Shown here: in pieces, positions 1-64,000 of the stretch | Layout of the letters: each line of letters starts with the position of its first letter | Numbering within the stretch: position 1 is the stretch's first letter | Assembly: GCF_018736065.1 (NCBI RefSeq) | Contig: NZ_CP076128.1 | Location: 2,108,001 to 2,172,000 of the forward strand | Length of the DNA: 64,000 bases | DNA from: Flammeovirga kamogawensis | GTDB taxonomy: Bacteria; Bacteroidota; Bacteroidia; Cytophagales; Flammeovirgaceae | Direction of reading: 5' to 3' | Notes under the pieces: generated by a model | Told to the model about the DNA's origin: nothing | Database searches by the model: none | What the model saw: only the letters and a program-made list of their open reading frames with translations | Made by a program: the position numbers and the translations under genes

Positions 1-8
1 TATTAACG

Positions 9-26
9 AATATGATTAATCATATT
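9..26. repeat. 18-bp perfect palindrome
   Basis: The sequence AATATGATTAATCATATT is identical to its reverse complement. It sits at the left edge beyond the last minus-strand gene. It could be a dimeric-regulator site for a gene outside the window, or chance in AT-rich DNA; nothing in the window decides. Confidence 0.4.
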
Positions 27-90
27 TATATACAAAGTGATTACATTCAATAACATCATATAAATATCTATCAAAATATGAATTGATAAT

Positions 91-126
91 AAAAAAAGAG
101 CCCGTAAAAATTACGAGCTCTTTTCT
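91..126 (-). terminator. Intrinsic terminator, copy 1 of a repeated element
   Basis: Inverted repeat of about ten base pairs around an AAA loop, with an A-tract on the plus strand that is a U-tract on the minus transcript. It lies downstream of the minus-strand gene ending at 207. Its stem sequence differs from the copy at 1184-1217 while loop and flank are kept. Confidence 0.75.
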
Positions 127-157
127 AACTAAACTAACAAACAAACTTCCAACTAAT
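127..157 (-). repeat. 31-bp repeat next to terminator, copy 1
   Basis: This 31-bp stretch is identical to 1224-1254. Both copies stand at the same side of a terminator hairpin, separated from it by a few bases. On the minus strand it precedes the hairpin. It may be part of a conserved 3' UTR, or of a 5' leader with an attenuator. Confidence 0.8.
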
Positions 158-206
158 TTTTTAATTCTATAGTAAATAGTATTTCTGGGTTATAATATTT
201 TTAATT

Positions 207-560
207 CTAAGAAGCAGATTTCATAAATGCTCCCTCAGAAATTATTGACAATTCAACTAATGTATCATGGATATCTTCTACTGATAACTCATCAGATAAT
301 ACACTAATATAATCCGAAATATCTGCTGATATTCCTTCTTCTCTAAATTTTAAAAATGTCTCAAAAATCCTTGTTTCAGTATACTGAGACATGCCTAACT
401 GCAACAATGCTTCTCTTTCTGATGCTGAAATAAATTCTCCTTTTGCATCAATAGAGAACTTAAATAAATTGTTCTTTTTCGTAACTTTTAAAAATACTGA
501 AAAGAAAATATCCGAATTCTTCAATTCACCTTCTAATGCAATTTTGTAGAAATTAGTCAT
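207..560 (-). CDS. Hypothetical protein, 117 aa
   Basis: Family not recognised. The product is soluble in appearance, with no signal peptide or membrane segment. The N-terminal half has alternating hydrophobic and charged residues compatible with beta strands; from about residue 45 it looks helical and acidic. It starts at a clear ATG (558-560) and is followed by the terminator at 91-126. The neighbouring gene at 869-1108 is similar in size but shows no sequence resemblance. Function is unknown; the coding call rests on an uninterrupted frame with ordinary composition and a terminator in the right place. Confidence 0.7.
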   Translation of the reverse strand: MTNFYKIALEGELKNSDIFFSVFLKVTKKNNLFKFSIDAKGEFISASEREALLQLGMSQYTETRIFETFLKFREEGISADISDYISVLSDELSVEDIHDTLVELSIISEGAFMKSAS

Positions 561-868
561 AACAATTTACTTTAAGTATTAAACAATTATTAAATTGTAA
601 TCAATTCGTTCTGTTTTGATTACATCTGCAAATAATTGTAAATATTTTAATTGTACAATAGTAAGAGGCGTAAAAAGTACATTTTATTAGAATTGTTATA
701 TGATTTACTTCATATCATTATATTATGAATAATTAAAAAGTACAAAAAACAATACATAAGGTGAACTATTATCTATTTTTCTAATTAGTTCCAAAATTAT
801 ATTCTGCAGTATCAATCATTCTTAAAATTATCACACTATTTAAATACAAATACAAAATAGGAGTTATT
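561..868. other. Intergenic, AT-rich
   Basis: About 300 bases between two minus-strand genes. No open frame above ten codons with a plausible start was noticed, and no TAnnTTTG-type -7 box was found on the minus strand. It presumably holds the promoter of the 207-560 gene. Confidence 0.4.
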
Positions 869-1108
869 TTATTTCTTCCTTTTTAATAACTCATCTTTAA
901 TAATACTATCTATACATTCTTCTAGAGAAATATTTTTTTTATTCTTCCGTAGCTGTAAAAATTTTTCATAAATAATAGAGAGTAATTCATTTGAATCAAT
1001 GAACTCTAAATTTATTTCTTTAAACTTTACAGAAGAATAAGCTATAATTTTAGAAAGGTACTGAGGCTCTGGTTCAGTAAATAAAGGTGAGGTAAAGTTG
1101 GTAGTCAT
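869..1108 (-). CDS. Hypothetical protein, 79 aa
   Basis: Family not recognised. The open frame extends to a TTG at 1162, but the first ATG, at 1108, gives a hydrophilic 79-residue protein. The extension would add a hydrophobic stretch that is probably untranslated leader. The chosen protein has a Pro-rich start, a central helical segment and a Lys-rich C-terminus. It lies about 75 bp downstream, in its own direction, of the repeat-hairpin element at 1184-1254, so that element might be a leader for this gene rather than a terminator for the gene beyond. No function can be proposed. Confidence 0.55.
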   Translation of the reverse strand: MTTNFTSPLFTEPEPQYLSKIIAYSSVKFKEINLEFIDSNELLSIIYEKFLQLRKNKKNISLEECIDSIIKDELLKRKK

Positions 1109-1183
1109 GATATAAAAAATTATGAGGTAGTAAAGAATACACAAGAAAGTCTTATTATACAAATACGGTATTTTTTAAGAAAT

Positions 1184-1217
1184 AAAAAAAGAACCTGTAA
1201 AAATTACAGGTTCTTTT
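1184..1217 (-). terminator. Intrinsic terminator, copy 2 of a repeated element
   Basis: Perfect ten-pair stem, GAACCTGTAA with TTACAGGTTC around AAA, with a U-tract on the minus strand. It lies downstream of the DUF5675-SH3b gene. Compared with 91-126 the stem has changed on both arms while loop and flank are kept. Confidence 0.8.
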
Positions 1218-1223
1218 CACTAA

Positions 1224-1254
1224 AACTAAACTAACAAACAAACTTCCAACTAAT
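1224..1254 (-). repeat. 31-bp repeat next to terminator, copy 2
   Basis: Identical to 127-157 and placed in the same orientation relative to its hairpin. It lies between the stop of the 1420-2331 gene and the terminator. Confidence 0.8.
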
Positions 1255-1419
1255 CGAATATTTTTAAAAACTGAGATTTAATCAGTTTGTATTTTCTTGG
1301 TAAATCAACATTTTTTGTTGTTGATATTTCTAAACAAGTATAAATTTTACACTTAAACAAATTTTCATTCAAACTTATTTACATTTCCCTTAATTATTAT
1401 ATTATAGATGTACACAATA

Positions 1420-2331
1420 CTACTTTTTTAAAAATTCTTGATAAACGTAACCAATTTCATTTCTACAATTCACTTTCAACCAACCTTCTTTTATTTCTGT
1501 AATTTCAACAGTTTCATTATTATTTAATCCATTATTAACTAATTTCTCAGAAGATAAATTGGGTTTTTCTCTAATATTCAAATGTCCATTTTTTAATTTC
1601 ACTTTACCCACACAACCATTTTTAGTAATATATTTATCAGATACCCATCCAGATAATCCAATTGTTTGTACCTCTACCCATTCATTTAGAAGACCTTTTA
1701 CTATAATTTCTTCATTATCTTCTAATGTTTTAATTATACTTTCACTAGTAGATGGTCCTTTTCTAAGGTTTAATTTTGATTTTACATTGACGAATGCATG
1801 ATCTCCAACTTTTAGAGGTGAAAGCATATTTTCTACTTCAAGAGTTAAGTCATCTTCAAATAGCAGTTTCTCTTCTTTATGTTTCGATGTAATTTCAATT
1901 TCGAATTCAGAACATAAGTTCAATAATTCATCCATGGTCTTTCTAGACCTAAGAATATCTAAAATGCCATCTTTTTTTATGTGTTTACGCTTTGTTTTTA
2001 ATTCAATATCAGCATAACCTTTACCAACAAGAATACAACCTCTAGTATCCGTAAAGAAGTTTCCTGAATGGATTAAAATACCAGTTCTTCCTTCTACCTC
2101 TTTTCCATTTTTTTGCTGAATATGAAAAGCTCTATTTGCATAGGCTCCAAAATCTCTAAAAACAGCTTTATATATACCTTCAGGAATACACGAGATACGG
2201 TTTTTATTTTCCTTCCATGGTAACTCTAGAGTGTCACATGAAAAAACTTCAATTCCACTATCATCAGTAATTGTTAGTTTACCTAGAGTTTCTGCGAATT
2301 GGTATTGATTTCTAAAAAGTAAAGCTTTCAT
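1420..2331 (-). CDS. DUF5675 protein with two C-terminal SH3b domains
   Basis: Residues 1-140 match the DUF5675 pattern, including an IHSGN segment near 87-91 and GCILVG near 98-103. Two bacterial SH3 repeats follow at about 178-237 (LNLRKGPS, GWVSDKYI) and 241-303 (LNIREKPN, GYVYQEF). SH3b domains commonly bind cell-wall or peptide ligands. DUF5675 is often phage-linked, and its H...GC arrangement resembles the catalytic spacing of YkuD-type L,D-transpeptidases; that comparison is my inference. No signal peptide is visible, so export would need another route. ATG start at 2331. No phage genes surround it. A role in cell-wall binding or processing is possible but unproven. Confidence 0.75.
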   Translation of the reverse strand: MKALLFRNQYQFAETLGKLTITDDSGIEVFSCDTLELPWKENKNRISCIPEGIYKAVFRDFGAYANRAFHIQQKNGKEVEGRTGILIHSGNFFTDTRGCILVGKGYADIELKTKRKHIKKDGILDILRSRKTMDELLNLCSEFEIEITSKHKEEKLLFEDDLTLEVENMLSPLKVGDHAFVNVKSKLNLRKGPSTSESIIKTLEDNEEIIVKGLLNEWVEVQTIGLSGWVSDKYITKNGCVGKVKLKNGHLNIREKPNLSSEKLVNNGLNNNETVEITEIKEGWLKVNCRNEIGYVYQEFLKK

Positions 2332-2535
2332 TAATGTCGAAGTAATAAATAATTCAAATTCATAACAATATATCCAACGTTACAGTTTATGGATAAATTA
2401 GTGTTTTTTACTACTTATAATATACAACTAATTGAAAAACAATACACATAGAATAGCATAGAGATATTTTTTTTAGCATATTCGCGATTATATTTTTTTA
2501 TAGTAAAATCTATACAACTAAACTACAGGAACAGG

Positions 2536-3807
2536 ATGAAAGTACTCATTCTTGGCTCGGGAGGCAGAGAACACACACTAGCGTGGAAAATTGCCCAAAG
2601 CGACAAGCTAACAAAACTATATGCAGCACCAGGTAACGCAGGTACTGCAGAGGTCGCACAAAACATCAGTATTTCGGTTACTGATTTCCCTAAACTTGGA
2701 CAATTTGTTCAAGAAGAAGAGATCGACATGTTAATTGTTGGTCCCGAAGCTCCACTTGTAGAAGGAGTTGCTGATTATTTTGCAGAAAACGAGAAATTAT
2801 CTCATGTTAAAGTAATTGGACCTAAAAAAGCAGGAGCACTATTAGAAGGAAGTAAAGATTATTCTAAAAAGTTTATGGTTCGCCATAATATTCCTGCAGG
2901 TGCATCTAAAACATTTACATTAGAAACTTTAGAAAGCGGATATGCATTCTTAGAAATGCAGAAGCCTCCTTACGTTTTAAAAGCAGATGGATTAGCAGCA
3001 GGTAAAGGAGTTTTAATCATTAACTCTTTAGAAGAAGCTAAAAACAGCCTTAAAGAAATGCTAAGCGGACAATTTGGTGAAGCATCAAAATCTGTTCTTG
3101 TTGAGCAATTTTTAGATGGTATCGAATTATCTGTTTTTGTAATCACTGATGGTAAAAACTATGTTACATTACCTGAAGCAAAAGATTACAAAAGAATTGG
3201 CGAAGGTGATACTGGTTTAAATACTGGTGGAATGGGAGCTGTTTCTCCGGTTCCTTTTGCTGATGCTGCATTTATGGCAGAAATTGATAAAACAATTGTA
3301 AAACCTACAATAGATGGTCTTGCTAAAGATGGCATCGATTATGTTGGTTTTATCTTCTTTGGATTGATTAAGGTAGATGGCAAACCTTTTGTAATTGAAT
3401 ACAATGCAAGAATGGGTGATCCGGAAACAGAAGTAGTTATTCCTAGAGTAAAAAGTGACCTTCTAGAAATTCTTGATTTAGCAGGACAAGGTAAACTTGA
3501 TCAAGCCAAAATTGAATTTGAAGATTGTGTTACAAGTACCGTTATGTTAGTTTCTGGTGGCTACCCTGAAAAATATCAAAACGGAAAAGAAATTACTAAA
3601 GTTAATAATGTAGAGGATGTATATCCTTTCCATGCAGGTACTACATTTAGTGAACTTGGAGAAGTAATCACTAATGGTGGTAGAGTAATGGCATTAACAG
3701 GTAAAGGAGCAACAATGAAAGAAGCATTAGCTAAATCTTTTGCTGCTGCAGAAACTGTTCAGTTCGACAAGAAATATTATCGTAAAGATATTGGCTTCGA
3801 TTTATAA
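2536..3807 (+). CDS. purD: Phosphoribosylamine-glycine ligase (GARS)
   Basis: Catalyses ATP-dependent joining of glycine to 5-phosphoribosylamine, the second step of de novo purine synthesis, in the cytosol. The 423-residue length is typical. It opens with the MKVLILGSGGREHTLAWK signature; the central ATP-grasp region carries LKADGLAAGKGVL near residue 150 and NTGGMGAVSPVP near 230. The FVIEYNARMGDPETE signature near 290 binds metal and ATP. ATG at 2536, upstream of any in-frame alternative. purK follows after 76 bp that contain a hairpin, so the two may be only partly co-transcribed. Confidence 0.97.
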   Translation: MKVLILGSGGREHTLAWKIAQSDKLTKLYAAPGNAGTAEVAQNISISVTDFPKLGQFVQEEEIDMLIVGPEAPLVEGVADYFAENEKLSHVKVIGPKKAGALLEGSKDYSKKFMVRHNIPAGASKTFTLETLESGYAFLEMQKPPYVLKADGLAAGKGVLIINSLEEAKNSLKEMLSGQFGEASKSVLVEQFLDGIELSVFVITDGKNYVTLPEAKDYKRIGEGDTGLNTGGMGAVSPVPFADAAFMAEIDKTIVKPTIDGLAKDGIDYVGFIFFGLIKVDGKPFVIEYNARMGDPETEVVIPRVKSDLLEILDLAGQGKLDQAKIEFEDCVTSTVMLVSGGYPEKYQNGKEITKVNNVEDVYPFHAGTTFSELGEVITNGGRVMALTGKGATMKEALAKSFAAAETVQFDKKYYRKDIGFDL

Positions 3808-3828
3808 GTCATTTCAAGAATAAAAAAA

Positions 3829-3869
3829 TGGTCACCTCTAATAATACTATTATATCGAGGTGACTTTTT
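3829..3869 (+). terminator. Hairpin between purD and purK
   Basis: GTCACCTC and GAGGTGAC form a perfect stem followed by a short T-tract. It would end or attenuate purD transcripts before purK. Confidence 0.75.
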
Positions 3870-3883
3870 AATTATAAATTAAT

Positions 3884-5002
3884 ATGAAAAAGATCGGTGT
3901 TTTAGGTGGAGGTCAATTAGGAAGAATGATGATTCAATCTTCTATGAACCTAAATATTCATGTTAAAACATTGGATGCAGATCCAAATGCTCCATGTAAA
4001 GCAATGGCGCATGAATTTGTTCAAGGCTCTCTCAATGACTATGATACAGTCATGAATTTTGCGAAAGATATTGATGTTTTAACCATCGAAATCGAAAACG
4101 TAAATGCAGATGCATTAATTGATATAGAAAAACAAGGAACTACTGTTTATCCTAAGCCACATCATATTCAATTAATTCAAGATAAACGTATTCAGAAACA
4201 GTTTTACGCTGATAATAATATCCCTACCTCTCCTTTTGTATTAGTAGATTCAAAAGAAGATCTAGAAAAACATAAAAACCTATTACCTGCAGTAATGAAA
4301 ATAGGTAAAGGTGGTTATGATGGTAGAGGTGTTCAGGTAATGAAAACTGAAAACGATTTTTCTAAAGGGTTTGATGGACCATCTGTTTTTGAAAAAATGG
4401 TTGATATTGATAAAGAAATATCAATTATTGCAGCAAGAAGCCCTAAAGGAGAAATTAAAACTTTCCCTGCCGTGGAAATTGTTTATCATGAAAGTAACCT
4501 TGTAGATTACCTACTTTCTCCAGCTAATATCAGTGAAGAGATAGAAAATAAAGCGAAAGAAATTTCTATAGATTTATTAAATAAGTTAGACTATGTCGGC
4601 TTATTAGCTATTGAATTTTTTGTTGATAAAGAAGGTAATGTTATTGTAAATGAAGTAGCTCCTAGAACGCATAACAGTGGACATCAGACAATTGAAGGTA
4701 ATATTACTTCTCAGTTTGAACAACATGTTAGAGCTATTTTAGATTTCCCTTTAGGAGATACAAAAAGACGTAGTCCTTCTGCTATGGTAAATGTTCTTGG
4801 AGAAAAAGGATATACAGGAGAAGCTATTTATAAAGGAATTGATGAAATTCTTCAACTCTCAGGTGTTTACATTCATCTCTACGAAAAACACATTACAAAG
4901 CCCGAACGAAAAATGGGGCATATTACAATAATTGCTGATAACAAAGAAGAGCTTTTAAAAAAAGTAGAACTTGTTAAAAAGCATTTTAAAGTGATAGCAT
5001 AA
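3884..5002 (+). CDS. purK: 5-(carboxyamino)imidazole ribonucleotide synthase
   Basis: ATP-grasp enzyme converting AIR, bicarbonate and ATP to N5-CAIR, the substrate of PurE, in de novo purine synthesis. The N-terminal MKKIGVLGGGQLGRMM is the family signature. MKIGKGGYDGRGVQV (about residues 138-152) is the ATP-grasp loop, and VNEVAPRTHNSGH (about 258-270) is the metal and substrate-binding segment. 372 residues is typical. ATG at 3884. No purE lies in the window, so the genes of this step are split in this genome. A terminator follows at 5011. Confidence 0.97.
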   Translation: MKKIGVLGGGQLGRMMIQSSMNLNIHVKTLDADPNAPCKAMAHEFVQGSLNDYDTVMNFAKDIDVLTIEIENVNADALIDIEKQGTTVYPKPHHIQLIQDKRIQKQFYADNNIPTSPFVLVDSKEDLEKHKNLLPAVMKIGKGGYDGRGVQVMKTENDFSKGFDGPSVFEKMVDIDKEISIIAARSPKGEIKTFPAVEIVYHESNLVDYLLSPANISEEIENKAKEISIDLLNKLDYVGLLAIEFFVDKEGNVIVNEVAPRTHNSGHQTIEGNITSQFEQHVRAILDFPLGDTKRRSPSAMVNVLGEKGYTGEAIYKGIDEILQLSGVYIHLYEKHITKPERKMGHITIIADNKEELLKKVELVKKHFKVIA

Positions 5003-5010
5003 TGATATTA

Positions 5011-5048
5011 AAGGAATTACATTACTAGATAGTGTAATTCCTTTTTTA
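5011..5048 (+). terminator. Intrinsic terminator after purK
   Basis: AAGGAATTACA pairs with TGTAATTCCTT around an 11-nt loop and is followed by a T-run. Confidence 0.85.
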
Positions 5049-5142
5049 TTGGCATGACTTTCGACTTATTGATACTAACTAATCTTAAATACCTTTTTAT
5101 CCAATAAGGTATAACTGTGTACATCGAAATTATTTGAGTTTT

Positions 5143-8100
5143 ATGTCAAAAAAATTCTTAACTATCTTATTTTATATATTTCCACTTTTCAGTTTTTCTC
5201 AAACAATTTATCCCGTCTGTAAAGATGGAAAATGGGGAGGAACCTCTGGAAAAGAAATTATTATACCGGTAGTGTATCAGTTTATTACTCCTCTTGCTAA
5301 TGGTAGTTATTTTAGAGTAGGTCAAGAAAATAAAATTGGAATTGTTGATACTACAGGAAAACCAATTTTACCAATTGAATACGATAGAGTTGAATTTATA
5401 AAAGATGATATTTTTGTAGGATGGAGTACTACAGATTGTTTTTTAATTGATAATAAAAATACTCATTTAAGTAAATCTTATTCCAGCTTAGCTCCTTTTA
5501 AACACTCAATAAAAAGTTATTCTAATGGATATATAGGAATAATTGATTTCAAGGGAAAAGAAATCATACCTCCAAAATTTGATGATATTGTTTCAACAGA
5601 GACTTCTATTTTTATTACATCAAAAAATAAACTTAAAGGATTCTTAAATAATGATTTTGAAGAACAGGTTGTTCCTGATTATCAAAAAATTGATATTATT
5701 GCCCCTAATCTTATCCTTGCAACTATTAAAGATAGTCCGGCATTAGATTATATTGTAATTGATTCTATTGGAACAATTACTTCTAAAAAAACATTTAATT
5801 CTTTAAAAGATTTCAAAAGGTTTCAAACTCAGAATATACTAAATCACCAATGTTTAGACGTAAAGAATGGAAACTTTAAAACACCTCAATGGGTAAATGT
5901 TTTAAATAATTATTACCTAGTTGCACCTACAGGAAAAGTCCTCTTAAATGGTTTATCCTTCTTCTACATTAAAGAAAACAATTCTAAAAATATTGTTATT
6001 GGCAGAAGAGAAGAAAAAAATGGTGCACTCAATTATTATTTAATCGATCAAAAAAAAGGTACTATACTCTTCAAGGATCATTTTAAAGACATTGTTTTAG
6101 AAGATTTTTCACATAGTAATTGGGCAAGAATAAGTATTGACACATTATGGGATAATTTAATCAATATTAATGGAGCTATAAAAAGACAAATTACTGATGA
6201 AGCCAACTCTTATTCTATAGAAACTATTGGTAATTTTTATGACAATGTAGCTTATTTTAAAAGTAAAGATGGATTCTATGGATTTATTGATGAAAATGCT
6301 GAAATAGTTACAAAACCTATCTATGCTTTAGCTTCTGATTTTAATAATGGGTATGCAATAGTTAAAAAGTTTGACAAGTTTGGCCTTATTTATACTGATG
6401 GAACTATTCAAATACCAATTGAATACGATGGTATTGGTTATAATAAAGGTGGATGGCTTAAAATTAAAAAAGGAGAAGGAAGTATTGGGAAATGGGGTAT
6501 TATTGATATTACTGGTAAAGATATTATACCAACTATTTATGATGAAATTCAAATTGATGCAACAGGTGCTAACATAAAATCAAAGGGGAAATGGGGACGT
6601 TACAGTAAAACAAATAAATGGAACTTTACTCCTAAATTAAATGTGAATATCTTAGAACCATTTGAAAATGGAATTGCCAAGATCAAACGAAAACCAATCA
6701 TCGATCCAATTGATCGAAAAACAATAACTGGTTATAAATATGTAGGGTATATAAAAGAGAATGGAACGGTTCTTATCCCTCCTGTCTATACAAGTATTAT
6801 TGGTTTTGAAAGAGCTTGGAAAGAAAAAGAAGGATTGGCTCTAATAGAAAAAAGAAATAGCTCAGGCTTTGTAAACTATAATGGAGAAATTGCTTTACAA
6901 CCTGAATATATACAAAGTAGTGGTTTTCCAGAAGTATGGACTATTCATAAAGGAATAGCTAAAGCAAGAACTATTGAAGGAAAGCAAATTTTTATTGATT
7001 ATAACGGCAAAGAAGTTATTCAACCAGAATTTGATTTTATTGCAGATAACTTTCAAGAAGTTTGGATGGACAGTTCTGGCGTTGCTATTGCACAACTAGA
7101 TAACAAAAAAGGACTAATAGATTATGAAGGTAAAAGAGTATGCCCATTAATTTATGATCAAATATTTGCAATGAATGACAAACAATTTGTAGCAAAAAAA
7201 GATAATAAATGGGGTTTAATTAATTATAAAGGAGATACTCTCATTACCTTTAAATATGATAACTCAGCACCTATCCATCAATCTCAGTATATCAAATTTA
7301 TAAAAGATTCAACTCTTGAATATACAATTACTCAGAATGGAAAATGGGAATTAAGTAAAGGCGAATCCATTACAACTCATCCTAACAAGATGGAAAAAAT
7401 GAATACATCCAAATTGACAAACTATAAATTCCATTTTATCGGAAACGATTATGCTATAGTCTCGAAAAAAGGTGGTTCAAAACTTCAAGGTGTAATTAAT
7501 GAAAAGGGGAAAGTAATAGTAAAACTTAATTTCAAAAAAATAAAACCATTTGAAAACGGTTTAGCAGTAGCTCAAAAAAATGGAAAAACAGCAAAAGACC
7601 GTAAATATGGTTTTATTAATAAAAATGGAAAATGGGTTATTGCTCCAACTTATAATATAGCTAAAAGTTTTAATGATGGAATTGCTGCTGTATGTATCAA
7701 AAGTAAATGGGGATATATAAATCAAAAAGGTGAATTAATTATCCCGATTCAATACAATAGTGCTTCAAGCTTTAAAGGTAAATATGCTACTGTAAATACA
7801 TCATCTATTATTAATAATAAAGGAGAAGTTTTAGGTAAACTTTCTGATGGAGAAGAATTATTTTTGAGTGATGCAGCTGGATGTATAATTAAAGGTATTG
7901 GGTATATGCAACATACATCACACTCTGGAGTTGCACTTTACTCTAAAAAGTTTGATGAAGTTACTCCTTTTAATACTGCCGGAATTGCTTTTGTAAAAAC
8001 AGGAGAAGTATGGGAACTAACAAGAAAAATAAATGACACTTCTATCAAAAAGAGATTTTCAAGACTTCAGATGGAAATTTATTTGAAAAAATACGGTCCT

Positions 8101-8391
8101 CACAGAAAAGTAGTCTCACTCACTGGAGATGTAGCCAAAGACTTAGAATTTGAAAAAGTAAATAATGGAACTTGGAGAATGATTGGGAAAGATGGACAAC
8201 CTCTTAATTCAATAAGCTTCAAAAAAGTAAATTACAATCAAGAAGTATTCAATGTTACAACCTCAACATTAGAACATATAATTGATAAAAAGAATCAAAT
8301 AGTAAACGATAGTTACTTTCTTGGTACACTAAAAGCTACAAATAATAAAGTGATTTTGTTTGCTCCAGGAAATACACTATTAGCTCATTAA
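5143..8391 (+). CDS. Large exported WG-repeat protein
   Basis: 1082 residues when started at the ATG at 5143; the open frame reaches back to a TTG at 5134 that adds only three residues. The start gives a classic signal peptide, MSKKFLTILFYIFPLFSFSQ, so the product is secreted to the periplasm or beyond. The rest is built of many WG repeats (KWGxxxxxGKxIIPxxYD pattern), for example near residues 22, 85, 405, 440, 465, 690, 830 and 865. WG repeats form beta-rich solenoid or propeller-like surfaces for binding, but the family has no defined activity. The last 120 residues diverge from the repeat. It is monocistronic, bounded by terminators at 5011 and 8421. Confidence 0.93.
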   Translation: MSKKFLTILFYIFPLFSFSQTIYPVCKDGKWGGTSGKEIIIPVVYQFITPLANGSYFRVGQENKIGIVDTTGKPILPIEYDRVEFIKDDIFVGWSTTDCFLIDNKNTHLSKSYSSLAPFKHSIKSYSNGYIGIIDFKGKEIIPPKFDDIVSTETSIFITSKNKLKGFLNNDFEEQVVPDYQKIDIIAPNLILATIKDSPALDYIVIDSIGTITSKKTFNSLKDFKRFQTQNILNHQCLDVKNGNFKTPQWVNVLNNYYLVAPTGKVLLNGLSFFYIKENNSKNIVIGRREEKNGALNYYLIDQKKGTILFKDHFKDIVLEDFSHSNWARISIDTLWDNLININGAIKRQITDEANSYSIETIGNFYDNVAYFKSKDGFYGFIDENAEIVTKPIYALASDFNNGYAIVKKFDKFGLIYTDGTIQIPIEYDGIGYNKGGWLKIKKGEGSIGKWGIIDITGKDIIPTIYDEIQIDATGANIKSKGKWGRYSKTNKWNFTPKLNVNILEPFENGIAKIKRKPIIDPIDRKTITGYKYVGYIKENGTVLIPPVYTSIIGFERAWKEKEGLALIEKRNSSGFVNYNGEIALQPEYIQSSGFPEVWTIHKGIAKARTIEGKQIFIDYNGKEVIQPEFDFIADNFQEVWMDSSGVAIAQLDNKKGLIDYEGKRVCPLIYDQIFAMNDKQFVAKKDNKWGLINYKGDTLITFKYDNSAPIHQSQYIKFIKDSTLEYTITQNGKWELSKGESITTHPNKMEKMNTSKLTNYKFHFIGNDYAIVSKKGGSKLQGVINEKGKVIVKLNFKKIKPFENGLAVAQKNGKTAKDRKYGFINKNGKWVIAPTYNIAKSFNDGIAAVCIKSKWGYINQKGELIIPIQYNSASSFKGKYATVNTSSIINNKGEVLGKLSDGEELFLSDAAGCIIKGIGYMQHTSHSGVALYSKKFDEVTPFNTAGIAFVKTGEVWELTRKINDTSIKKRFSRLQMEIYLKKYGPHRKVVSLTGDVAKDLEFEKVNNGTWRMIGKDGQPLNSISFKKVNYNQEVFNVTTSTLEHIIDKKNQIVNDSYFLGTLKATNNKVILFAPGNTLLAH

Positions 8392-8420
8392 AGCAAAAAA
8401 AATATTTTGAATATAATAAA

Positions 8421-8458
8421 ATGGGCAAGCCAATAATTAATTGGTTTGCCCATTTCTT
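8421..8458. terminator. Bidirectional terminator between convergent genes
   Basis: GGGCAAGCCAAT pairs with ATTGGTTTGCCC with a five-base loop. It serves the WG-repeat gene on plus and the 8476-8718 gene on minus. Confidence 0.85.
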
Positions 8459-8475
8459 TATTAATAACTATTTCA

Positions 8476-8718
8476 TTAATGATTTTCTAAAAGTGAAAAT
8501 GCAGTACTAACACCTTTAGACGTTAACTCTGCATGTGTTTTATTAAATTCTTTATGTACTCCATCTAAAAGGCCATCATTTTCCATTAAAGATGCCAATA
8601 CTTCAATTTCGTCTCTGGTTGTACAAAGTCCTAAATTTTTGGCTACTTCTTCAAGGCATTCCCCTGAATGTAGACAGATACCCATTAAGAGTTTTGATTG
8701 TTTGATTTCAATTGACAT
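8476..8718 (-). CDS. Small hypothetical protein, paralog of 8931-9176
   Basis: 80 residues, ATG at 8718. It shares with the neighbour at 8931-9176 the pattern MS-E-K-SK-LMG-CL-(H/T)GE followed by -A-NLG and a C-terminal L(T/S)(S/P)(K/R)G motif. Hydrophobic spacing and the final strand-Gly-turn suggest a small winged-helix-like fold, perhaps a DNA-binding or adaptor protein; this is inference from pattern only. Four Cys residues (about 15, 20, 32 and nearby) make this copy unlike its paralog. The pair is a local duplication, with each copy having its own terminator. Confidence 0.8.
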   Translation of the reverse strand: MSIEIKQSKLLMGICLHSGECLEEVAKNLGLCTTRDEIEVLASLMENDGLLDGVHKEFNKTHAELTSKGVSTAFSLLENH

Positions 8719-8852
8719 AATAAAATTAAGTTTATCAGTTGTTATTTGTTGGTCTTTGAGTTTTGTATACGTAATAGTATATATATCAGGTTTTTAATAT
8801 TAGATTACTTTAAGTATTTAATAATATTATTAATTATTTTTAACTGTTATCA

Positions 8853-8896
8853 AAAAAAACTCCCCAATGTAATAATTTACAAAGGGGAGTTTTTTT
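8853..8896 (-). terminator. Intrinsic terminator after 8931-9176 gene
   Basis: AAAAAACTCCCC pairs with GGGGAGTTTTTT around an 18-nt loop and lies directly downstream of the minus-strand gene. The symmetrical A and T tracts could work on either strand. Confidence 0.85.
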
Positions 8897-8930
8897 GATT
8901 ATTAATTTATCTAGAGTTATTACTTAAAAA

Positions 8931-9176
8931 TTAAGCTACTCCTTCTATTAATAAGCGAGCTTCTTCATTTCCTCTTGGAGATAAATAAGCAATTGTTTCT
9001 TTTGTTGTTCTCTGAACTTTCTCAACCAAGCCTTCCATTTCAAATTTTGAAACTAAAGCATTTAATTCTTGGCTATTAATGTTAATTCCTAAGTTTCTAG
9101 CAATTGCTTGCATAGACTCACCTGTGTTAAGGCACATTCCCATAAGGAATTTCGAAAATTTCACTTCGTTTGACAT
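8931..9176 (-). CDS. Small hypothetical protein, paralog of 8476-8718
   Basis: 81 residues, ATG at 9176. It aligns end to end with the 80-residue product downstream: SKFLMGMCLNTGES against SKLLMGICLHSGEC, ARNLGI against AKNLGL, and LSPRGNEEA against LTSKGVSTA. The layout resembles a short helix-turn-helix followed by a wing, but no named family is recognised. The two genes are separated by about 210 bp with a strong terminator, so they are probably transcribed separately. Divergent to bipA across a 281-bp spacer containing a perfect palindrome at 9297. Confidence 0.82.
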   Translation of the reverse strand: MSNEVKFSKFLMGMCLNTGESMQAIARNLGININSQELNALVSKFEMEGLVEKVQRTTKETIAYLSPRGNEEARLLIEGVA

Positions 9177-9296
9177 ATACTTGGATATAAGGTTATTAAT
9201 TATATAGTTAATGGTCAGATAATTAAATCATGGTTTAAAGTGAGATAATTATCGTTTGTTTTGTGTTATTAATTCAATAACATAAATATCTATCCT

Positions 9297-9310
9297 CGAA
9301 ACCGGTTTCG
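9297..9310. promoter_or_regulatory. Perfect 14-bp palindrome, LacI-type operator-like
   Basis: CGAAACCGGTTTCG is fully self-complementary with a central CCGG flanked by AAA/TTT, the general look of LacI-family operators. It lies in the divergent region between the 8931-9176 gene and bipA. No LacI-type regulator is in the window, so the assignment is a guess. Confidence 0.4.
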
Positions 9311-9429
9311 CAAAAAAAACGTGTTAATTATTTGTAAACATATAAGAGTATGAATTACAATTAATTACATTTTTCAACAATAGTTACTAATAAGAGGGGT
9401 ATAAAGTTATAATAGTATAATAGTTCTGT

Positions 9430-9437
9430 TATCTTTG
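9430..9437 (+). promoter_or_regulatory. -7 box of bipA promoter
   Basis: TATCTTTG matches the Bacteroidota -7 consensus TAnnTTTG. It lies 20 bp before the bipA ATG, implying a very short leader. The -33 TTG element is weak or absent. Confidence 0.55.
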
Positions 9438-9457
9438 CACGTTCATAAAAATTTATC

Positions 9458-11227
9458 ATGAGTAGTATCCGTAATATCGCTATCATCGCTCACGTCGATC
9501 ATGGCAAAACAACACTAGTAGATAAAATGCTACACGCGGCAGAATTGTTCCGCGACAATCAAGAAGCAGGAGAGTTGATTCTTGACAACAACGACCTTGA
9601 GCGTGAAAGAGGAATTACAATTCTTTCTAAGAACGTTTCTATTAACTACAAGGGAGTTAAAATCAACATCATCGATACTCCTGGTCACGCCGATTTCGGT
9701 GGTGAAGTTGAGCGTGTATTGAAAATGGCTGATAGTGTATTTCTTTTAGTAGATGCATTTGAAGGTCCTATGCCTCAAACACGTTTTGTTCTAGGTAAAG
9801 CATTATCGCTAGGTTTGAAGCCAATTGTGGTTATCAACAAAGTTGATAAGCCGAACTGTCGTCCTGACGAAGTACACGATCAAGTTTTTGATTTATTCTT
9901 CAACTTGGATGCTACTGAAGAGCAATTGGAATTCCCAACTTTCTACGGTTCATCTAAAATGGGTTGGATGAGTGACGACTGGAAAAACCAAACTGACTCT
10001 ATCGTTCCTTTATTGGATGGTATTGTTGATTTAGTTCCTGAAGCACCATCTCCAGAAGGTGATCCTCAATTACAGATTACTTCTTTAGATTTCTCAAGCT
10101 TCGTTGGTCGTATTGCGATCGGACGTTTAGTAAGAGGTACGCTACAAGAAGGTACTTTCGTTGGTCTTGCAAAAGCTGACGGTTCTGTAAAGAAAGTACG
10201 TATCAAAGAGCTTCAAACTTTTGAAGGTCTTGGACGTAAGAAAGTAAAAGAAGTTAAAGCTGGTGATTTGTGTGCAATTGTTGGTATCGACGATTTCGAA
10301 ATCGGTGATACAGTAACAACTGTTGAAAACCCAGATCCACTTCCTCGTATGGCTATCGAAGAGCCTACAATGAGTATGTTGTTTATGATTAACAACTCAC
10401 CATTCTTTGGTAAAGAAGGTAAGTTTGTTACTTCTAGACACTTACGTGACCGTTTATACAAAGAAACTGAAAAGAACTTAGCGCTACGTGTAGAAGCAAC
10501 TGATTCTGAAGACAGATTTATTGTATATGGTCGTGGTATTCTTCACTTGGCTGTATTGATTGAAACTATGCGTCGCGAAGGCTACGAATTACAAGTAGGT
10601 CAACCTCAAGTACTTTACAAAGAAATTGATGGAGTGAAAAACGAACCAATCGAATCATTGGTTATTGACGTTCCTGAAGCTGTTTCTGGTAAAGCAATTG
10701 AATTAGCTACGCAGAGAAAAGGTGAATTATTAATCATGGAGCCTAAAGGCGATATGCAACACCTTGAATTCCAAATTCCTTCTCGTGGTATTATTGGTTT
10801 AAGAAATAATATCTTAACTGCAACTGCAGGTGAAGCTATTATGACTCACCGTTTTAAAGAGTATGCTCCTTACAAAGGTGATATTGCTACTAAAAACAAT
10901 GGTGCAATCATTTCTGACCAAACAGGTACTCCAACTGCTTACTCTCTTGATAAACTTCAAGACAGAGGTACTTTCTTTGTTGATCCTAATGAGGAAATCT
11001 ACGAAGGTCAAGTTGTTGGTGAATTCAACCGTCCAATGGATTTAAGAGTAAATATTGTTAGAGGTAAGAAATTGACAAACATGCGTGCGTCAGGTTCTGA
11101 TGATAACTCTAAAATTGCTCCTAAACGTTTATTCTCTTTAGAAGAATGTATGGAATATATCCGTGAGGATGAATTAGTTGAGGTAACTCCTGAAAACATC
11201 CGTATGCGTAAAATCAAGTTGAAGTAA
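9458..11227 (+). CDS. bipA: Ribosome-associated translational GTPase BipA/TypA
   Basis: Elongation-factor-like GTPase that binds the ribosome and assists 50S assembly and stress adaptation in other bacteria. 589 residues, near the usual length of about 600. G1 AHVDHGKTT is at about 11-19, ERGITI near 50, DTPGH near 72 and NKVD near 128. An EF-G domain-III-like region follows, with the BipA-specific C-terminal domain ending in the ENIRMRK segment. ATG at 9458 follows a good -7 box at 9430. Codon use is noticeably richer in C and G third positions at the start than in neighbouring genes, as expected for a well-expressed gene. Terminator at 11249. Confidence 0.97.
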   Translation: MSSIRNIAIIAHVDHGKTTLVDKMLHAAELFRDNQEAGELILDNNDLERERGITILSKNVSINYKGVKINIIDTPGHADFGGEVERVLKMADSVFLLVDAFEGPMPQTRFVLGKALSLGLKPIVVINKVDKPNCRPDEVHDQVFDLFFNLDATEEQLEFPTFYGSSKMGWMSDDWKNQTDSIVPLLDGIVDLVPEAPSPEGDPQLQITSLDFSSFVGRIAIGRLVRGTLQEGTFVGLAKADGSVKKVRIKELQTFEGLGRKKVKEVKAGDLCAIVGIDDFEIGDTVTTVENPDPLPRMAIEEPTMSMLFMINNSPFFGKEGKFVTSRHLRDRLYKETEKNLALRVEATDSEDRFIVYGRGILHLAVLIETMRREGYELQVGQPQVLYKEIDGVKNEPIESLVIDVPEAVSGKAIELATQRKGELLIMEPKGDMQHLEFQIPSRGIIGLRNNILTATAGEAIMTHRFKEYAPYKGDIATKNNGAIISDQTGTPTAYSLDKLQDRGTFFVDPNEEIYEGQVVGEFNRPMDLRVNIVRGKKLTNMRASGSDDNSKIAPKRLFSLEECMEYIREDELVEVTPENIRMRKIKLK

Positions 11228-11248
11228 TTTCAACCTGATAAAAATATT

Positions 11249-11286
11249 AAACTACTTGGGTGAAAACTCAAGTAGTTTTTTTATAT
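11249..11286 (+). terminator. Intrinsic terminator after bipA
   Basis: AAACTACTTG and CAAGTAGTTT form a ten-pair stem with a ten-base loop, followed by a T-run. Confidence 0.85.
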
Positions 11287-11313
11287 CTAATTTTATTTAA
11301 ATACTAAAACCTA

Positions 11314-11859
11314 ATGGAAGAGATTATTATTAATTGGGCACAAAGTCATAGTTCAATTCAATTTGATGAATTTCTTAACTTCATTACTCATCAAACATTT
11401 AACATTTGCTTTATTATCTTAATCTGTTTTGCTGTAAGATTATATTTTCATCAAAACCCTCAAAATAAAATCAATTTTCTAAGGCTGATATTAGTTTTTG
11501 GTACTTCTGCTGTAATTGGATTATTAATAAAACATTCCTTTTTTAGATTAAGACCATGTTATGCATTAACATCAGTACTCCAAAAAACTGATGGAGCTAC
11601 TTCCTCTTTTCCTTCAGGACACACCACATTATCTTTTGCCATTTTCTTTTCTTGCGTATATGCAAAGGAGAAATTAGCAACTATACTACCTTTATTCCTA
11701 TTTGCAAGTCTTGTTGGCTATTCAAGGATTGCTTTAGGTGTCCATTATCCAACAGATATTCTTGCAGGTATTACACTTAGTTTTGTAGTTACAATTCTTA
11801 TTAATTCACTTCTACCCTCTTTATTAAAAAATAAACTAGTCTATAAACTCATCTATTGA
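11314..11859 (+). CDS. PAP2-family membrane phosphatase
   Basis: 181-residue polytopic membrane protein with the three phosphatase motifs of the PAP2 superfamily: KHSFFRLRP at 73-81, PSGH at 100-103, and SRIALGVHYPTD at 137-148 with catalytic His144. Such enzymes dephosphorylate lipid phosphates, for example undecaprenyl pyrophosphate or phosphatidylglycerol phosphate, with the active site facing the periplasm. Four or five membrane helices are visible. Substrate cannot be decided from sequence. ATG at 11314, 28 bp after the bipA terminator, so it probably has its own promoter or relies on read-through. Confidence 0.92.
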   Translation: MEEIIINWAQSHSSIQFDEFLNFITHQTFNICFIILICFAVRLYFHQNPQNKINFLRLILVFGTSAVIGLLIKHSFFRLRPCYALTSVLQKTDGATSSFPSGHTTLSFAIFFSCVYAKEKLATILPLFLFASLVGYSRIALGVHYPTDILAGITLSFVVTILINSLLPSLLKNKLVYKLIY

Positions 11860-11872
11860 TGAATAAATCGAA

Positions 11873-12007
11873 TTATTTCTTATACATTAAACTTTGATTT
11901 TTATCCAGATTACCATAATCAAACGAATTATTTGAGTTGGTAATTGTAGAGATTAAAAATAAAAAAGAGATTAATATAAAACCCATTGTAATCATTTGCT
12001 TTTTCAT
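11873..12007 (-). CDS. Small membrane or secreted peptide, 44 aa
   Basis: Open frame of 44 codons with an ATG at 12007. A Lys-containing start (MKKQM) is followed by a hydrophobic run of about 18 residues (ITMGFILISFLFLIST) and a polar Asn-rich tail. It could be a small inner-membrane peptide or a short secreted peptide with signal sequence. It lies 12 bp downstream of another short membrane ORF in the same orientation, suggesting a two-gene unit. Family not recognised; the case rests on start, hydrophobic profile and pairing. Confidence 0.5.
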   Translation of the reverse strand: MKKQMITMGFILISFLFLISTITNSNNSFDYGNLDKNQSLMYKK

Positions 12008-12019
12008 AATTCTATTTTA

Positions 12020-12169
12020 TTAAAAGTTAGATAATTCATCTTCAATCATTACTACTACACAAAAACCAAAAAATGTAAATAATGAAAGATCTATTAAGCT
12101 TTCTATAATTTTATGATCTGTATTTCTACTTAATACCTTATTTACGCTCTTTTTAAAAATTGTTTTCAT
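12020..12169 (-). CDS. Small membrane protein, 49 aa
   Basis: 49-codon frame with an ATG at 12169. The N-terminal half is basic and helical (MKTIFKKSVNKVLSRN). One hydrophobic stretch follows (LIDLSLFTFFGFCVVVMI) and the end is acidic. The layout is that of a single-pass protein with a cytoplasmic basic N-terminus. It is followed after 12 bp by the 44-codon ORF. Family not recognised. Confidence 0.5.
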   Translation of the reverse strand: MKTIFKKSVNKVLSRNTDHKIIESLIDLSLFTFFGFCVVVMIEDELSNF

Positions 12170-12230
12170 TTTATGCTCTCTTTGATTCAATAAGTAATAT
12201 CAAATTCAAAGAAATGTCACCACAGAACAA

Positions 12231-12265
12231 AAAAATAAGGTTACTATAAAATAACCTTATCATTT
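12231..12265 (-). terminator. Intrinsic terminator after 12278-12613 gene
   Basis: AAGGTTA and TAACCTT pair around an 8-nt loop, with an A/T tract on the minus-strand 3' side. It separates the 111-residue membrane protein from the two short ORFs. Confidence 0.75.
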
Positions 12266-12277
12266 AAAATATATAAA

Positions 12278-12613
12278 TCAGCGTATTTTTTTAATCAATT
12301 TGCTTTCTTTATAAAACTGATGAATAAATAGATAAATTAAAATTGATAACTGTAAACTTATCATTAATCCATTTTTCAAAATTAAATGAGGGTCAGCTAT
12401 TATTAATACTACAGAGTAAAAAATTACTACTCCGATAGACAATACAAGTGCTAAATTTTCTTTTTTTATCGATACAATAGCAAAAATAAAGTAAGAGATA
12501 CTTAGCATTGCAGCACTTATAATCTCTTTGTTTGTAGCTTTATTCTGGATTAATAATAAATTTACTATTCCCAACCCTATAAAAACCAACTTTGAAAGTT
12601 TCTTTTTTCTCAT
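12278..12613 (-). CDS. Hypothetical four-helix membrane protein, 111 aa
   Basis: Started at the ATG at 12613; a TTG two codons upstream is less likely. After a basic MRKKKLSK the protein has four hydrophobic segments, at about 9-22, 32-46, 53-70 and 83-100, and ends with a basic tail (KESKLIKKIR). It is probably an inner-membrane protein with both ends in the cytoplasm. No family recognised. It lies 16 bp downstream of the T9SS cargo gene on the same strand and may share its transcript. Confidence 0.75.
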   Translation of the reverse strand: MRKKKLSKLVFIGLGIVNLLLIQNKATNKEIISAAMLSISYFIFAIVSIKKENLALVLSIGVVIFYSVVLIIADPHLILKNGLMISLQLSILIYLFIHQFYKESKLIKKIR

Positions 12614-12629
12614 TTTCAATTTGAATTAT

Positions 12630-13754
12630 TTATCTAATTAATGCTTTTGTATTTGTTACATTATTACCATCATAAATTGATATAAAATATAATCCAGATG
12701 GGACTTCTTGCATCTCATGTAGAGCAATATTTGCATATTGATCACTTACTATTTCACTTAATTCTAATACAATTTGTCCTTGTTGATTTGCTACAACCAC
12801 ATCAACTTTATCACCTACTTTTAAGCCATTTACTCTAACCTCAACCTCTTGTCCTGTCATTAAATAATTAGGAAGAAGTTTTGCTTCTAGATGATCTTTT
12901 TTTTCTACTAAAACAGATAACTGCGATAATTCTTCTTCTAAACCTGCAACATCCATTTTTGATAACCTGTAATGATAAGTCTCATTCTTTAATTCACTAT
13001 CTACATAAGAATATTCTTGTTCATCAACTCCTAAAGATATTACTTGAGCAACATCTTCCCATTCTAATCCATTTATAGAACGTTCAATTATATATACAAC
13101 AGCCTCTTCTTCCTCTTTAACTCCCCATATTAACAAGGCCTGATTACCTTCTACAGTTGCTTCAAAATAAGACATACCGTATGGTTCTTGAACGCCTAAT
13201 TCTAACATTACTATAGTTAATATTTGCTCTTCTTTTATCTGACTACCCTCTAATGGCAATTGCTCAAAAGGTAAGGTAGACACTCCATTAATATTTACTG
13301 AATTTTCTCCTTTTAAATAAATAGAAGATGATTCTACCATAAATGCACTCCCCTTACCAATTATATCACCTGAAACAGCTAAAAAAGCATTCTGTTCTAA
13401 GTCAATTAATACATCACTACCATTTACAATTAAATTACCTTTTACTAATACTAAAGTATTTTCATCTATTAAAAAGATCACATTTTCGTCCAAAATTAGA
13501 TCACCTTCAATAACAACATAGCCTTCTCCTTCTTGAGTATTGCCTGTAAATTCCACATCAACAGTTTCAGTTCCATTTTGTTGGATTTTTACATCACCAA
13601 AACTCCTTTTTGCATTACCATAATATCCTTCTCCATTAATAATAGTAGAATGCATTATTAAACTATCAATAGCTTCTTCTGATTGTGCATTGGAGGAAAC
13701 AGCAATTAGTGAAAAGAAAATAGAAATGATAGAAATTATATAGATTTGTTTCAT
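12630..13754 (-). CDS. Secreted protein with T9SS C-terminal sorting domain
   Basis: 374 residues with signal peptide MKQIYIISIISIFFSLIAVSSNAQ. Residues from about 55 to 170 form short beta-rich repeats (filament or adhesin-like, with VIEGDLILDENV and LVKGNLIVNGSD). An FN3-like segment (ALLIWGVKEEEEAVVYIIER...YHYRLSKMD) follows at about 205-275. The last 80 residues end in VPSGLYFISIYDGNN...TKALIR, the usual form of a type A type IX sorting domain. It is therefore expected to cross the outer membrane via T9SS and be released or anchored on the surface. No catalytic domain is visible. Confidence 0.88.
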   Translation of the reverse strand: MKQIYIISIISIFFSLIAVSSNAQSEEAIDSLIMHSTIINGEGYYGNAKRSFGDVKIQQNGTETVDVEFTGNTQEGEGYVVIEGDLILDENVIFLIDENTLVLVKGNLIVNGSDVLIDLEQNAFLAVSGDIIGKGSAFMVESSSIYLKGENSVNINGVSTLPFEQLPLEGSQIKEEQILTIVMLELGVQEPYGMSYFEATVEGNQALLIWGVKEEEEAVVYIIERSINGLEWEDVAQVISLGVDEQEYSYVDSELKNETYHYRLSKMDVAGLEEELSQLSVLVEKKDHLEAKLLPNYLMTGQEVEVRVNGLKVGDKVDVVVANQQGQIVLELSEIVSDQYANIALHEMQEVPSGLYFISIYDGNNVTNTKALIR

Positions 13755-13944
13755 TTTAATAGGTATTGAATTTTAATAATACATTTTAGAAAAAGAGTGC
13801 ATCTAAATACTAGTACTTCCCCATAGTTTTAAACAACTTCTCTCTAGTTCAATTATTAATATCGTTTCACTACTTTTTGTCACTAAAAGCAACACATCTA
13901 TTAACTTTTATTGAGATAAATATGAATATTTATTTTTCGTAATG

Positions 13945-13952
13945 TATTTTTG
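13945..13952 (+). promoter_or_regulatory. -7 box upstream of M48 peptidase gene
   Basis: TATTTTTG fits TAnnTTTG and predicts transcription starting around 13959, before the ATG at 14003. The -33 element is not convincing. Confidence 0.4.
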
Positions 13953-14002
13953 TAATCACATAACAAGTGAACGACGATTATTTAAACCTGTTTATAATTC
14001 CT

Positions 14003-15631
14003 ATGCTTACAAAGCTTTTCTATACTATATTCCTATTTGTCCTTTTTCTTAGTTCTCAGAGTTATGGTCAATATTTAGAAGATGATAATTATAAGTATCA
14101 GAACACACTAAAAGTCTTAAGCCAAATTTGTAAAGTGAAAGGTGATAATCGAATATTACCTCTCCTAAAAATGTCAACCCAAAAAGATAATGTTGCAAAA
14201 TATTACCCTGGAGATAACCAGCATGTTATCTATTTAGATGAAACTGTTTATGACTTATGTAGTACTATTGGATCAGATTCATTGGATGCTCTAGCCTGTA
14301 TAATTGGACATGAATTAGGACATTATTATGAAGAACATTTGAAAAGTTTTGGTTTTAATGCGAAAGAAATAAAAGATGTTCCTTCTAAAAAGAAAGTAGA
14401 TATTGAGAAAAAAGCAGATAAATTTGGGCTTTTTTATGGTGCTGTTGCTGGTTATAATACACCTTTAAACTTTCCTATAATTCTTAGATTAATATATAAA
14501 GAGTACAATAGGACTGAAACTATAAAGGGATACCCTAGCCTTGAAGAAAGAGAGAGTATAATTAATGATGCCATTAAAGAAACCGACGAACTAATTAATG
14601 TTTATAGAACTGCACAGAATTTATACGCCATAAATCATTTTGAATCTGCATATAATTGCATGAATTACTTAATGAATTACTACCCTAGTAAATTAATACA
14701 TAACAACCTCGGAATATGCCAGTTAAGTCTCTATTTAGATAAAATTACTGATGCATCTATTTACCCATATATTTACCCATTTGAGTTTGATGTACGCATT
14801 AAAAGAATTGAAGAAGTCAATAAATTAACTTCTAGATCGCAAGATTTCACTATGATTGATGAAGCTATAACACATTTTAAACAAGCCATTCTTATTGACC
14901 CATACTATGAAGTTGCTTATATTAATCTTGCTTGCGCTTATTCAATAAGAGGTAATCAAGATGCTGCAAGTGGTACTATAAATGAATTAGAACAATTCCT
15001 TAATAACGAAGGAAAACAGCTTACAGAAAATGCTTATTTAATAAGAGGTATAAGTAAAGCCTTAAATGGAAATACGACTGTTGCTGCTGAAAACTTTGAA
15101 AATATTAGTGATAATTCTGATATTAATATTCTAAATAAAAGAATTCTTGAGGCAGAAATTAACCATGAATCTACTTACTTCGATGATTTTAAAAGATGGG
15201 TGAATTCCTATTTCGATGAAGAAATAGAAAGTAACCTTACTGAAATCTCTATCAATAAAGATCTTGAGGTAATAAAAAACCAGCTTCCTATAAATTTATC
15301 CTTAACAAATGAGTTTAAAGAAATTGATCTAGGAAACTGGTCAACGTTGTATTACTTAGAAAGTAAAGACTTTGTTCAAATTATATATCAAGGACATTCC
15401 GAAGAAGTCAAAATGATTATTGCTTTTGACAACTACAAAAATTCTACTGAAAAAGGAATTAAGGTTAACTCAACTTTCGCTGAAGTTACAGATGCAAATC
15501 ATTATGGTTACCCTTCATTTAGATGGAATAATTCGCCTCAAGCAATCATTACTTATCAGCACGGAAACATTGGGTTTATTCTTGAAAACGACCATGTAGT
15601 AAATTGGTTTACATGGTATGTTGGCAGGTAA
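14003..15631 (+). CDS. Exported M48-family metallopeptidase with TPR-like region
   Basis: The open frame starts at a GTG (13967), but the ATG at 14003 gives a clean signal peptide (MLTKLFYTIFLFVLFLSSQSYGQ), so I chose it: 542 residues. A gluzincin motif HELGH lies at about 103-107, and a third metal ligand is likely in the IEKKADKFG segment near 135, both typical of M48/BepA-type proteases. TPR-like helices follow (about 195-380), including a classical FKQAILIDPYYEVAYINLACAY unit. BepA-like enzymes control outer-membrane protein and LPS assembly in the periplasm; this role is inferred. The C-terminal 120 residues are unassigned. The stop codon abuts the stop of the convergent anti-sigma gene. 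Confidence 0.88.
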   Translation: MLTKLFYTIFLFVLFLSSQSYGQYLEDDNYKYQNTLKVLSQICKVKGDNRILPLLKMSTQKDNVAKYYPGDNQHVIYLDETVYDLCSTIGSDSLDALACIIGHELGHYYEEHLKSFGFNAKEIKDVPSKKKVDIEKKADKFGLFYGAVAGYNTPLNFPIILRLIYKEYNRTETIKGYPSLEERESIINDAIKETDELINVYRTAQNLYAINHFESAYNCMNYLMNYYPSKLIHNNLGICQLSLYLDKITDASIYPYIYPFEFDVRIKRIEEVNKLTSRSQDFTMIDEAITHFKQAILIDPYYEVAYINLACAYSIRGNQDAASGTINELEQFLNNEGKQLTENAYLIRGISKALNGNTTVAAENFENISDNSDINILNKRILEAEINHESTYFDDFKRWVNSYFDEEIESNLTEISINKDLEVIKNQLPINLSLTNEFKEIDLGNWSTLYYLESKDFVQIIYQGHSEEVKMIIAFDNYKNSTEKGIKVNSTFAEVTDANHYGYPSFRWNNSPQAIITYQHGNIGFILENDHVVNWFTWYVGR

Positions 15632-16501
15632 TTACTTCAATGGTTGAGGTGTTTCAGTATAATCGATAAGATAATCTCTATCATTAAAATAAAGTAAAAA
15701 AGAGGGTGTCGACACGGGGTCAAACGAAAGTTTAGCTTTAGGAAAATCCTTACTATCCTTACCCACAAAAAGCTGTAATTTTTTACCTTGTAAATTATAA
15801 TATCCTTTTTTAGACTCATCCTGAACAATCTCAATTGTAATATTGGGATCATTATCTCCTGCAAAACCTAAACTTTCAGTATCGCTTTTCACTTCGATAG
15901 AATAACTATTTATTACTACAGGAGAAGATGTTGAAACATCATTTTTAAAGAACACTACGGTTGCTAAAATAAAAATACAAACAGAAGCAGCTACAGCAAT
16001 TATTTTCGGATTAAATACTCTAAAACTTACTTCTTTTACCTCTTCTTTTTCTTGAGGCTTTTCTACTTTAAAAGTAGTTTGAACAGGAACAGCTTCTTTA
16101 GTAGACCCTTCGTGTTTATTTTCAAATTGAGTTAATTGTTCTTTTAATGCCTCTCTTCGAACTTTAGCTACAATTTGTTCTTGTGCTTTTACTTCAAATT
16201 TGAAATCTTCATCTTCTTTCAGCTTATTTTCTACGTAAGCAGACAATTCCGGTGTTAAATCATTCGATAGATAAGCATCTATTAAATTTGTCTTGTTTGG
16301 ATAATTGGACTCTTCAAAAGCCTTAAGCTTTTTTACAAATTCATTTCTCTTTACAATTTCAATAAGATGTATTTGAGCAAGAACTTCTTTCTCAAACGTC
16401 TCATCATCCTTTCGACGATTGTCAAAAGCTTCTTTCTCTTCTACAGATAAAGTACCTTCCAAATAGGCATCTATATAAGTAGTCAACTCGTTGTTTTCCA
16501 T
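15632..16501 (-). CDS. Putative anti-sigma factor, single-pass membrane protein
   Basis: 289 residues. Two similar N-terminal modules (YIDAYLEGTLSVEEKEAF at about 9-26 and LIDAYLSNDLTPELSAYV near 74-91) resemble zinc-less anti-sigma domains that sequester sigma factors. A single membrane helix (IIAVAASVCIFILATVVFF) is at about 165-183, and a 100-residue C-terminal part would be periplasmic. The gene lies 1 bp downstream of an ECF sigma gene, which is the standard partner arrangement. The duplicated N-terminal module is unusual. The sensed signal is unknown. Confidence 0.82.
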   Translation of the reverse strand: MENNELTTYIDAYLEGTLSVEEKEAFDNRRKDDETFEKEVLAQIHLIEIVKRNEFVKKLKAFEESNYPNKTNLIDAYLSNDLTPELSAYVENKLKEDEDFKFEVKAQEQIVAKVRREALKEQLTQFENKHEGSTKEAVPVQTTFKVEKPQEKEEVKEVSFRVFNPKIIAVAASVCIFILATVVFFKNDVSTSSPVVINSYSIEVKSDTESLGFAGDNDPNITIEIVQDESKKGYYNLQGKKLQLFVGKDSKDFPKAKLSFDPVSTPSFLLYFNDRDYLIDYTETPQPLK

Positions 16502-16502
16502 A

Positions 16503-17078
16503 TTATAACCCTTTAGATTTGAGCACTACTACAGCTTCTTTTCTTGCCTTCTCCATACATTTATTTAATTGAGAAGTAGCAGATCTTGCATTCATAAAAC
16601 CTAATTGTTCTGCAATTTCATTCATAGACAATTTGATTTTAGAATATTTTGAGTTGATTAATTCTTGACATTTTTCACCAAGATTTCCCAAAATTGATGT
16701 CAAATCATCATACAATTCGTATTGTTCCTCATCAAAGCTTACACTATCATCAATTAGTGTGTTATCGTGCTCTAACGTATCATTCTTACCTTTTGTATTT
16801 CTAATCTGAACTCTCCACTGATTATAGGCAAGGGTATATAAATAATTTCTTAAGTTGGAATCCTCTCTCACTTTCCCTCTTAGAATATTGTTATGTAAAT
16901 CAATAATTACATTCTGAAAAATCTCTTTCCCAGCTTCTTCATCACCTCCATTCTTTTTGATTAAATTGACAATCATTGCTTGAAAATTGACATATAAATA
17001 TGACCAAGCCGTTTCTTTATTATCTTTTAAATCATCTAATAATGATTGTAATGAAGTATTGTATTCTTGATGCACCAT
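16503..17078 (-). CDS. ECF-type RNA polymerase sigma factor
   Basis: 191 residues with sigma region 2 at about 20-95 (AWSYLYVNFQAMIVNLIKKNGG, NLRNYLYTLAYNQW) and region 4 helix-turn-helix at about 130-180 (SMNEIAEQLGFMNARSATSQLNKCMEKA). It directs RNA polymerase to a stress-type regulon, held inactive by the product of the next gene 1 bp downstream, which is co-transcribed. ATG at 17078. Region 1 and region 3 are absent, as in other ECF sigmas. No self-promoter motif could be identified with confidence. Confidence 0.92.
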   Translation of the reverse strand: MVHQEYNTSLQSLLDDLKDNKETAWSYLYVNFQAMIVNLIKKNGGDEEAGKEIFQNVIIDLHNNILRGKVREDSNLRNYLYTLAYNQWRVQIRNTKGKNDTLEHDNTLIDDSVSFDEEQYELYDDLTSILGNLGEKCQELINSKYSKIKLSMNEIAEQLGFMNARSATSQLNKCMEKARKEAVVVLKSKGL

Positions 17079-17178
17079 GTTAAACAGAAAAATGATTAAT
17101 AATATACTTCAATAATACAAAATATACTTAAAATACCCTACCTAAAACTGTATAGTATCTATTAATATCATGAAACAA

Positions 17179-17216
17179 AAAATGTCACCTTCCTTTTAAA
17201 AGAAAGATGACATTTA
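17179..17216 (-). terminator. Intrinsic terminator after the 501-aa protein gene
   Basis: AATGTCA and TGACATT with extra inner pairing CTT/AAG form a hairpin downstream of the minus-strand gene at 17238. It insulates that gene from the sigma factor gene. Confidence 0.75.
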
Positions 17217-17237
17217 CTTATTTATTTACATCTAGAT

Positions 17238-18743
17238 TTAGTCTTCAGAATTAATAATTCTTCGTTGTCTATTTCTAGTTGATTCTTTTCTTGATTGTTC
17301 AATTTCCCTTTTCTTTTCAACAGAACAAGGGTAATCAAATAAGCAGTATTGTTTAATTTGCTCTACAACTACTTGAGGAACCATATTTTCCCAATCTGCA
17401 TCTCCTTTTTTGATTAACTCAAGAACGTTATCCGAAATAATATTTAAGTTTTTAGGATCACAATCTTTCAAATCCTCAATTTTATTATTATCAACCATAG
17501 ATTGGAATAATGCTTTCTGAGAATCTGCTAGATTAATACTATCACTAGTTAGTAACTCATTAGGATTTAATGATTCTCTATCTAATGAAGGGTAAACGTA
17601 AAGTTTAATATTTCTTCCGAATAAGAAACCAAAAGCTTCTAAAATACCTCCTTTAAGATGCTGATAATAATCTGGATTAAAGATATATTCTAAGTTATAT
17701 CTACCAACAGCTACTCCTATTTTCTTACCTCTAGTAAATCTAGAAAGGTAATTAGTTAAGCGGTAATATTCTTGATACTTCGATATCATAACTGTGTACC
17801 CTAAAGAACACAACATATCTACACGATCTAAGAAATCTGTTTCATCTTTCTTTCTATCTTCAGAAATTCTAAGGTTTTCTAAAGTAAGCTCAGAAACTGT
17901 TACTATATTATTTTCATCTACATCTGGATCATTCTTAAAGTGTTCATAAGAACGCTCCATCATATCGATATTTACTTTCGTAATTGGTCTAAATCTACCT
18001 CTTAATACAAGAATATTCTTTTTGTATAAGAAATCTTGAGGTAAAGCAACTTGGCCATCAGGTCCAAACATCGTTGTTTTTGCTAAACCGTTCTTAACCA
18101 ATAATAAACTTAATAATCGGTTATCCACATCCAAGAAATCAGGTCCACTTACACGAACAAAATTGACAATAATTTTATGGATACTCAAACCGTCCATTAA
18201 TGAGCTTAAAAACTCATCTACATTATTAGTTTGATAAAAACATGCATGAATAAGATTAACACCTAAAATACCAATTGTCTCTTGTTGTAAAAGAGGATCA
18301 TTATCTTTTAATTCTACATGTAGAACACATTCATTTGGAATAGAATTAGGGCGAGTTTGAAAACGAAGTCCTAACCAACCATGTCCTTGATTTGTTCTAT
18401 TAAAATTTAATTGTTCAATTGTATCTGCAAACGCAAAAAAGCACGTTTCATCTTTTCTTTTAGGTAAACGCTCTCCAAGAAGTCCGAACTCCTTTTTAAG
18501 CATCCTTTCTACCCTACTTTGACAAACGTACCTTCCTCCAGGCTCAGGCCCATAAATAGCATCTGAAAAAGACATATCGTAAGCCGATATTGTTTTTGCT
18601 ATTGTTCCTGATGCTGCACCCGCCTTAAAAAAATTTGCAGCAACCTCTTGGCCTGCTCCAATTTCGGCTAAAGACCCATATATTGTTGGGTCTAAATTAA
18701 TCTTAAGTGCTTTTTCTTTGGTTGTCAACGTGTTGAACCCCAT
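17238..18743 (-). CDS. Conserved protein of unknown function, 501 aa
   Basis: No signal peptide and no membrane helix; a soluble cytosolic protein is expected. The N-terminus (KALKINLDPTIYGSLAEIGAGQEVAANFFKAG) looks strongly conserved in type, with an SAYDMSFSDAIYG segment near 53. I recall relatives carried in databases under contradictory names, such as TonB receptor or nicotinate-nucleotide adenylyltransferase; neither is supported here, since there is no barrel, plug or HxGH motif. The C-terminus is basic and probably disordered. The gene is single, with a terminator at 17179 and a -7 box at 18926 on the minus strand. Function unknown. Confidence 0.9.
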   Translation of the reverse strand: MGFNTLTTKEKALKINLDPTIYGSLAEIGAGQEVAANFFKAGAASGTIAKTISAYDMSFSDAIYGPEPGGRYVCQSRVERMLKKEFGLLGERLPKRKDETCFFAFADTIEQLNFNRTNQGHGWLGLRFQTRPNSIPNECVLHVELKDNDPLLQQETIGILGVNLIHACFYQTNNVDEFLSSLMDGLSIHKIIVNFVRVSGPDFLDVDNRLLSLLLVKNGLAKTTMFGPDGQVALPQDFLYKKNILVLRGRFRPITKVNIDMMERSYEHFKNDPDVDENNIVTVSELTLENLRISEDRKKDETDFLDRVDMLCSLGYTVMISKYQEYYRLTNYLSRFTRGKKIGVAVGRYNLEYIFNPDYYQHLKGGILEAFGFLFGRNIKLYVYPSLDRESLNPNELLTSDSINLADSQKALFQSMVDNNKIEDLKDCDPKNLNIISDNVLELIKKGDADWENMVPQVVVEQIKQYCLFDYPCSVEKKREIEQSRKESTRNRQRRIINSED

Positions 18744-19055
18744 GATAAATTAAAGAAATTCTTTTATAATGTGTTTAAAATATATGTCTATAAGTTTACA
18801 ACTACCTGTTACGCAAAATTGATATACTTTTAAATTATAGCTACTAATTTTTACATGTATATAAGATGAATTTAGATAGTGTAATGTGGTTTCAAGTTTC
18901 CTTGAAAAAGTTTTTATGTACTCTGCAAATGTAGATGTTTACTTTATAATTTCTACAGTTTTATTAGATTACTCTTATTAATAATGTACAATTCACACTA
19001 ATTAATAAAATATGTACATAAATTGTAAACTATTTAGTATTACAACTGCTTCTAT
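18744..19055 (-). other. 312-bp intergenic region with long leader
   Basis: It holds the promoter of the 501-residue gene and would give a 5' leader of roughly 175 nt. The leader is AT-rich; I saw no strong stem or small ORF with a credible start. Confidence 0.4.
18926..18933 (-). promoter_or_regulatory. -7 box for the 501-aa protein gene
   Basis: CAAATGTA on plus is TACATTTG on minus, a perfect TAnnTTTG. No clear TTG at -33. Confidence 0.45.
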
Positions 19056-21152
19056 TTAGAAACCTCCATGTAGTTTTCGGATAATCCATTCAGAAAAAAG
19101 TAATATAAACATCAAGCCCAAAATCCACATATTTGAACCTAATTCTTTATATTTTTCTTCAGCATGAATTCTCTGACTTGCTTTATTTGTGGCCAATAAA
19201 TCAGATAAGCCACTCAGCTCGTCTGCATTATAATACATCCCTCCAGACTTATCAGCAACCCCACGTAGTAAAGAGAAATTTGCAGTTGGGTTAAGAGCTT
19301 CTAATGCCATTTCTTTAACAGCAAAACTTCCAGTAGAATACTCTTTCTTTCCATCAATCTCTGTTGATGCTACAAAAGAATAAACCCCTTCAGCCAAGTC
19401 AGATAAATGATATTTAAAATATGGTGCAGAATTTAAGTACGTAAAGGATGTCGTTTCTCCTTTTTCATTTTTAACTACTAAATCTATGGTATGCCCATAA
19501 ATTGATTCATAAATATCATTATAAACTTCAGTTTCTATCACTACATCTTCAATATCAGAATATTCTGAATTTGTTGTATTTACTCTAAACCTACGTTTAT
19601 CTGTTTTTGTTGACAAGTATTGAACAACTTTACTTATTAATTCATCAGTTGCTTGCTCATCAGATTGTAAAAAACTTTCTTGTAAACGCCACTTCCATAA
19701 ACCAGTTCCTACTAGTACTGCAGATTTCACACCTCCAGTTTCACCTAAAATAAGTAAAGGTTTAGAAGTTTTCACTGCTCCTATTTGTTGATATATTAAT
19801 GCTGTTCCTGATTTCAGTTTATATTCACCAAAAGGAACCTCGATAGGCGACATTTTTTCTATCAGTTGTTTTTTATCTGATGGAAAAGTAAAGAAAGAAA
19901 ACTTATCATCGAAAGCTGCTGTAACTTTATCTTTCTGACCTCTATATCCTTCAATGCTTAATAAAGAATTCATTTTATTAAATGCATTGATATCCGTTCT
20001 GTCTCCTACTATATACCAAAAAGGTATCTGCTTTTTAGCCAAATCCTTAAGTAAAAGAGCTGCTTTACGTTTTACGTTAGGGTATTCATGTAAAATCACT
20101 AAATCATACTTAGAGTTTTTATCATATCCCTTACCATTTTTAAGTTTAATTCCTGGAATATATACGTGTAATTCGTAGTTTTTATTACTTTCTATACCTG
20201 CTCGTATTGCTTTAATATCTGGGTGAGGTGCATTTGCTACTAAAAGAATTTTTTCTTTCCCTTCAATCACCTCAATATAAATTGATTTCGTGTTGTTTTC
20301 TGTAGAGAATTCCCCATCTAATGCCTTTGCACTTACTGTAAATTTTTGATACCCCTTTTTCTTGGCATCAACAGTAAACTTAACTTGCTCAAATCCTTTT
20401 TCGCTATTTATTTTATATCGCTTTTTAGCAATCTTTCTTCCTCTAGAAGACAAAGTAACTTCTACCTCTTTCCCCATAAACCCCTCATTTACTATTTCTG
20501 CTATTACAGGAAATTTATTACCTAAATAAGCTATTTTATTAGCATAAACTTCTTTTACTTGTAAATCAATCTGTGGGATTGTGTCTCCAATTCCTACCGT
20601 ATAAATTGGCACTACAGATGGCACAAATAAAGGCGAAAATCCTTGGTTAAAAATACCATCAGTCACTAATGCTATTCCCGCTAGGTTTTCATGTTCGTTT
20701 ACTTCTTCTAATTTTTGAATTGATTTACTTATGTTAGTCACCTTATAATCAAATTCTAAAGATGCTAAATCATTTTCTTCAATTTTATCACCTGCAAGGT
20801 TATAGAATTTTGTATCGTAACCTTCTTCTTTTATTCTATCTGCCGTATTAACTAATGATTCTAAAAGATTATTTAAATTCTCTTTAGTAACAGTAGCCTT
20901 CATCGACTCAGAATTGTCTATCACAAAAGAAATAATAGGTTTTTCAAAATATCTTTCAATACTTTTAAACATAGGGTCTAAGAGTAAAAATACTACTACA
21001 GAAAGCACTGAAAATCTCAATAGAATTAGTATCCTATTTATAGATATAGACCAAACCTGTTTCTTTGTATAAAAAAAATAAGTAGCTAAAGCACAACTAA
21101 GGATGCCAAAAAACATCCACCACCAAGAGTATTCTATATAAAGTCCGTTCAT
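19056..21152 (-). CDS. VWA-domain membrane protein
   Basis: 698 residues. Two N-terminal membrane helices (about 9-28 and 40-58) are followed by a von Willebrand A domain with the MIDAS motif DNSES at 79-83. The central region has beta-sandwich segments (about 195-290 and 520-625), and a final membrane helix sits at about 672-690 with a short basic end. The layout matches BatA/BatB-like and glutamine-amidotransferase-like membrane proteins of Bacteroidota that probably assemble protein complexes in the periplasm. No MoxR ATPase or Bat partners are adjacent, so the gene stands alone. ATG at 21152. Confidence 0.85.
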   Translation of the reverse strand: MNGLYIEYSWWWMFFGILSCALATYFFYTKKQVWSISINRILILLRFSVLSVVVFLLLDPMFKSIERYFEKPIISFVIDNSESMKATVTKENLNNLLESLVNTADRIKEEGYDTKFYNLAGDKIEENDLASLEFDYKVTNISKSIQKLEEVNEHENLAGIALVTDGIFNQGFSPLFVPSVVPIYTVGIGDTIPQIDLQVKEVYANKIAYLGNKFPVIAEIVNEGFMGKEVEVTLSSRGRKIAKKRYKINSEKGFEQVKFTVDAKKKGYQKFTVSAKALDGEFSTENNTKSIYIEVIEGKEKILLVANAPHPDIKAIRAGIESNKNYELHVYIPGIKLKNGKGYDKNSKYDLVILHEYPNVKRKAALLLKDLAKKQIPFWYIVGDRTDINAFNKMNSLLSIEGYRGQKDKVTAAFDDKFSFFTFPSDKKQLIEKMSPIEVPFGEYKLKSGTALIYQQIGAVKTSKPLLILGETGGVKSAVLVGTGLWKWRLQESFLQSDEQATDELISKVVQYLSTKTDKRRFRVNTTNSEYSDIEDVVIETEVYNDIYESIYGHTIDLVVKNEKGETTSFTYLNSAPYFKYHLSDLAEGVYSFVASTEIDGKKEYSTGSFAVKEMALEALNPTANFSLLRGVADKSGGMYYNADELSGLSDLLATNKASQRIHAEEKYKELGSNMWILGLMFILLFSEWIIRKLHGGF

Positions 21153-21326
21153 GGATATATTGAAGTATTTCTAATTAGTTATCACATCATTTATTAAAAA
21201 TGATAAGAGGCTAAGGTTAAAATAGAAGCATTCACGCTAACTATAGTGTTACATTACTAAAAGTTAAACGCTACAAAGAAGTAAAGCAATTAAATAGGCT
21301 ATTAATTTTAGTATTATAATAGAAAG

Positions 21327-22097
21327 TTACAATTCATTGATATCTTTTGATACTTCTAAAACATTTTCTTTCACTTTCTCTAAAAGTAGTTTACCACCTC
21401 CTACAAACGACGGGGGCAAATTATACATACCACTTATAGCATATTCCTGCACAATACTATTTGTTGAATTTAATTGATAATAAAATTTCACAACAACTGA
21501 ATATGCATTTGTTTTACGCATCATTACTCTAGAAAACTCTTTACAAGATCTATAGCTCATTTTATTTGGATAATAAACTACTCCTCCTATTTCTAGCTCT
21601 CCGTAATTATCAAGAATTTTTTGTTGGTATTCGTTCTCTACTTCCAATGGGTGGATTATTTCCTCAGAAAAAATAAATGATGGAGCCATTGTCGTTCCCT
21701 CAGCTTTATAGCTTTTAGGCTTCACTTCTGTAATAGTATAAGACGGAAATGTTCTCTTTAAAAAAGGAATGCAAAGCAATAATGAGTCGCTAAAAAAAGT
21801 AATTGGTTTATCTATAAAATAAACTGAACGGGATAACATTTTGTATTCTCCTATTGCAAAATCTGAAGTAACAAAAGTATCAAAACATGGTTTATCATCA
21901 GAAAATTTTGCTGTTGTAGGTGTTATAGGTTTACCATTTTCAGTATATAATGCTCCATATACAAAAATGGACTTATCGTGAGTTTCATCAATTGAAAGAG
22001 AAAAATCAATAGTTGTTTTCTCTTTAATAATCACATCTTGCCCCCAACTAACAAATGATGATGCAACTATTATTAGGGATATAAATAGCTTTTTCAA
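21327..22097 (-). CDS. Exported hypothetical protein, 256 aa, TTG start
   Basis: The only sensible start is TTG at 22097, seven bases after the stop of the upstream gene. It gives a good signal peptide (MKKLFISLIIVASSFVSWGQ). The mature part is beta-rich with no recognised domain; it includes a YYPNKMSYRSCKEF segment near 185 that could be an energy-transducer (TonB C-terminal-like) remnant. Tight spacing indicates the last gene of an operon with the two small membrane proteins and LptC. A periplasmic location is expected; function unknown. Confidence 0.8.
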   Translation of the reverse strand: MKKLFISLIIVASSFVSWGQDVIIKEKTTIDFSLSIDETHDKSIFVYGALYTENGKPITPTTAKFSDDKPCFDTFVTSDFAIGEYKMLSRSVYFIDKPITFFSDSLLLCIPFLKRTFPSYTITEVKPKSYKAEGTTMAPSFIFSEEIIHPLEVENEYQQKILDNYGELEIGGVVYYPNKMSYRSCKEFSRVMMRKTNAYSVVVKFYYQLNSTNSIVQEYAISGMYNLPPSFVGGGKLLLEKVKENVLEVSKDINEL

Positions 22098-22104
22098 TAA
22101 AGTA

Positions 22105-22302
22105 TTATTCCATGTTTTTCATGATCAGTAATATCGATCTTGTAATGTAAGTAACTATAAAAGCTACAATCATTCCTTGAAAGAAATAACCTGATTGAGG
22201 TTCTTCTTGAATTACATACATGATTCCGAAAAATACAGGTATATAGCCTATCACAAAGAATAGGAAGAATTTTGCCTCGCGTTTGATTGTTTTTAAGCTC
22301 AT
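22105..22302 (-). CDS. Small membrane protein, 65 aa
   Basis: Two hydrophobic segments (about 11-31 and 39-60) separated by a short polar loop (QEEPQSG). The start ATG overlaps the stop of the upstream gene by one base (TAATG), so translation is coupled. A longer overlapping frame at 22094-22345 on the same strand lacks membrane-protein character and is rejected. It may act with the 68-residue neighbour as a two-component membrane unit. No family recognised. Confidence 0.8.
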   Translation of the reverse strand: MSLKTIKREAKFFLFFVIGYIPVFFGIMYVIQEEPQSGYFFQGMIVAFIVTYITRSILLIMKNME

Positions 22303-22508
22303 TATTTCTTTTTCTTGGTAGTTGATTTAGAAGAAGCCGCAGCATCTTTTTTTTGCTCTTCCATCTTTTTTACATATTGAATACCTAAAAAGCAAGCTCC
22401 AGAAAGCATAAATAGCCAATAACTACTTGGTATTCCATAATAAAAAGATTGGTGTACCCCAATAATGAAAAAGGCAGCACCAAGTGCCACCAATAATGTA
22501 ATTTTCAT
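22302..22508 (-). CDS. Small membrane protein with Lys-rich tail, 68 aa
   Basis: Two membrane helices (about 2-18 and 28-46) followed by a charged cytoplasmic tail ending in STTKKKK. It starts 14 bp after lptC, and its stop overlaps the start of the next gene by one base. Position in the lptC operon suggests an envelope role, but no family was recognised. Confidence 0.8.
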   Translation of the reverse strand: MKITLLVALGAAFFIIGVHQSFYYGIPSSYWLFMLSGACFLGIQYVKKMEEQKKDAAASSKSTTKKKK

Positions 22509-22522
22509 ATTTTTTACTCTGC

Positions 22523-23068
22523 TTATTCTACAAAAACAGAACCTTCAATATCTAAAATTTCGTACTCTTCAGGGTTATTTTGATTTGCTCTCATACCCTT
22601 ACCTGTTACAATTTCATCTTCAGTAGTAATCTTCACTCGATCATCAGTGAAAATATCACCATTTTCTTTATTGAAATGTAGCGTATCTGTTTCTAATTTC
22701 TGTCCTTTTTTATAGTCATCAAGCACTACATTACCATAAACAGTATAAAGTGTGCTATCTGCCGTATAAATTGCACTATCTGCAACTAAATGAGATGATT
22801 CAGAAAGATCTTCTTCATCAAAAGTAACAATATCAATTCCTTCAGGATAACGCTCGTTACCATTTTTGTAACGCATTTGTACTTTTGCCTTTAATCTATT
22901 CTTAGGAATAGCATCTTCTGTATGGACCGTTTCAATATTAAAAGCAGTAAAATCGGGAGTTTCTGTTCCCATTACTATTTCTCTTGCTTCTCTTTTCGTA
23001 CGTGTCTTAGAACCACATGAAAATAGGGTTACTGATACGATTGCTAAAATTAATATTTTCTTTATCAT
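22523..23068 (-). CDS. lptC: LptC-like LPS export lipoprotein
   Basis: 181 residues with a lipoprotein signal ending LFSCGSK (lipid-modified Cys18). The mature domain shows the LptC/OstA-type repeating beta pattern: ADSAIYTADSTLYTVYGNVVLDDYKKGQKLETDTLHFNKENGDIFTDD. LptC takes LPS from the LptBFG transporter and passes it to the LptA bridge. In E. coli it is anchored by a helix; a lipid anchor is common in Bacteroidota. ATG at 23068. First gene of a tight four-gene set. Confidence 0.85.
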   Translation of the reverse strand: MIKKILILAIVSVTLFSCGSKTRTKREAREIVMGTETPDFTAFNIETVHTEDAIPKNRLKAKVQMRYKNGNERYPEGIDIVTFDEEDLSESSHLVADSAIYTADSTLYTVYGNVVLDDYKKGQKLETDTLHFNKENGDIFTDDRVKITTEDEIVTGKGMRANQNNPEEYEILDIEGSVFVE

Positions 23069-23163
23069 TGTCTGTCTTTGATTTATGTCTAAACGCTTGA
23101 CTTTACAAAAATATACATAAGATTTATCTTTACGTGTAGATTAACAGTATTTTAGTTTTTCTA

Positions 23164-25983
23164 CTAGTTTCTTCTATCAATTGTGTGTATTTCTGCTGTT
23201 TTTTGGAACGATGTGATTAAAATAAATTTCTGTATATCCGAATTGTAGAACATTGTCACTTCATTTTCATTTCGTATCGGCTTCTCCAAATAAGGCTTTC
23301 CATTAATATAAAATAGATACGTTTTACGATTCGAAGGGAAAGTAATTGCTACAATTTCAGCATCAATACCAAAATCAAAATACTGAGCAATTGCTTCTGA
23401 TTCTTCTTTAAAACGATGATTGAAAAGTACTTTTCCTGCTCTATCACGGATGGTAACTTTACCTTGAATTTGTTCCATAATTACCCAAGATCTACCTTTC
23501 GCTTCATCTTTCAATAAATCAAAAGATCTTCCGTAAGCACGATCTCCAAATTTATCTCTTCTTAATACTTCTCCTCTACCATTTACTTCAATAACATCAC
23601 CAATACTAGTTAAGAATGTTATTGTCGATCTTTCTAATGTCGCGTCTTCAGTTATAAATAATTGAGGAGAAACTTCTTCTTTAAAAAGCATAGGAAATCC
23701 ATTTACATATTCACCTAACTCTGTAAAAACAATAAGTTTACCTAACTCAGATAAGGTAACTACATAGTTCTTACCATTTGCTTCGAAACTATGAGGTGGT
23801 AAAACTAAACGTTCTAAAGTTTTTTGAGGTAACCAATTTCCTTTTAAATTCCCTTTTCTATCTAAGCCATAAATATTTCCTAAAGTATCTGTAGCTAAGA
23901 TAATACCGTCTGTATCTTGTAATAACTCAGAACTACCTTTTACTCTCCAAGGCAACCAATTTGTAAACTCTACTTGAGAATAAAATGGTAATTGAATAGG
24001 ATAACCAGATAAATAAACTCCATTTTTATCAATTTGTAATACCTGATTGTTCTGACTAATAAATAGTGAAGGAACAGAATTATTTGTCCATACTAAAACT
24101 GGTTTAGCATGAATAATTGAATCAAATTCATGATAATATATAGTATCACCAGTAAAAGAATAGCCTTCTAGAACATTTTCTTTGTCGATTAAGACCATTC
24201 CTTTTTCCTCTCCATATAAGTTTTTATAAATTAATGGAGGCATCTGAAGATTATCACCCATAGTTTTAGATAAAATCTTTTGAGATGATTTTGGTTTATC
24301 TTCGCGCAATTTCCCACTAAATAAGCCCGCAATTTCAAACCTATCTTTTGATAAAGACCAAACTTGAAAATTAAGGCTTAAAATCAATTGTCTATGCTTT
24401 TCTAAATAAGATTTATACGTGTTTGAAAGACTATGAAGAATACCAGCCCAAGAAGATTCTGCATTAAAAACAACACTTGCTTCTGATGGTGTATTCACTA
24501 ACTTATTAATTAATACTTGGTACCTCTTCTGAGTTGTCCATCTTCGTTTAGCAAGCCAATCGTCGAGCCATTGAGTTAAAGTTGGTAAGTCTCCGCCTGT
24601 TATCACAAAATTATTTAACCTTAATAAATAGGTTGCTTGATGTTGTTCTGAAAAGCTTTTACCTCCAATTACTCTCGTTAAATTTGCAATCGGAAATCTA
24701 TATATTGTAAAACCATGACGGCCTATCAATTTTACTTTTTCAGAATTCTCATATTCATAGTCTTTTCTAAGTTGATTGATTGTTTCATCAAATTGCATTT
24801 CATCTTTTAATTGGAAAAAATACAAATGTTCCCATTTCCCACCATCAACATTTGTAATAGTAGTTTGAACAATATCTCCATTTAACTCATTTATAAATGC
24901 CTCTGAATTGAAGCCCTTTTCTTTAAAAGTTTGAATTAAATTATCTGTAGTCTCTTTTTCCTCTTGAGAATCGAAATTAATTGCATGATCTACAAATTCT
25001 TGAATCTTAGAAGTATTCCAACGTCTATAAAAAGCGATATCGTCTACCATAAATTTATAAACTTCATCTTTACTATTTGATAAAGATGAAAAAACCGCAT
25101 TTTGGAAAGAATCTTTTGGCAATGAATTATAGTTTTGAATACGAACCTCATTCGGTCTTTCTACAGTACTTTTTACCATCATACCATTAGAAAACTCTTC
25201 TAAAGATGGAAATGGATGCTCCGTACCAAGATCTGTCATTCTTTTAAACCAGTGAACTACAGAAGAAGGTCGAATCCAAACATTCACACCATCAGGCAAT
25301 TGATTACCAGTAGATACTTTTGAGAGTTTTGTGTTTAAATTACCAAAGTAATAATCATCATAAAATTTCTCACCATTGTTTCGAATTGCTTCCTCAATCC
25401 ATAAAGCATCAGTAGAAGCCACTAAGAAGTTTCTAATTTTTGAAACGCTAAGTAATTGCTTCCCTAGTTTATATTCATGTACATCAACCCCTTTATATTG
25501 TCTTGTATACGATTTGTCTTTTAATGCGGTAAGCTGTGAAAATGGATCTAAATAAACCCTTTCATCCATTGGAATATAAATAGACCAAGAGAATGGCTTA
25601 CTACCTGTAGAGTTTACAGAGATATAAACTTTTCCTTTTACACCAAGAAATTGATTTTGAATTGCAGAATCGGCAATAACTAAAAGACTATCTAAAGTTT
25701 TAAATGCGGTAGTTCCACCGTCCAGAACTTTAATAGCAGTAACTAACTCAGAAGAATCTAAAACTGAAATTGTTTGCTTAGGGGTTGTGGTTTCAATTAA
25801 AGCAATTGATTCACTTGCTACAACATGCCAAATATCTGTCTCATAAGATTTTTTTCTAGTAAGATCTAAGAAATAAAACCCTATAAAAAAGAATATTAAT
25901 GCTAAAAATTGCGTAATCGCGAGCTTTTGCTTGATTGATAAATTGATAAGACTCTTTGCGTTTAGTTTGATAAAAAATACTTC
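23164..25983 (-). CDS. Membrane-anchored DUF3352-like protein, start unresolved
   Basis: Reading from the first ATG (25569) gives 801 residues, but the frame stays open and convincingly coding for about 138 more codons, up to a TGA at 25984-25986. This extension holds a membrane helix (LAITQFLALIFFFIGFYF) and a domain opening with ASESIALIETTTP, typical of the DUF3352-like family, so the ATG at 25569 is internal. The extension contains no in-frame ATG, GTG or TTG. The nearest ATG lies just beyond two in-frame TGA codons. Either a non-standard codon is used or an indel in the T6 run at 25972-25977 hides a TTG start at 25996. The C-terminal half has propeller-like repeats. Directly downstream of dnaA. 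Confidence 0.75.
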   Translation of the reverse strand, partial: EVFFIKLNAKSLINLSIKQKLAITQFLALIFFFIGFYFLDLTRKKSYETDIWHVVASESIALIETTTPKQTISVLDSSELVTAIKVLDGGTTAFKTLDSLLVIADSAIQNQFLGVKGKVYISVNSTGSKPFSWSIYIPMDERVYLDPFSQLTALKDKSYTRQYKGVDVHEYKLGKQLLSVSKIRNFLVASTDALWIEEAIRNNGEKFYDDYYFGNLNTKLSKVSTGNQLPDGVNVWIRPSSVVHWFKRMTDLGTEHPFPSLEEFSNGMMVKSTVERPNEVRIQNYNSLPKDSFQNAVFSSLSNSKDEVYKFMVDDIAFYRRWNTSKIQEFVDHAINFDSQEEKETTDNLIQTFKEKGFNSEAFINELNGDIVQTTITNVDGGKWEHLYFFQLKDEMQFDETINQLRKDYEYENSEKVKLIGRHGFTIYRFPIANLTRVIGGKSFSEQHQATYLLRLNNFVITGGDLPTLTQWLDDWLAKRRWTTQKRYQVLINKLVNTPSEASVVFNAESSWAGILHSLSNTYKSYLEKHRQLILSLNFQVWSLSKDRFEIAGLFSGKLREDKPKSSQKILSKTMGDNLQMPPLIYKNLYGEEKGMVLIDKENVLEGYSFTGDTIYYHEFDSIIHAKPVLVWTNNSVPSLFISQNNQVLQIDKNGVYLSGYPIQLPFYSQVEFTNWLPWRVKGSSELLQDTDGIILATDTLGNIYGLDRKGNLKGNWLPQKTLERLVLPPHSFEANGKNYVVTLSELGKLIVFTELGEYVNGFPMLFKEEVSPQLFITEDATLERSTITFLTSIGDVIEVNGRGEVLRRDKFGDRAYGRSFDLLKDEAKGRSWVIMEQIQGKVTIRDRAGKVLFNHRFKEESEAIAQYFDFGIDAEIVAITFPSNRKTYLFYINGKPYLEKPIRNENEVTMFYNSDIQKFILITSFQKTAEIHTIDRRN

Positions 25984-26016
25984 TCAGAAGAATCAAACCA
26001 TAAAGTAAAGTGCTAA

Positions 26017-28029
26017 TTAACCTTTACTTTTTATATTCATTTGGTCTAATAATTCTTCTAGGATTCTATTGTATAACGCATCAGATGCTGTTCTTTTAGT
26101 TACAGCTTTTGTAGCATGAACAACAGTACTGTGATCACGTCCACCAAACTGGTTACCAATAGATTTTAGGGGTTCTTTTGTATATTCTTTAGAGAAATAC
26201 ATAGCGATCTGACGGGCCTGTGCAATATCTTTTTTACGTGTTTTAGATTTTAATTCATCTACTGATATACTGAAATATTCAGAAACTATTTGTTGAATAA
26301 ATTCAATAGTAATTTCTTTTTCAGTATTACGCACGATATTTAATAATGCATTTTTTGCCATATCTAAATCAACTTCTCTTTGCATAAGAGAGGCATTGGC
26401 AACAAGAGAAACTAATGTACCTTCTAATTCTCTAATATTAGAATCTATATTATAAGATAAATACTCAACTACATCATCTGGTACATTTACACCTTCCGAC
26501 ATAAGTTTTTGTTTTACAATCGCTACCCTTGTTTCAAAATCAGGTTTTTGAATATCAGCTGTTAATCCCCACTTAAAACGAGATAATAATCTATCTGTTA
26601 GTCCCTCTAAACTACGAGGAGGTCTATCAGAAGTCATGATTATCTGCTTTCCATTTTGATGAAGGCGATTAAATATATGGAAGAAGTTTTCTTGAGTTTT
26701 CTCCTTTTTTGCTAAAAACTGTATATCATCAACAATTAATACATCTACTTGTAAATAGTAATTTGTAAACTGTTGAACATTATTATTTCTTAGTGCTTCA
26801 ATAAATTGTGTTGTAAATTGCTCTGAAGAAACATACAACACAAACTTACTAGGGTCTGATCTTTTTACTTCGTTACCCACTGCTTGAGCTAAGTGGGTTT
26901 TACCTAAACCTACACCGCCATAAACCACTAATGGGTTAAATGCTGTAGCCCCTGGTTTTCTTGCAATTGCAATACCTGCAGATCTCGCTAATCTATTGCA
27001 ATCTCCTTCAATAAATGTTTCAAAAACATAAGTTGGATTTAAATACGATTCTCTATAGCTACTTTCTTGAGCATTAGGAACTCTGAAGTGATCTACAAAG
27101 TCGTCCGATTTATTCATATTAGGAATAGGACGCTCCTCTGCTCTAGGTTTTTGCTGAGATGAACGGTATTGTGGAGGCTGCTGAGATTGACTCTTGCGAT
27201 ATTGAGGAGGGTTTTGGTAATTATTACTTTGTGTAGCACCAAAACGATCCTGGTTATTTTCTTGTGGAGAAACAGGCCTTTGATTTGGAGGCATCTGGGG
27301 CTGCGACGAAGGTTGTTGTTGCTGCTGTTGATTATTCCAATTCTGAGCTTGTTGTTCTCTTTGTTGCTGTTGTTGTTGCCTTTGAAAGAAATCAGGATAA
27401 GAGTTATTATTTCTATTCTCCTGATTAAATTGGTTGTTATATCCATCTGCACCAAACTCATTACCTTGGTTATCATTCTGAGAAGGAAAACCTTGATTAG
27501 TAGATTGAGGATGTGAAGGTGGTGTATTAGGTGGAACCTGAGGCTTTTGTTGTTCTGGAAACTGAGGTTCTTGGTTTTGTTGTGAAGGCTGTTGCTGCCC
27601 CATTCCTCTACCATGATCATTTCCAGTATTTTGTTGAGGATGATTTTGTTGCTGACTCTGAGGGTTAGGAGAAAAATCTCCATTATTACCTAAGTTGCCA
27701 TATTGATCATACCCTTGATTTTGAGGTTGTTGCTGTTGCCCTCTTTGAACAGTAAAAGGTGCATTTTTAGGTCTTCTAGTCATCATTATAGAATATTCTA
27801 GTTTTCCAGTTGGTCCTAATACTGCATCAATTGCTTTTTTAAGTACGTGCACATAATACTCTTCAAGCCATTCGTAGAAAAAAGGGCTTGGTACTGCAAT
27901 TGTTAAGACATTATTTTCCAGTTTAACGGGTTTTATTGGAACAAACCACGTATGAAAGCTCTGTGCTGAGATTTCACCCTTAATTATATCAAGGCATTCA
28001 CGCCAAACTGTTGAACAATCTTTAATCAT
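26017..28029 (-). CDS. dnaA: Chromosomal replication initiator DnaA with giant Q/N-rich linker
   Basis: Binds DnaA boxes and melts the origin to start replication. The ATG at 28029 is chosen over a TTG three codons earlier and gives 670 residues, against about 450-480 usually. Domain I is at 1-85. The linker (domain II) spans about 97-305 and is mostly Gln, Asn, Pro and Ser. The AAA+ domain has Walker A GGVGLGKT at 371-378, Walker B VLIVDDIQFL, and sensor sequences near SRFKWG. Domain IV ends with the GRDHSTVVHATKAV recognition helix. No DnaA-box cluster flanks the gene, so the origin is probably elsewhere. Confidence 0.96.
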   Translation of the reverse strand: MIKDCSTVWRECLDIIKGEISAQSFHTWFVPIKPVKLENNVLTIAVPSPFFYEWLEEYYVHVLKKAIDAVLGPTGKLEYSIMMTRRPKNAPFTVQRGQQQQPQNQGYDQYGNLGNNGDFSPNPQSQQQNHPQQNTGNDHGRGMGQQQPSQQNQEPQFPEQQKPQVPPNTPPSHPQSTNQGFPSQNDNQGNEFGADGYNNQFNQENRNNNSYPDFFQRQQQQQQREQQAQNWNNQQQQQQPSSQPQMPPNQRPVSPQENNQDRFGATQSNNYQNPPQYRKSQSQQPPQYRSSQQKPRAEERPIPNMNKSDDFVDHFRVPNAQESSYRESYLNPTYVFETFIEGDCNRLARSAGIAIARKPGATAFNPLVVYGGVGLGKTHLAQAVGNEVKRSDPSKFVLYVSSEQFTTQFIEALRNNNVQQFTNYYLQVDVLIVDDIQFLAKKEKTQENFFHIFNRLHQNGKQIIMTSDRPPRSLEGLTDRLLSRFKWGLTADIQKPDFETRVAIVKQKLMSEGVNVPDDVVEYLSYNIDSNIRELEGTLVSLVANASLMQREVDLDMAKNALLNIVRNTEKEITIEFIQQIVSEYFSISVDELKSKTRKKDIAQARQIAMYFSKEYTKEPLKSIGNQFGGRDHSTVVHATKAVTKRTASDALYNRILEELLDQMNIKSKG
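27115..27741 (-). repeat. Low-complexity Q/N-rich linker coding region of dnaA
   Basis: About 209 codons dominated by Gln and Asn with runs of up to six or seven Gln. Codon repetition (CAA/CAG) makes it a candidate for replication slippage and length variation between strains. The antisense frames are open only because of this composition. Confidence 0.85.
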
Positions 28030-28210
28030 TAATAACAACCAGTATTTTCCGATTTTCTAGAAATGCAAAATATCTTATAAAGATACTCAATTCTTTGCGC
28101 TAAAGTAAATAATTGTACAGTAATAGGAGAAGTTAGTAACATTAATTAATGATTTAAATAATATTCGGTTTCTTCTTTAGCTCCTGTACCTTCTTATAAA
28201 CAAAAGGACA

Positions 28211-28252
28211 AAAAAAGGCCCAAACCTATTAATAATAGGTTTGAACCTTTTG
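28211..28252 (-). terminator. Intrinsic terminator after rpmA
   Basis: CAAACCTAT and ATAGGTTTG form a stem with a short AT loop, in an AAAAAAAGG/CCTTTT frame. It follows rpmA on the minus strand. Confidence 0.8.
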
Positions 28253-28277
28253 CAACTTTGTTAGATTAACAAAATTA

Positions 28278-28538
28278 CTATTCAGCAGTTGGAACTACTG
28301 AAATGAAAGATCTTCCCAATCTAGATTTCTTGAACTGTACAGTTCCGTCAACTAGTGCGAAAATTGTGTGATCTTTTCCCATACCTACGTTTTGACCAGG
28401 GTGGTGCTGAGTACCACGCTGTCTAACTAGGATGTTACCAGCTTTAGCAGCTGATCCTCCGAAAATTTTCACACCAAGTCGTTTACTTTCCGACTCTCTA
28501 CCGTTTCTTGAGCTACCCGCTCCTTTCTTGTGTGCCAT
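28278..28538 (-). CDS. rpmA: 50S ribosomal protein L27
   Basis: 86 residues, standard length. The N-terminus is [16 protein letters not shown], directly the mature form that reaches the peptidyl-transferase centre, with no cleaved extension as in Firmicutes. [22 protein letters not shown] is the family signature. ATG at 28538; it follows rplU by 38 bp in the conserved rplU-rpmA order. Confidence 0.97.
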
Positions 28539-28576
28539 GTTTTTTTATCGTTAGGAATTTCGATTTCTAAAATCAA

Positions 28577-28888
28577 TTAGTTAGAGATACCTTCGATAAG
28601 AACCTTTGTGAAGTGTTGTCTATGACCGTTCTTCACTCTGTATCCTTTTCTTCTCTTTTTCTTAAAGACGATAACTTTTTCGCCTTTTACGTGAGCAAGT
28701 ACCTTACCTGTCACTTTTGCACCTTCTACAGTTGGTGCACCTACTGATACATTGTCAGCGTTATCTACTAGAAGGACTTTTTCAAATTCTACTGCAGCAC
28801 CCTCTTCAGAGTCTAATTTGTGCGTGTAGATATATTTATTTTCTTCTACTTTGAATTGCTGACCTGCTATTTCTACAATTGCGTACAT
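28577..28888 (-). CDS. rplU: 50S ribosomal protein L21
   Basis: 103 residues, normal length. [16 protein letters not shown] at the start and [22 protein letters not shown] at the end are L21 signatures; the C-terminal basic part binds 23S rRNA. First gene of the rplU-rpmA operon, with a well-formed promoter (TTG and TACATTTG, 20-bp spacing) on the minus strand. Confidence 0.97.
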
Positions 28889-28923
28889 TGTGTCTTCGAT
28901 ATTTTTTTCCCTCGAAATGCCTG

Positions 28924-28954
28924 CAAATGTAACCTTATTAATTCACATAGACAA
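28924..28954 (-). promoter_or_regulatory. Promoter of rplU-rpmA
   Basis: On the minus strand TTG (28952-28954) is followed after 20 bp by TACATTTG (28924-28931). Both agree with the Bacteroidota housekeeping consensus and place the start roughly 30 bp before the rplU ATG. Confidence 0.7.
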
Positions 28955-29198
28955 GTATTTAGGTATTAAAACATTGATATTAAATCCTTAAAGAGTCTAA
29001 ACAAGCCATTTTCACTATCATTTGATATGTTTTTTTTATACGTAAACAATTCTTAAGAATATTTTACCAAAATAAATGAATACTAACTTCTTTAATTAAA
29101 GCTATATTCAAAGGTTTGTGATGGATATCAAAAAAGTTCAAAAAATTAGAACTACTTATCGTTTAATAATTTCGTATAATTGTATTCAACCTAATTTA

Positions 29199-29227
29199 TT
29201 GAAGGAATAAAATAAAGAATATTTTTG
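29199..29227 (+). promoter_or_regulatory. Promoter of acyltransferase gene
   Basis: TTG (29199-29201) and TATTTTTG (29220-29227) with 18 bp between. The predicted start near 29234 rules out the TTG start codon at 29235 and supports the ATG at 29277. Confidence 0.6.
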
Positions 29228-29276
29228 CAACTCATTGCGAAAGTCTAAGAGATTACATTTACTAGAAATATTACAA

Positions 29277-30116
29277 ATGGAAGATAATAAAGAAACAGAT
29301 AACAAAAATAATATTACCGACGAGTTTGATAAGGTTAAAGAAAAAGATCAAAAGAAAAAACGATTTCAATTAATAAGAAGAGATAACTTTGGTAATGTCC
29401 TTTTTTTAAAAAGAATGTTAATTGGAACATTAGCAGCACTTACTTACCCTCGATTAAAATTACATAACAATCTAGAAGTAAAAGGTATGGAAGTGCTCAA
29501 GAATCTTCCAAATAATAATGTTCTATTTATATCTAATCACCAAACATATTATACAGATGTAATTTCCTTTTATCATATTTTCTCAAGTGCTAAATGGGGA
29601 TTTAAAAAAGGTGTTGCCAATTTACCTGTATATATGCTTAACCCAAGAGTAAATCTTTATTACGTTGCAGCTGAAGAAACAATGAAACAAAGCGGCATAA
29701 TTCCAAAGATTTTCTCTCTAGCTGGAGCTGTTACAGTTAAACGTTCATGGAGAGCTCAAGGGAAAGATGTGAAAAGAGGTGCAGATATTAATGCTCCTTT
29801 AAAAATAAAAAAAGCTTTAGATCAAGGTTGGTTAGTCACTTTCCCTCAAGGTACTACAAGTCCATATGCCCCTGTAAGAAAGGGAACGGGTAACATAATT
29901 AAGAGTTACAACCCTATTGTTGTTCCAATAGAAATTGATGGGTTCAGAAGGGCTTTTGATAAAAAAGGACTTTTCTTTAAAAAGAGAGGTACCAAATTAA
30001 AAGTTCATATTAAAGATCCTATTCAATTTGCACCAGATGCAAGTGTTGATGAAATAGTAAAAACAATTACAAATGCTATTGGTCAAAATCCTGAGGATAA
30101 ACCAAAATTTGATTAA
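29277..30116 (+). CDS. 1-acyl-glycerol-3-phosphate acyltransferase-like (PlsC family)
   Basis: 279 residues from the ATG at 29277; the frame is open to a TTG at 29235 that coincides with the predicted transcription start. The acyltransferase motif I appears as SNHQTYYTD near residue 86 (catalytic His, Asp) and motif III as FPQGTTS near 195, with Gln instead of the usual Glu. The family transfers acyl chains onto lysophospholipids at the inner membrane; exact substrate unknown. The charged N-terminus may be an insertion. A strong terminator follows. Confidence 0.85.
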   Translation: MEDNKETDNKNNITDEFDKVKEKDQKKKRFQLIRRDNFGNVLFLKRMLIGTLAALTYPRLKLHNNLEVKGMEVLKNLPNNNVLFISNHQTYYTDVISFYHIFSSAKWGFKKGVANLPVYMLNPRVNLYYVAAEETMKQSGIIPKIFSLAGAVTVKRSWRAQGKDVKRGADINAPLKIKKALDQGWLVTFPQGTTSPYAPVRKGTGNIIKSYNPIVVPIEIDGFRRAFDKKGLFFKKRGTKLKVHIKDPIQFAPDASVDEIVKTITNAIGQNPEDKPKFD

Positions 30117-30147
30117 TAAAACCACTTTAACATTCATTTAAAAAAAA

Positions 30148-30186
30148 GAGATAAACTTTGCATCTTAAAAGTTTATCTCTTTTTTT
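30148..30186 (+). terminator. Intrinsic terminator after acyltransferase
   Basis: AGAGATAAACTTT pairs with AAAGTTTATCTCT around a short loop and is followed by a run of T. Confidence 0.88.
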
Positions 30187-30338
30187 TGTAGTTACTTATA
30201 TAATACTGTGTATGAAAGTGACTAGTCAAGCAAACTAAAAATCGAACCTCTCTTTACTCTATTTTGTTACTATAACACAATAGTTATGTATTATAAAACG
30301 TTAATACTATAATTGATTTCCATATATTACCTACAATA

Positions 30339-31544
30339 ATGTCAATACTCCTGCAACGGTTTTTTTACATTTCATCTTTAATTCTACTTACTCAAGTTAG
30401 TGCTTCAGCATTTAATATATCTCCTCCTTCATTTTGGGATGGTGTCTTATTAGCAAGTAAATCTGAAACATCAATAACTGCCTTCGTTGATAAAACAGAA
30501 GATATTGATGCCCTAACAATTGTAGCTAATGTTGATGGTAAGACGATTACACATCCTGTAAAACTTTATGGAAGATCATTAACTATTGAAACTTCAGGAG
30601 ATCTTAATGGCTTTATAATGGTTAAAAAATTAGGGTTTGTTGTTGCATCTACAAAACTTTCGGAAATCGTTTCTACAGAACAGCATTACCTTTTAGCAAG
30701 AGTTGCAGTAATGAAATCTATGGATAAGAAAATTGGATATCAGTTTTCTAGTCGCTCTTATAAAACTTTAGATAAAGCACCTACAGAAGCTAAAAAAAGA
30801 GTTAATAGCGATATTCTAGCATCGAATAGTGCAAACCAAGGATTTACATTAAAAGAAGAAAGAAAACCCATAAATGCAAAACCTAGAAAAAATGACTATG
30901 TATACACTCCTTCCACAGAAATTGTAGAGGAAAAAGAAGTTGAAGAAGATACCAGTGAAAAATTAAACATAACAAATAGTAGAAGTAATGTGGCTATAAA
31001 AGCGGCATCAAACAGTTTGCTTTTTGAGGGTGTAATACATCATGCTATTCACCCTAAATATTTAAAGAAACAGAAATCTATTAGTTTAACCACAAAAAAA
31101 GATGCTAAAGAATTCGATCAAGAGTATGATGTGATAACTGACAATAATAGTTGGCTCTTATTAGAACATAAAAGACGATCAGAAACATATTCTTTTGATG
31201 GGGAATATATAATTAAGTTAGATAAAAAGTATTTTGATATTAAATACACTAACAAAGAAGAAATTGATAGATATCTTGTAAGAAATCATATTTCAATAAA
31301 ACCCTATAACAAAAAGTTGCTGGGTATTTATTTTGAAAACCACGAGATTACCGCTTTAAAATCTACAAGTACTTATACAATAAGTCGATACAATAATAAT
31401 ACACTAAAAATAAAAACAGGAAATATCACCTATACTATATTTTCTGATGAAAAATTATTAGTTATTCGTGAAAATGAAACTCAATTACATAAGCTAAATA
31501 AAAGGATATTTAATCAAAAAGAGCGTTTTTACTACACCGATTGA
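30339..31544 (+). CDS. Exported hypothetical protein, tandem paralog A
   Basis: 401 residues with a signal peptide (ILLTQVSASAF region). N-terminal module about 28-110 (FWDGVLLASK...GFIMVKK) and C-terminal module about 270-395 (NSWLLLEHKRR...YSFDGEY) both match the next gene at 31671; the middle is charged and variable. Likely a periplasmic or surface protein with two beta-rich domains joined by a low-complexity linker. No named family recognised. ATG at 30339. Confidence 0.82.
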   Translation: MSILLQRFFYISSLILLTQVSASAFNISPPSFWDGVLLASKSETSITAFVDKTEDIDALTIVANVDGKTITHPVKLYGRSLTIETSGDLNGFIMVKKLGFVVASTKLSEIVSTEQHYLLARVAVMKSMDKKIGYQFSSRSYKTLDKAPTEAKKRVNSDILASNSANQGFTLKEERKPINAKPRKNDYVYTPSTEIVEEKEVEEDTSEKLNITNSRSNVAIKAASNSLLFEGVIHHAIHPKYLKKQKSISLTTKKDAKEFDQEYDVITDNNSWLLLEHKRRSETYSFDGEYIIKLDKKYFDIKYTNKEEIDRYLVRNHISIKPYNKKLLGIYFENHEITALKSTSTYTISRYNNNTLKIKTGNITYTIFSDEKLLVIRENETQLHKLNKRIFNQKERFYYTD

Positions 31545-31670
31545 TTGTATTTGTATAAAAAAATGAACTTATTTAATTATTTATATTAAATTTAACTAAA
31601 TTAACAACTTTATTTTTTGGTCATATTTTTTAGCCTAGGAAAAATAAAATAACTACTACTAAATAAAACA

Positions 31671-32789
31671 ATGAAAAATAACTTCTCAGGAGATAGTGTT
31701 AAGCATAATCTAAAGTACTTATTTCTCCTTTTTTCTATACCAACGATTCTTGGTATATGTTCTTTTTCTATCTTTTCTAGAGATTGGAATGGAATCCTAT
31801 TAATAACTAAACAAGGAGACGAGTATCTTGCTTTTATAGATAAACTAGAAAGTACAGAAGATATTACAATCGTGTCTTACATAAATAACAATAGAAACGA
31901 ATATGCTATTAATTCTTTAAGTGATGTTATTCATTTAAAATTTAATAAGTCAGATGATGGGTATATTGCTGTAAAAAAAGGCAAACAGATTGTTTCTTCA
32001 GTAAGATTAAATCATATCCAAGACATGAACACCAAGCAATTTAATAGTCGTGTTCAAAAAGCTAAAGACTCTGCTCCTGTAAAACAACAAGAAGTTGTTT
32101 TTGTAGAACCAGAACCTAAAAAAGATCAAATAAAAGTAGTAACTGTTGTAGAAGAGGAAATTACGGTTACCGAAGTTCCTGATGAAAAAATTGAAGAAGA
32201 AAAAGTTAAAGAAGAAAAAGCTACCGCATTAGCAGGTATTTCTACTTATGAAACATTCTTGGTCTATAATCATTATAAACACAGTGTAAAAAATGTAGAA
32301 GATATAAAATCTAGAGATGATCTTTCTAAAGAGATCGTTAAAGAAGCTACTCTTCTAGAAGAATCTTATGAAATAGAAAATGATTACTATTCTTGGTTAC
32401 ATTTAAAAGATAAAAAGAAAGGTGATCATTTTGCTTTTGACGGAGAATACCTTTTTGAAATAGATCCAAAATACTTTGAATTAAAACATTCAGATAAGCA
32501 CCTTCTAAAAGTATATAGAGATGAGCATGATATTCGTGTTAAACCTCATAATAAAAAATGGATGGGTATATATTATCAAGATATCTTAGTTTCGGAATTT
32601 AAATCAGCTAATGGTTATGAATTCTCTAAACTAGATGAAGATAACTTCATGATTAATATCGAAAAACATGTTTATAAAGTAAACTGTAGTAGAACATACA
32701 TTACTATAAGAAAGGATGGCAAAATAATTGAACAATTCAATACAAATTCTTTCAAAAAAGAACCTGCTCCAGTTTTTCCTGCAAATTAA
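31671..32789 (+). CDS. Exported hypothetical protein, tandem paralog B
   Basis: 372 residues with an N-terminal hydrophobic segment (LFLLFSIPTILGICSFSIFS), preceded by a longer basic stretch than in paralog A. Shared landmarks: DWNGILLITKQGDEYLAFID against FWDGVLLASKSETSITAFVD, YSWLHLKDKKKG against NSWLLLEHKRR, and NKKWMGIYYQD against NKKLLGIYFEN. The linker is rich in Glu, Val and Lys. A local duplication is clear; divergence is high, so it is not recent. A terminator at 32828 ends the pair. Confidence 0.82.
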   Translation: MKNNFSGDSVKHNLKYLFLLFSIPTILGICSFSIFSRDWNGILLITKQGDEYLAFIDKLESTEDITIVSYINNNRNEYAINSLSDVIHLKFNKSDDGYIAVKKGKQIVSSVRLNHIQDMNTKQFNSRVQKAKDSAPVKQQEVVFVEPEPKKDQIKVVTVVEEEITVTEVPDEKIEEEKVKEEKATALAGISTYETFLVYNHYKHSVKNVEDIKSRDDLSKEIVKEATLLEESYEIENDYYSWLHLKDKKKGDHFAFDGEYLFEIDPKYFELKHSDKHLLKVYRDEHDIRVKPHNKKWMGIYYQDILVSEFKSANGYEFSKLDEDNFMINIEKHVYKVNCSRTYITIRKDGKIIEQFNTNSFKKEPAPVFPAN

Positions 32790-32827
32790 TTATAGTACTT
32801 ATTTAAGTATCTATTGCAATAACGAAT

Positions 32828-32866
32828 AAAGCCGGTACTCATATTATTATGGGTACCGGCTTTATT
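32828..32866 (+). terminator. Intrinsic terminator after paralog B
   Basis: AAAGCCGGTACC-type stem: AAGCCGGTAC and GTACCGGCTT around an AT-rich loop. Confidence 0.85.
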
Positions 32867-32950
32867 GTATTTTAAGGTTTCTACTCCATTATAAAAAATG
32901 CTCCATTACTATCAAAAAACAGTTTATTTTTAATGTAAACCTCAAAACAA

Positions 32951-32968
32951 ATACCGACCAGTTGGTAT
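32951..32968. promoter_or_regulatory. TetR-type operator
   Basis: ATACCGACCAGTTGGTAT is a near-perfect inverted repeat (TACCRACYRGTYGGTA) of the type bound by many TetR-family repressors. It contains the TTG of the -33 box of the promoter below and lies about 50 bp before the tetR start, so binding would block RNA polymerase and give autoregulation of the whole operon. Confidence 0.75.
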
Positions 32969-32992
32969 GTGTTAGTAATTATAATATATTTG
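32962..32992 (+). promoter_or_regulatory. Promoter of the tetR-Lol-like operon
   Basis: TTG at 32962-32964 and TATATTTG at 32985-32992 with 20 bp spacing match the Bacteroidota consensus. The -33 part is inside the operator. Confidence 0.7.
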
Positions 32993-33016
32993 ACTATCAA
33001 AGAATAAAAATTCAAG

Positions 33017-33607
33017 ATGTCAAATAGTACAAAAGAGCATATTATTGAAGTCGCACTTCAATTATTTAAGGCAAAAGGAATGAATAACATTTCTTTAAAT
33101 GATGTCGTTAAAGCATCTTCAGTTTCTAAAGGAGCGCTTTATCATCATTTTAAAAATAAAGATGAATTATTAATTGCGTGCCTTTTGTCTTTTTGGAAAA
33201 ACCAATCAGAAACATGGATAGAAGTACCTTTTGAGGAAATGTCATTACTCGACGTTATAAATCTTCTTAAAGTGGAGACTGCAAATTCTATTGAGAACTT
33301 TACAAGTGATCATGATAATTCATTCGAATTTTATATCACGACCTTATTTTCTGTTCGAAAATATCCTCAAATTCAAGAATTTAGTAAAGGCTTTTTTAAT
33401 CACTTTAAAAATGGTATTGAAAAAGTGATTAAAAACGATCAAGAAGCAGGTGTAATAAAGAAAGAAATTATTCCTTCCGATTTAGCACAACTAATTATTG
33501 CTACAGGAGAAGGATTAGGAGTATTATCTTTTGCACAAATCTATGATACACCAAATGAAATTTTTAATAACGTATATAACCAAATTTATAAATCAGTAAC
33601 CTATTAA
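33017..33607 (+). CDS. TetR/AcrR-family transcriptional regulator
   Basis: 196 residues. N-terminal helix-turn-helix at about 8-55 with the typical VVKASSVSKGALYHHFKNKDELL; the C-terminal ligand domain is variable and helical. ATG at 33017. It is first in a seven-gene-class operon (LolA-like, two permeases, ATPase, barrel), and its own start lies just after a palindromic operator, so it probably represses this operon. The inducer would be a hydrophobic or envelope-related compound, inferred from context. Confidence 0.93.
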   Translation: MSNSTKEHIIEVALQLFKAKGMNNISLNDVVKASSVSKGALYHHFKNKDELLIACLLSFWKNQSETWIEVPFEEMSLLDVINLLKVETANSIENFTSDHDNSFEFYITTLFSVRKYPQIQEFSKGFFNHFKNGIEKVIKNDQEAGVIKKEIIPSDLAQLIIATGEGLGVLSFAQIYDTPNEIFNNVYNQIYKSVTY

Positions 33608-33611
33608 TCAG

Positions 33612-34367
33612 ATGAAAAAAATTCCTATAATCCTTAGTGTTATTTTTTGTTTTATAACCTCTCTTACTTATGGACAAAATGCATCAGAAATCATAGAAAA
33701 GATGCAAGATCATCAAAGAGGAAAAAGTAGTTATACAAATATGACTATGAAAGTTGTTCGACCAGATTGGACTAGAACAATGAATATGAAATCTTGGTCT
33801 TTAGGTGGTGAAGATTACTTTTTAGTATTAATTACATCTCCTGCAAAAGATAAAGGATCAGCTTCTTTAAAGAGATTAAAAGAGATGTGGAGTTGGACAC
33901 CTAGTATAGAACGTACTATTAAAATATCTCCATCAATGATGTCTCAAGCTTGGATGGGATCTGATTTTACTAATGATGATCTGATGAAAGGGTCTTCTGT
34001 AGTAAATGACTACAGCCATAAGTTATTAGGCAAAGAGACTGTAAATGGTTTAGAATGCTATAAAATAGAAATGATTCCTCATGAAGATGCAGCTGTTGTA
34101 TGGGGTAAGGTATTAGTTTGGGTGACTACTGATGGTATTTATAATCAGATAAAAGTAGAAAACTATGATGAGGACATGTACTTAGTGAATACGCTAAATC
34201 AATATGATGTTAAAGAATTAGGTGGACGAATGATCCCTACTCGTCAAGAAATGGTTCCTGCAGATGAAGAAGGTAAAAAAACGGTAATGATCTTGAACGA
34301 TGCAAAGTTTAATCAAAAGATTTCTCCAAACTTCTTCACGCAACAAAACATGAAACGTGTTAGATAA
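33612..34367 (+). CDS. LolA-like outer-membrane lipoprotein-sorting protein
   Basis: 251 residues with signal peptide MKKIPIILSVIFCFITSLTYGQ. The body has the beta-sheet pattern of the pfam LolA_like/DUF1329-type sorting proteins (MTMKVVRPDWTRTMNMKSWSLG, WSWTPSIERTIKI). This class is thought to carry a lipid moiety through the periplasm in a hydrophobic half-barrel. It lies 4 bp after tetR and before two permeases, so it probably works as the periplasmic carrier of the ABC transporter encoded next. It is not the housekeeping lolA by length alone. Confidence 0.88.
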   Translation: MKKIPIILSVIFCFITSLTYGQNASEIIEKMQDHQRGKSSYTNMTMKVVRPDWTRTMNMKSWSLGGEDYFLVLITSPAKDKGSASLKRLKEMWSWTPSIERTIKISPSMMSQAWMGSDFTNDDLMKGSSVVNDYSHKLLGKETVNGLECYKIEMIPHEDAAVVWGKVLVWVTTDGIYNQIKVENYDEDMYLVNTLNQYDVKELGGRMIPTRQEMVPADEEGKKTVMILNDAKFNQKISPNFFTQQNMKRVR

Positions 34368-34385
34368 CACTAAAATCACAATAAA

Positions 34386-35603
34386 ATGATTACAAAAATA
34401 GCATGGCGAAATTTATGGAGAAGCAAGAGAAGAACGATTACTAGTATCTCTTCTATCTTTTTCGCCGTCATACTTGCAATACTCATGAGGTCATTGCAAG
34501 AAGGGTCTTATGGTCAGATGATTGATACTGCTGCAAGATTTTATATGGGATATGGTCAGGTGCATAAAAAAGGTTTTTGGGAGGATAAATCAATTAATAA
34601 TTTGATGACTGACTCTAAAAAAACACGAGATCAAATCCTTTCAGAAAAAAATGTAAAAGGTGTTTTTGGTAGGTTAGAAACTTATGGAATGGCTGCTACA
34701 GATTCTCTTACAAAAGGAGTTATGATTGTAGGAACTGAACCAGAAGGTGAAAATCAACTTAGTAATCTATCTAGTAAGATTGTTAAAGGAAAATTTATCA
34801 ATAACAATAGTAAAGGTATTCTTATTGGCGAAGGATTGTCAAACTATTTAGGCCTAACTGTTAATGATACATTAGCTATTTTAGGTCAAGGGTACCATGG
34901 GGCTACAGCTGCAGAATTATACAAGATTGATGGTATTATTAAGCACCCAAATCCTCAAATGAACAATCAGGTTGTCTACATGTCATTACCGACTGTTCAA
35001 TATTTTGTTTCTGCTCCTAATATGCTTAACGCTTATATTTTAAATGTAAACGACAATCAAAAAATTGAGCAAACAGTTGCTGGTATTCGTAAAAAATTAT
35101 CAGGAGAAGATTTTGAAGTTATGAGTTGGGCAGAGCTCTCTCCAGAAATGGTTAACCTTATAAATACGGATAGAGAAGGCGGAAAATTAATGATTTATAT
35201 ACTCTACATCGTTATCGCTTTTGGTATTTTTAGTACTATTTTAATGATGACAATTGAAAGAGAAAGAGAATTTGGTATTCTCATAGCTGTAGGTATGGTT
35301 AAAAGAAAAATCTACAGTATGCTACTTCAAGAATCACTTTTTATTGGTTTAATAGGTATTGCTACTTCAATTTTAGCTGGTTTCCCTATTTTATTATATA
35401 TGGAAAACCATCCTATTGCTATTACAGGAGCAAAAGGAGATGCAATGGCAAAAATGGGAATGGAACCCTTACTTAGATTTACTGCTAGTTTTGATATTAT
35501 TTGGCCTCAAGCACTCTTAATGGCTTTCATTATGGTGATCTGTACTATTTATCCAATCTACTATATATCAAAATTAAAAACAGTTGAAGCAATTCACTCT
35601 TAA
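34386..35603 (+). CDS. ABC transporter permease (LolC/E-, FtsX-like), first copy
   Basis: 405 residues: N-terminal helix (MITKIAWRNLWRSKRRTITSISSIF), a large periplasmic MacB-type domain (about 45-260), then three helices in the last 140 residues including GIFSTILMMTIEREREFGILIAVGM, the FtsX signature. Works as a heterodimer with the next gene product and the LolD-like ATPase, probably extracting a lipid or lipoprotein from the inner membrane. ATG at 34386. Confidence 0.92.
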   Translation: MITKIAWRNLWRSKRRTITSISSIFFAVILAILMRSLQEGSYGQMIDTAARFYMGYGQVHKKGFWEDKSINNLMTDSKKTRDQILSEKNVKGVFGRLETYGMAATDSLTKGVMIVGTEPEGENQLSNLSSKIVKGKFINNNSKGILIGEGLSNYLGLTVNDTLAILGQGYHGATAAELYKIDGIIKHPNPQMNNQVVYMSLPTVQYFVSAPNMLNAYILNVNDNQKIEQTVAGIRKKLSGEDFEVMSWAELSPEMVNLINTDREGGKLMIYILYIVIAFGIFSTILMMTIEREREFGILIAVGMVKRKIYSMLLQESLFIGLIGIATSILAGFPILLYMENHPIAITGAKGDAMAKMGMEPLLRFTASFDIIWPQALLMAFIMVICTIYPIYYISKLKTVEAIHS

Positions 35604-35615
35604 ACATTAAATACA

Positions 35616-36830
35616 ATGATGATTACAAAAATATCTTGGCGAAATGTTTGGAGAAACAAAATGAGAAGTGGCATTCTCATCGCCTCAATTGCGGTAGGTT
35701 TATTAGGTGGTATTTTTACAATGGCCCTAATAAATGGCATGATGGAGTCTAAGATTCAAGAATCTTTGATTACAGAGTTAGCACATGTTCAAATTCATAA
35801 AAATGGCTTTGAAGTTAATAATAGTTTTAGCGATTCTATAAGAAATTTTCAAGCAATAGTAAAAGTAGCAGAGAGTGATTCTTTAACAAAAGGATGCTCT
35901 CCTAGAGTTGTTGTACAAGGCATGGCCTCTTCTGCCAACGATAGTCAAGGGATAAAAATTATAGGCATAAACCCTACGAAAGAAGTTACAGTTACAGATT
36001 TACCAAAATTCTTAATTAAAGGAGATTACTTTAAAGGGAAAAGAAAAAATCAGATTGTAATAGGTGAAGAGCTTGCTAAAAAACTGAAAGTAAAAATCCG
36101 TTCTAAAATTGTTATTGCTTATATGGGGCCTGACAAAGAAATGGTAAACACTGCTTATAGAGTGGCTGGTATTTTTGCTACTAGTTCTCCAGATTTTGAT
36201 AAGGGTGTTGTTTTTACCCAATCAAAAGATATGTGGAAAAACGCAGGCCAAGAATTTATTCATGAAATTGCCTTAACATCAATCGATGGTGGTTCTTCTC
36301 CAGAAGGGTTAAGAGATCATTTAGAAAGTGACATTCATAATAAACAATTAAATATTCAGACTTGGAGGCAAATTGTTCCAGAATTAAGTGCTCTTGCTGA
36401 AACTGGAAATACAAATAGTTATATTATTTTAGGTATCATCTTATTTGCCTTAGGGTTTGGTATCTTAAATTCTATGACGATGGCAATATGGGAAAGATCA
36501 AGAGAACTTGGTGTTTTAATGGCTGTAGGTTTAGAAAGATCTAAGGTATTTCTGATGATTGTTCTAGAAACAATTTACCTTTCTTTAATAGGTAGTAGTA
36601 TTGGAGGTCTTACTTCTATTGCATTAATAGCCTATTACGGAAAACATGGTTTAAAGTATTCTGAAAGTACAATTGCTGGGTTTAGTAATATCGTTTACCC
36701 TATTCTTTCGGCAGAATCATTCATACCATTATTCTTTATGGTATTATTTACAGCTATTGTAGCTGCATTACCTCCTGCTTTTAAAGCCATTAAGTTAAAC
36801 CCTGCCGAGGCAGTTAGATACAAAGGATAA
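35616..36830 (+). CDS. ABC transporter permease (LolC/E-, FtsX-like), second copy
   Basis: 404 residues, same plan as the preceding gene: MITKISWRNVWRNKMR start, periplasmic domain, and FGILNSMTMAIWERSRELGVLMAVGLERSK near the C-terminus. Two adjacent ATG codons (35616, 35619); the second aligns better with the start of the first permease. It lies 12 bp after the first copy. Sequence identity between the two is moderate, so they are an old duplication forming a heterodimer. Confidence 0.92.
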   Translation: MMITKISWRNVWRNKMRSGILIASIAVGLLGGIFTMALINGMMESKIQESLITELAHVQIHKNGFEVNNSFSDSIRNFQAIVKVAESDSLTKGCSPRVVVQGMASSANDSQGIKIIGINPTKEVTVTDLPKFLIKGDYFKGKRKNQIVIGEELAKKLKVKIRSKIVIAYMGPDKEMVNTAYRVAGIFATSSPDFDKGVVFTQSKDMWKNAGQEFIHEIALTSIDGGSSPEGLRDHLESDIHNKQLNIQTWRQIVPELSALAETGNTNSYIILGIILFALGFGILNSMTMAIWERSRELGVLMAVGLERSKVFLMIVLETIYLSLIGSSIGGLTSIALIAYYGKHGLKYSESTIAGFSNIVYPILSAESFIPLFFMVLFTAIVAALPPAFKAIKLNPAEAVRYKG

Positions 36831-36875
36831 TAGCATTGGCCATTTATTCCTTTTCAAATTCTAAATAATAAAGAG

Positions 36876-37547
36876 ATGATAGAAATTAAAGACTTAGTCA
36901 AAACATATAACGAAAATACAATTCCTGTACATGCCTTAAACCATGTAAACCTGGAAATTAAAGAAGGTGAATTTACAGCTGTTGTTGGTCCTTCCGGATG
37001 TGGCAAAACAACTTTTCTTAATATTTTAGGAGGATTAGATAAGCCAACATCAGGTAATATTTTTATTGATGGAACAAACCTACATGACCGTTCTTCTTCT
37101 GAAATGATTACTTACAGAAGAGATAATATTGGCTTTGTTTTTCAAGATTACTCTTTGATGCCAGTACTTACTGCAGAGGAGAATGTTGAATTTATTATGG
37201 AGCTTCAAGGACGTTCTAAAAAGGAAAGAAAAGCCCGTTCTCAAGAACTATTAAATGCAGTTGGTATTGCAGATAAAGGCAATCAATTTCCTACTAAATT
37301 ATCAGGAGGTCAGCAACAAAGAGTTGCTGTTGCTAGAGCGTTAGCTTCTAAACCAAAACTCATTTTGGCAGATGAGCCTACGGCAAACTTAGATTCTAAA
37401 GCCACTTCTGATCTATTGGATATTATGAGGCACCTTAATGAAAAAGAAAATATCACTTTTGTTATTGCCACTCATGATCAACGTGTAATGGACAGAGCAA
37501 AACGTGTTATCCAATTTGATGACGGTAAAATCATTGATGCAAAATAA
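36876..37547 (+). CDS. ABC transporter ATP-binding protein (LolD-like)
   Basis: 223 residues, with Walker A GPSGCGKTT at about 38-46, signature LSGGQQQRVAVARAL near 140, Walker B LILADEPTANLDS, and the D-loop and H-switch ATHDQR. The family is the MacB/LolD clade and powers the two upstream permeases. ATG at 36876. A hairpin follows at 37553, before the barrel gene, so the last gene may be expressed at a different level. Confidence 0.96.
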   Translation: MIEIKDLVKTYNENTIPVHALNHVNLEIKEGEFTAVVGPSGCGKTTFLNILGGLDKPTSGNIFIDGTNLHDRSSSEMITYRRDNIGFVFQDYSLMPVLTAEENVEFIMELQGRSKKERKARSQELLNAVGIADKGNQFPTKLSGGQQQRVAVARALASKPKLILADEPTANLDSKATSDLLDIMRHLNEKENITFVIATHDQRVMDRAKRVIQFDDGKIIDAK

Positions 37548-37552
37548 TTCTA

Positions 37553-37586
37553 GAAGGGCGTAGTTCATCGCTACGCCTTATTTTTT
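37553..37586 (+). terminator. Hairpin inside operon, before the barrel gene
   Basis: AAGGGCGTAG and CTACGCCTT form a GC-rich stem with one bulged G, followed by TTATTTTTT. It would act as terminator or attenuator between the ATPase and outer-membrane protein genes. Confidence 0.7.
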
Positions 37587-37594
37587 CTATCTAC

Positions 37595-38776
37595 ATGAAT
37601 AAGCAATTACTCCTCCTCCTTTCATTACTTTCATTATCTATTTTCAGTTATGCACAAGAAGATAATGAAGAAGAAAAAACATCTAAGTTTAAAGAGAACT
37701 TTGTTGTGTCAGGCTATTTAAAGTATATGCAGACAATAAACCTGCCTAAAGATTTAGACGATGAATGGTATATCGATAATTTATTCCATAATCGTTTAAA
37801 CTTTAAATATTATGCATCAGATAAAATTACACTTGCATTAGAGGGCAGAAACAGAATGCTTTACGGAGCTAGTCCTCAATATATCCCAAATTATGATCAA
37901 GAATTTGCCTCTCAAGAACAATACGCATTCAACATGTCTTACAACTGGGCAGCTGGTAATTCTTATGTTATTAATTCTCAAATTGATCGTTTTTACTTTG
38001 ATTATTCTGCCGGAGATTGGCAAGTGAGAGTAGGTAGACAACGTATTAATTGGGGTGTTTCTATGGTATGGAATCCGAATGATTTATTTAATACCTATTC
38101 GTTTTTTGATTTTGATTACGAAGAGCGACCAGGTGCAGATGCCATTTTAATAAGAAACTATCTTGGTCCTATGAGTTCTATCGAAGTAGTTTTCTCTCCA
38201 TCTAATGAGTTTGAATACTACAATGCTGCTGCATTATTTAAGACTAACTTATGGCAATACGATTTCCAATTTCTAGCAGGTTATGTTAGAGAAAATTATA
38301 ACCTTGGTTGGGGTTGGGAAGGTCAAATAGGAGGAGCTGGTTTTAAAGGAGAAGGCACCTATTTTTACCCAGACTATTCTGGTGAAGACCCGTCTGTTGT
38401 AATGGATATTTCGTTAGATTATACATTCACAAACTCCATTTATTTACACACAGAAACTATTTATAATAGTGCAGGAGCTACCTCTCCTATTGGTGCAATT
38501 GATCCAACTTTCCAGCTTACGCCTAAAACATTAAGTTTATCACGATTTGCATTTTTTAATGAGATCCAATACCAATTAACTCCACTCACAAGATTAGGCG
38601 TTAATAGCATTGTAAACAGTAATGATAAATCTTATTATATAGGAGGCAATGCAACTACATCTTTAAGTGATAATTTTGAAATTCTTGTATTCGGAATGTT
38701 CTTCTTTGGAGATGAAGATTCTCAATATGGAGATGGTGGTTCACAGATAAATTGGCGTCTTAAGTGGAGCTTCTGA
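37595..38776 (+). CDS. Outer-membrane beta-barrel protein, DUF1302-like
   Basis: 393 residues with signal peptide MNKQLLLLLSLLSLSIFSYAQ and alternating amphipathic strands through to a C-terminal aromatic (INWRLKWSF), a typical outer-membrane insertion signal. The RQRINWGVSMVWNPNDLF stretch near 148-165 resembles the conserved strands of DUF1302-type proteins found with Lol-like and MMPL exporters. Probable outer-membrane terminus of the transport pathway encoded upstream. ATG at 37595. Confidence 0.85.
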   Translation: MNKQLLLLLSLLSLSIFSYAQEDNEEEKTSKFKENFVVSGYLKYMQTINLPKDLDDEWYIDNLFHNRLNFKYYASDKITLALEGRNRMLYGASPQYIPNYDQEFASQEQYAFNMSYNWAAGNSYVINSQIDRFYFDYSAGDWQVRVGRQRINWGVSMVWNPNDLFNTYSFFDFDYEERPGADAILIRNYLGPMSSIEVVFSPSNEFEYYNAAALFKTNLWQYDFQFLAGYVRENYNLGWGWEGQIGGAGFKGEGTYFYPDYSGEDPSVVMDISLDYTFTNSIYLHTETIYNSAGATSPIGAIDPTFQLTPKTLSLSRFAFFNEIQYQLTPLTRLGVNSIVNSNDKSYYIGGNATTSLSDNFEILVFGMFFFGDEDSQYGDGGSQINWRLKWSF

Positions 38777-38841
38777 TTGATAAGTTAAATTTATTTTACT
38801 TACTTGAAAAGTAAACTTCATTAATTAAATCAAGTACTCTA

Positions 38842-39366
38842 ATGACTAATTTGCTATCAAAAATTAAAGCTAAATTTCCTTCTTATACATCCACTGGTAC
38901 AATACTATTTTCTTCGTTTTTTATTTTAACCTCTTCATTACTTACTATAGATTTTTTTCTTCCTAAACAATTTGATATTGCTTATGTATATGATGTTGAA
39001 TTTTCTGGTAATGATGGAATATTGGTTCGTTCAGACAATACAGCAAATTTTGTAATAGAATCCAATCAGGTGTTATTAGATGACATAGGTGTTGAGCTTT
39101 ATGTATATAAAACGCCAATTTTTGGCAGAATAGATCCAATAGTTTCAAAAAGTGATCATACCACATTTAATGTTTGCTATAACTTAAGAAGTACATATTT
39201 CATTCCATGCCTGTTAACACTACTCTTGTCTGTATTAATGATTTACATTAAACCTTCTAAAGGTGAGGATATTTCTTTTCAAGGGATTTTAGGAGCCATA
39301 ATTATTATACTTCAAATTGTAATAATAATGCTCAATTTTAATGCTTTACTTCTACTAGGCACTTAG
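38842..39366 (+). CDS. Hypothetical membrane protein, 174 aa
   Basis: One N-terminal hydrophobic segment (about 18-38), an extracytoplasmic middle part of some 75 residues with two Cys (near 111 and 119), then two membrane helices (about 116-132 and 147-172). No family recognised. It lies 65 bp after the barrel gene and 11 bp before the LytTR repeat pair, so it may be a tail-end gene of the Lol-like operon or independent. ATG at 38842. Confidence 0.75.
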   Translation: MTNLLSKIKAKFPSYTSTGTILFSSFFILTSSLLTIDFFLPKQFDIAYVYDVEFSGNDGILVRSDNTANFVIESNQVLLDDIGVELYVYKTPIFGRIDPIVSKSDHTTFNVCYNLRSTYFIPCLLTLLLSVLMIYIKPSKGEDISFQGILGAIIIILQIVIIMLNFNALLLLGT

Positions 39367-39377
39367 ATAAGGTGAAT

Positions 39378-39407
39378 TACAATTCAAAGTACCGTTTCTA
39401 CAATTCA
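39378..39407 (+). promoter_or_regulatory. LytTR-type direct-repeat site upstream of kinase gene
   Basis: TACAATTCA (39378-39386) and TACAATTCA (39399-39407) stand 21 bp apart start to start, with a 12-nt spacer. This is the geometry of LytTR-family sites such as the AgrA site (9-12-9). The same pair occurs at 41428-41457. It lies about 90 bp before the kinase ATG, suggesting autoregulation. Confidence 0.8.
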
Positions 39408-39492
39408 AATTTAATTACAACAACTTACAGGAAGTGAACGACAATGCGTATTAGTTTTATCGTATATTAATAGTATAAAAAATAAAATTATT

Positions 39493-40554
39493 ATGCCTAC
39501 AATATTTTCAAATAGATCTCCAAAATATCAATTCCTACTTAGGTTAACAATTGTCTATTTAATTCAATTATTTATAAAAGCTTTCGATCATAGCTTTGGA
39601 GGAGTATTTCCACTGACAATAAGAGGAGCTTCATTTACCATTATATTCACCTCTTATTGGTTACTATGTTGGTATTTTGCAGAATTTATTCAAAAGAAAG
39701 TAGCGACTTTTAAAACTCCTTTCGAAATCATTGTTCATTTTCTAAATGGCTTTTTTGTAGGTATTTCCTCAAATATTATTTATATGTTGGGCGATACCTA
39801 TATATTTAATAATGGGCATCTTTGGGTAGATATTAGGTTTTATAATCCTGAATTAGTAACAGGGCTCACCATTTTTTATATGCTGATCTATATTGTTTAT
39901 AGGAATGTAGATAAAGAAATGACAATCAAAGAGAATCAAATCAACATTGAAACTATAGAGAAAGAAATGTTTAAGTCTCAATATATGGCTTTAAAAGCAC
40001 AGATTGAACCACATTTCCTATTTAATAGCCTTAGTGTTTTATCAAGCTTGGTACATACAGATCAAAAATTAGCATCTGATTTTATCATTAAGTTATCAAA
40101 GACTTTACGATATATTATTGAGCAAAATAAACGAGTAACTGTTCCTTTAGAAGAAGAGCTTAAAATTGTTGAAGATTACTTCTTCTTATTAAAAACCAGA
40201 TTTGGTGATAGTATTCAATTGAATATCAATCTTTCTGATGATTTATTACAAACCACTATTTTACCTCCGGCTAGCATCCAAATATTAATAGAAAACGCTG
40301 TTAAACACAACAAATTTTCGATAAAGAAGCCTTTAGTGATAGACATCATTTCTGACGGTAATATTATTCAGGTTTGTAGTACTTATGACAAAAAAGAGCT
40401 CGACGAAAACTCTACAGGAATGGGGCTATCAAACATCAATAAAAGGTATCAATTGATAGCAAATCAAAATATTACCATCGAAAAAAATAAGACTTTTTTT
40501 ATAGTTAGTTTACCAGCCTTATCTCAAATCAATCATGAAGATTTTAATCATTGA
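39493..40554 (+). CDS. LytS/YehU-type sensor histidine kinase
   Basis: 353 residues. Four N-terminal membrane helices (about 14-32, 44-65, 77-100 and 121-137) are followed by a short coiled stretch, the His_kinase motif QIEPHFLFNSL with phospho-acceptor His174, and an HATPase domain (ILIENAVKHNKF near 267, GMGLSNINKRY near 317). No extracytoplasmic sensor domain is present, so the signal is probably sensed within the membrane. The stop overlaps the start of the response regulator by 20 bp, so translation is coupled. ATG at 39493. Confidence 0.93.
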   Translation: MPTIFSNRSPKYQFLLRLTIVYLIQLFIKAFDHSFGGVFPLTIRGASFTIIFTSYWLLCWYFAEFIQKKVATFKTPFEIIVHFLNGFFVGISSNIIYMLGDTYIFNNGHLWVDIRFYNPELVTGLTIFYMLIYIVYRNVDKEMTIKENQINIETIEKEMFKSQYMALKAQIEPHFLFNSLSVLSSLVHTDQKLASDFIIKLSKTLRYIIEQNKRVTVPLEEELKIVEDYFFLLKTRFGDSIQLNINLSDDLLQTTILPPASIQILIENAVKHNKFSIKKPLVIDIISDGNIIQVCSTYDKKELDENSTGMGLSNINKRYQLIANQNITIEKNKTFFIVSLPALSQINHEDFNH

Positions 40555-41290
40555 GGATGAACTTCCTACAGCCAATTACTTAGAAACGTTGATTCTTCAA
40601 TACAACAGCTCATTTGAAATTGTAGCAAAACTTTCATCTGTAGAAGACAGTATAGATTGGTTTAAAACAAATATACAGCCCGATCTAATATTTCAAGATA
40701 TTTCTTTAAGTGACGGTAACTGTTTCGAAATTTACAAACAAGTAATGGTGCAAAGTCCGTTAATTTTCACAACTGCATATAGTGAATATGCACTAGAATC
40801 TTTTCAACTTAATAGTATAGATTACATTGTAAAACCATACGATTTTGAAGATATTAAAAGAGTTTTAAATAAATTTTCTCTTTATAGTAACTTATTTATT
40901 ACTTCTTCTCCTTCTTCGATGAATGAAATACAAGAAAATAACGAGAAGAAAATCAAAAAGCGGTTTTTAGTTTCCATTGGAGAGCAATTAAAAACAGTAA
41001 ATACAGAAGAAATAGCTTTTATTAGATTTGATGAAGGACTCACATTTCTACACCTTTATGATGGTAAAAAATATCCAATAGATAAAAGTATTTCAACACT
41101 TGAATCTCAGTTAGCTACTTCTCATTTTTTCAGGATTAACCGAAAATATATAATTAAAATTGATGCTATAAAAAAAATAAACACTTGGTTTAATTCAAGA
41201 TTACAAATTGAAACAGACCCACCTACTCCAGAGGAACTTATAGTGAGTAGGGAAAGAGTAAAAGCATTTAAAGATTGGTTAGACAGCTAA
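40535..41290 (+). CDS. LytTR-family response regulator
   Basis: 251 residues: receiver domain (about 1-120) with acidic pocket EDE near 7-9, phospho-acceptor Asp55 (IFQDISL), Thr/Ala switch TTAYS and Lys KPYD near 103. The LytTR DNA-binding domain (about 145-250) includes TEEIAFIRFDEG and HFFRINRKYIIKIDAI. LytTR domains bind paired 9-bp direct repeats, and such pairs are seen at 39378 and 41428. Overlaps the kinase gene by 20 bp. A terminator follows. Confidence 0.94.
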   Translation: MKILIIEDELPTANYLETLILQYNSSFEIVAKLSSVEDSIDWFKTNIQPDLIFQDISLSDGNCFEIYKQVMVQSPLIFTTAYSEYALESFQLNSIDYIVKPYDFEDIKRVLNKFSLYSNLFITSSPSSMNEIQENNEKKIKKRFLVSIGEQLKTVNTEEIAFIRFDEGLTFLHLYDGKKYPIDKSISTLESQLATSHFFRINRKYIIKIDAIKKINTWFNSRLQIETDPPTPEELIVSRERVKAFKDWLDS

Positions 41291-41301
41291 TTGATTGTAT
41301 T

Positions 41302-41334
41302 AGTCACATGGAAATTTTCATGTGACTTTTTGTT
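41302..41334 (+). terminator. Intrinsic terminator after the LytTR regulator
   Basis: AGTCACATG and CATGTGACT around GAAATTTT, followed by TTTTTG. Confidence 0.85.
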
Positions 41335-41648
41335 TTTAAACACCTCTAAAATAATACTGTAATTACCTGGAAATTATTTAATAAAATATCTATCATTGAT
41401 CCTTTAATTATCAGGTAGTTTTTTGATTACAATTCAGAAGCAAATTTCTACAATTCAATTTAAAAAATAACAACTGAACATAAATAGCATTCTTAGGGCA
41501 CTACACTTGGCGTATAAATAAAATGTCGAAAGGATAAAAAGTAACAAACTTTTAAAAGAAAAAACAACGTGTTCATCTCTTGTCTTTTAAAACTTGATAC
41601 CATGAAACCTTCATTTAATATTTATTTATAATTCACATTTCAAAACTT
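41335..41648. other. 314-bp leader region of barrel gene
   Basis: Holds the LytTR repeat pair at 41428-41457; the rest, about 190 bp up to the ATG, has only very short ORFs. It gives the barrel gene a long regulated upstream region. Confidence 0.5.
41428..41457 (+). promoter_or_regulatory. LytTR-type direct-repeat site upstream of barrel gene
   Basis: TACAATTCA at 41428-41436 and 41449-41457, period 21 bp, 12-nt spacer ending TTTC as at 39378. Its presence upstream of the gene immediately downstream of the regulator suggests a direct target. Confidence 0.8.
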
Positions 41649-42224
41649 ATGAAAAAGTCAATTTTATTTATCGTCTTCAATTTTATGTTCATTTCTTCAG
41701 CATTATTTGCTCAAGACAAAACAATTAACATTGGTGTAAAAGGTAGTGTAGGTATGTCAGGGTTCTCAAACAATCTAGGACTCTCTTCAGATACAAGACA
41801 ATCTTGGGAAGGTGGTCTAATGTTAAGAGCTAACATACCAAATTTACCAATCTATGTTCAAACAGAACTTCTGTATACAAATACTGGAGGAACATTTGAA
41901 TTTGATAATGCATCTCAAGATCTAGTGCTTAACAAAGTTGAAGTTCCAATTCTTTTAGGTGGAAAAATGGCTATTGGTAATATAACAGCTAGAGCATACG
42001 GTGGTATAGTTGCACAACAAATTGTCAAAGATAATTTCAGCGATATTAGTAGTGATTTAAATGCTAATGAGTTTAGCTGGGGATGGCAAGTTGGTTTAGG
42101 TGTAGACATCAAAAAGTTTACTGTAGATGCTAAATATCAACAAAGTGCTAATCTTGTTACAAACCCAGGTGTTGATCTACAATCACAACAGTTTATTGTA
42201 AGTGTAGGTTACTTTATCTGGTAA
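41649..42224 (+). CDS. Porin-family outer-membrane beta-barrel protein
   Basis: 191 residues with signal peptide MKKSILFIVFNFMFISSALFAQ and the strand pattern of small eight-stranded OprF/OmpX-like barrels (IGVKGSVGMSGFSNNLG, WEGGLMLRANIP, FIVSVGYFIW), with a C-terminal aromatic (W). Such proteins are outer-membrane and often responsive to envelope stress. It is probably controlled by the adjacent LytTR system through the direct repeats at 41428. Monocistronic with a bidirectional terminator behind. Confidence 0.88.
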   Translation: MKKSILFIVFNFMFISSALFAQDKTINIGVKGSVGMSGFSNNLGLSSDTRQSWEGGLMLRANIPNLPIYVQTELLYTNTGGTFEFDNASQDLVLNKVEVPILLGGKMAIGNITARAYGGIVAQQIVKDNFSDISSDLNANEFSWGWQVGLGVDIKKFTVDAKYQQSANLVTNPGVDLQSQQFIVSVGYFIW

Positions 42225-42274
42225 GACCTACTTTTCATGATAAACACTAAATAACTTCAGTAGTTTAAAATAAT

Positions 42275-42312
42275 CAGCCACACTATTCTAAGTGATATAG
42301 TGTGGCTGTTTT
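42275..42312. terminator. Bidirectional terminator between convergent genes
   Basis: CAGCCACACTAT and ATAGTGTGGCTG pair perfectly around a ten-base loop, with TTTTATTA on the plus side. It separates the barrel gene from the PepSY gene. Confidence 0.88.
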
Positions 42313-42320
42313 ATTAATTA

Positions 42321-43751
42321 TCAATAAACTAATTCTCGGTTCTTTTTTTTCTGTTTTTTCACTACTTTTTTGGTGCTTATATACATCCAAAATCCTAATG
42401 AGCTTACTATAAAATTACCAAGAGCAAATAATAACAATATTGTATCTCTTACCCCTTTTCCTAAAAAGTCTAGTAGATGATATTTATGAAAATAGGCAAA
42501 TATAAAACCAGAGAAAGCCGCTTTATCATCAATTATTGCACCTACAAAACCTGAAGTTGTGTCTATATACCATCGAGGATTTCCATCATAAGAAAATTGA
42601 ACTTTTTGTACTGGCAATAGCTTATTTATAAAACCATATTCATTTTCAAATCTTTTGATTTCAGCAACACTTTTTACAGCAATTAGTCCACTAAATTGTT
42701 TTGCTAAACTCACTGCATAAATGCTATCTCCGCCTATTAGTTCTGAACCCGAAAAAACATCAAAATATTTTTTTATAATATCACGACCTTGTTTATAATG
42801 AAATTGACAATAGACCTTTCCTTCTATTCTAACAGGTTGATGGTTCATCCTGTTTTTATCAATCATATTAGTATTAAAAGTCATTTCATCAATAGTAAAA
42901 GTAGTTTCTGATGCAAAAATTGCTTTATCTATTGCTGTATATTTTGGTAGCATATGCATAAAAGCACTCATTGCAAAAAGTAACAATGTAAAAGACAAAC
43001 CAATACCCAATATTCTATGCAAACGTCTTTGCCAAGGCACTCTTGATTTATTTTGACGTATATACGTTTTTCTAAACTTAGTATAAACCAAAATACCTGT
43101 TACTCCTGCAAAAAAAGTAATGAGCACAAAAACACTTAGAATTACTAACCGAAACGTTTGATTAAAATCTAAGAATGTCCAACTATGTGCGTATAGAAAA
43201 AATGTTTGAAAGGCACTTCTGATAGAGTTAGTGGCATACGTCATTTTATCAGAATTTACATCAATAAATACCCTTAAACCATCCATTCTCCTGTATTGAA
43301 CTTTATAAACAGGTAGTATTCTTGCAATCTTTACATACTCATTAGAAAATGATTCTTGAGTAGTAATAGATCGGATTTTACTAGCATCTTCATCTGAATA
43401 CAACCCTGCCAAATAAGAAGCATATTGTATATCTCCATCTTTTAATCTATCTCCATTTGTGGCATTTATATAAATATTATTACCTGCTATTTTAAACTGA
43501 TAATAAAGCGATGAATCATAATTAATAAACCGATAAGATTGTATTGTAGCCCAATTATTCCGCACCATTATTTCGGCTACAGACAATATCGTTTTATCTG
43601 TATTTTTTATATTCTGATTTACAATTATACGTTGGTTGACTTTAGGTTTTAAGTTGGACATTAAAGGATGCATTACACCACTTAATGTCCATGCTAGAAG
43701 TGGAAAAAGTGCAACTAAACTCAATTTCCTATGTATTTTATATAAACTCAT
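42321..43751 (-). CDS. PepSY-associated membrane protein
   Basis: 476 residues with four membrane helices (N-terminal HRKLSLVALFPLLAWTLSGVMH, then about 205-225, 250-270 and 435-460) and two large extracytoplasmic parts resembling PepSY domains. PepSY-TM proteins are often encoded next to ferric-siderophore or metal receptors and are thought to reduce metal at the inner membrane, with His residues in helices as haem or metal ligands (His6, His28, HRILG near 245). Here it follows the TonB receptor by 6 bp in one operon. Confidence 0.85.
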   Translation of the reverse strand: MSLYKIHRKLSLVALFPLLAWTLSGVMHPLMSNLKPKVNQRIIVNQNIKNTDKTILSVAEIMVRNNWATIQSYRFINYDSSLYYQFKIAGNNIYINATNGDRLKDGDIQYASYLAGLYSDEDASKIRSITTQESFSNEYVKIARILPVYKVQYRRMDGLRVFIDVNSDKMTYATNSIRSAFQTFFLYAHSWTFLDFNQTFRLVILSVFVLITFFAGVTGILVYTKFRKTYIRQNKSRVPWQRRLHRILGIGLSFTLLLFAMSAFMHMLPKYTAIDKAIFASETTFTIDEMTFNTNMIDKNRMNHQPVRIEGKVYCQFHYKQGRDIIKKYFDVFSGSELIGGDSIYAVSLAKQFSGLIAVKSVAEIKRFENEYGFINKLLPVQKVQFSYDGNPRWYIDTTSGFVGAIIDDKAAFSGFIFAYFHKYHLLDFLGKGVRDTILLLFALGNFIVSSLGFWMYISTKKVVKKQKKKNRELVY

Positions 43752-43757
43752 ACTCTT

Positions 43758-46055
43758 TTATTTTTGACTTAAAGTATAACCTACCCCAAACTGAAAAGTA
43801 CGTGGCGAACCTAAAGAATAATTTTCTCCCCAAGCAGATTTAGACACTCTAGAAGCATACAATTCATCTGTTAAATTCATGACATTTACCCATGTATCAA
43901 AACCTTTAAACTGGTAACCAAAACGTAAGTTTAAAAGGTGATATCCCTCGTATTTTTTTGTGTTCTGATTATCCATATAATAGGCACTCACTTTCTGAAA
44001 CTCTACCGAAGTTCTAAACCCTTTTAAAAATTCTGGTTTAAAAGTTAATTCCATATTCGCAATCCAATTGGGAGCATTCGCCATTGTGTTTCCAGAAAAA
44101 TCTTCTTTACCTGTATCAAACTGATCAAATGTATGGCTTGCATAGGTCCCCCCTATTCTTACAAAAACCTGAGAAATTGGCTTCAAATGTAAAGCAGCTT
44201 CTACTCCTTCATGCCTTGTAGACCCTGCATTTTCATTGAGATAAGATCCGTCATCTTGTACTACTGAGATTATTTCATTTTCACCTCTCATGTAATAGTA
44301 TGCTGTTTCAACATAGCCTAATCCTTTAGGTAAAGAATACCAAGTACCTGCTTCGTAGTTTGTGTAATAAGAAGGTTCTAACGATGGCACTTTAACTCCT
44401 CTATATAATTCCGAAACTTGAGGAGGCATAAAACCTACACTATAATTTGCATAAAACCCTAAATTATTTTGCATTGTATAAGTAGCTCCAAGTCTAGGTG
44501 TTATTGCATTAAAATAATTAATAGAATTTGGTGCACCCGAAAAAGCAGTTTCTTCTAAATTATTACTGTAATCGTACTTAAAATGATCTGAACGAATACC
44601 TGCTGTTATAAATAGTCTATCTATTGGATTTACCTCTACTTGTGCATACAAGCCTGTGTTTAATAAATTAGTTTGGTAATCTGTCAAAACAGAATCTGTG
44701 GTAGAATAGCCTATATACTTTCCTCTTTCATCTCTATCAACATCAATATAATTTGCCCAAAAAGTTGTAGGACTATAATCAATACTTGCACCAATTCTAA
44801 TTGTTGTATTAATTGATGGTATTTTTTGATTATGTTGAACTACTGTACCATAACTCTGAAAAGAGCTCTCGTTAACTTCTCCTTTTGCACTATTCGGGTT
44901 AGTCCAATCATTTTTAATTCTATAACTAGGAATCTGCCCCATTTTATTCTTTCTGTAAAAAACTTTCGCTGTGGTCTCACTATTCTTATTCCATGTTTTA
45001 TCAATAGTTAGCGTAGATCTCCATAATTCTATTTCTCTTTTTGTGAAGTTATGAAGTGAAGTAAAATCTTTATCATAAAATGAGGTACTATCCAATGAAG
45101 ATCCCATATCAGAATAATATTTCATATAAGTTGTCTTCGATGAAAATTTTAAACTTTCTGTCAACTTATAACTTACTATTGCCGAAATAATTGATTTATT
45201 AAAATCACTATGGTCCAAATAACCATTTTCTCTTTTTGCAGAATAACCTCCAACACTAACACCTAATTTCCCATTATCTGTTGAGCTTTCTACATTAGCA
45301 TCAATTCTTCTATATCCATAAGAATCTCCTCTTAATTGTACTTTTGCCATTGGAACAACAGAAGGTTTTCTTGTAATAACATTGACCGCACCTCCAATTG
45401 CTTCCGATCCATATAAAGCAGATGCAGGACCTCTAATCACTTCAATATTCTGAGCCATTGTCATGTTCATCTCATTTAAAGCATTATGATTAAAAATACC
45501 TGTTGGACGAATAGGTAGGCCATCTTCTAAATAAAGAAATAGACTTTTTGTAGATAAAGGTTGACGAATAGCCATCATGTGTTGCTCACTACCTAAATCT
45601 GCCATTAAAACACCTGGCACTTTATTTATCACTTGTTCTAAAGATTGAGGTTTAGCCTCTTCTAACATTGTTGTTCCAATAGATGTAATTGCCATTGGAG
45701 CTTCTTCCCTTTTTTGAGCCGCTCTGCTCGCAGAAACTACTACTTGATTTAAAACATAATCATCTTGTTTTAATGTAATCATTGATTTTAAATCATTTGC
45801 TACACATGAAAAAGTGGTATAGCCAAGCATTTTAATTTCTATAATATCTAAAGCGTTTGCAGTTAGACTATAATTTCCACTCTTATCAGAAACTGTATAG
45901 GTACTTGTTGTTTGATTAATTATTATAGCTCCAACTAATGGATCTTTTGATAAATCATCTTTTATATTTCCTGAAAAATTTAAAATTTGGGCATGAAGAG
46001 AAGTTATGCTCAATACTAGAAAAAGAGCATTTAATATATGCGTTTTCATTAACAT
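43758..46055 (-). CDS. TonB-dependent outer-membrane receptor
   Basis: 765 residues from the first ATG (46055); a second ATG two codons in gives the better signal peptide (MKTHILNALFLVLSITSLHAQ). A carboxypeptidase-regulatory-like domain (about 24-95) precedes the plug (about 105-235, with VIRGPASALYGSEAIGGAVNVIT) and a 22-strand barrel ending in FQFGVGYTLSQK. It imports a scarce ligand driven by TonB-ExbBD. The partners (small Cys protein, PepSY protein) suggest a metal or siderophore substrate. Substrate not deducible. Confidence 0.93.
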   Translation of the reverse strand: MLMKTHILNALFLVLSITSLHAQILNFSGNIKDDLSKDPLVGAIIINQTTSTYTVSDKSGNYSLTANALDIIEIKMLGYTTFSCVANDLKSMITLKQDDYVLNQVVVSASRAAQKREEAPMAITSIGTTMLEEAKPQSLEQVINKVPGVLMADLGSEQHMMAIRQPLSTKSLFLYLEDGLPIRPTGIFNHNALNEMNMTMAQNIEVIRGPASALYGSEAIGGAVNVITRKPSVVPMAKVQLRGDSYGYRRIDANVESSTDNGKLGVSVGGYSAKRENGYLDHSDFNKSIISAIVSYKLTESLKFSSKTTYMKYYSDMGSSLDSTSFYDKDFTSLHNFTKREIELWRSTLTIDKTWNKNSETTAKVFYRKNKMGQIPSYRIKNDWTNPNSAKGEVNESSFQSYGTVVQHNQKIPSINTTIRIGASIDYSPTTFWANYIDVDRDERGKYIGYSTTDSVLTDYQTNLLNTGLYAQVEVNPIDRLFITAGIRSDHFKYDYSNNLEETAFSGAPNSINYFNAITPRLGATYTMQNNLGFYANYSVGFMPPQVSELYRGVKVPSLEPSYYTNYEAGTWYSLPKGLGYVETAYYYMRGENEIISVVQDDGSYLNENAGSTRHEGVEAALHLKPISQVFVRIGGTYASHTFDQFDTGKEDFSGNTMANAPNWIANMELTFKPEFLKGFRTSVEFQKVSAYYMDNQNTKKYEGYHLLNLRFGYQFKGFDTWVNVMNLTDELYASRVSKSAWGENYSLGSPRTFQFGVGYTLSQK

Positions 46056-46272
46056 TTATAATTTAGACATAACGAGGAGCTAACACTTTTGAAAACGCTT
46101 TTTTAAACCGTATCAATAGCCTAGAAACCTTATTATTTTATAACTAAAAAAGAAAAGGGTGTAACGACTTAGAGGTATAAATAAAATACCTAAAATTAAG
46201 GCTGATATGAAAATTTAGACATACCAATACTTTAACCATGAAAATGGTAATTCGTCGTAATTTAAAGTGTAA

Positions 46273-46665
46273 TTACACTATAGGAGGATGGAAGATTGTA
46301 AAGATGTAGTTATCGTCCACTTCATCGTCTATTAATACTGGTAATTGATTAATAGCACCTTGTAAACTCTCTTTTGAAAACATAAAGATTGAAAGTGAAA
46401 GTGGTTCTGCAACTACTTCTTTTAATGTGTTTTCATTGTTGCTACTTGATTCTGAAGTAGCAGCATTAGCCAATTTTGACTTTAATTGACAGCGCCCTCC
46501 ACAAACCTGCGGAAGGTCTGTTCTGTTTTTGTTCACGCACAATACATTCGCATAAAAATCTTGACGTAGCTTATAATCCATCATTACTAATGGTCCATAA
46601 ATGGTCTGCATAAATACGAGTGTTGCGAGAAAAAATGTAACTGATATGTTCAGTCTGTTCATCAT
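46273..46665 (-). CDS. Small exported protein with CGGRC motif
   Basis: 130 residues. An N-terminal hydrophobic segment (about 8-24) anchors or exports it. A Cys-containing stretch, VLCVNKNRTDLPQVCGGRCQLKSKLA (around residues 41-66), holds three Cys spaced as C-x11-C-x3-C; the same type of motif occurs in small Bacteroidota proteins next to TonB receptors. It might bind metal or be part of the uptake route. It precedes the receptor gene by about 220 bp, on the same strand. Function unknown. Confidence 0.78.
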   Translation of the reverse strand: MMNRLNISVTFFLATLVFMQTIYGPLVMMDYKLRQDFYANVLCVNKNRTDLPQVCGGRCQLKSKLANAATSESSSNNENTLKEVVAEPLSLSIFMFSKESLQGAINQLPVLIDDEVDDNYIFTIFHPPIV

Positions 46666-46767
46666 TTAAAAGTGCTGATTTTGAGAGCAGCACAAATATA
46701 CAAATGCTTTTTAAAAGACACACTTATTGGATATTTTATTTTTTGTAATGCTTTAAGGAACCTATTC

Positions 46768-47694
46768 TCAGTTATTCCTTTTTAACCATTCAATACTTTC
46801 TTTAATACTCTCTAAAGGTTGGTCAGAATGATCCTGTTCAACAAAGCAGTATTTCACTCCTTGTTTAGCAGCTTGCTTTACTATTTTATTTATATCAATA
46901 ATGCCATTTCCTAAAGTTACAAACTGATCATTGGTAATAGATTGGTGTAAATAATTAGTGGTTGATTTTATATTTTTAAGATGAATTAAGTCTACTCGAC
47001 TATCTAACTTTCTCATCATTTTTAAAGGGTCATATCCTGCCGCTCGTAACCAAAAAATATCCAATTCAAACTTAACAAATGAAGGGTCTAACCTATTTTC
47101 TAAAATCTCAAAAGGTGTTATATTATCCTCTTCAATAAATTCAAATTGATGATTATGATAAGAAAGTGTTATACCTGCAGACTTACATTTTTCACCTGCA
47201 ATATTCAACGCTTCTGCCCACTTTTTAAAGTGTTCTACAGAACGTTCTTCCTCAAATAAATAACCAAATGTAAGGTTAGATAATCCATTTTCATGTGCTA
47301 ATTCTAGTAAAGCATCAAAATTATTAATGCCTTCTATTTTTCTAATCCCTTTCTTATTGGCTAACTCCCAATTATTAGTAAGGTACGTCCACTGAAAAAA
47401 GGAACTTTTAATAGCTAAATTATTGGCTGATGCTTTCTCTTTTAAGTCCATTACTTGAGGAATGTTCATTCCTTCTAACTGTTTGTAACCCAAATTATTT
47501 AATAACCTGAGTACTTTATCTGGATTTTCTATAATTTCATTACGAATGGTCCACAATTGTAAACCAATGGTTTCTAAATACTTTGAAGAAGAAATATCCA
47601 TAGAAAATAGAGTGTTTGGAAGAAGTGTTGCTCCTAAAGTAGAAGTTAGTGCTTGTTTTAAGAATGTACGTCGAGAATTCATTTCAGTAACCAT
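46768..47694 (-). CDS. TIM-barrel sugar phosphate isomerase/epimerase family protein
   Basis: 308 residues from the ATG at 47694, with another ATG four codons in (47682). The N-terminus has a twin-arginine-type signal, SRRTFLKQALTSTLGATLL, so the protein is probably exported folded by Tat. The body is AP-endonuclease-2/xylose-isomerase-like: SYHNHQFEF near 160, LDIFWLRAAGYDP near 195, HLKNIKS near 220 and FVEQDHSDQP near 290, which carry the metal ligands. Substrate unknown; related proteins act on sugars or inositol-type polyols. Confidence 0.88.
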   Translation of the reverse strand: MVTEMNSRRTFLKQALTSTLGATLLPNTLFSMDISSSKYLETIGLQLWTIRNEIIENPDKVLRLLNNLGYKQLEGMNIPQVMDLKEKASANNLAIKSSFFQWTYLTNNWELANKKGIRKIEGINNFDALLELAHENGLSNLTFGYLFEEERSVEHFKKWAEALNIAGEKCKSAGITLSYHNHQFEFIEEDNITPFEILENRLDPSFVKFELDIFWLRAAGYDPLKMMRKLDSRVDLIHLKNIKSTTNYLHQSITNDQFVTLGNGIIDINKIVKQAAKQGVKYCFVEQDHSDQPLESIKESIEWLKRNN

Positions 47695-47743
47695 TTTAGT
47701 TTAGCATAAATATAAAATGAATTCTCTTTAATGCAGAATAATA

Positions 47744-48337
47744 TTAAAATAGCACAACCCCAACAAGAGCACTAACTGCTATTAATGCTATTGGGTGTAC
47801 TTTCTTCTCGAAGAATTTGATAATAACAGCTGCTATTATGCATAATACAATACTACCCCAATGTACTTCAGAAAAATCTACACTAAAAAAGGTACTCTCT
47901 GCAATTTTCCATCCTGCAAATAAAATCAATGCTATGGTTACAGGTTTAATTCCAAAGAAAAATGCCTGCTTATATTTATTATGTTTTATCTTTTTTAAAA
48001 TTTCAGATAAAGCTACTATACAAACCACAGAAGGAGTTGCTAAACCTGATGTTGCAAACAAGCCTCCTATTAATGCTCCTGTTCTACCACCAACTTCCAT
48101 ACCTACATCATTCCCAACATATGTTGCAGAATTTACCGCAATTGCACCTGGGGTCATCTGTGCTAATGATAATACATCAAAAAACTGATCAGGTGTCATC
48201 CAACCTTGTTTCTGAAATTCTACCACAAATAAAGGTACCATTGCTAAACCGCCGCCAAAACTAAAAAAGCCAATTTTGCAGAACACTAAAAATAAATCGA
48301 AATATTCTTGTATCGCTTCTACTGTAAATGCTTCCAT
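47744..48337 (-). CDS. Chromate transporter, second half (ChrA-like)
   Basis: 197 residues, five or six helices, with the CHR-domain motif FGGGLAMVPLF near 27-37 and the AQMTPGAIAVNSATYVG segment near 70-87. This is one half of a split ChrA-type transporter: short-chain CHR proteins act as pairs. It starts 1 bp after the stop of the partner gene upstream, so the two are translationally linked. Transport of chromate is the family assignment; sulfate or another anion is possible. Confidence 0.88.
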   Translation of the reverse strand: MEAFTVEAIQEYFDLFLVFCKIGFFSFGGGLAMVPLFVVEFQKQGWMTPDQFFDVLSLAQMTPGAIAVNSATYVGNDVGMEVGGRTGALIGGLFATSGLATPSVVCIVALSEILKKIKHNKYKQAFFFGIKPVTIALILFAGWKIAESTFFSVDFSEVHWGSIVLCIIAAVIIKFFEKKVHPIALIAVSALVGVVLF

Positions 48338-48338
48338 A

Positions 48339-48893
48339 TTATTTTAATAAATCTTTTATACGTTTAGGAAAAAACACATAGAGACTTAATCCCATTAATG
48401 CTCCAACAATTATTAATAAAATAGGGTGTAAATGAAAAGCAAAAAGCAGAACACAAGCAATTAAGAATATTCCTAAACCGTATTTATCTGTTACACTACC
48501 TTTAAACATTTTCCATACTGAATGTCCAATTAAAGCAACAATACAAGCTCTTGCTCCCATAAATGCTTTTTGTGCAATAGGGTGATCAAAACTATGAGAA
48601 AACAAGTGATAAATTATTGTAATAACAAGGTATGAAGGTGCAATAACCCCTGCAGTTGTCATTAAACCGCCAAGAAAACCCTTTTCTCTATAACCCACAA
48701 AAGTAGCTGCATTTATAGCAATTGTACCGGGCGTCATTTGGGCGATCGACATTATTTCAAGTAACTCATCTGCCGTTAGCCATTTCTTATTATCAATAAG
48801 TTCTTTTTCTAAAAGAGGAACCATTGCGTAGCCTCCTCCAAAAGTAAAAAGTCCTATTTTGAAAAAGCTGTAAAATAATTCGAAGTAGATCAT
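48339..48893 (-). CDS. Chromate transporter, first half (ChrA-like)
   Basis: 184 residues with FGGGYAMVPLLEKELI near 18-33 and SIAQMTPGTIAINAATFVGYREKGF near 48-72, the CHR signature. First of a tandem pair with the gene downstream; together they make the two-domain transporter. Membrane protein with five or six helices. ATG at 48893. The two halves are clearly related but diverged, suggesting opposite orientation in the membrane as in other split CHR pairs. Confidence 0.88.
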   Translation of the reverse strand: MIYFELFYSFFKIGLFTFGGGYAMVPLLEKELIDNKKWLTADELLEIMSIAQMTPGTIAINAATFVGYREKGFLGGLMTTAGVIAPSYLVITIIYHLFSHSFDHPIAQKAFMGARACIVALIGHSVWKMFKGSVTDKYGLGIFLIACVLLFAFHLHPILLIIVGALMGLSLYVFFPKRIKDLLK

Positions 48894-48992
48894 ATGTTCA
48901 ATAATCAGATCATAATTTTTAGTAGTTGTGCAATATTAAGCTTCTTCATCAAAAAATAAGATGATGCACACTCCTAATTAATAACTATTGAG

Positions 48993-49919
48993 TTAAAATA
49001 TTGATAAATCTGTCTCAGTTGTAAATTCTTCTAAGAATCTCATCCCCATATAAGAATTTCCTTTTTTATTGAGACGTGGACTCCAAACAGCTATACTCAA
49101 GCCTCTTGGCAAAATAGCTGCTATTCCACCTCCAACACCTGATTTACCCGACAAACCTACTCTAAATGCAAACTCTCCAGATTCGTCATAAAATCCACAA
49201 GACAGCATTATTGCATTCATACGTTTCACCTGACTTTTAGATAGTGTAATTCCGTTATACAAAAATGGCTTATCTTGGTTAGCAAAAGCATTAAAAGCTT
49301 GGGCCAGTTCTTTACAAGTAAGTGACAATGAACATTGATGGTAATAAAAATCGAGTACTTCATCTACATCATTCTGAATATTACCAAATGACTTTAACAT
49401 ATTAATGTGTGCTGCATTTCGATACCCAGTTATCTTTTCAGAATTAGCTACTTTTAGATCGTAATCAATAGTATCCTCTCCTGCCAAAGATCTTACATAA
49501 TTTAAAAAATCTTGTTTTGGGTTCTTTAAATAGGTTACAAGAATATCAGCAATTACAATAGCACCTGGATTTATAAATGGGTTTCTCGGAATTCCTTTTT
49601 CATATTCCAACTGAACAATAGAATTGAACGCTGTTCCAGATGGTTCTACTCCCACTCTTTTCCATAATGATGGTCCTAATATTGACAAGGCAATTGAAAG
49701 TGAAAATACTTTGGAAATACTCTGAATTGAAAACTTTTCTATAGCATCTCCATAAGCATACCCTTCTCCATCATTGGTCTGTAAATAAACACCTAATTTC
49801 TTAGGTGAAACTTTAGCTAACTCTGGAATATAACTAGCAACTGTTCCAAAATCTTCTTCGAACAACAATTGATTGTATATATTTTTTAAAATCTTCTGAT
49901 AATCTCTATTGGAGTGCAT
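48993..49919 (-). CDS. glsA: Glutaminase
   Basis: Hydrolyses L-glutamine to glutamate and ammonia. 308 residues from the ATG at 49919, typical of this beta-lactamase-fold family; the open frame extends to a TTG at 49958, rejected because the usual N-terminus fits. The Ser-Lys dyad is in QSISKVFSLS near 72-80. Other marks are NPFINPGAI near 117, NAAHINMLKSFGN near 175 and SGKSGVGGGIAAILPRG near 275. Soluble enzyme. It may be involved in acid resistance or nitrogen supply; no adjacent transporter for glutamate is seen. Confidence 0.94.
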   Translation of the reverse strand: MHSNRDYQKILKNIYNQLLFEEDFGTVASYIPELAKVSPKKLGVYLQTNDGEGYAYGDAIEKFSIQSISKVFSLSIALSILGPSLWKRVGVEPSGTAFNSIVQLEYEKGIPRNPFINPGAIVIADILVTYLKNPKQDFLNYVRSLAGEDTIDYDLKVANSEKITGYRNAAHINMLKSFGNIQNDVDEVLDFYYHQCSLSLTCKELAQAFNAFANQDKPFLYNGITLSKSQVKRMNAIMLSCGFYDESGEFAFRVGLSGKSGVGGGIAAILPRGLSIAVWSPRLNKKGNSYMGMRFLEEFTTETDLSIF

Positions 49920-50169
49920 ATAATTAATATTAATGTTAACAATTGAATTTGTTAACAATTTGATTATGGCTATTACTAAGAAATAATGGTCTTATAATTA
50001 AGTCATAAATAACAGAAACGTACTATTGATTTATAACATAATGTGGAAATATTTATTAATTTGCTTAAATATTACATGTATTACGTGTCTAAAATCAAAA
50101 TAAACAGTGTCAAATTACATTTAATTAGTACTCCTTTCTCAATTGAAAACATCTAATAATTAACTAATA

Positions 50170-53130
50170 ATGACGTACAAATCTATCATCTCATCTGTTC
50201 TTGTAACAGGTGCTATGCTATTAGGTGGGTGTAAAACATCCCCATCTAGCGACTCAGAATTCCCTTACGAATTCGTAAAAAACGATCCTCTAAAAACTAG
50301 AATCTACACATTAGACAATGGTTTAAAGGTTTACCTTTCTGAATACAAAGATGCACCCCGTATTCAAACATACATTGCGGTAAAAGCCGGAGGTAAAAAT
50401 GACCCTGCAACATCTACTGGCTTAGCCCACTATTTGGAACACATCATGTTTAAAGGTACTTCTCACTTTGGTACATTAGATTGGAACAAAGAGAAAGTAT
50501 ATTTAGATAGTATTGAACACATGTTCAATCACTATAAAACACTTACAGACGCTGATGAGCGTACTGAGTATTACAAAAAAATTGATCAGGTATCAAACGA
50601 TGCATCGAAATTAGCTATTGCCAATGAGTACGATAGAATGATTGGGATGATTGGTGCTACGGGAACAAACGCCTATACAACAGAAGACAGAACTGTGTAT
50701 GTGAACAATATTCCTGCTAATGAACTAAACCGTTGGTTAGAAATTGAATCAGATCGTTTTAAAGAAATTGTTCCTCGTTTATTCCATACTGAATTAGAGG
50801 CGGTTTACGAAGAGAAAAACAGATCTTTAGATTCAGATCAGAGCAAAGTATTTGACGCAATGTTTGCTGCTATGTTCCCTAATCACCCTTATGGAACACA
50901 AACTGTAATTGGTACGATAGATGATTTAAAAAATCCATCTATTACAGAAATTAAGAAGTATTTTAATCAATTTTATAGACCAAATAACGTTGCCATCTGT
51001 TTAAGTGGAGATTTAGACCCAGACAAAACAATTGCAATGATTAATAAGTACTTCGGAAGCTGGAAACCTGGTAATATTCCTGAGTTTATATATAAAGAAG
51101 AAGCTCCTATTACAAAGCCAATCGTAAAAGAGGTATTTGGACCTCAAACTGCAATGGTTTTTATGGGATATAGAATGCCTGGTTTAAAAACTGATTCAAG
51201 AGATTTACTCAAAGAGCAACTTTGTGATATGATCTTAGCAAACAGTAGTGCAGGTTTAATTGACCTTGATTTAAATCAGCAACAAAAAGTACTAAATGCT
51301 AGTAGTTTTGTGTATCCTTTTAACGATTATACAATTCATACGCTATATGCAATTCCAAGAAATGGCCAAACTTTAGAAGAAGCACAAGCTTTACTTCTAG
51401 AAGAAATTGAAAAATTGAAAAAAGGTGATTTCGAAGATTGGTTAATTGAAGCTATCGTAAATGATTTCAAAAAATCCGAAATCAAAAAGTTAGAAAGTAA
51501 CGATGCTAGAGCTGATCAGTTTGTTCAAGCATTCTCTAGAAATATTAAGTGGGAAAACTACATTGATAATATTGATGTAATGCAATCTATCACTAAAGAA
51601 GAAATTGTTGCTTTTGCTAATGACAGATATAAAGAAAACTATGTAGTAGTTTACAAACGTAACGGAGAAGACCCTAATAAATTAAAAGTAGACAAGCCTT
51701 CGATTACTAAAGTAGAATTAAACAGAGGAAAAGAATCTGAGTTCTTCAAGAAAATTGCTGCAGAAAAGGTTAATCCATTAACGCCACTTTTCTTAGATTA
51801 TAACAAGGATATTGAAGAGTCTAAAATGAACAGTAATATTACTGTACGTTACAAAAAGAATGTAGAAAATGACTTGTTTGAGTTATACTATATCATAAAC
51901 ATTGGTAAAGACACAGACCCTACATTAAGCTCTGCCATTCAATACTTAGAATATCTTGGTACTGATAAAATGACTTCTGCAGAAATTAAGCAAGAGTTTT
52001 ATAAACTTGGTGCTGGTTTTAGTGTAAATACATCAAGTGACCAAGTGTATGTCTCTTTAAATGGCCTTACTGAGAATATGGTTCCTGCAATGAAACTTTT
52101 TGAAGACTTATTGAACAATGCTCAAGCTGATGAAGGTGTTCTTCAGAATATGGTGGCAATTGAAGAAAAGTCTAGACAAGACACTCAGAAGAATAAAGGC
52201 GCAATCTTATTCAACGGCTTAATGAACTATGGTTTATATGGAAATAACAATCCGCTAACAAATGGTTTATCAAACAAAGAATTAGAGCTTATTAAATCGA
52301 ATGAACTAATTGATAGAATTCATGATTTAACTAAAACAGAACACCGCATTTTATATTATGGACCTGAATCTTTAAATAAAGTTGTAAGTACGTTAAATAC
52401 TGAGCATAAAGTTCCTGCTTCTTTAAAACCAGTCCCAAAGAAGAAAGAATTCTTTATAAAAGATATAAAACAACCTAAAGTATACTGGACTCACTATGAT
52501 ATGGTACAAGCAGAAGTTATTTTCCTTGCTAAAGGAGAAAAATATGATCCTAAAAGGATTGCTGCAGCGACTTTATTTAACGAATACTTTGGTGGTAGTA
52601 TGAATGCTATTGTATTCCAAGAAATGAGAGAAGCTCAAGGTTTAGCTTATTCTGTATTTAGTCAATATGGCGTTGCTTCTGAAAAAGGTAAATCAGATTA
52701 TACACTTGCTTACATTGGTACTCAATCAGATAAACTGACAGAGGCTATGGCAGGAATGAAGGGTCTTTTAGAAAACCCTCCTAAGAATGAACAATCTTTT
52801 GAGGCTGCTAAAAAAGCAATCTTAAGTAAATTGGAAAGTGAGCGTATTACAAAAAGTGCCGTTTTATTTAATTATGAATCTGCTCTTAAAAAAGGAAATG
52901 ATCACGATATTCGTAAAGATGTTTATGAGGCTTTAAAACCAATGACTGTAGATGATGTTATGAAATTCCATTCAGATTTCATCAAAGGGAAAAACTACAA
53001 TGTTTGTGTAGTTGGTGATAAAGATAAATTAGATATGAAAACTCTTGCTAAATACGGTAAAGTACAAGAATTATCATTGAACGATTTATTTGGCTTCGAC
53101 AACAAACCAAGAATACATAAAGACCAATAA
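50170..53130 (+). CDS. M16-family zinc peptidase, lipoprotein
   Basis: 986 residues. A lipoprotein signal with lipobox LLGGC puts the lipidated Cys at 21. The first M16 domain carries the inverted zinc motif HYLEH (His87, Glu90, His91) and the distal Glu in ELEAVYEEKN near 200. A second M16 domain and inactive halves follow (from about 530), as in pitrilysin-type enzymes of double length. Expected in the periplasm, tethered to a membrane. Substrates are peptides or misfolded proteins; not known here. ATG at 50170; terminator behind. Confidence 0.93.
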   Translation: MTYKSIISSVLVTGAMLLGGCKTSPSSDSEFPYEFVKNDPLKTRIYTLDNGLKVYLSEYKDAPRIQTYIAVKAGGKNDPATSTGLAHYLEHIMFKGTSHFGTLDWNKEKVYLDSIEHMFNHYKTLTDADERTEYYKKIDQVSNDASKLAIANEYDRMIGMIGATGTNAYTTEDRTVYVNNIPANELNRWLEIESDRFKEIVPRLFHTELEAVYEEKNRSLDSDQSKVFDAMFAAMFPNHPYGTQTVIGTIDDLKNPSITEIKKYFNQFYRPNNVAICLSGDLDPDKTIAMINKYFGSWKPGNIPEFIYKEEAPITKPIVKEVFGPQTAMVFMGYRMPGLKTDSRDLLKEQLCDMILANSSAGLIDLDLNQQQKVLNASSFVYPFNDYTIHTLYAIPRNGQTLEEAQALLLEEIEKLKKGDFEDWLIEAIVNDFKKSEIKKLESNDARADQFVQAFSRNIKWENYIDNIDVMQSITKEEIVAFANDRYKENYVVVYKRNGEDPNKLKVDKPSITKVELNRGKESEFFKKIAAEKVNPLTPLFLDYNKDIEESKMNSNITVRYKKNVENDLFELYYIINIGKDTDPTLSSAIQYLEYLGTDKMTSAEIKQEFYKLGAGFSVNTSSDQVYVSLNGLTENMVPAMKLFEDLLNNAQADEGVLQNMVAIEEKSRQDTQKNKGAILFNGLMNYGLYGNNNPLTNGLSNKELELIKSNELIDRIHDLTKTEHRILYYGPESLNKVVSTLNTEHKVPASLKPVPKKKEFFIKDIKQPKVYWTHYDMVQAEVIFLAKGEKYDPKRIAAATLFNEYFGGSMNAIVFQEMREAQGLAYSVFSQYGVASEKGKSDYTLAYIGTQSDKLTEAMAGMKGLLENPPKNEQSFEAAKKAILSKLESERITKSAVLFNYESALKKGNDHDIRKDVYEALKPMTVDDVMKFHSDFIKGKNYNVCVVGDKDKLDMKTLAKYGKVQELSLNDLFGFDNKPRIHKDQ

Positions 53131-53151
53131 CAGAACAATATTATTGGCAAA

Positions 53152-53187
53152 AAGAGAGTTTCTATTATTGAGACTCTCTTTTTTTTG
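53152..53187 (+). terminator. Intrinsic terminator after M16 peptidase
   Basis: AGAGAGTTTC and GAGACTCTCT pair (one G-U) around TATTATT, with a run of T behind. Confidence 0.85.
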
Positions 53188-53213
53188 TGCTCAATTTTTA
53201 TTCGATCAACATT

Positions 53214-53221
53214 TATATTTG
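53214..53221 (+). promoter_or_regulatory. -7 box of the lytic transglycosylase gene
   Basis: TATATTTG fits TAnnTTTG, with expected start about 53228 and the ATG at 53276. The -33 element is not clear. Confidence 0.45.
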
Positions 53222-53275
53222 AATATGTTATCAAATAACAATACCTTTAAAGTATAATTCTATATAATCCAATAT

Positions 53276-54583
53276 ATGAAAATCAACAAAATACTACTTA
53301 CGTTAATTTGTATTGGCTTTTTTTATATTCCTCTAATTAAAGCAGACAATCCTTCTACACTTCCAACATCCTTCAATTTAATGGGATCTAAAGTGGAGGT
53401 AACACCTAGCGGTATGGCTAAAATTATGGAAAAATATAATAGCCTTACCAGATCTAAAAAGCATTACGACCAACTTCTTGAACGTTGTAATACGTATTTT
53501 CCATACATCCAAAGAGAGCTTCTTGCAAGAGGTGTTCCTGGAGACTTTAAATTTTTAGCTTTACAAGAATCTTTACTGGATGGTAGTGCTATTTCTAATG
53601 CTACACCTCCAGCAGTTGGTTTTTGGCAGTTTAAAGATTTCACAGCTGAAGAAAGAGGTATGAAAATCTCTAGAACAGTAGATGAACGTAAAAACGTAGT
53701 TTCTGCTAGTATTGGAGCTGCAGATTATCTTTCTAAAAACCATTATTACCTTGGTAACTGGTTTTATGCAATGATATCTTATCATGATGGATTAGGTGGA
53801 GCTAAAAAGTACATCAGCCAGAATAAGTTAAACTATTATTCTAAAGTAGTAATTGATGGCAATACACACCCATACGTACTACACTATTTAGCACACTATT
53901 TTGCATTTAAAGACAATATAGGGCAAGACGCACAACACGAAGTACTTATTGAATTCCCTTGTAATGGTTATTCTTTAAATGAGGTAGCTAAATTTACAGG
54001 TCAGCCAGTAGAGACATTAAAGCAAAATAATATATGGTTAACTAGTTCATATATTCCAGAAGATAAAGTTTATTCTGTAATGATTGAGGCTAAGCCTACT
54101 GAGATCAATCAGATGGTAGCAAAACTTTCTCCATATGCCAAGCCAAAGAAAACACGTGCTGCTCGTTCTATTTTCCAATTCTATGCGGATAGTATTAAAG
54201 ATGGATACCCATTTGTATTACCAATAGAAGACGAAAGCAAAACAGCTAAATTTGATTTTGCTCGTGTAAATGGTGTAAAAGCTGTAATTCTTCATGAAGA
54301 GATGACACAGAAAGAGCTTTCAAAAGCTTTAGATGGTGTATCTAAAGGTATGATTAAGAAATATAACTACATTAAAGGTAAAGATATGCTGATGAAAGAC
54401 AGACATTATTACCTAGCACCGCTTCCTAAAACAATTCCTGTATCTTATCATATTTTAGAAGAAGGAGAAACATTAACTTTCTTATCAGTTAAATATGGTA
54501 TAGACAGAAAATCTTTATTGATACTAAATGATGTCAAAAAAGATACTGATATTAAAGTCGGCGATAAAGTGTATTTCAATTAG
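53276..54583 (+). CDS. Membrane-bound lytic transglycosylase D-like, SLT plus LysM
   Basis: 435 residues with signal peptide MKINKILLTLICIGFFYIPLIKA. The SLT domain (about 70-190) has the catalytic Glu in FLALQESLLDG and the GFWQFKDFTA and YHDGLGGAKKYI motifs. A second region (about 210-270) has a LysM-like NEVAKFTGQPVETLKQNN, and the last 45 residues are a clear LysM (YHILEEGETLTFLSVKYGIDRKSLLILNDV). It cleaves the MurNAc-GlcNAc bond with anhydro formation while bound to peptidoglycan. Periplasmic. ATG at 53276. Confidence 0.92.
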   Translation: MKINKILLTLICIGFFYIPLIKADNPSTLPTSFNLMGSKVEVTPSGMAKIMEKYNSLTRSKKHYDQLLERCNTYFPYIQRELLARGVPGDFKFLALQESLLDGSAISNATPPAVGFWQFKDFTAEERGMKISRTVDERKNVVSASIGAADYLSKNHYYLGNWFYAMISYHDGLGGAKKYISQNKLNYYSKVVIDGNTHPYVLHYLAHYFAFKDNIGQDAQHEVLIEFPCNGYSLNEVAKFTGQPVETLKQNNIWLTSSYIPEDKVYSVMIEAKPTEINQMVAKLSPYAKPKKTRAARSIFQFYADSIKDGYPFVLPIEDESKTAKFDFARVNGVKAVILHEEMTQKELSKALDGVSKGMIKKYNYIKGKDMLMKDRHYYLAPLPKTIPVSYHILEEGETLTFLSVKYGIDRKSLLILNDVKKDTDIKVGDKVYFN

Positions 54584-54608
54584 AAATTAACACTACATCG
54601 ACTAAATA

Positions 54609-54649
54609 GAAAAAAGCTATTCAAACATAAGTTTGGATAGCTTTTTTTC
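54609..54649 (+). terminator. Intrinsic terminator after transglycosylase
   Basis: AAAGCTATTCAAAC and GTTTGGATAGCTTT pair around ATAA, followed by T-run. Confidence 0.88.
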
Positions 54650-54657
54650 AATGAAGG

Positions 54658-54792
54658 TTATCTATTCTTCATATTGACAGTAAGATTTTTCCGCTTTTGT
54701 ACTTCTAAATGGGCAAGTATCAATTTGTCAAGGTAGTTATCCTTTTGCGGCTTCATTGAAGAGTCTTGAGTTTTTGACAATGACTTCTTCAT
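54658..54792 (-). CDS. Possible small protein, 44 aa
   Basis: 44-codon frame with an ATG at 54792. The product, MKKSLSKTQDSSMKPQKDNY onward, is polar and basic with a central helix (DKLILAHLEVQKRK). It lies between a plus-strand terminator and an AT-rich stretch. It is plausible, but short and without any relative I recognise; codon use includes CCG and CGG, unusual here. Confidence 0.35.
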   Translation of the reverse strand: MKKSLSKTQDSSMKPQKDNYLDKLILAHLEVQKRKNLTVNMKNR

Positions 54793-54888
54793 GCTTTAAT
54801 TATTTGTTATTAACCTTTTTACGCTGTGTAATGCAAACTAAACTATAATTTTTAATTAAGCAATTCAAAATTTAATAATCATAAAAAA

Positions 54889-54923
54889 ATCAGTACAACG
54901 TAACTAGATTACGTTGTACTGAT
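54889..54923 (-). terminator. Perfect 15-bp hairpin with U-tract
   Basis: ATCAGTACAACGTAA and TTACGTTGTACTGAT around CTAGA. On the minus strand it is followed by a U-rich tract, so it terminates minus-strand transcripts; it lies behind a second terminator at 54971. Confidence 0.75.
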
Positions 54924-54970
54924 AGATAATTGTGGTAAGTATAGAGATTTGTGCTTTATACTTATCCGCA

Positions 54971-55002
54971 AAAAAGCCACTTTTGATAAGAGTGGCTTTT
55001 TG
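54971..55002 (-). terminator. Intrinsic terminator after the 457-aa protein gene
   Basis: AAAAGCCACT and AGTGGCTTTT around a nine-base loop; downstream of the minus-strand gene at 55008. Confidence 0.85.
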
Positions 55003-55007
55003 CAATT

Positions 55008-56381
55008 TTATTCAAAACGATTATCAAAACGATTAATCAATGCGTCAACTTCTTCCTGAGAACCAAATTCTAGATATAATGATTTAGTTTGATCAAATAA
55101 TAATTGAGACTTTGGTGATACACCTTCATGTTCATACCATTGAGATAACCTTCTGAGAGACACCAAACACTTTAAATCATTTACAGTAGATGTCATAAAA
55201 TCTTTAGCTTTAATATATAAGTCATCAGATTTATCAATTTCATCTATAAACCACCTCATCTCGGCCTCTATAAAATACACCCACCCTTGAAAGATATTAG
55301 GAGAATACCCTGCCCAATATTTAAACCTATCTAAAATTCGTCTAATTGCTTCCAATACATTTTCTTCCGATTCTTTATTTCGAACGAGATGAATCACTTT
55401 TAAAAGTAATAACATTGGATGAAGAAGATTTCCTTCATATAAAGATGGCTCCTTGTCTAGGATCATTAATACTTTTTCTAGACTTGATTTCTCAGTTAGG
55501 CTTTTTAGTTGAAGTAATTCTAAAACACTTCTTACCTGGGGTAACATTTCAATATCTTCTAAAGTCAATGATAATTTATTATTGACTTTTGAGAAAGCTT
55601 CCTCAAAATTGTGTCCACTAAAGACATACAGTTGAAAAAGTCTTGTTATTGCTTTATTTACAAATGCTGTATCTTCTGGGTCGTCCAAAAGGTAAGCTTC
55701 TTCAATAACAGTGATAGATTGCTCTGTTTTTTCAGTCCAGGTCATTATATCAAAAGCATAATCAGATAGAAAGCGTCTAATTAACCATTTGTCTTTTGAT
55801 TTTTTTATTTCAGCAATTGCATATTCTGCTAAATCCTTGGCTTCTTGAATATTTTCATATCGACATATCATATACTTTGCATAAGCTAAGCAAGCAAAAG
55901 CGGTAACTTCAGATTTTCCATTTTCTATAGAGAAATTAATCATCTCTAATACTATCCACTTATACTTTTCCCAATCTGATATTCTAGAAAACAATGCTAT
56001 TGGGGCCAATAATTTTAAGTAGTAATTTTCATCATCTAAAGAAATTTCTTCTAAATTTTTCAATCTATCAGGTAATGTAGCCTCACCTACATTTTCTAAC
56101 AATCTTAATTTTTGGAGCGAAAGAGATCTATGTAAATTACCCACATCAGAAGGTATCTCAAAAGAGAATTCTGGAAGGTAAAGTTCTAAGAATTCATAGT
56201 ATGTATCTAGAGTATCGTATTGAGGTAAAATCGAGAAATAATCAAATAATCTATTTGATTTGAACGCTAAGTTTTCTTCTCCTTCTATTTTATCGATAAG
56301 TACCGTTTGTTCAGATATAAACTGATCTATACTGAGAGTTCTGATTCGATTTCTATCAATTAGGTATTCTGTGTTTGTCAC
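55008..56381 (-). CDS. Hypothetical alpha-helical repeat protein, 457 aa, GTG start
   Basis: The only start in the open frame after the preceding stop is GTG at 56381. The protein is nearly all helical, with a repeating pattern of A/L-rich amphipathic helices reminiscent of TPR or other solenoid repeats (ACLAYAKYMICRYENIQEAKDLAEYAI, KSDDLYIKAKDFM). No signal peptide or membrane segment, so it is cytosolic. Family not recognised. Probably a protein-binding scaffold; it lies 113 bp downstream of the ABC permease gene on the same strand. Confidence 0.8.
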   Translation of the reverse strand: MTNTEYLIDRNRIRTLSIDQFISEQTVLIDKIEGEENLAFKSNRLFDYFSILPQYDTLDTYYEFLELYLPEFSFEIPSDVGNLHRSLSLQKLRLLENVGEATLPDRLKNLEEISLDDENYYLKLLAPIALFSRISDWEKYKWIVLEMINFSIENGKSEVTAFACLAYAKYMICRYENIQEAKDLAEYAIAEIKKSKDKWLIRRFLSDYAFDIMTWTEKTEQSITVIEEAYLLDDPEDTAFVNKAITRLFQLYVFSGHNFEEAFSKVNNKLSLTLEDIEMLPQVRSVLELLQLKSLTEKSSLEKVLMILDKEPSLYEGNLLHPMLLLLKVIHLVRNKESEENVLEAIRRILDRFKYWAGYSPNIFQGWVYFIEAEMRWFIDEIDKSDDLYIKAKDFMTSTVNDLKCLVSLRRLSQWYEHEGVSPKSQLLFDQTKSLYLEFGSQEEVDALINRFDNRFE

Positions 56382-56494
56382 AACAATATAAGTCTTAGAA
56401 TAAAAAGTAAAGTATCAATGTAATTTAATTATGATATAGAAAATAGAAGAATTTTTGAATTATATTCTAAAAATAATATACTTCAAACCTCCTA

Positions 56495-58927
56495 TTATCT
56501 ATTTGCTTTTAAATCTTCCACCGGATTTTTAAAAGCTGCTTTGATAACGTGATAACTAACAGTAACTAAAGTTAATAATAAAGTTACGCCACCACTAAAT
56601 ATATAAACTCCAATACCTATAGTAATTGTTTTAGGAAAGTTCTCTAACCATAAACGCATCCCTAAATAAGATATTGGCCAAGCAATTAAACAAGCACTAC
56701 CAATAAGAATAAAAAACTCTTTAGAAATAAAGAGCATAGCTTCTAAATTTTCCATGCCTAGTGCTTTTCTTATGGCTATTTCTTTGTTTTTCTGAACAGT
56801 AATAAAAGATGCTAACCCAAATAAACCAAGGTTCGCAATAATCACCCCAATAATTGAAAAGATCAAAGAAACCTTTGCTAGGCGCTCTTCCTTTTTATAT
56901 GAGGCTTCTACTTTATCTTGTAAAAAGAATGAATCCATTAAACGATAAGGAATTATTTTTGTCCATTTTGCTAACATAAAAGGTTTTACTTGTTCCCAAG
57001 ATTTATCACTGCTTAAACGTATAGCCATATATTTTGTAAGATAGCTTCTTGCCGACTCCCAATTATTCACATCAATAATAAAAGGACCTATTTCTTTGTG
57101 TATCGGTTCGTAATGGAAATCTTTTAGTACACCTATTATCTGTTCCTTTCCGTTTTCGCTATAAATACCTAAGCCGATAGCATCTTTCGGGTGATCGAGC
57201 CCGAGATGTTTTACCATCGCTTCATTTATAAGGATTTCATGAATACTTGCTTTCTTTTCTTCTGAAAAATGATGACCTGCTACTAATTGTAAGTTAAATA
57301 CATTTTCAAAATCATCTCTTACTTTTAAAGCAGAGTAAAATGTTGAAGAAGTTCTCACATCTCCTTTATTTATAGAAAAAGGATAATTTTGAACCCAAAC
57401 ACCTAAAACTTCATCAATTCCAGTCACAGATTCGACTCCATCTATCTCTAAAAATTGCTCTTTTAATTTATCAAATTTATAAGGTGAGTATCTCACCTCT
57501 CCTAATGGTATAACCACTATATTTTCTGTATTAAATCCTAGATAGGCTTTCTTCATTAAATTAAGCTGCTGCTTAGAAACATACGTACTAAACAAAAGAA
57601 ATATTGCAATTACAAATTGAACTATTACACTCCATTTTCTGAATTTCTTTTGTTTCCTACCCATTGTCCTGGTTACATTCAATCCTTCTAAAGGGCGAAC
57701 ACCAGACAAATAATACATAGGATAAAAGCTCGCTAATGCTCCAACAAAAACACCACTTCCACCAACAAAAAATATTAAAGATTGATTTTCTAAATCTCTG
57801 AATAGCAACTTTTCATCTCCTAAAATTTGATAGATATGAGGAAATAAAATCTCCATAAATATCAATGCTCCAAACATGGAACAAACACTTAAAATACCTG
57901 CTTCTATTAAAAATTGAACAATTAATTCACTTTGGTCTGCTCCTATTGCTTTTCTTATTCCTACCTCTCTAATTCTAGTAGAGTATCGTACTGCCGACAG
58001 ATTCATAAAATTGATAGCAGCAATAATCAAAACCATTAATGCAATTGCAGAGAAAATATAGATATACATATAATCTCCATTAGGAGACATCTCAAAATCT
58101 AAATCAGAATAAAGGTGTATTTCTCTTATTGGCTGTAAATACAATTGAACATAATCTCTAATAAAATCTGGAAACTTACTACCATCCTGAAATAAGACTT
58201 CAAAATCAGCTTCTAACTCTTCTGGTTTTACACCTTTTTTTAATAAAATATACGTCCAACAAGGGTTCCATACCCATTCATTATTATGAATAATGTCTTT
58301 GTTAGTTATAGATAAAGTTGAAAATGAGATAAGTTGGTCAAAGTTTAAATGCGTCGGCAAATTAGTTTTATCAACTACACCTGTAACAGTAAGGTAATAT
58401 TTGTTCTCATAAAGTATTTTCTTTCCTAAAGGGTTCTCATTACCAAAATACTTTTGAGCAATTTTTGTGGTAATTATTATCGATTGAGGTTCAGATAGAG
58501 CTGTTCTTTTATTTCCTAAAATCATAGGAAAATCAAATACTTTAAAGAAATCAGAATCCGTAAAATATAAATTTTTCTCATTGTATTGTTTACCATTCAC
58601 AAACAACATATGAGAGTATGTCTGATCGTTAAAAAAACGAACACTTCTTTCTATGTAATTAGGATAAAGATCTTTAATTGTTGGTCCTAGAGGAATTGGT
58701 ACACTTGCAGAGCGTTCTCCGATATCTTGAGAATCAATTACCTCAACTACACGGTATGTTCTTTTAGGATCTATATGAAAGTCATCATAAGATAATTCAT
58801 TTTTTACAATCAGAAATAATAACGAAAAGAAGGCAATACCCATCGACATTCCTAGAACGTTAACGAGAGAATATAAACCATGCTTTTTTAGGTTTCTGAT
58901 TCCTATAATGATATAATTTCTTAACAC
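56495..58927 (-). CDS. MacB/FtsX-type ABC transporter permease, 810 aa
   Basis: Two FtsX modules in one polypeptide: an N-terminal helix (HGLYSLVNVLGMSMGIAFFSLL), a MacB periplasmic domain, three helices at about 285-405, then a second helix and periplasmic domain and a final three-helix block at about 675-795 (LGLFGLASFITVQKNKEIAIRKALGM). The duplicated ABC2/FtsX plan is common in Bacteroidota. It starts with GTG at 58927, overlapping the stop of the ATPase gene (TAGTG). It probably exports peptides, drugs or lipids; substrate unknown. Confidence 0.9.
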   Translation of the reverse strand: MLRNYIIIGIRNLKKHGLYSLVNVLGMSMGIAFFSLLFLIVKNELSYDDFHIDPKRTYRVVEVIDSQDIGERSASVPIPLGPTIKDLYPNYIERSVRFFNDQTYSHMLFVNGKQYNEKNLYFTDSDFFKVFDFPMILGNKRTALSEPQSIIITTKIAQKYFGNENPLGKKILYENKYYLTVTGVVDKTNLPTHLNFDQLISFSTLSITNKDIIHNNEWVWNPCWTYILLKKGVKPEELEADFEVLFQDGSKFPDFIRDYVQLYLQPIREIHLYSDLDFEMSPNGDYMYIYIFSAIALMVLIIAAINFMNLSAVRYSTRIREVGIRKAIGADQSELIVQFLIEAGILSVCSMFGALIFMEILFPHIYQILGDEKLLFRDLENQSLIFFVGGSGVFVGALASFYPMYYLSGVRPLEGLNVTRTMGRKQKKFRKWSVIVQFVIAIFLLFSTYVSKQQLNLMKKAYLGFNTENIVVIPLGEVRYSPYKFDKLKEQFLEIDGVESVTGIDEVLGVWVQNYPFSINKGDVRTSSTFYSALKVRDDFENVFNLQLVAGHHFSEEKKASIHEILINEAMVKHLGLDHPKDAIGLGIYSENGKEQIIGVLKDFHYEPIHKEIGPFIIDVNNWESARSYLTKYMAIRLSSDKSWEQVKPFMLAKWTKIIPYRLMDSFFLQDKVEASYKKEERLAKVSLIFSIIGVIIANLGLFGLASFITVQKNKEIAIRKALGMENLEAMLFISKEFFILIGSACLIAWPISYLGMRLWLENFPKTITIGIGVYIFSGGVTLLLTLVTVSYHVIKAAFKNPVEDLKANR

Positions 58928-59619
58928 TATTTTCCTTTGTGTAAATTTTCAGTGACTATCTGTCCGTCAAAAAGATTGATTATTCTACTAGCATAATCTG
59001 ATGCCGCGGTAGAGTGAGTTACCATTAAAATGGTAGTACCTAATTCATTTAGTGCCGTCAGTATATCCATTACTTCTCTACCTCTTTCAGAATCTAGATT
59101 ACCTGTTGGTTCATCAGCAAGTATAAGTCTTGGTCTTGATACAACTGCTCTAGCAACCGCTACACGTTGTTGTAATCCCCCTGATATTTGAGAAGGGAAT
59201 GCTTTTTTCTTATGAGACAATTGTAATCTGTCCATAATTTTTTCAACCCGAAATTTTCTTTCATTTGGAGAAACGTGTTGATAAATTAATGGTAATTCTA
59301 TATTCTCAAATATGGTAAGGTCATCAATCAAGTTAAAGCTTTGGAAAACAAACCCAATATTTTCTCTTCTTAGCTGAGCTCTTTTTTTTGATGACAATTT
59401 ATGAACTGGTTCATTTTGGAAAAGCACTTCTCCATTAGAAGGAATATCCAATAAACCTGCAATGTTAAGGAGCGTTGATTTCCCACACCCAGAAGGTCCC
59501 ATAATACACACAAACTCCCCTTCATGTATAGTTAAAGATACATGATTAAGTGCTAGTGTTTCACTATCATCATTGTGGTATGACTTATTTATATTTTTAA
59601 ATTGAATTAACGGTTCCAT
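58927..59619 (-). CDS. ABC transporter ATP-binding protein (MacB/LolD-type)
   Basis: 230 residues: Walker A GPSGCGKST at about 40-48, signature ISGGLQQRVAVARA near 145, with Leu where the family usually has Gln, Walker B LILADEPTGNLDSE, and H-loop VTHST. Energises the permease encoded next, whose GTG overlaps this gene's stop. The ATG at 59619 is the only credible start. A palindrome upstream at 59730 may be its operator. Confidence 0.95.
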   Translation of the reverse strand: MEPLIQFKNINKSYHNDDSETLALNHVSLTIHEGEFVCIMGPSGCGKSTLLNIAGLLDIPSNGEVLFQNEPVHKLSSKKRAQLRRENIGFVFQSFNLIDDLTIFENIELPLIYQHVSPNERKFRVEKIMDRLQLSHKKKAFPSQISGGLQQRVAVARAVVSRPRLILADEPTGNLDSERGREVMDILTALNELGTTILMVTHSTAASDYASRIINLFDGQIVTENLHKGK

Positions 59620-59729
59620 TATATGTATTATGGTTATTAACTAATAATGTGCAACAACCATTCATTTTTTCTTGATTTAATCAGAATCAACCTATTAACA
59701 ATAAGTTAGCATAAATAAAATGTTCACTA

Positions 59730-59746
59730 ATGAACTGACCGTTCAT
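59730..59746. promoter_or_regulatory. Inverted repeat, possible operator of the ABC operon
   Basis: ATGAACTGACCGTTCAT has six-base arms and a five-base centre, in the style of TetR-type operators. It is in the divergent region, 111 bp before the ATPase ATG and 50 bp before the 59796 gene. No regulator gene is adjacent. Confidence 0.45.
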
Positions 59747-59795
59747 ATAGATATACTGTATTAAACTGTTATTCTATTTTATTCTTTTAAGTTGG

Positions 59796-60110
59796 ATGAA
59801 CATAAATCGGAAAATGTTTCTTATCTATATATATGAAAATTCCTATAACCCAATTTTAATTAACCACCCTAATATGTTGACTTTTAAATTACTTATAGAA
59901 AACCAGAAGCAAGTCTATCAAATCATAGAAAAATACAATTTTAGAGTAATTGACTACAGACCACATTATGAGATAGAATTTTTTGCAAAAAGTTATCAAG
60001 ATTTTAACAAAACCTATTTTGATATAACAAATCAATTGCAAAAGATGAATATCAACTATATACTTTCGGATCATTTATTTGTTCCCAACCCTAATAAAAA
60101 AGGAGCTTAG
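59796..60110 (+). CDS. Hypothetical protein, 104 aa
   Basis: 104 residues, hydrophilic to aromatic in character, without signal peptide or membrane helix. Tyr, Asn and Ile rich; a possible alpha-beta fold. No family recognised. ATG at 59796, divergent from the ABC operon. A GC-poor hairpin behind it overlaps the end of the gene. An overlapping minus-strand frame is a shadow. Confidence 0.65.
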   Translation: MNINRKMFLIYIYENSYNPILINHPNMLTFKLLIENQKQVYQIIEKYNFRVIDYRPHYEIEFFAKSYQDFNKTYFDITNQLQKMNINYILSDHLFVPNPNKKGA

Positions 60111-60150
60111 TATTTTACTAAACTCCTCTTATTTAACAAAGCTCCACTTA
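60098..60150. terminator. Tandem hairpins between convergent genes
   Basis: GGAGCTTAGTA with TACTAAACTCC (one mismatch) and GCTCCA with TGGGGC (G-U pairs). They probably end the 59796 gene on plus and the 60159 gene on minus. Confidence 0.55.
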
Positions 60151-60158
60151 TGGGGCTT

Positions 60159-60974
60159 TTATTTTATAACTGACATTTCTGTACATTCATTTTTATACAA
60201 ATACTTAAGTATAATAAGTATAGCATCATCTTGATCTTTAGATGATTTCAATTTTTCTACTCTCTTTAAGTCAGAATCTACTGTCCAGATATCTTTCTTA
60301 TCTGCCCATTCAAAAATTACACCTTGAACACTAAAGTAAGTTTTACCACCGATTACACGCTGATAAACATTATTTAGTTTATTTTCGAAACGATCGCCTT
60401 TTGGAGCACCTACTTTTGCAATTACACTACCTGTGTTCGCATTTTTATAAATTTCGCAGTAACATACTCCTTGAAATTTCTGAACTTCGATATCAATTAC
60501 ATTTAATTCTAAAACATACCATTTTCCTTTTTTCTTTATAAAAATGGCATTAATTGATTCAAAACCTTTAGATAGTACTTTATTTGATGTACTATTTACT
60601 AATTCATAATCTAAGTCAAAATCAACTACTGCAGTTTTACCTTGAATTCTTGTTGATTTTATATTCACTGTAGACTCTCTTTGCACATTTTGATTGTACT
60701 GATTAATAAAGATTGCTCTATAATCACCTTTTCTCATCATGTTGCGCTTTCTAGTGCCATCCACTTCTATTCTTGTAATACTAATTATTACATCTGGACG
60801 ATAGTGACTCATCATTTCTTCAATTCCTTCTTCAGTTAAAGAAGCTGAATTAATTTTAACCGTATTCTTGATTAAGTTTTCTAATTGCTTTTTATCATTA
60901 TCATTTTGAGCAAATGATAGGCTTGTAGTAAATACAAATAGTAAAAGCAGAGAAATGTTCTTTAAGTAATTCAT
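60159..60974 (-). CDS. Exported hypothetical protein, possible NTF2-like N-terminal domain
   Basis: 271 residues with signal peptide MNYLKNISLLLLFVFTTSLSFAQ. Residues about 28-160 look like a DUF4440/SnoaL-type NTF2-like domain (MMSHYRPDVIISITRIEVDG, GKTAVVDFDLDYELVNSTSNK, KKKGKWYVLELNVIDIE). A C-terminal part includes CYCEIYKNANTGSVIAKVG. NTF2-like domains hold hydrophobic ligands, but no catalytic residues are clear. Single gene. ATG at 60974. Confidence 0.75.
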   Translation of the reverse strand: MNYLKNISLLLLFVFTTSLSFAQNDNDKKQLENLIKNTVKINSASLTEEGIEEMMSHYRPDVIISITRIEVDGTRKRNMMRKGDYRAIFINQYNQNVQRESTVNIKSTRIQGKTAVVDFDLDYELVNSTSNKVLSKGFESINAIFIKKKGKWYVLELNVIDIEVQKFQGVCYCEIYKNANTGSVIAKVGAPKGDRFENKLNNVYQRVIGGKTYFSVQGVIFEWADKKDIWTVDSDLKRVEKLKSSKDQDDAILIILKYLYKNECTEMSVIK

Positions 60975-61277
60975 AGTAATTGTTTTTTTATTTGAACGAT
61001 TGATTAATAAACGAGTGTGTTATAAATAAAGTTGCTTTAACAAATAATTAATTTAATCAGTAAAATAGTGAACATAGTATTAGTTTCAATCAAAAAGTAT
61101 ATAAATACTTAATAATAAGACTATTAAAAATCTCAGGTTATTAAAAATAATATAAAGCTCGGGTTATTTAATGAATGAATAAAATTATTTAAAAGATTTC
61201 AGTTATCAAATATAGAGAAATAGATGATTTTTTAGAACTTTAAATATTCTATTATTACCAAAGTGATTCATTAGTAT
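60975..61277. other. 303-bp intergenic, divergent 60159 / topB
   Basis: Very AT-rich and mostly featureless between a minus and a plus gene. No clear TTG / TAnnTTTG promoter or repeat was noticed. It must hold the promoters for both genes. Confidence 0.4.
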
Positions 61278-63662
61278 ATGAAAGTCTGTATTGCCGAGAA
61301 ACCTAGTGTAGGTAGAGAAATAGCAAAAATATTAGGTGCCAATCAAAAAAAGAATGGGTACTACGAAGGAAATGGTTATCAGATTACATGGACCTTTGGT
61401 CATTTATGTACCTTAAAAGAACCTCACGATTATGATCCTTCCCTCAAAAGATGGGATTTAGTTACCTTACCTATTGTACCAATTAAATTTGCTATTAAAC
61501 TAATAAATAATAGTGGATCTAAGGAGCAATTTAAAGTTATAGAAAGCCTAGTAAAAAATGCTACTGAAGTAATAAATTGTGGTGATGCTGGCCAAGAAGG
61601 AGAATTAATACAACGTTGGGTTTTACACCAAGCTAAATGCAACGTTCCTGTTAAGCGCCTTTGGATTTCCTCTTTAACAGAAGAAGCTATTAGAAATGGT
61701 TTTAATAATCTACAAAGTGAAAATGAGTTTGACTTATTATATGCAGCAGGAAGTGCACGTGCAATTGGAGATTGGTTATTAGGTATAAATGCTACAAGAT
61801 TATATACTATTAAATTTGGTGGTTATAAACAGTTACTTTCTATAGGTAGAGTACAGACACCTACTCTTGCACTAATTGCTAATAGGTATTTAGAAATAGA
61901 AAACTTTAAAAGTGAAAAATATTGGGAATTAAAGACAAAATATAGGAATATAAATTTTAATGCTACTAAAGGTAAATACCAAAAAGAAGAAGATATAAAG
62001 CGCGATATTGAATTAATAAAGAATAAACCTTTTGAAATTGTATCCTTCAAAAGAAAAGAAGGTATTGAAACATCTCCATATTTATTTGATTTAACTTCTT
62101 TACAAGTAGAATGTAATAAGAAGTTCAGTTTTTCTGCTGAACAAACACTTAAATTAGCTCAAAGTCTTTATGAAAAGAAGTTCCTTACTTACCCTCGTGT
62201 AGATACTACTTATTTACCTAATAATCTGTATCCAGAAGTTGGCCCGACATTAAAAGCACTATCTAAATTCTCTAATGAGACTGCTCCTTTATTTGGGAAA
62301 CCATTTAAGAAATCTAAAAAAGTTTTTAATGATCAGAAAGTTACAGATCACCATGCAATTATTCCTACTAAAATAACTGCAAGAGGTATGACCGAATCTG
62401 AATCTGCCGTTTATGATTTAGTTGCTCTACGTTTTATAGCTGCATTTTATCCAGAATGTAAAGTTGCTAAAACAGAAGTTCTTGGAAAAGTAGAATCTAT
62501 TGACTTTAAAACGAATGGTAGAGAAGTTCTTGATCCGGGTTGGCGTGTTTTATTTAAAAAAGATGAAGAAGAAGAAAAAAAGAGGAAAAAGAAAAAAGGG
62601 GAGGAAGACGAACAAACATTACCTACTTTTCAGCAAGGAGAAATGGGAGAGCACACTCCTTCTATTTTTAATAAAGAAACAAAACCTCCTAAGTTATATA
62701 CAGAAGCTACCCTTTTACGAGCAATGGAAACTGCTGGTAAAAATATAGATGATGAGGAATTGAGAAAAGCAATGAAGGAAAATGGTATTGGTAGACCTTC
62801 TACGAGAGCAAATATTATTGAAACATTGTTTCGAAGAAAATACATCGAAAAGCAAAGAAAAAATTTAGTACCTACACAAGCTGGCTTAAGCTTAGTTGCT
62901 ACAATACAGAATGATTTACTCAAATCAGCAGAACTAACAGGTATTTGGGAAAAGAAACTTCGTCAAATAGAAGATGGAGATTATGATATCAATCTTTTTA
63001 TGAATGAAATAAAAGAGATGGTAACAGAAGTTGTTCAGAATGTAAAATCTATTCGATCAAACTTTAAAATTGAAACACCAACCAAATCTCTTAAGGTTAC
63101 TCCATCTAAAAAAGTAAAACCAAAACCAACAGAACAAGATTTAACCTGTCCTAAATGTAAAAAGCATAATGTAGTAAAAGGAAATAATGCTTATGGCTGC
63201 TTAGGTTGGAAAGACAAAAGCTGTGACTTTTTAATAAAATTTGATTTTGAGGGTAAAAAATTAACAGATAAACAAATTCAGTCCTTAATCATAAAAGGTA
63301 GAACTCCAGAAATAAAAGGATTTAAAATTAATGGTGTTACTAAAAAAGGTGTACTTATTCTTAATAATTCATCAAAAATTATCTTTAATGAGTTAGAAGA
63401 ACAACCATTAATGTGTCCGAAATGCCAAAAAGGTCAAATTTTAGAAGGAAAAACTGCTTTTGGGTGTGGAAATTGGAAAAATGGGTGTGATTTTAAGGTG
63501 CCTTTTGAAGTTTTTGGTAAAAAAATCACAAAAACTCAATTAAAATCACTCATTCAGAAAGGAACTACCCAAAAAATGAAGGGATTTACATCAAAAAGCA
63601 CTGATTTCACTGAAGGAAGGTTAAAATTAAACCCAGACTTCTCAATTTCAATAATAAATTAA
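61278..63662 (+). CDS. topB: DNA topoisomerase III
   Basis: Type IA topoisomerase that cuts one DNA strand and passes another, resolving replication and recombination intermediates. 794 residues. TOPRIM domain at the start (MKVCIAEKPSVGREIAKILG) with CGDAGQEGELIQRW near 98-111. The catalytic Tyr is about 305 in LTYPRVDTTYLP. GRPSTRANIIETLF is near 509. A charged Lys/Glu insertion lies at about 430-450. Two C-terminal zinc-ribbon repeats, near 622 and 715, are rich in Cys, marked by CPKC, CLGWKDKSCDF and CPKC, CGNWKNGCDF. Confidence 0.96.
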   Translation: MKVCIAEKPSVGREIAKILGANQKKNGYYEGNGYQITWTFGHLCTLKEPHDYDPSLKRWDLVTLPIVPIKFAIKLINNSGSKEQFKVIESLVKNATEVINCGDAGQEGELIQRWVLHQAKCNVPVKRLWISSLTEEAIRNGFNNLQSENEFDLLYAAGSARAIGDWLLGINATRLYTIKFGGYKQLLSIGRVQTPTLALIANRYLEIENFKSEKYWELKTKYRNINFNATKGKYQKEEDIKRDIELIKNKPFEIVSFKRKEGIETSPYLFDLTSLQVECNKKFSFSAEQTLKLAQSLYEKKFLTYPRVDTTYLPNNLYPEVGPTLKALSKFSNETAPLFGKPFKKSKKVFNDQKVTDHHAIIPTKITARGMTESESAVYDLVALRFIAAFYPECKVAKTEVLGKVESIDFKTNGREVLDPGWRVLFKKDEEEEKKRKKKKGEEDEQTLPTFQQGEMGEHTPSIFNKETKPPKLYTEATLLRAMETAGKNIDDEELRKAMKENGIGRPSTRANIIETLFRRKYIEKQRKNLVPTQAGLSLVATIQNDLLKSAELTGIWEKKLRQIEDGDYDINLFMNEIKEMVTEVVQNVKSIRSNFKIETPTKSLKVTPSKKVKPKPTEQDLTCPKCKKHNVVKGNNAYGCLGWKDKSCDFLIKFDFEGKKLTDKQIQSLIIKGRTPEIKGFKINGVTKKGVLILNNSSKIIFNELEEQPLMCPKCQKGQILEGKTAFGCGNWKNGCDFKVPFEVFGKKITKTQLKSLIQKGTTQKMKGFTSKSTDFTEGRLKLNPDFSISIIN

Positions 63663-63750
63663 TTCCAAAGGGTTATTTTAAAACCTAAAATCAATATTTT
63701 TTTATTTTTTCATTACATATTCCATAAAAAAACACCCTGTTTTTTAAAAA

Positions 63751-63784
63751 TACTCTATTTTTTAAGGTAAATAGGGTTATTTTT
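63751..63784 (+). terminator. Terminator after topB
   Basis: CTATTT and AAATAG pair around a short loop, with outer AC/GT and T-run behind. Confidence 0.55.
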
Positions 63785-64000
63785 CGTGTTAAGATTTGCA
63801 AATAAGGAATTAGAGCCATAGAATTGTATCAGAAATCAAGGGAAACAAACTTTAAGAAGTTTCTTAAACGCTGTCTACCTTAATAGATGTGAGTGATCCG
63901 TTTAACTTCGGTCCAAAAGATCTTTGTTAAACGGATATATCACACATAACTAGAAATTTTGACACTATCTATAATTTAATTTTCAACTGCGATGTTCTCA
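63785..64000 (+). other. Structured non-coding region at right edge
   Basis: No ORF. A TAAGATTTG near 63788-63800 resembles a promoter -7 box. An imperfect stem-loop at 63887-63947 has ATGTG/CACAT and TCCGTTTAAC/GTTAAACGGA arms, with no T-run, so it is not a normal terminator. It may be a small RNA or the leader of a gene beyond the window. Confidence 0.35.

Follow-up and report, generated by a model that had tools for sequence, protein, structure and literature searches.

The window analysed here is a 64,000-nt stretch of the genome of Flammeovirga kamogawensis, a member of the Bacteroidota (genome searched: 6,968,008 bases in 4 contigs). It encodes a LytS-type sensor kinase, a response regulator that joins a receiver to a LytTR DNA-binding domain, and an outer-membrane beta-barrel protein (Table 1). 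The kinase has hydrophobic stretches at its N-terminus (judged by eye), and both regulator domains score above their cut-offs (PF00072, 3.9e-11; PF04397, 1.5e-21). The phospho-acceptor Asp55 (D55) is invariant in all ten aligned regulators. The best NCBIfam model for the regulator is LytR at 114 of 375 bits, and the BtsR model reaches 74 of 246 bits, both under the model cut-off. The AlphaFold2 model of the third product, built on nine orthologues, shows eight strands and a helix at the N-terminus (mean pLDDT 82, pTM 0.75). The solved folds nearest to it include the OmpA, OprG, OmpW, OmpX and NspA barrels (TM-scores on the query, 0.40-0.57). This gene, described as porin-like in a first-pass annotation made from the sequence alone, is predicted to encode a small eight-stranded barrel rather than a classical porin. 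The kinase-regulator-barrel order is kept in all nine genomes of the genus; the regulator and barrel genes adjoin in each, with the kinase gene preceding the regulator gene. The host genome has 13 LytTR matches, and across the genus there are 12-21 per genome. A plasmid collection gave no match to positions 39300-41700.

Table 1. Genes, half-sites and promoter features of the kinase-regulator-barrel locus, in window coordinates
Feature	Position	Strand	Remark
R1, distal half-site TACAATTCA, kinase promoter	39378..39386	+	copy at same place in 9 of 9 genus genomes
R2, middle half-site TACAATTCA, kinase promoter	39399..39407	+	12 nt past R1
R3, promoter-proximal half-site AACAACTTA, kinase promoter	39419..39427	+	11 nt past R2
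-7-like element TATATTAA, kinase promoter	39463..39470	+	35 nt past R3
LytS-type sensor kinase	39493..40554	+	His_kinase PF06580, 1.6e-24
Response regulator, receiver and LytTR DNA-binding domain	40535..41290	+	start overlaps kinase gene end
Terminator-like hairpin and T-tract behind regulator	41302..41337	+	terminator search on window; gap folds
R1, second array, barrel-gene promoter	41428..41436	+	
R2, second array, barrel-gene promoter	41449..41457	+	
R3 AACAACTGA, second array, barrel-gene promoter	41469..41477	+	
-7-like element TATAAATA, barrel promoter	41513..41520	+	35 nt past second-array R3; departs from TAnnTTTG
Outer-membrane beta-barrel protein, N-terminal helix and 8 predicted strands	41649..42224	+	OMP_b-brl

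The upstream neighbours (35616-38776) are a LolC/E-like permease and a LolD-like ATPase, both under their NCBIfam cut-offs, and a 393-aa protein that reads like a barrel and has no Pfam or NCBIfam match. Its last codons lie directly 5' of the kinase upstream region in genomes G001, G003 and G008 (by eye). On the other side (42321-46055), the reverse strand encodes a PepSY_TM protein beside a gene that resembles a TonB-dependent receptor in translation, and the two are perhaps an uptake pair. Another genus of the family carries three tandem paralogues of the barrel protein (G012:C1:700110-702236, L114), on a different contig from the nearest regulator orthologue.

The first-pass annotation had reported pairs of a 9-bp direct repeat in front of the kinase and barrel genes, and both exact pairs (TACAATTCA-N12-TACAATTCA) are present on the forward strand with 12-nt spacers, at 39378-39407 and 41428-41457. 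A genome-wide scan for the pair, which that annotation had proposed, finds just these two exact copies in the 6.97-Mb genome, where chance would give about 0.0025 (first-order Markov model of the window) or 0.02 (density of the 9-mer in the window, array copies excluded). When up to three mismatches are allowed, 35 places are found (2 exact, 3 with two mismatches and 30 with three), against 15 for a reversed control pattern; thus the loose matches mean little and the exact ones much. Two further details of the earlier description do not hold for the genus, where neither the TTTC ending of the spacers nor the AATTTAA-type flank is conserved. The window as a whole has nine copies of TACAATTCA on the forward strand (four of them within the arrays) and none on the reverse.

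When the nine kinase upstream regions are read side by side, they display three half-sites, R1-12 nt-R2-11 nt-R3 (9-12-9-11-9). A scan with three copies of TACAATTCA in this spacing finds the array as the best place in each of the nine, with 3-6 mismatches of 27, and the next-best places have 9-12. Before the barrel gene, the triple occurs in the host species (G000) and in G004 only, with 3 mismatches; the best places in the other seven genomes have 10-13. In these two genomes R1 and R2 match fully, and R3 is the weak copy, with 6 matches of 9. Elsewhere in the genus the R3 of the kinase promoter is stronger (TACAATTCA, TACGATTCA, GACAATTCA), and in G001 and G003 it is perfect and the strongest copy. 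Over all 11 arrays the mean matches of 9 are 7.7 for R1, 8.0 for R2 and 7.2 for R3, and other offsets within 80 nt average 2.75 and never exceed 5.1; in five representative arrays the values are 7.6, 7.4 and 7.4, with a maximum of 4.8 elsewhere. Because the half-site positions were chosen by the scan, these match values are fitted, and the evidence is the gap to the next-best places. The mean pairwise identity between arrays is 0.80 in the half-sites, 0.45 in the spacers and 0.38-0.41 in the flanks. Sequence further upstream of the kinase array varies between species groups, and the array is still present in all nine genomes. The nearest regulator found outside the genus (G012, 57% identity) has neither an array nor a barrel neighbour. 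The LytTR half-site geometry noted at first pass is thus conserved in nine genomes, but the 9-12-9 pair, then taken for the whole operator, leaves out R3; by this comparison the operator looks like a triple array rather than a pair.

The position of the promoter bears on the same point. Each of the 11 arrays is followed by a -7-like element, 35 nt past R3 in eight and 34 nt in three. Seven arrays, from the seven other genomes of the genus, have the strict form TAnnTTTG (TATATTTG, TACCTTTG, TACTTTTG); the four of the host species and G004 carry TATATTAA or TATAAATA, which depart from it and were admitted to the search by hand. The -33 consensus is TTTG, and the corresponding place, which begins 11-12 nt past the end of R3, reads GACA, AACA, TTCT, TTCA or TCTG and in none of the 11 arrays TTTG. 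In two Bacteroides operons like those of the LytTR Regulatory Systems (LRS), PMC6193735 gives repeats, 11 bp, a 4-nt element, 19 bp and then TATCTTTG, a distance of 34 nt. Thus, with 34-35 nt between it and the element, R3 and not R2 stands at the usual place. R2 as the last half-site would stand 20 nt farther away, and the originally proposed pair ends 54-55 nt from the -7-like element. Weak letters of a fourth half-site are seen at 39440-39448 and at the equivalent place in other kinase arrays, where they overlap the -33 place; 21 nt past R3, the 11 arrays have a mean of 4.7 matches of 9, which hints at a fourth copy that we do not claim.

Several scans address how specific the array is to this locus. 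The relaxed pair TACRRYTYA-N12-TACRRYTYA has eight matches in the nine genus genomes, all eight at the locus (control, 2). A degenerate triple has 10 matches in 194 genomes drawn from the order, all of them at the locus in eight genus genomes, and none in the other 186 genomes (reversed control, 0). This pattern was derived from these same sites, so that only its absence elsewhere counts as a test. The ninth genus genome (G002) is outside the sample of 194, and its array was found by a separate scan of the genus. At up to three mismatches the degenerate triple finds 39 places in the nine genus genomes, of which 11 are the arrays, whereas the reversed control finds 46; we therefore claim no further targets, and the wider regulon considered at first pass does not rise above background in the genus. 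The R2-R3-type pair alone gives 15 places in the nine genomes, 11 at the locus and four elsewhere (control, 3), each of the four present in one genome only. Seven off-locus pair matches were inspected (three from the genome scan and the four of R2-R3 type), and five lie inside reading frames. From these scans the array looks private to this regulator and locus, and the regulator appears to be dedicated to the kinase-regulator-barrel locus.

Within the host genome, visible repeats are not a rule among LytTR upstream regions. We took 11 of the 12 others (L118 was left out, its operon running off the piece), together with that of a barrel paralogue (G000:C1:4209911-4210477), and none has a clear repeat pair. 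The best reaches p = 0.015, against p = 0.005 for the kinase upstream region, both uncorrected and from 200 Markov samples each.

The second array coincides with a change in the spacing of the genes. The gap between the regulator and barrel genes is 95-119 nt in seven of the nine genomes and holds no array; it is 361 nt in the host species and 317 nt in G004, and each of these longer gaps accommodates another complete array together with a -7-like element. In the window the terminator-like hairpin behind the regulator gene precedes this array, and a similar hairpin appears in the fold of the G004 gap. The kinase and barrel promoters of the host species are 0.96 identical in the half-sites but only 0.48 in the spacers, 0.25 in the upstream flank and 0.35 in the downstream part, and thus the second array is either an old copy kept by selection or the result of convergent assembly. 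The barrel gene is still a probable target by conservation, as the first-pass annotation held, although it has no array of its own in seven of the nine genomes. The short gaps have hairpins too, in six of seven (-7.2 to -18.0 in the first 90 nt; -5.0 in G002). In G001 the hairpin folds at -18.0 and has a T-run, which puts it on a par with those of the host species and G004 (-15.6 and -19.4) and makes read-through doubtful at least in G001. As we read it, the locus is a tidy case of regulatory rewiring: control of the barrel gene stays with the one regulator, and transcription of the gene would have passed from the operon to a copied operator of its own.

In the gaps of G001, G008 and G003 (L037, L038 and L039) there is also a compound stem, with an outer GCATA...TATGC type and an inner GCC...GGC, that looks conserved with changed letters in the three species. 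It is possibly an RNA element of the barrel mRNA leader; Rfam gave nothing at gathering scores for six loci.

We consider it likely that this LytS/LytTR system autoregulates and drives one outer-membrane target, with R1-R2-R3 as the predicted operator of the regulator. From the arrays as observed (their conservation, spacing and uniqueness) and the gene order we infer phosphorylation, binding, activation rather than repression, and read-through, as follows. The LytS-type kinase, presumably membrane-bound, would sense a signal, and the regulator would become phosphorylated. Its LytTR domains could then bind R1-R2-R3, which immediately precede a Bacteroidota promoter of the -33/-7 type; with starts 21 and 20 bp apart, the three half-sites are turned to roughly the same side of the helix. 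The bound regulator would raise transcription of the kinase-regulator operon; this self-control loop, already suggested at first pass, is made probable by the conservation of the array upstream of the kinase gene in nine genomes. It would likewise raise transcription of the barrel gene. In most genomes of the genus that gene directly follows the regulator gene and is probably read through from the kinase promoter, and in the host species and G004, where the terminator-like hairpin separates the genes, the second triple operator would serve as the barrel gene's own regulated promoter.

An alternative is that the regulator binds the arrays as a repressor and that activation of the system releases it, which would place both the kinase operon and the barrel gene under negative feedback. 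There is a precedent in CoxC, a LytTR repressor with a three-repeat operator that CO releases at its target; PMC11347149 also describes the CoxC operator as overlapping the -35 box, in contrast to most LytTR regulators, which are activators with binding sites upstream of that box. Here R3 stops short of the -33 place and does not overlap it as in CoxC, and that place never reads TTTG, as would be expected of an activator-dependent promoter. We regard repression as unlikely. Less probable again is that the simple 9-12-9 pair is the operator and R3 a chance likeness. The host species by itself could be read in this way, given its perfect R1 and R2 and imperfect R3, but across the genus R3 nearly equals R1 at the fitted positions, above any other offset within 80 nt, and is the strongest copy in two genomes. 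A pair without R3 would, moreover, leave 20 nt more before the -7-like element than is seen in the Bacteroides cases or at 13 of the 19 pairs from other loci (see below). Finally, the arrays could belong to a different regulator and merely lie beside this one; the binding of the regulator to the arrays is putative, and the genome offers a dozen other LytTR matches as candidates. In the genomes scanned, the arrays nevertheless occur only beside the regulator of the locus, in all nine genus genomes that have it, with no excess over the control elsewhere, and we give this explanation very little credence.

We also searched for the repeat geometry at other LytTR loci of the Bacteroidota, by counting intergenic pairs of 9-mers with at least 8 matches and 3 G/C matches by period, from 13 to 44. 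The first set comprises 73 of 80 returned LytTR loci (69.6 kb; L227-L233, which are partial or weak matches, were left out, and one intermediate step kept 62 of the 73). The second comprises 80 regions from 34 genomes of the phylum (62.0 kb), taken in E-value order among the matches listed; the host genome was left out, and so, by manual choice, were seven rows that lay near a contig start, were adjacent or closely related copies, or ranked low for their genome. At 21 bp the first set has 24 pairs in 21 loci, and its 31 other periods average 4.35 with a maximum of 8. The second, among the matches listed, has 23 pairs in 18 loci, and its other periods average 3.55 with a maximum of 7; some taxa may be common to both sets. 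As a control, 20 arbitrary 20-kb regions taken from 12 genomes of the second set (53.7 kb) have 7 pairs at 21 bp, with an average of 3.58 and a maximum of 10 at other periods. This control thus reaches twice its own mean at 21 bp, and part of the 21-bp excess may be general.

Among the 47 period-21 pairs, 27 begin 79-143 nt before the next start codon on the same strand, a distance without a control. The half-site letters vary by locus (GACAATTCA, GTCCRYTTC, CCGTTTCAC, TTCACCGA and others). A frame xxCxxYT is enriched in the first set (14/24 vs 21/135 at other periods) but not in the second (5/23 vs 25/110), so we do not claim a single half-site sequence for the phylum. In 13 of the 19 pairs with this frame, which was chosen after looking, the second half-site is followed after 33-36 nt by TAnnTTTG with no more than one mismatch, whereas the remaining offsets between 0 and 79 together have 8 such matches. 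Close relatives are included among the 13 (two Tenacibaculum, two Prevotellaceae). The 47 pairs do not in general have a third copy: there are none at offset +41, three each at +42 and +43 and five at -21. Six pairs of the first set (L184, L201, L204, L205, L206 and L223) lie right behind the regulator gene and before a gene that by eye starts like a signal peptide. Near-identical TTCACCGA-type pairs with the 21-bp period occur in four genomes (L234:771, L245:748, L255:1328 and L256:747), and in three of these loci the beginning of the next gene resembles one and the same small membrane protein, which suggests another conserved LytTR-linked regulon in the phylum.

These counts lead us to a broader proposal, the chances of which we judge to be evenly balanced. 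LytTR operators of the Bacteroidota may share a grammar of regulator-specific 9-bp direct repeats exactly 21 bp apart, the last of them ending 34-35 nt before a -7 element TAnnTTTG, at a number of loci right behind the regulator gene and before a gene for an exported protein. Many of these systems could be dedicated switches of one envelope gene that identify themselves by their repeats. In this genus the operator would have grown to a triple, of which a second copy arose at the separation of the target from the operon. If the grammar holds, sequence could reveal the targets of many LytTR systems, each of which could then be tested individually.

Paired 9-bp direct repeats are characteristic of LytTR response regulators such as AgrA, ComE and LytR. 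PMC11347149 places the repeats 10-13 bp apart near the promoter. Our regulator is like these in its receiver and LytTR domain and in 9-bp direct repeats within that range of spacing near a putative promoter, and differs in its three half-sites with 12- and 11-nt spacers, in the Bacteroidota-type -7 element and in that no further targets are seen in the genus scan. Three direct repeats also form the LytTR operators of RcoM1 and CoxC; according to PMC11347149 these repeats are 8 bp long (TTCNNGCA type) and spaced 12-13 bp, against spacers of 12 and 11 nt here. Both proteins combine a sensor and a LytTR domain in one chain, and CoxC represses (PMC11347149); the regulator here has a receiver instead. 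Positive self-control through repeats just upstream of the promoter is known for LRS, with Bacteroides examples (PMC6193735). The resemblance extends to the promoter, as the repeats there lie about 10-11 bp upstream of the -35/-33 place and, in the Bacteroides examples of PMC6193735, 34 nt before TATCTTTG, a distance close to that from R3 to the -7-like element. Unlike this locus, with its kinase and its receiver Asp, LRS pair a regulator that lacks a receiver with a membrane inhibitor and have no kinase. The E. coli systems BtsSR and YpdAB pair a LytS-type kinase with a LytTR regulator and have few targets, which are inner-membrane transporters. Our system is of the same LytS/LytTR type, apparently with few targets, and its predicted target is instead an outer-membrane barrel. 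In the literature searched, which included few subscription papers, we found neither this locus described, nor any LytTR kinase-regulator operator from relatives of the host, nor LytTR targets in its part of the Bacteroidota. Direct-repeat autoregulation by LytTR proteins and triple LytTR operators are already published; what seems new at this putative operator is its 12/11-spaced triple form, a LytS/LytTR system apparently dedicated to one outer-membrane barrel, and a second copy that can be traced.
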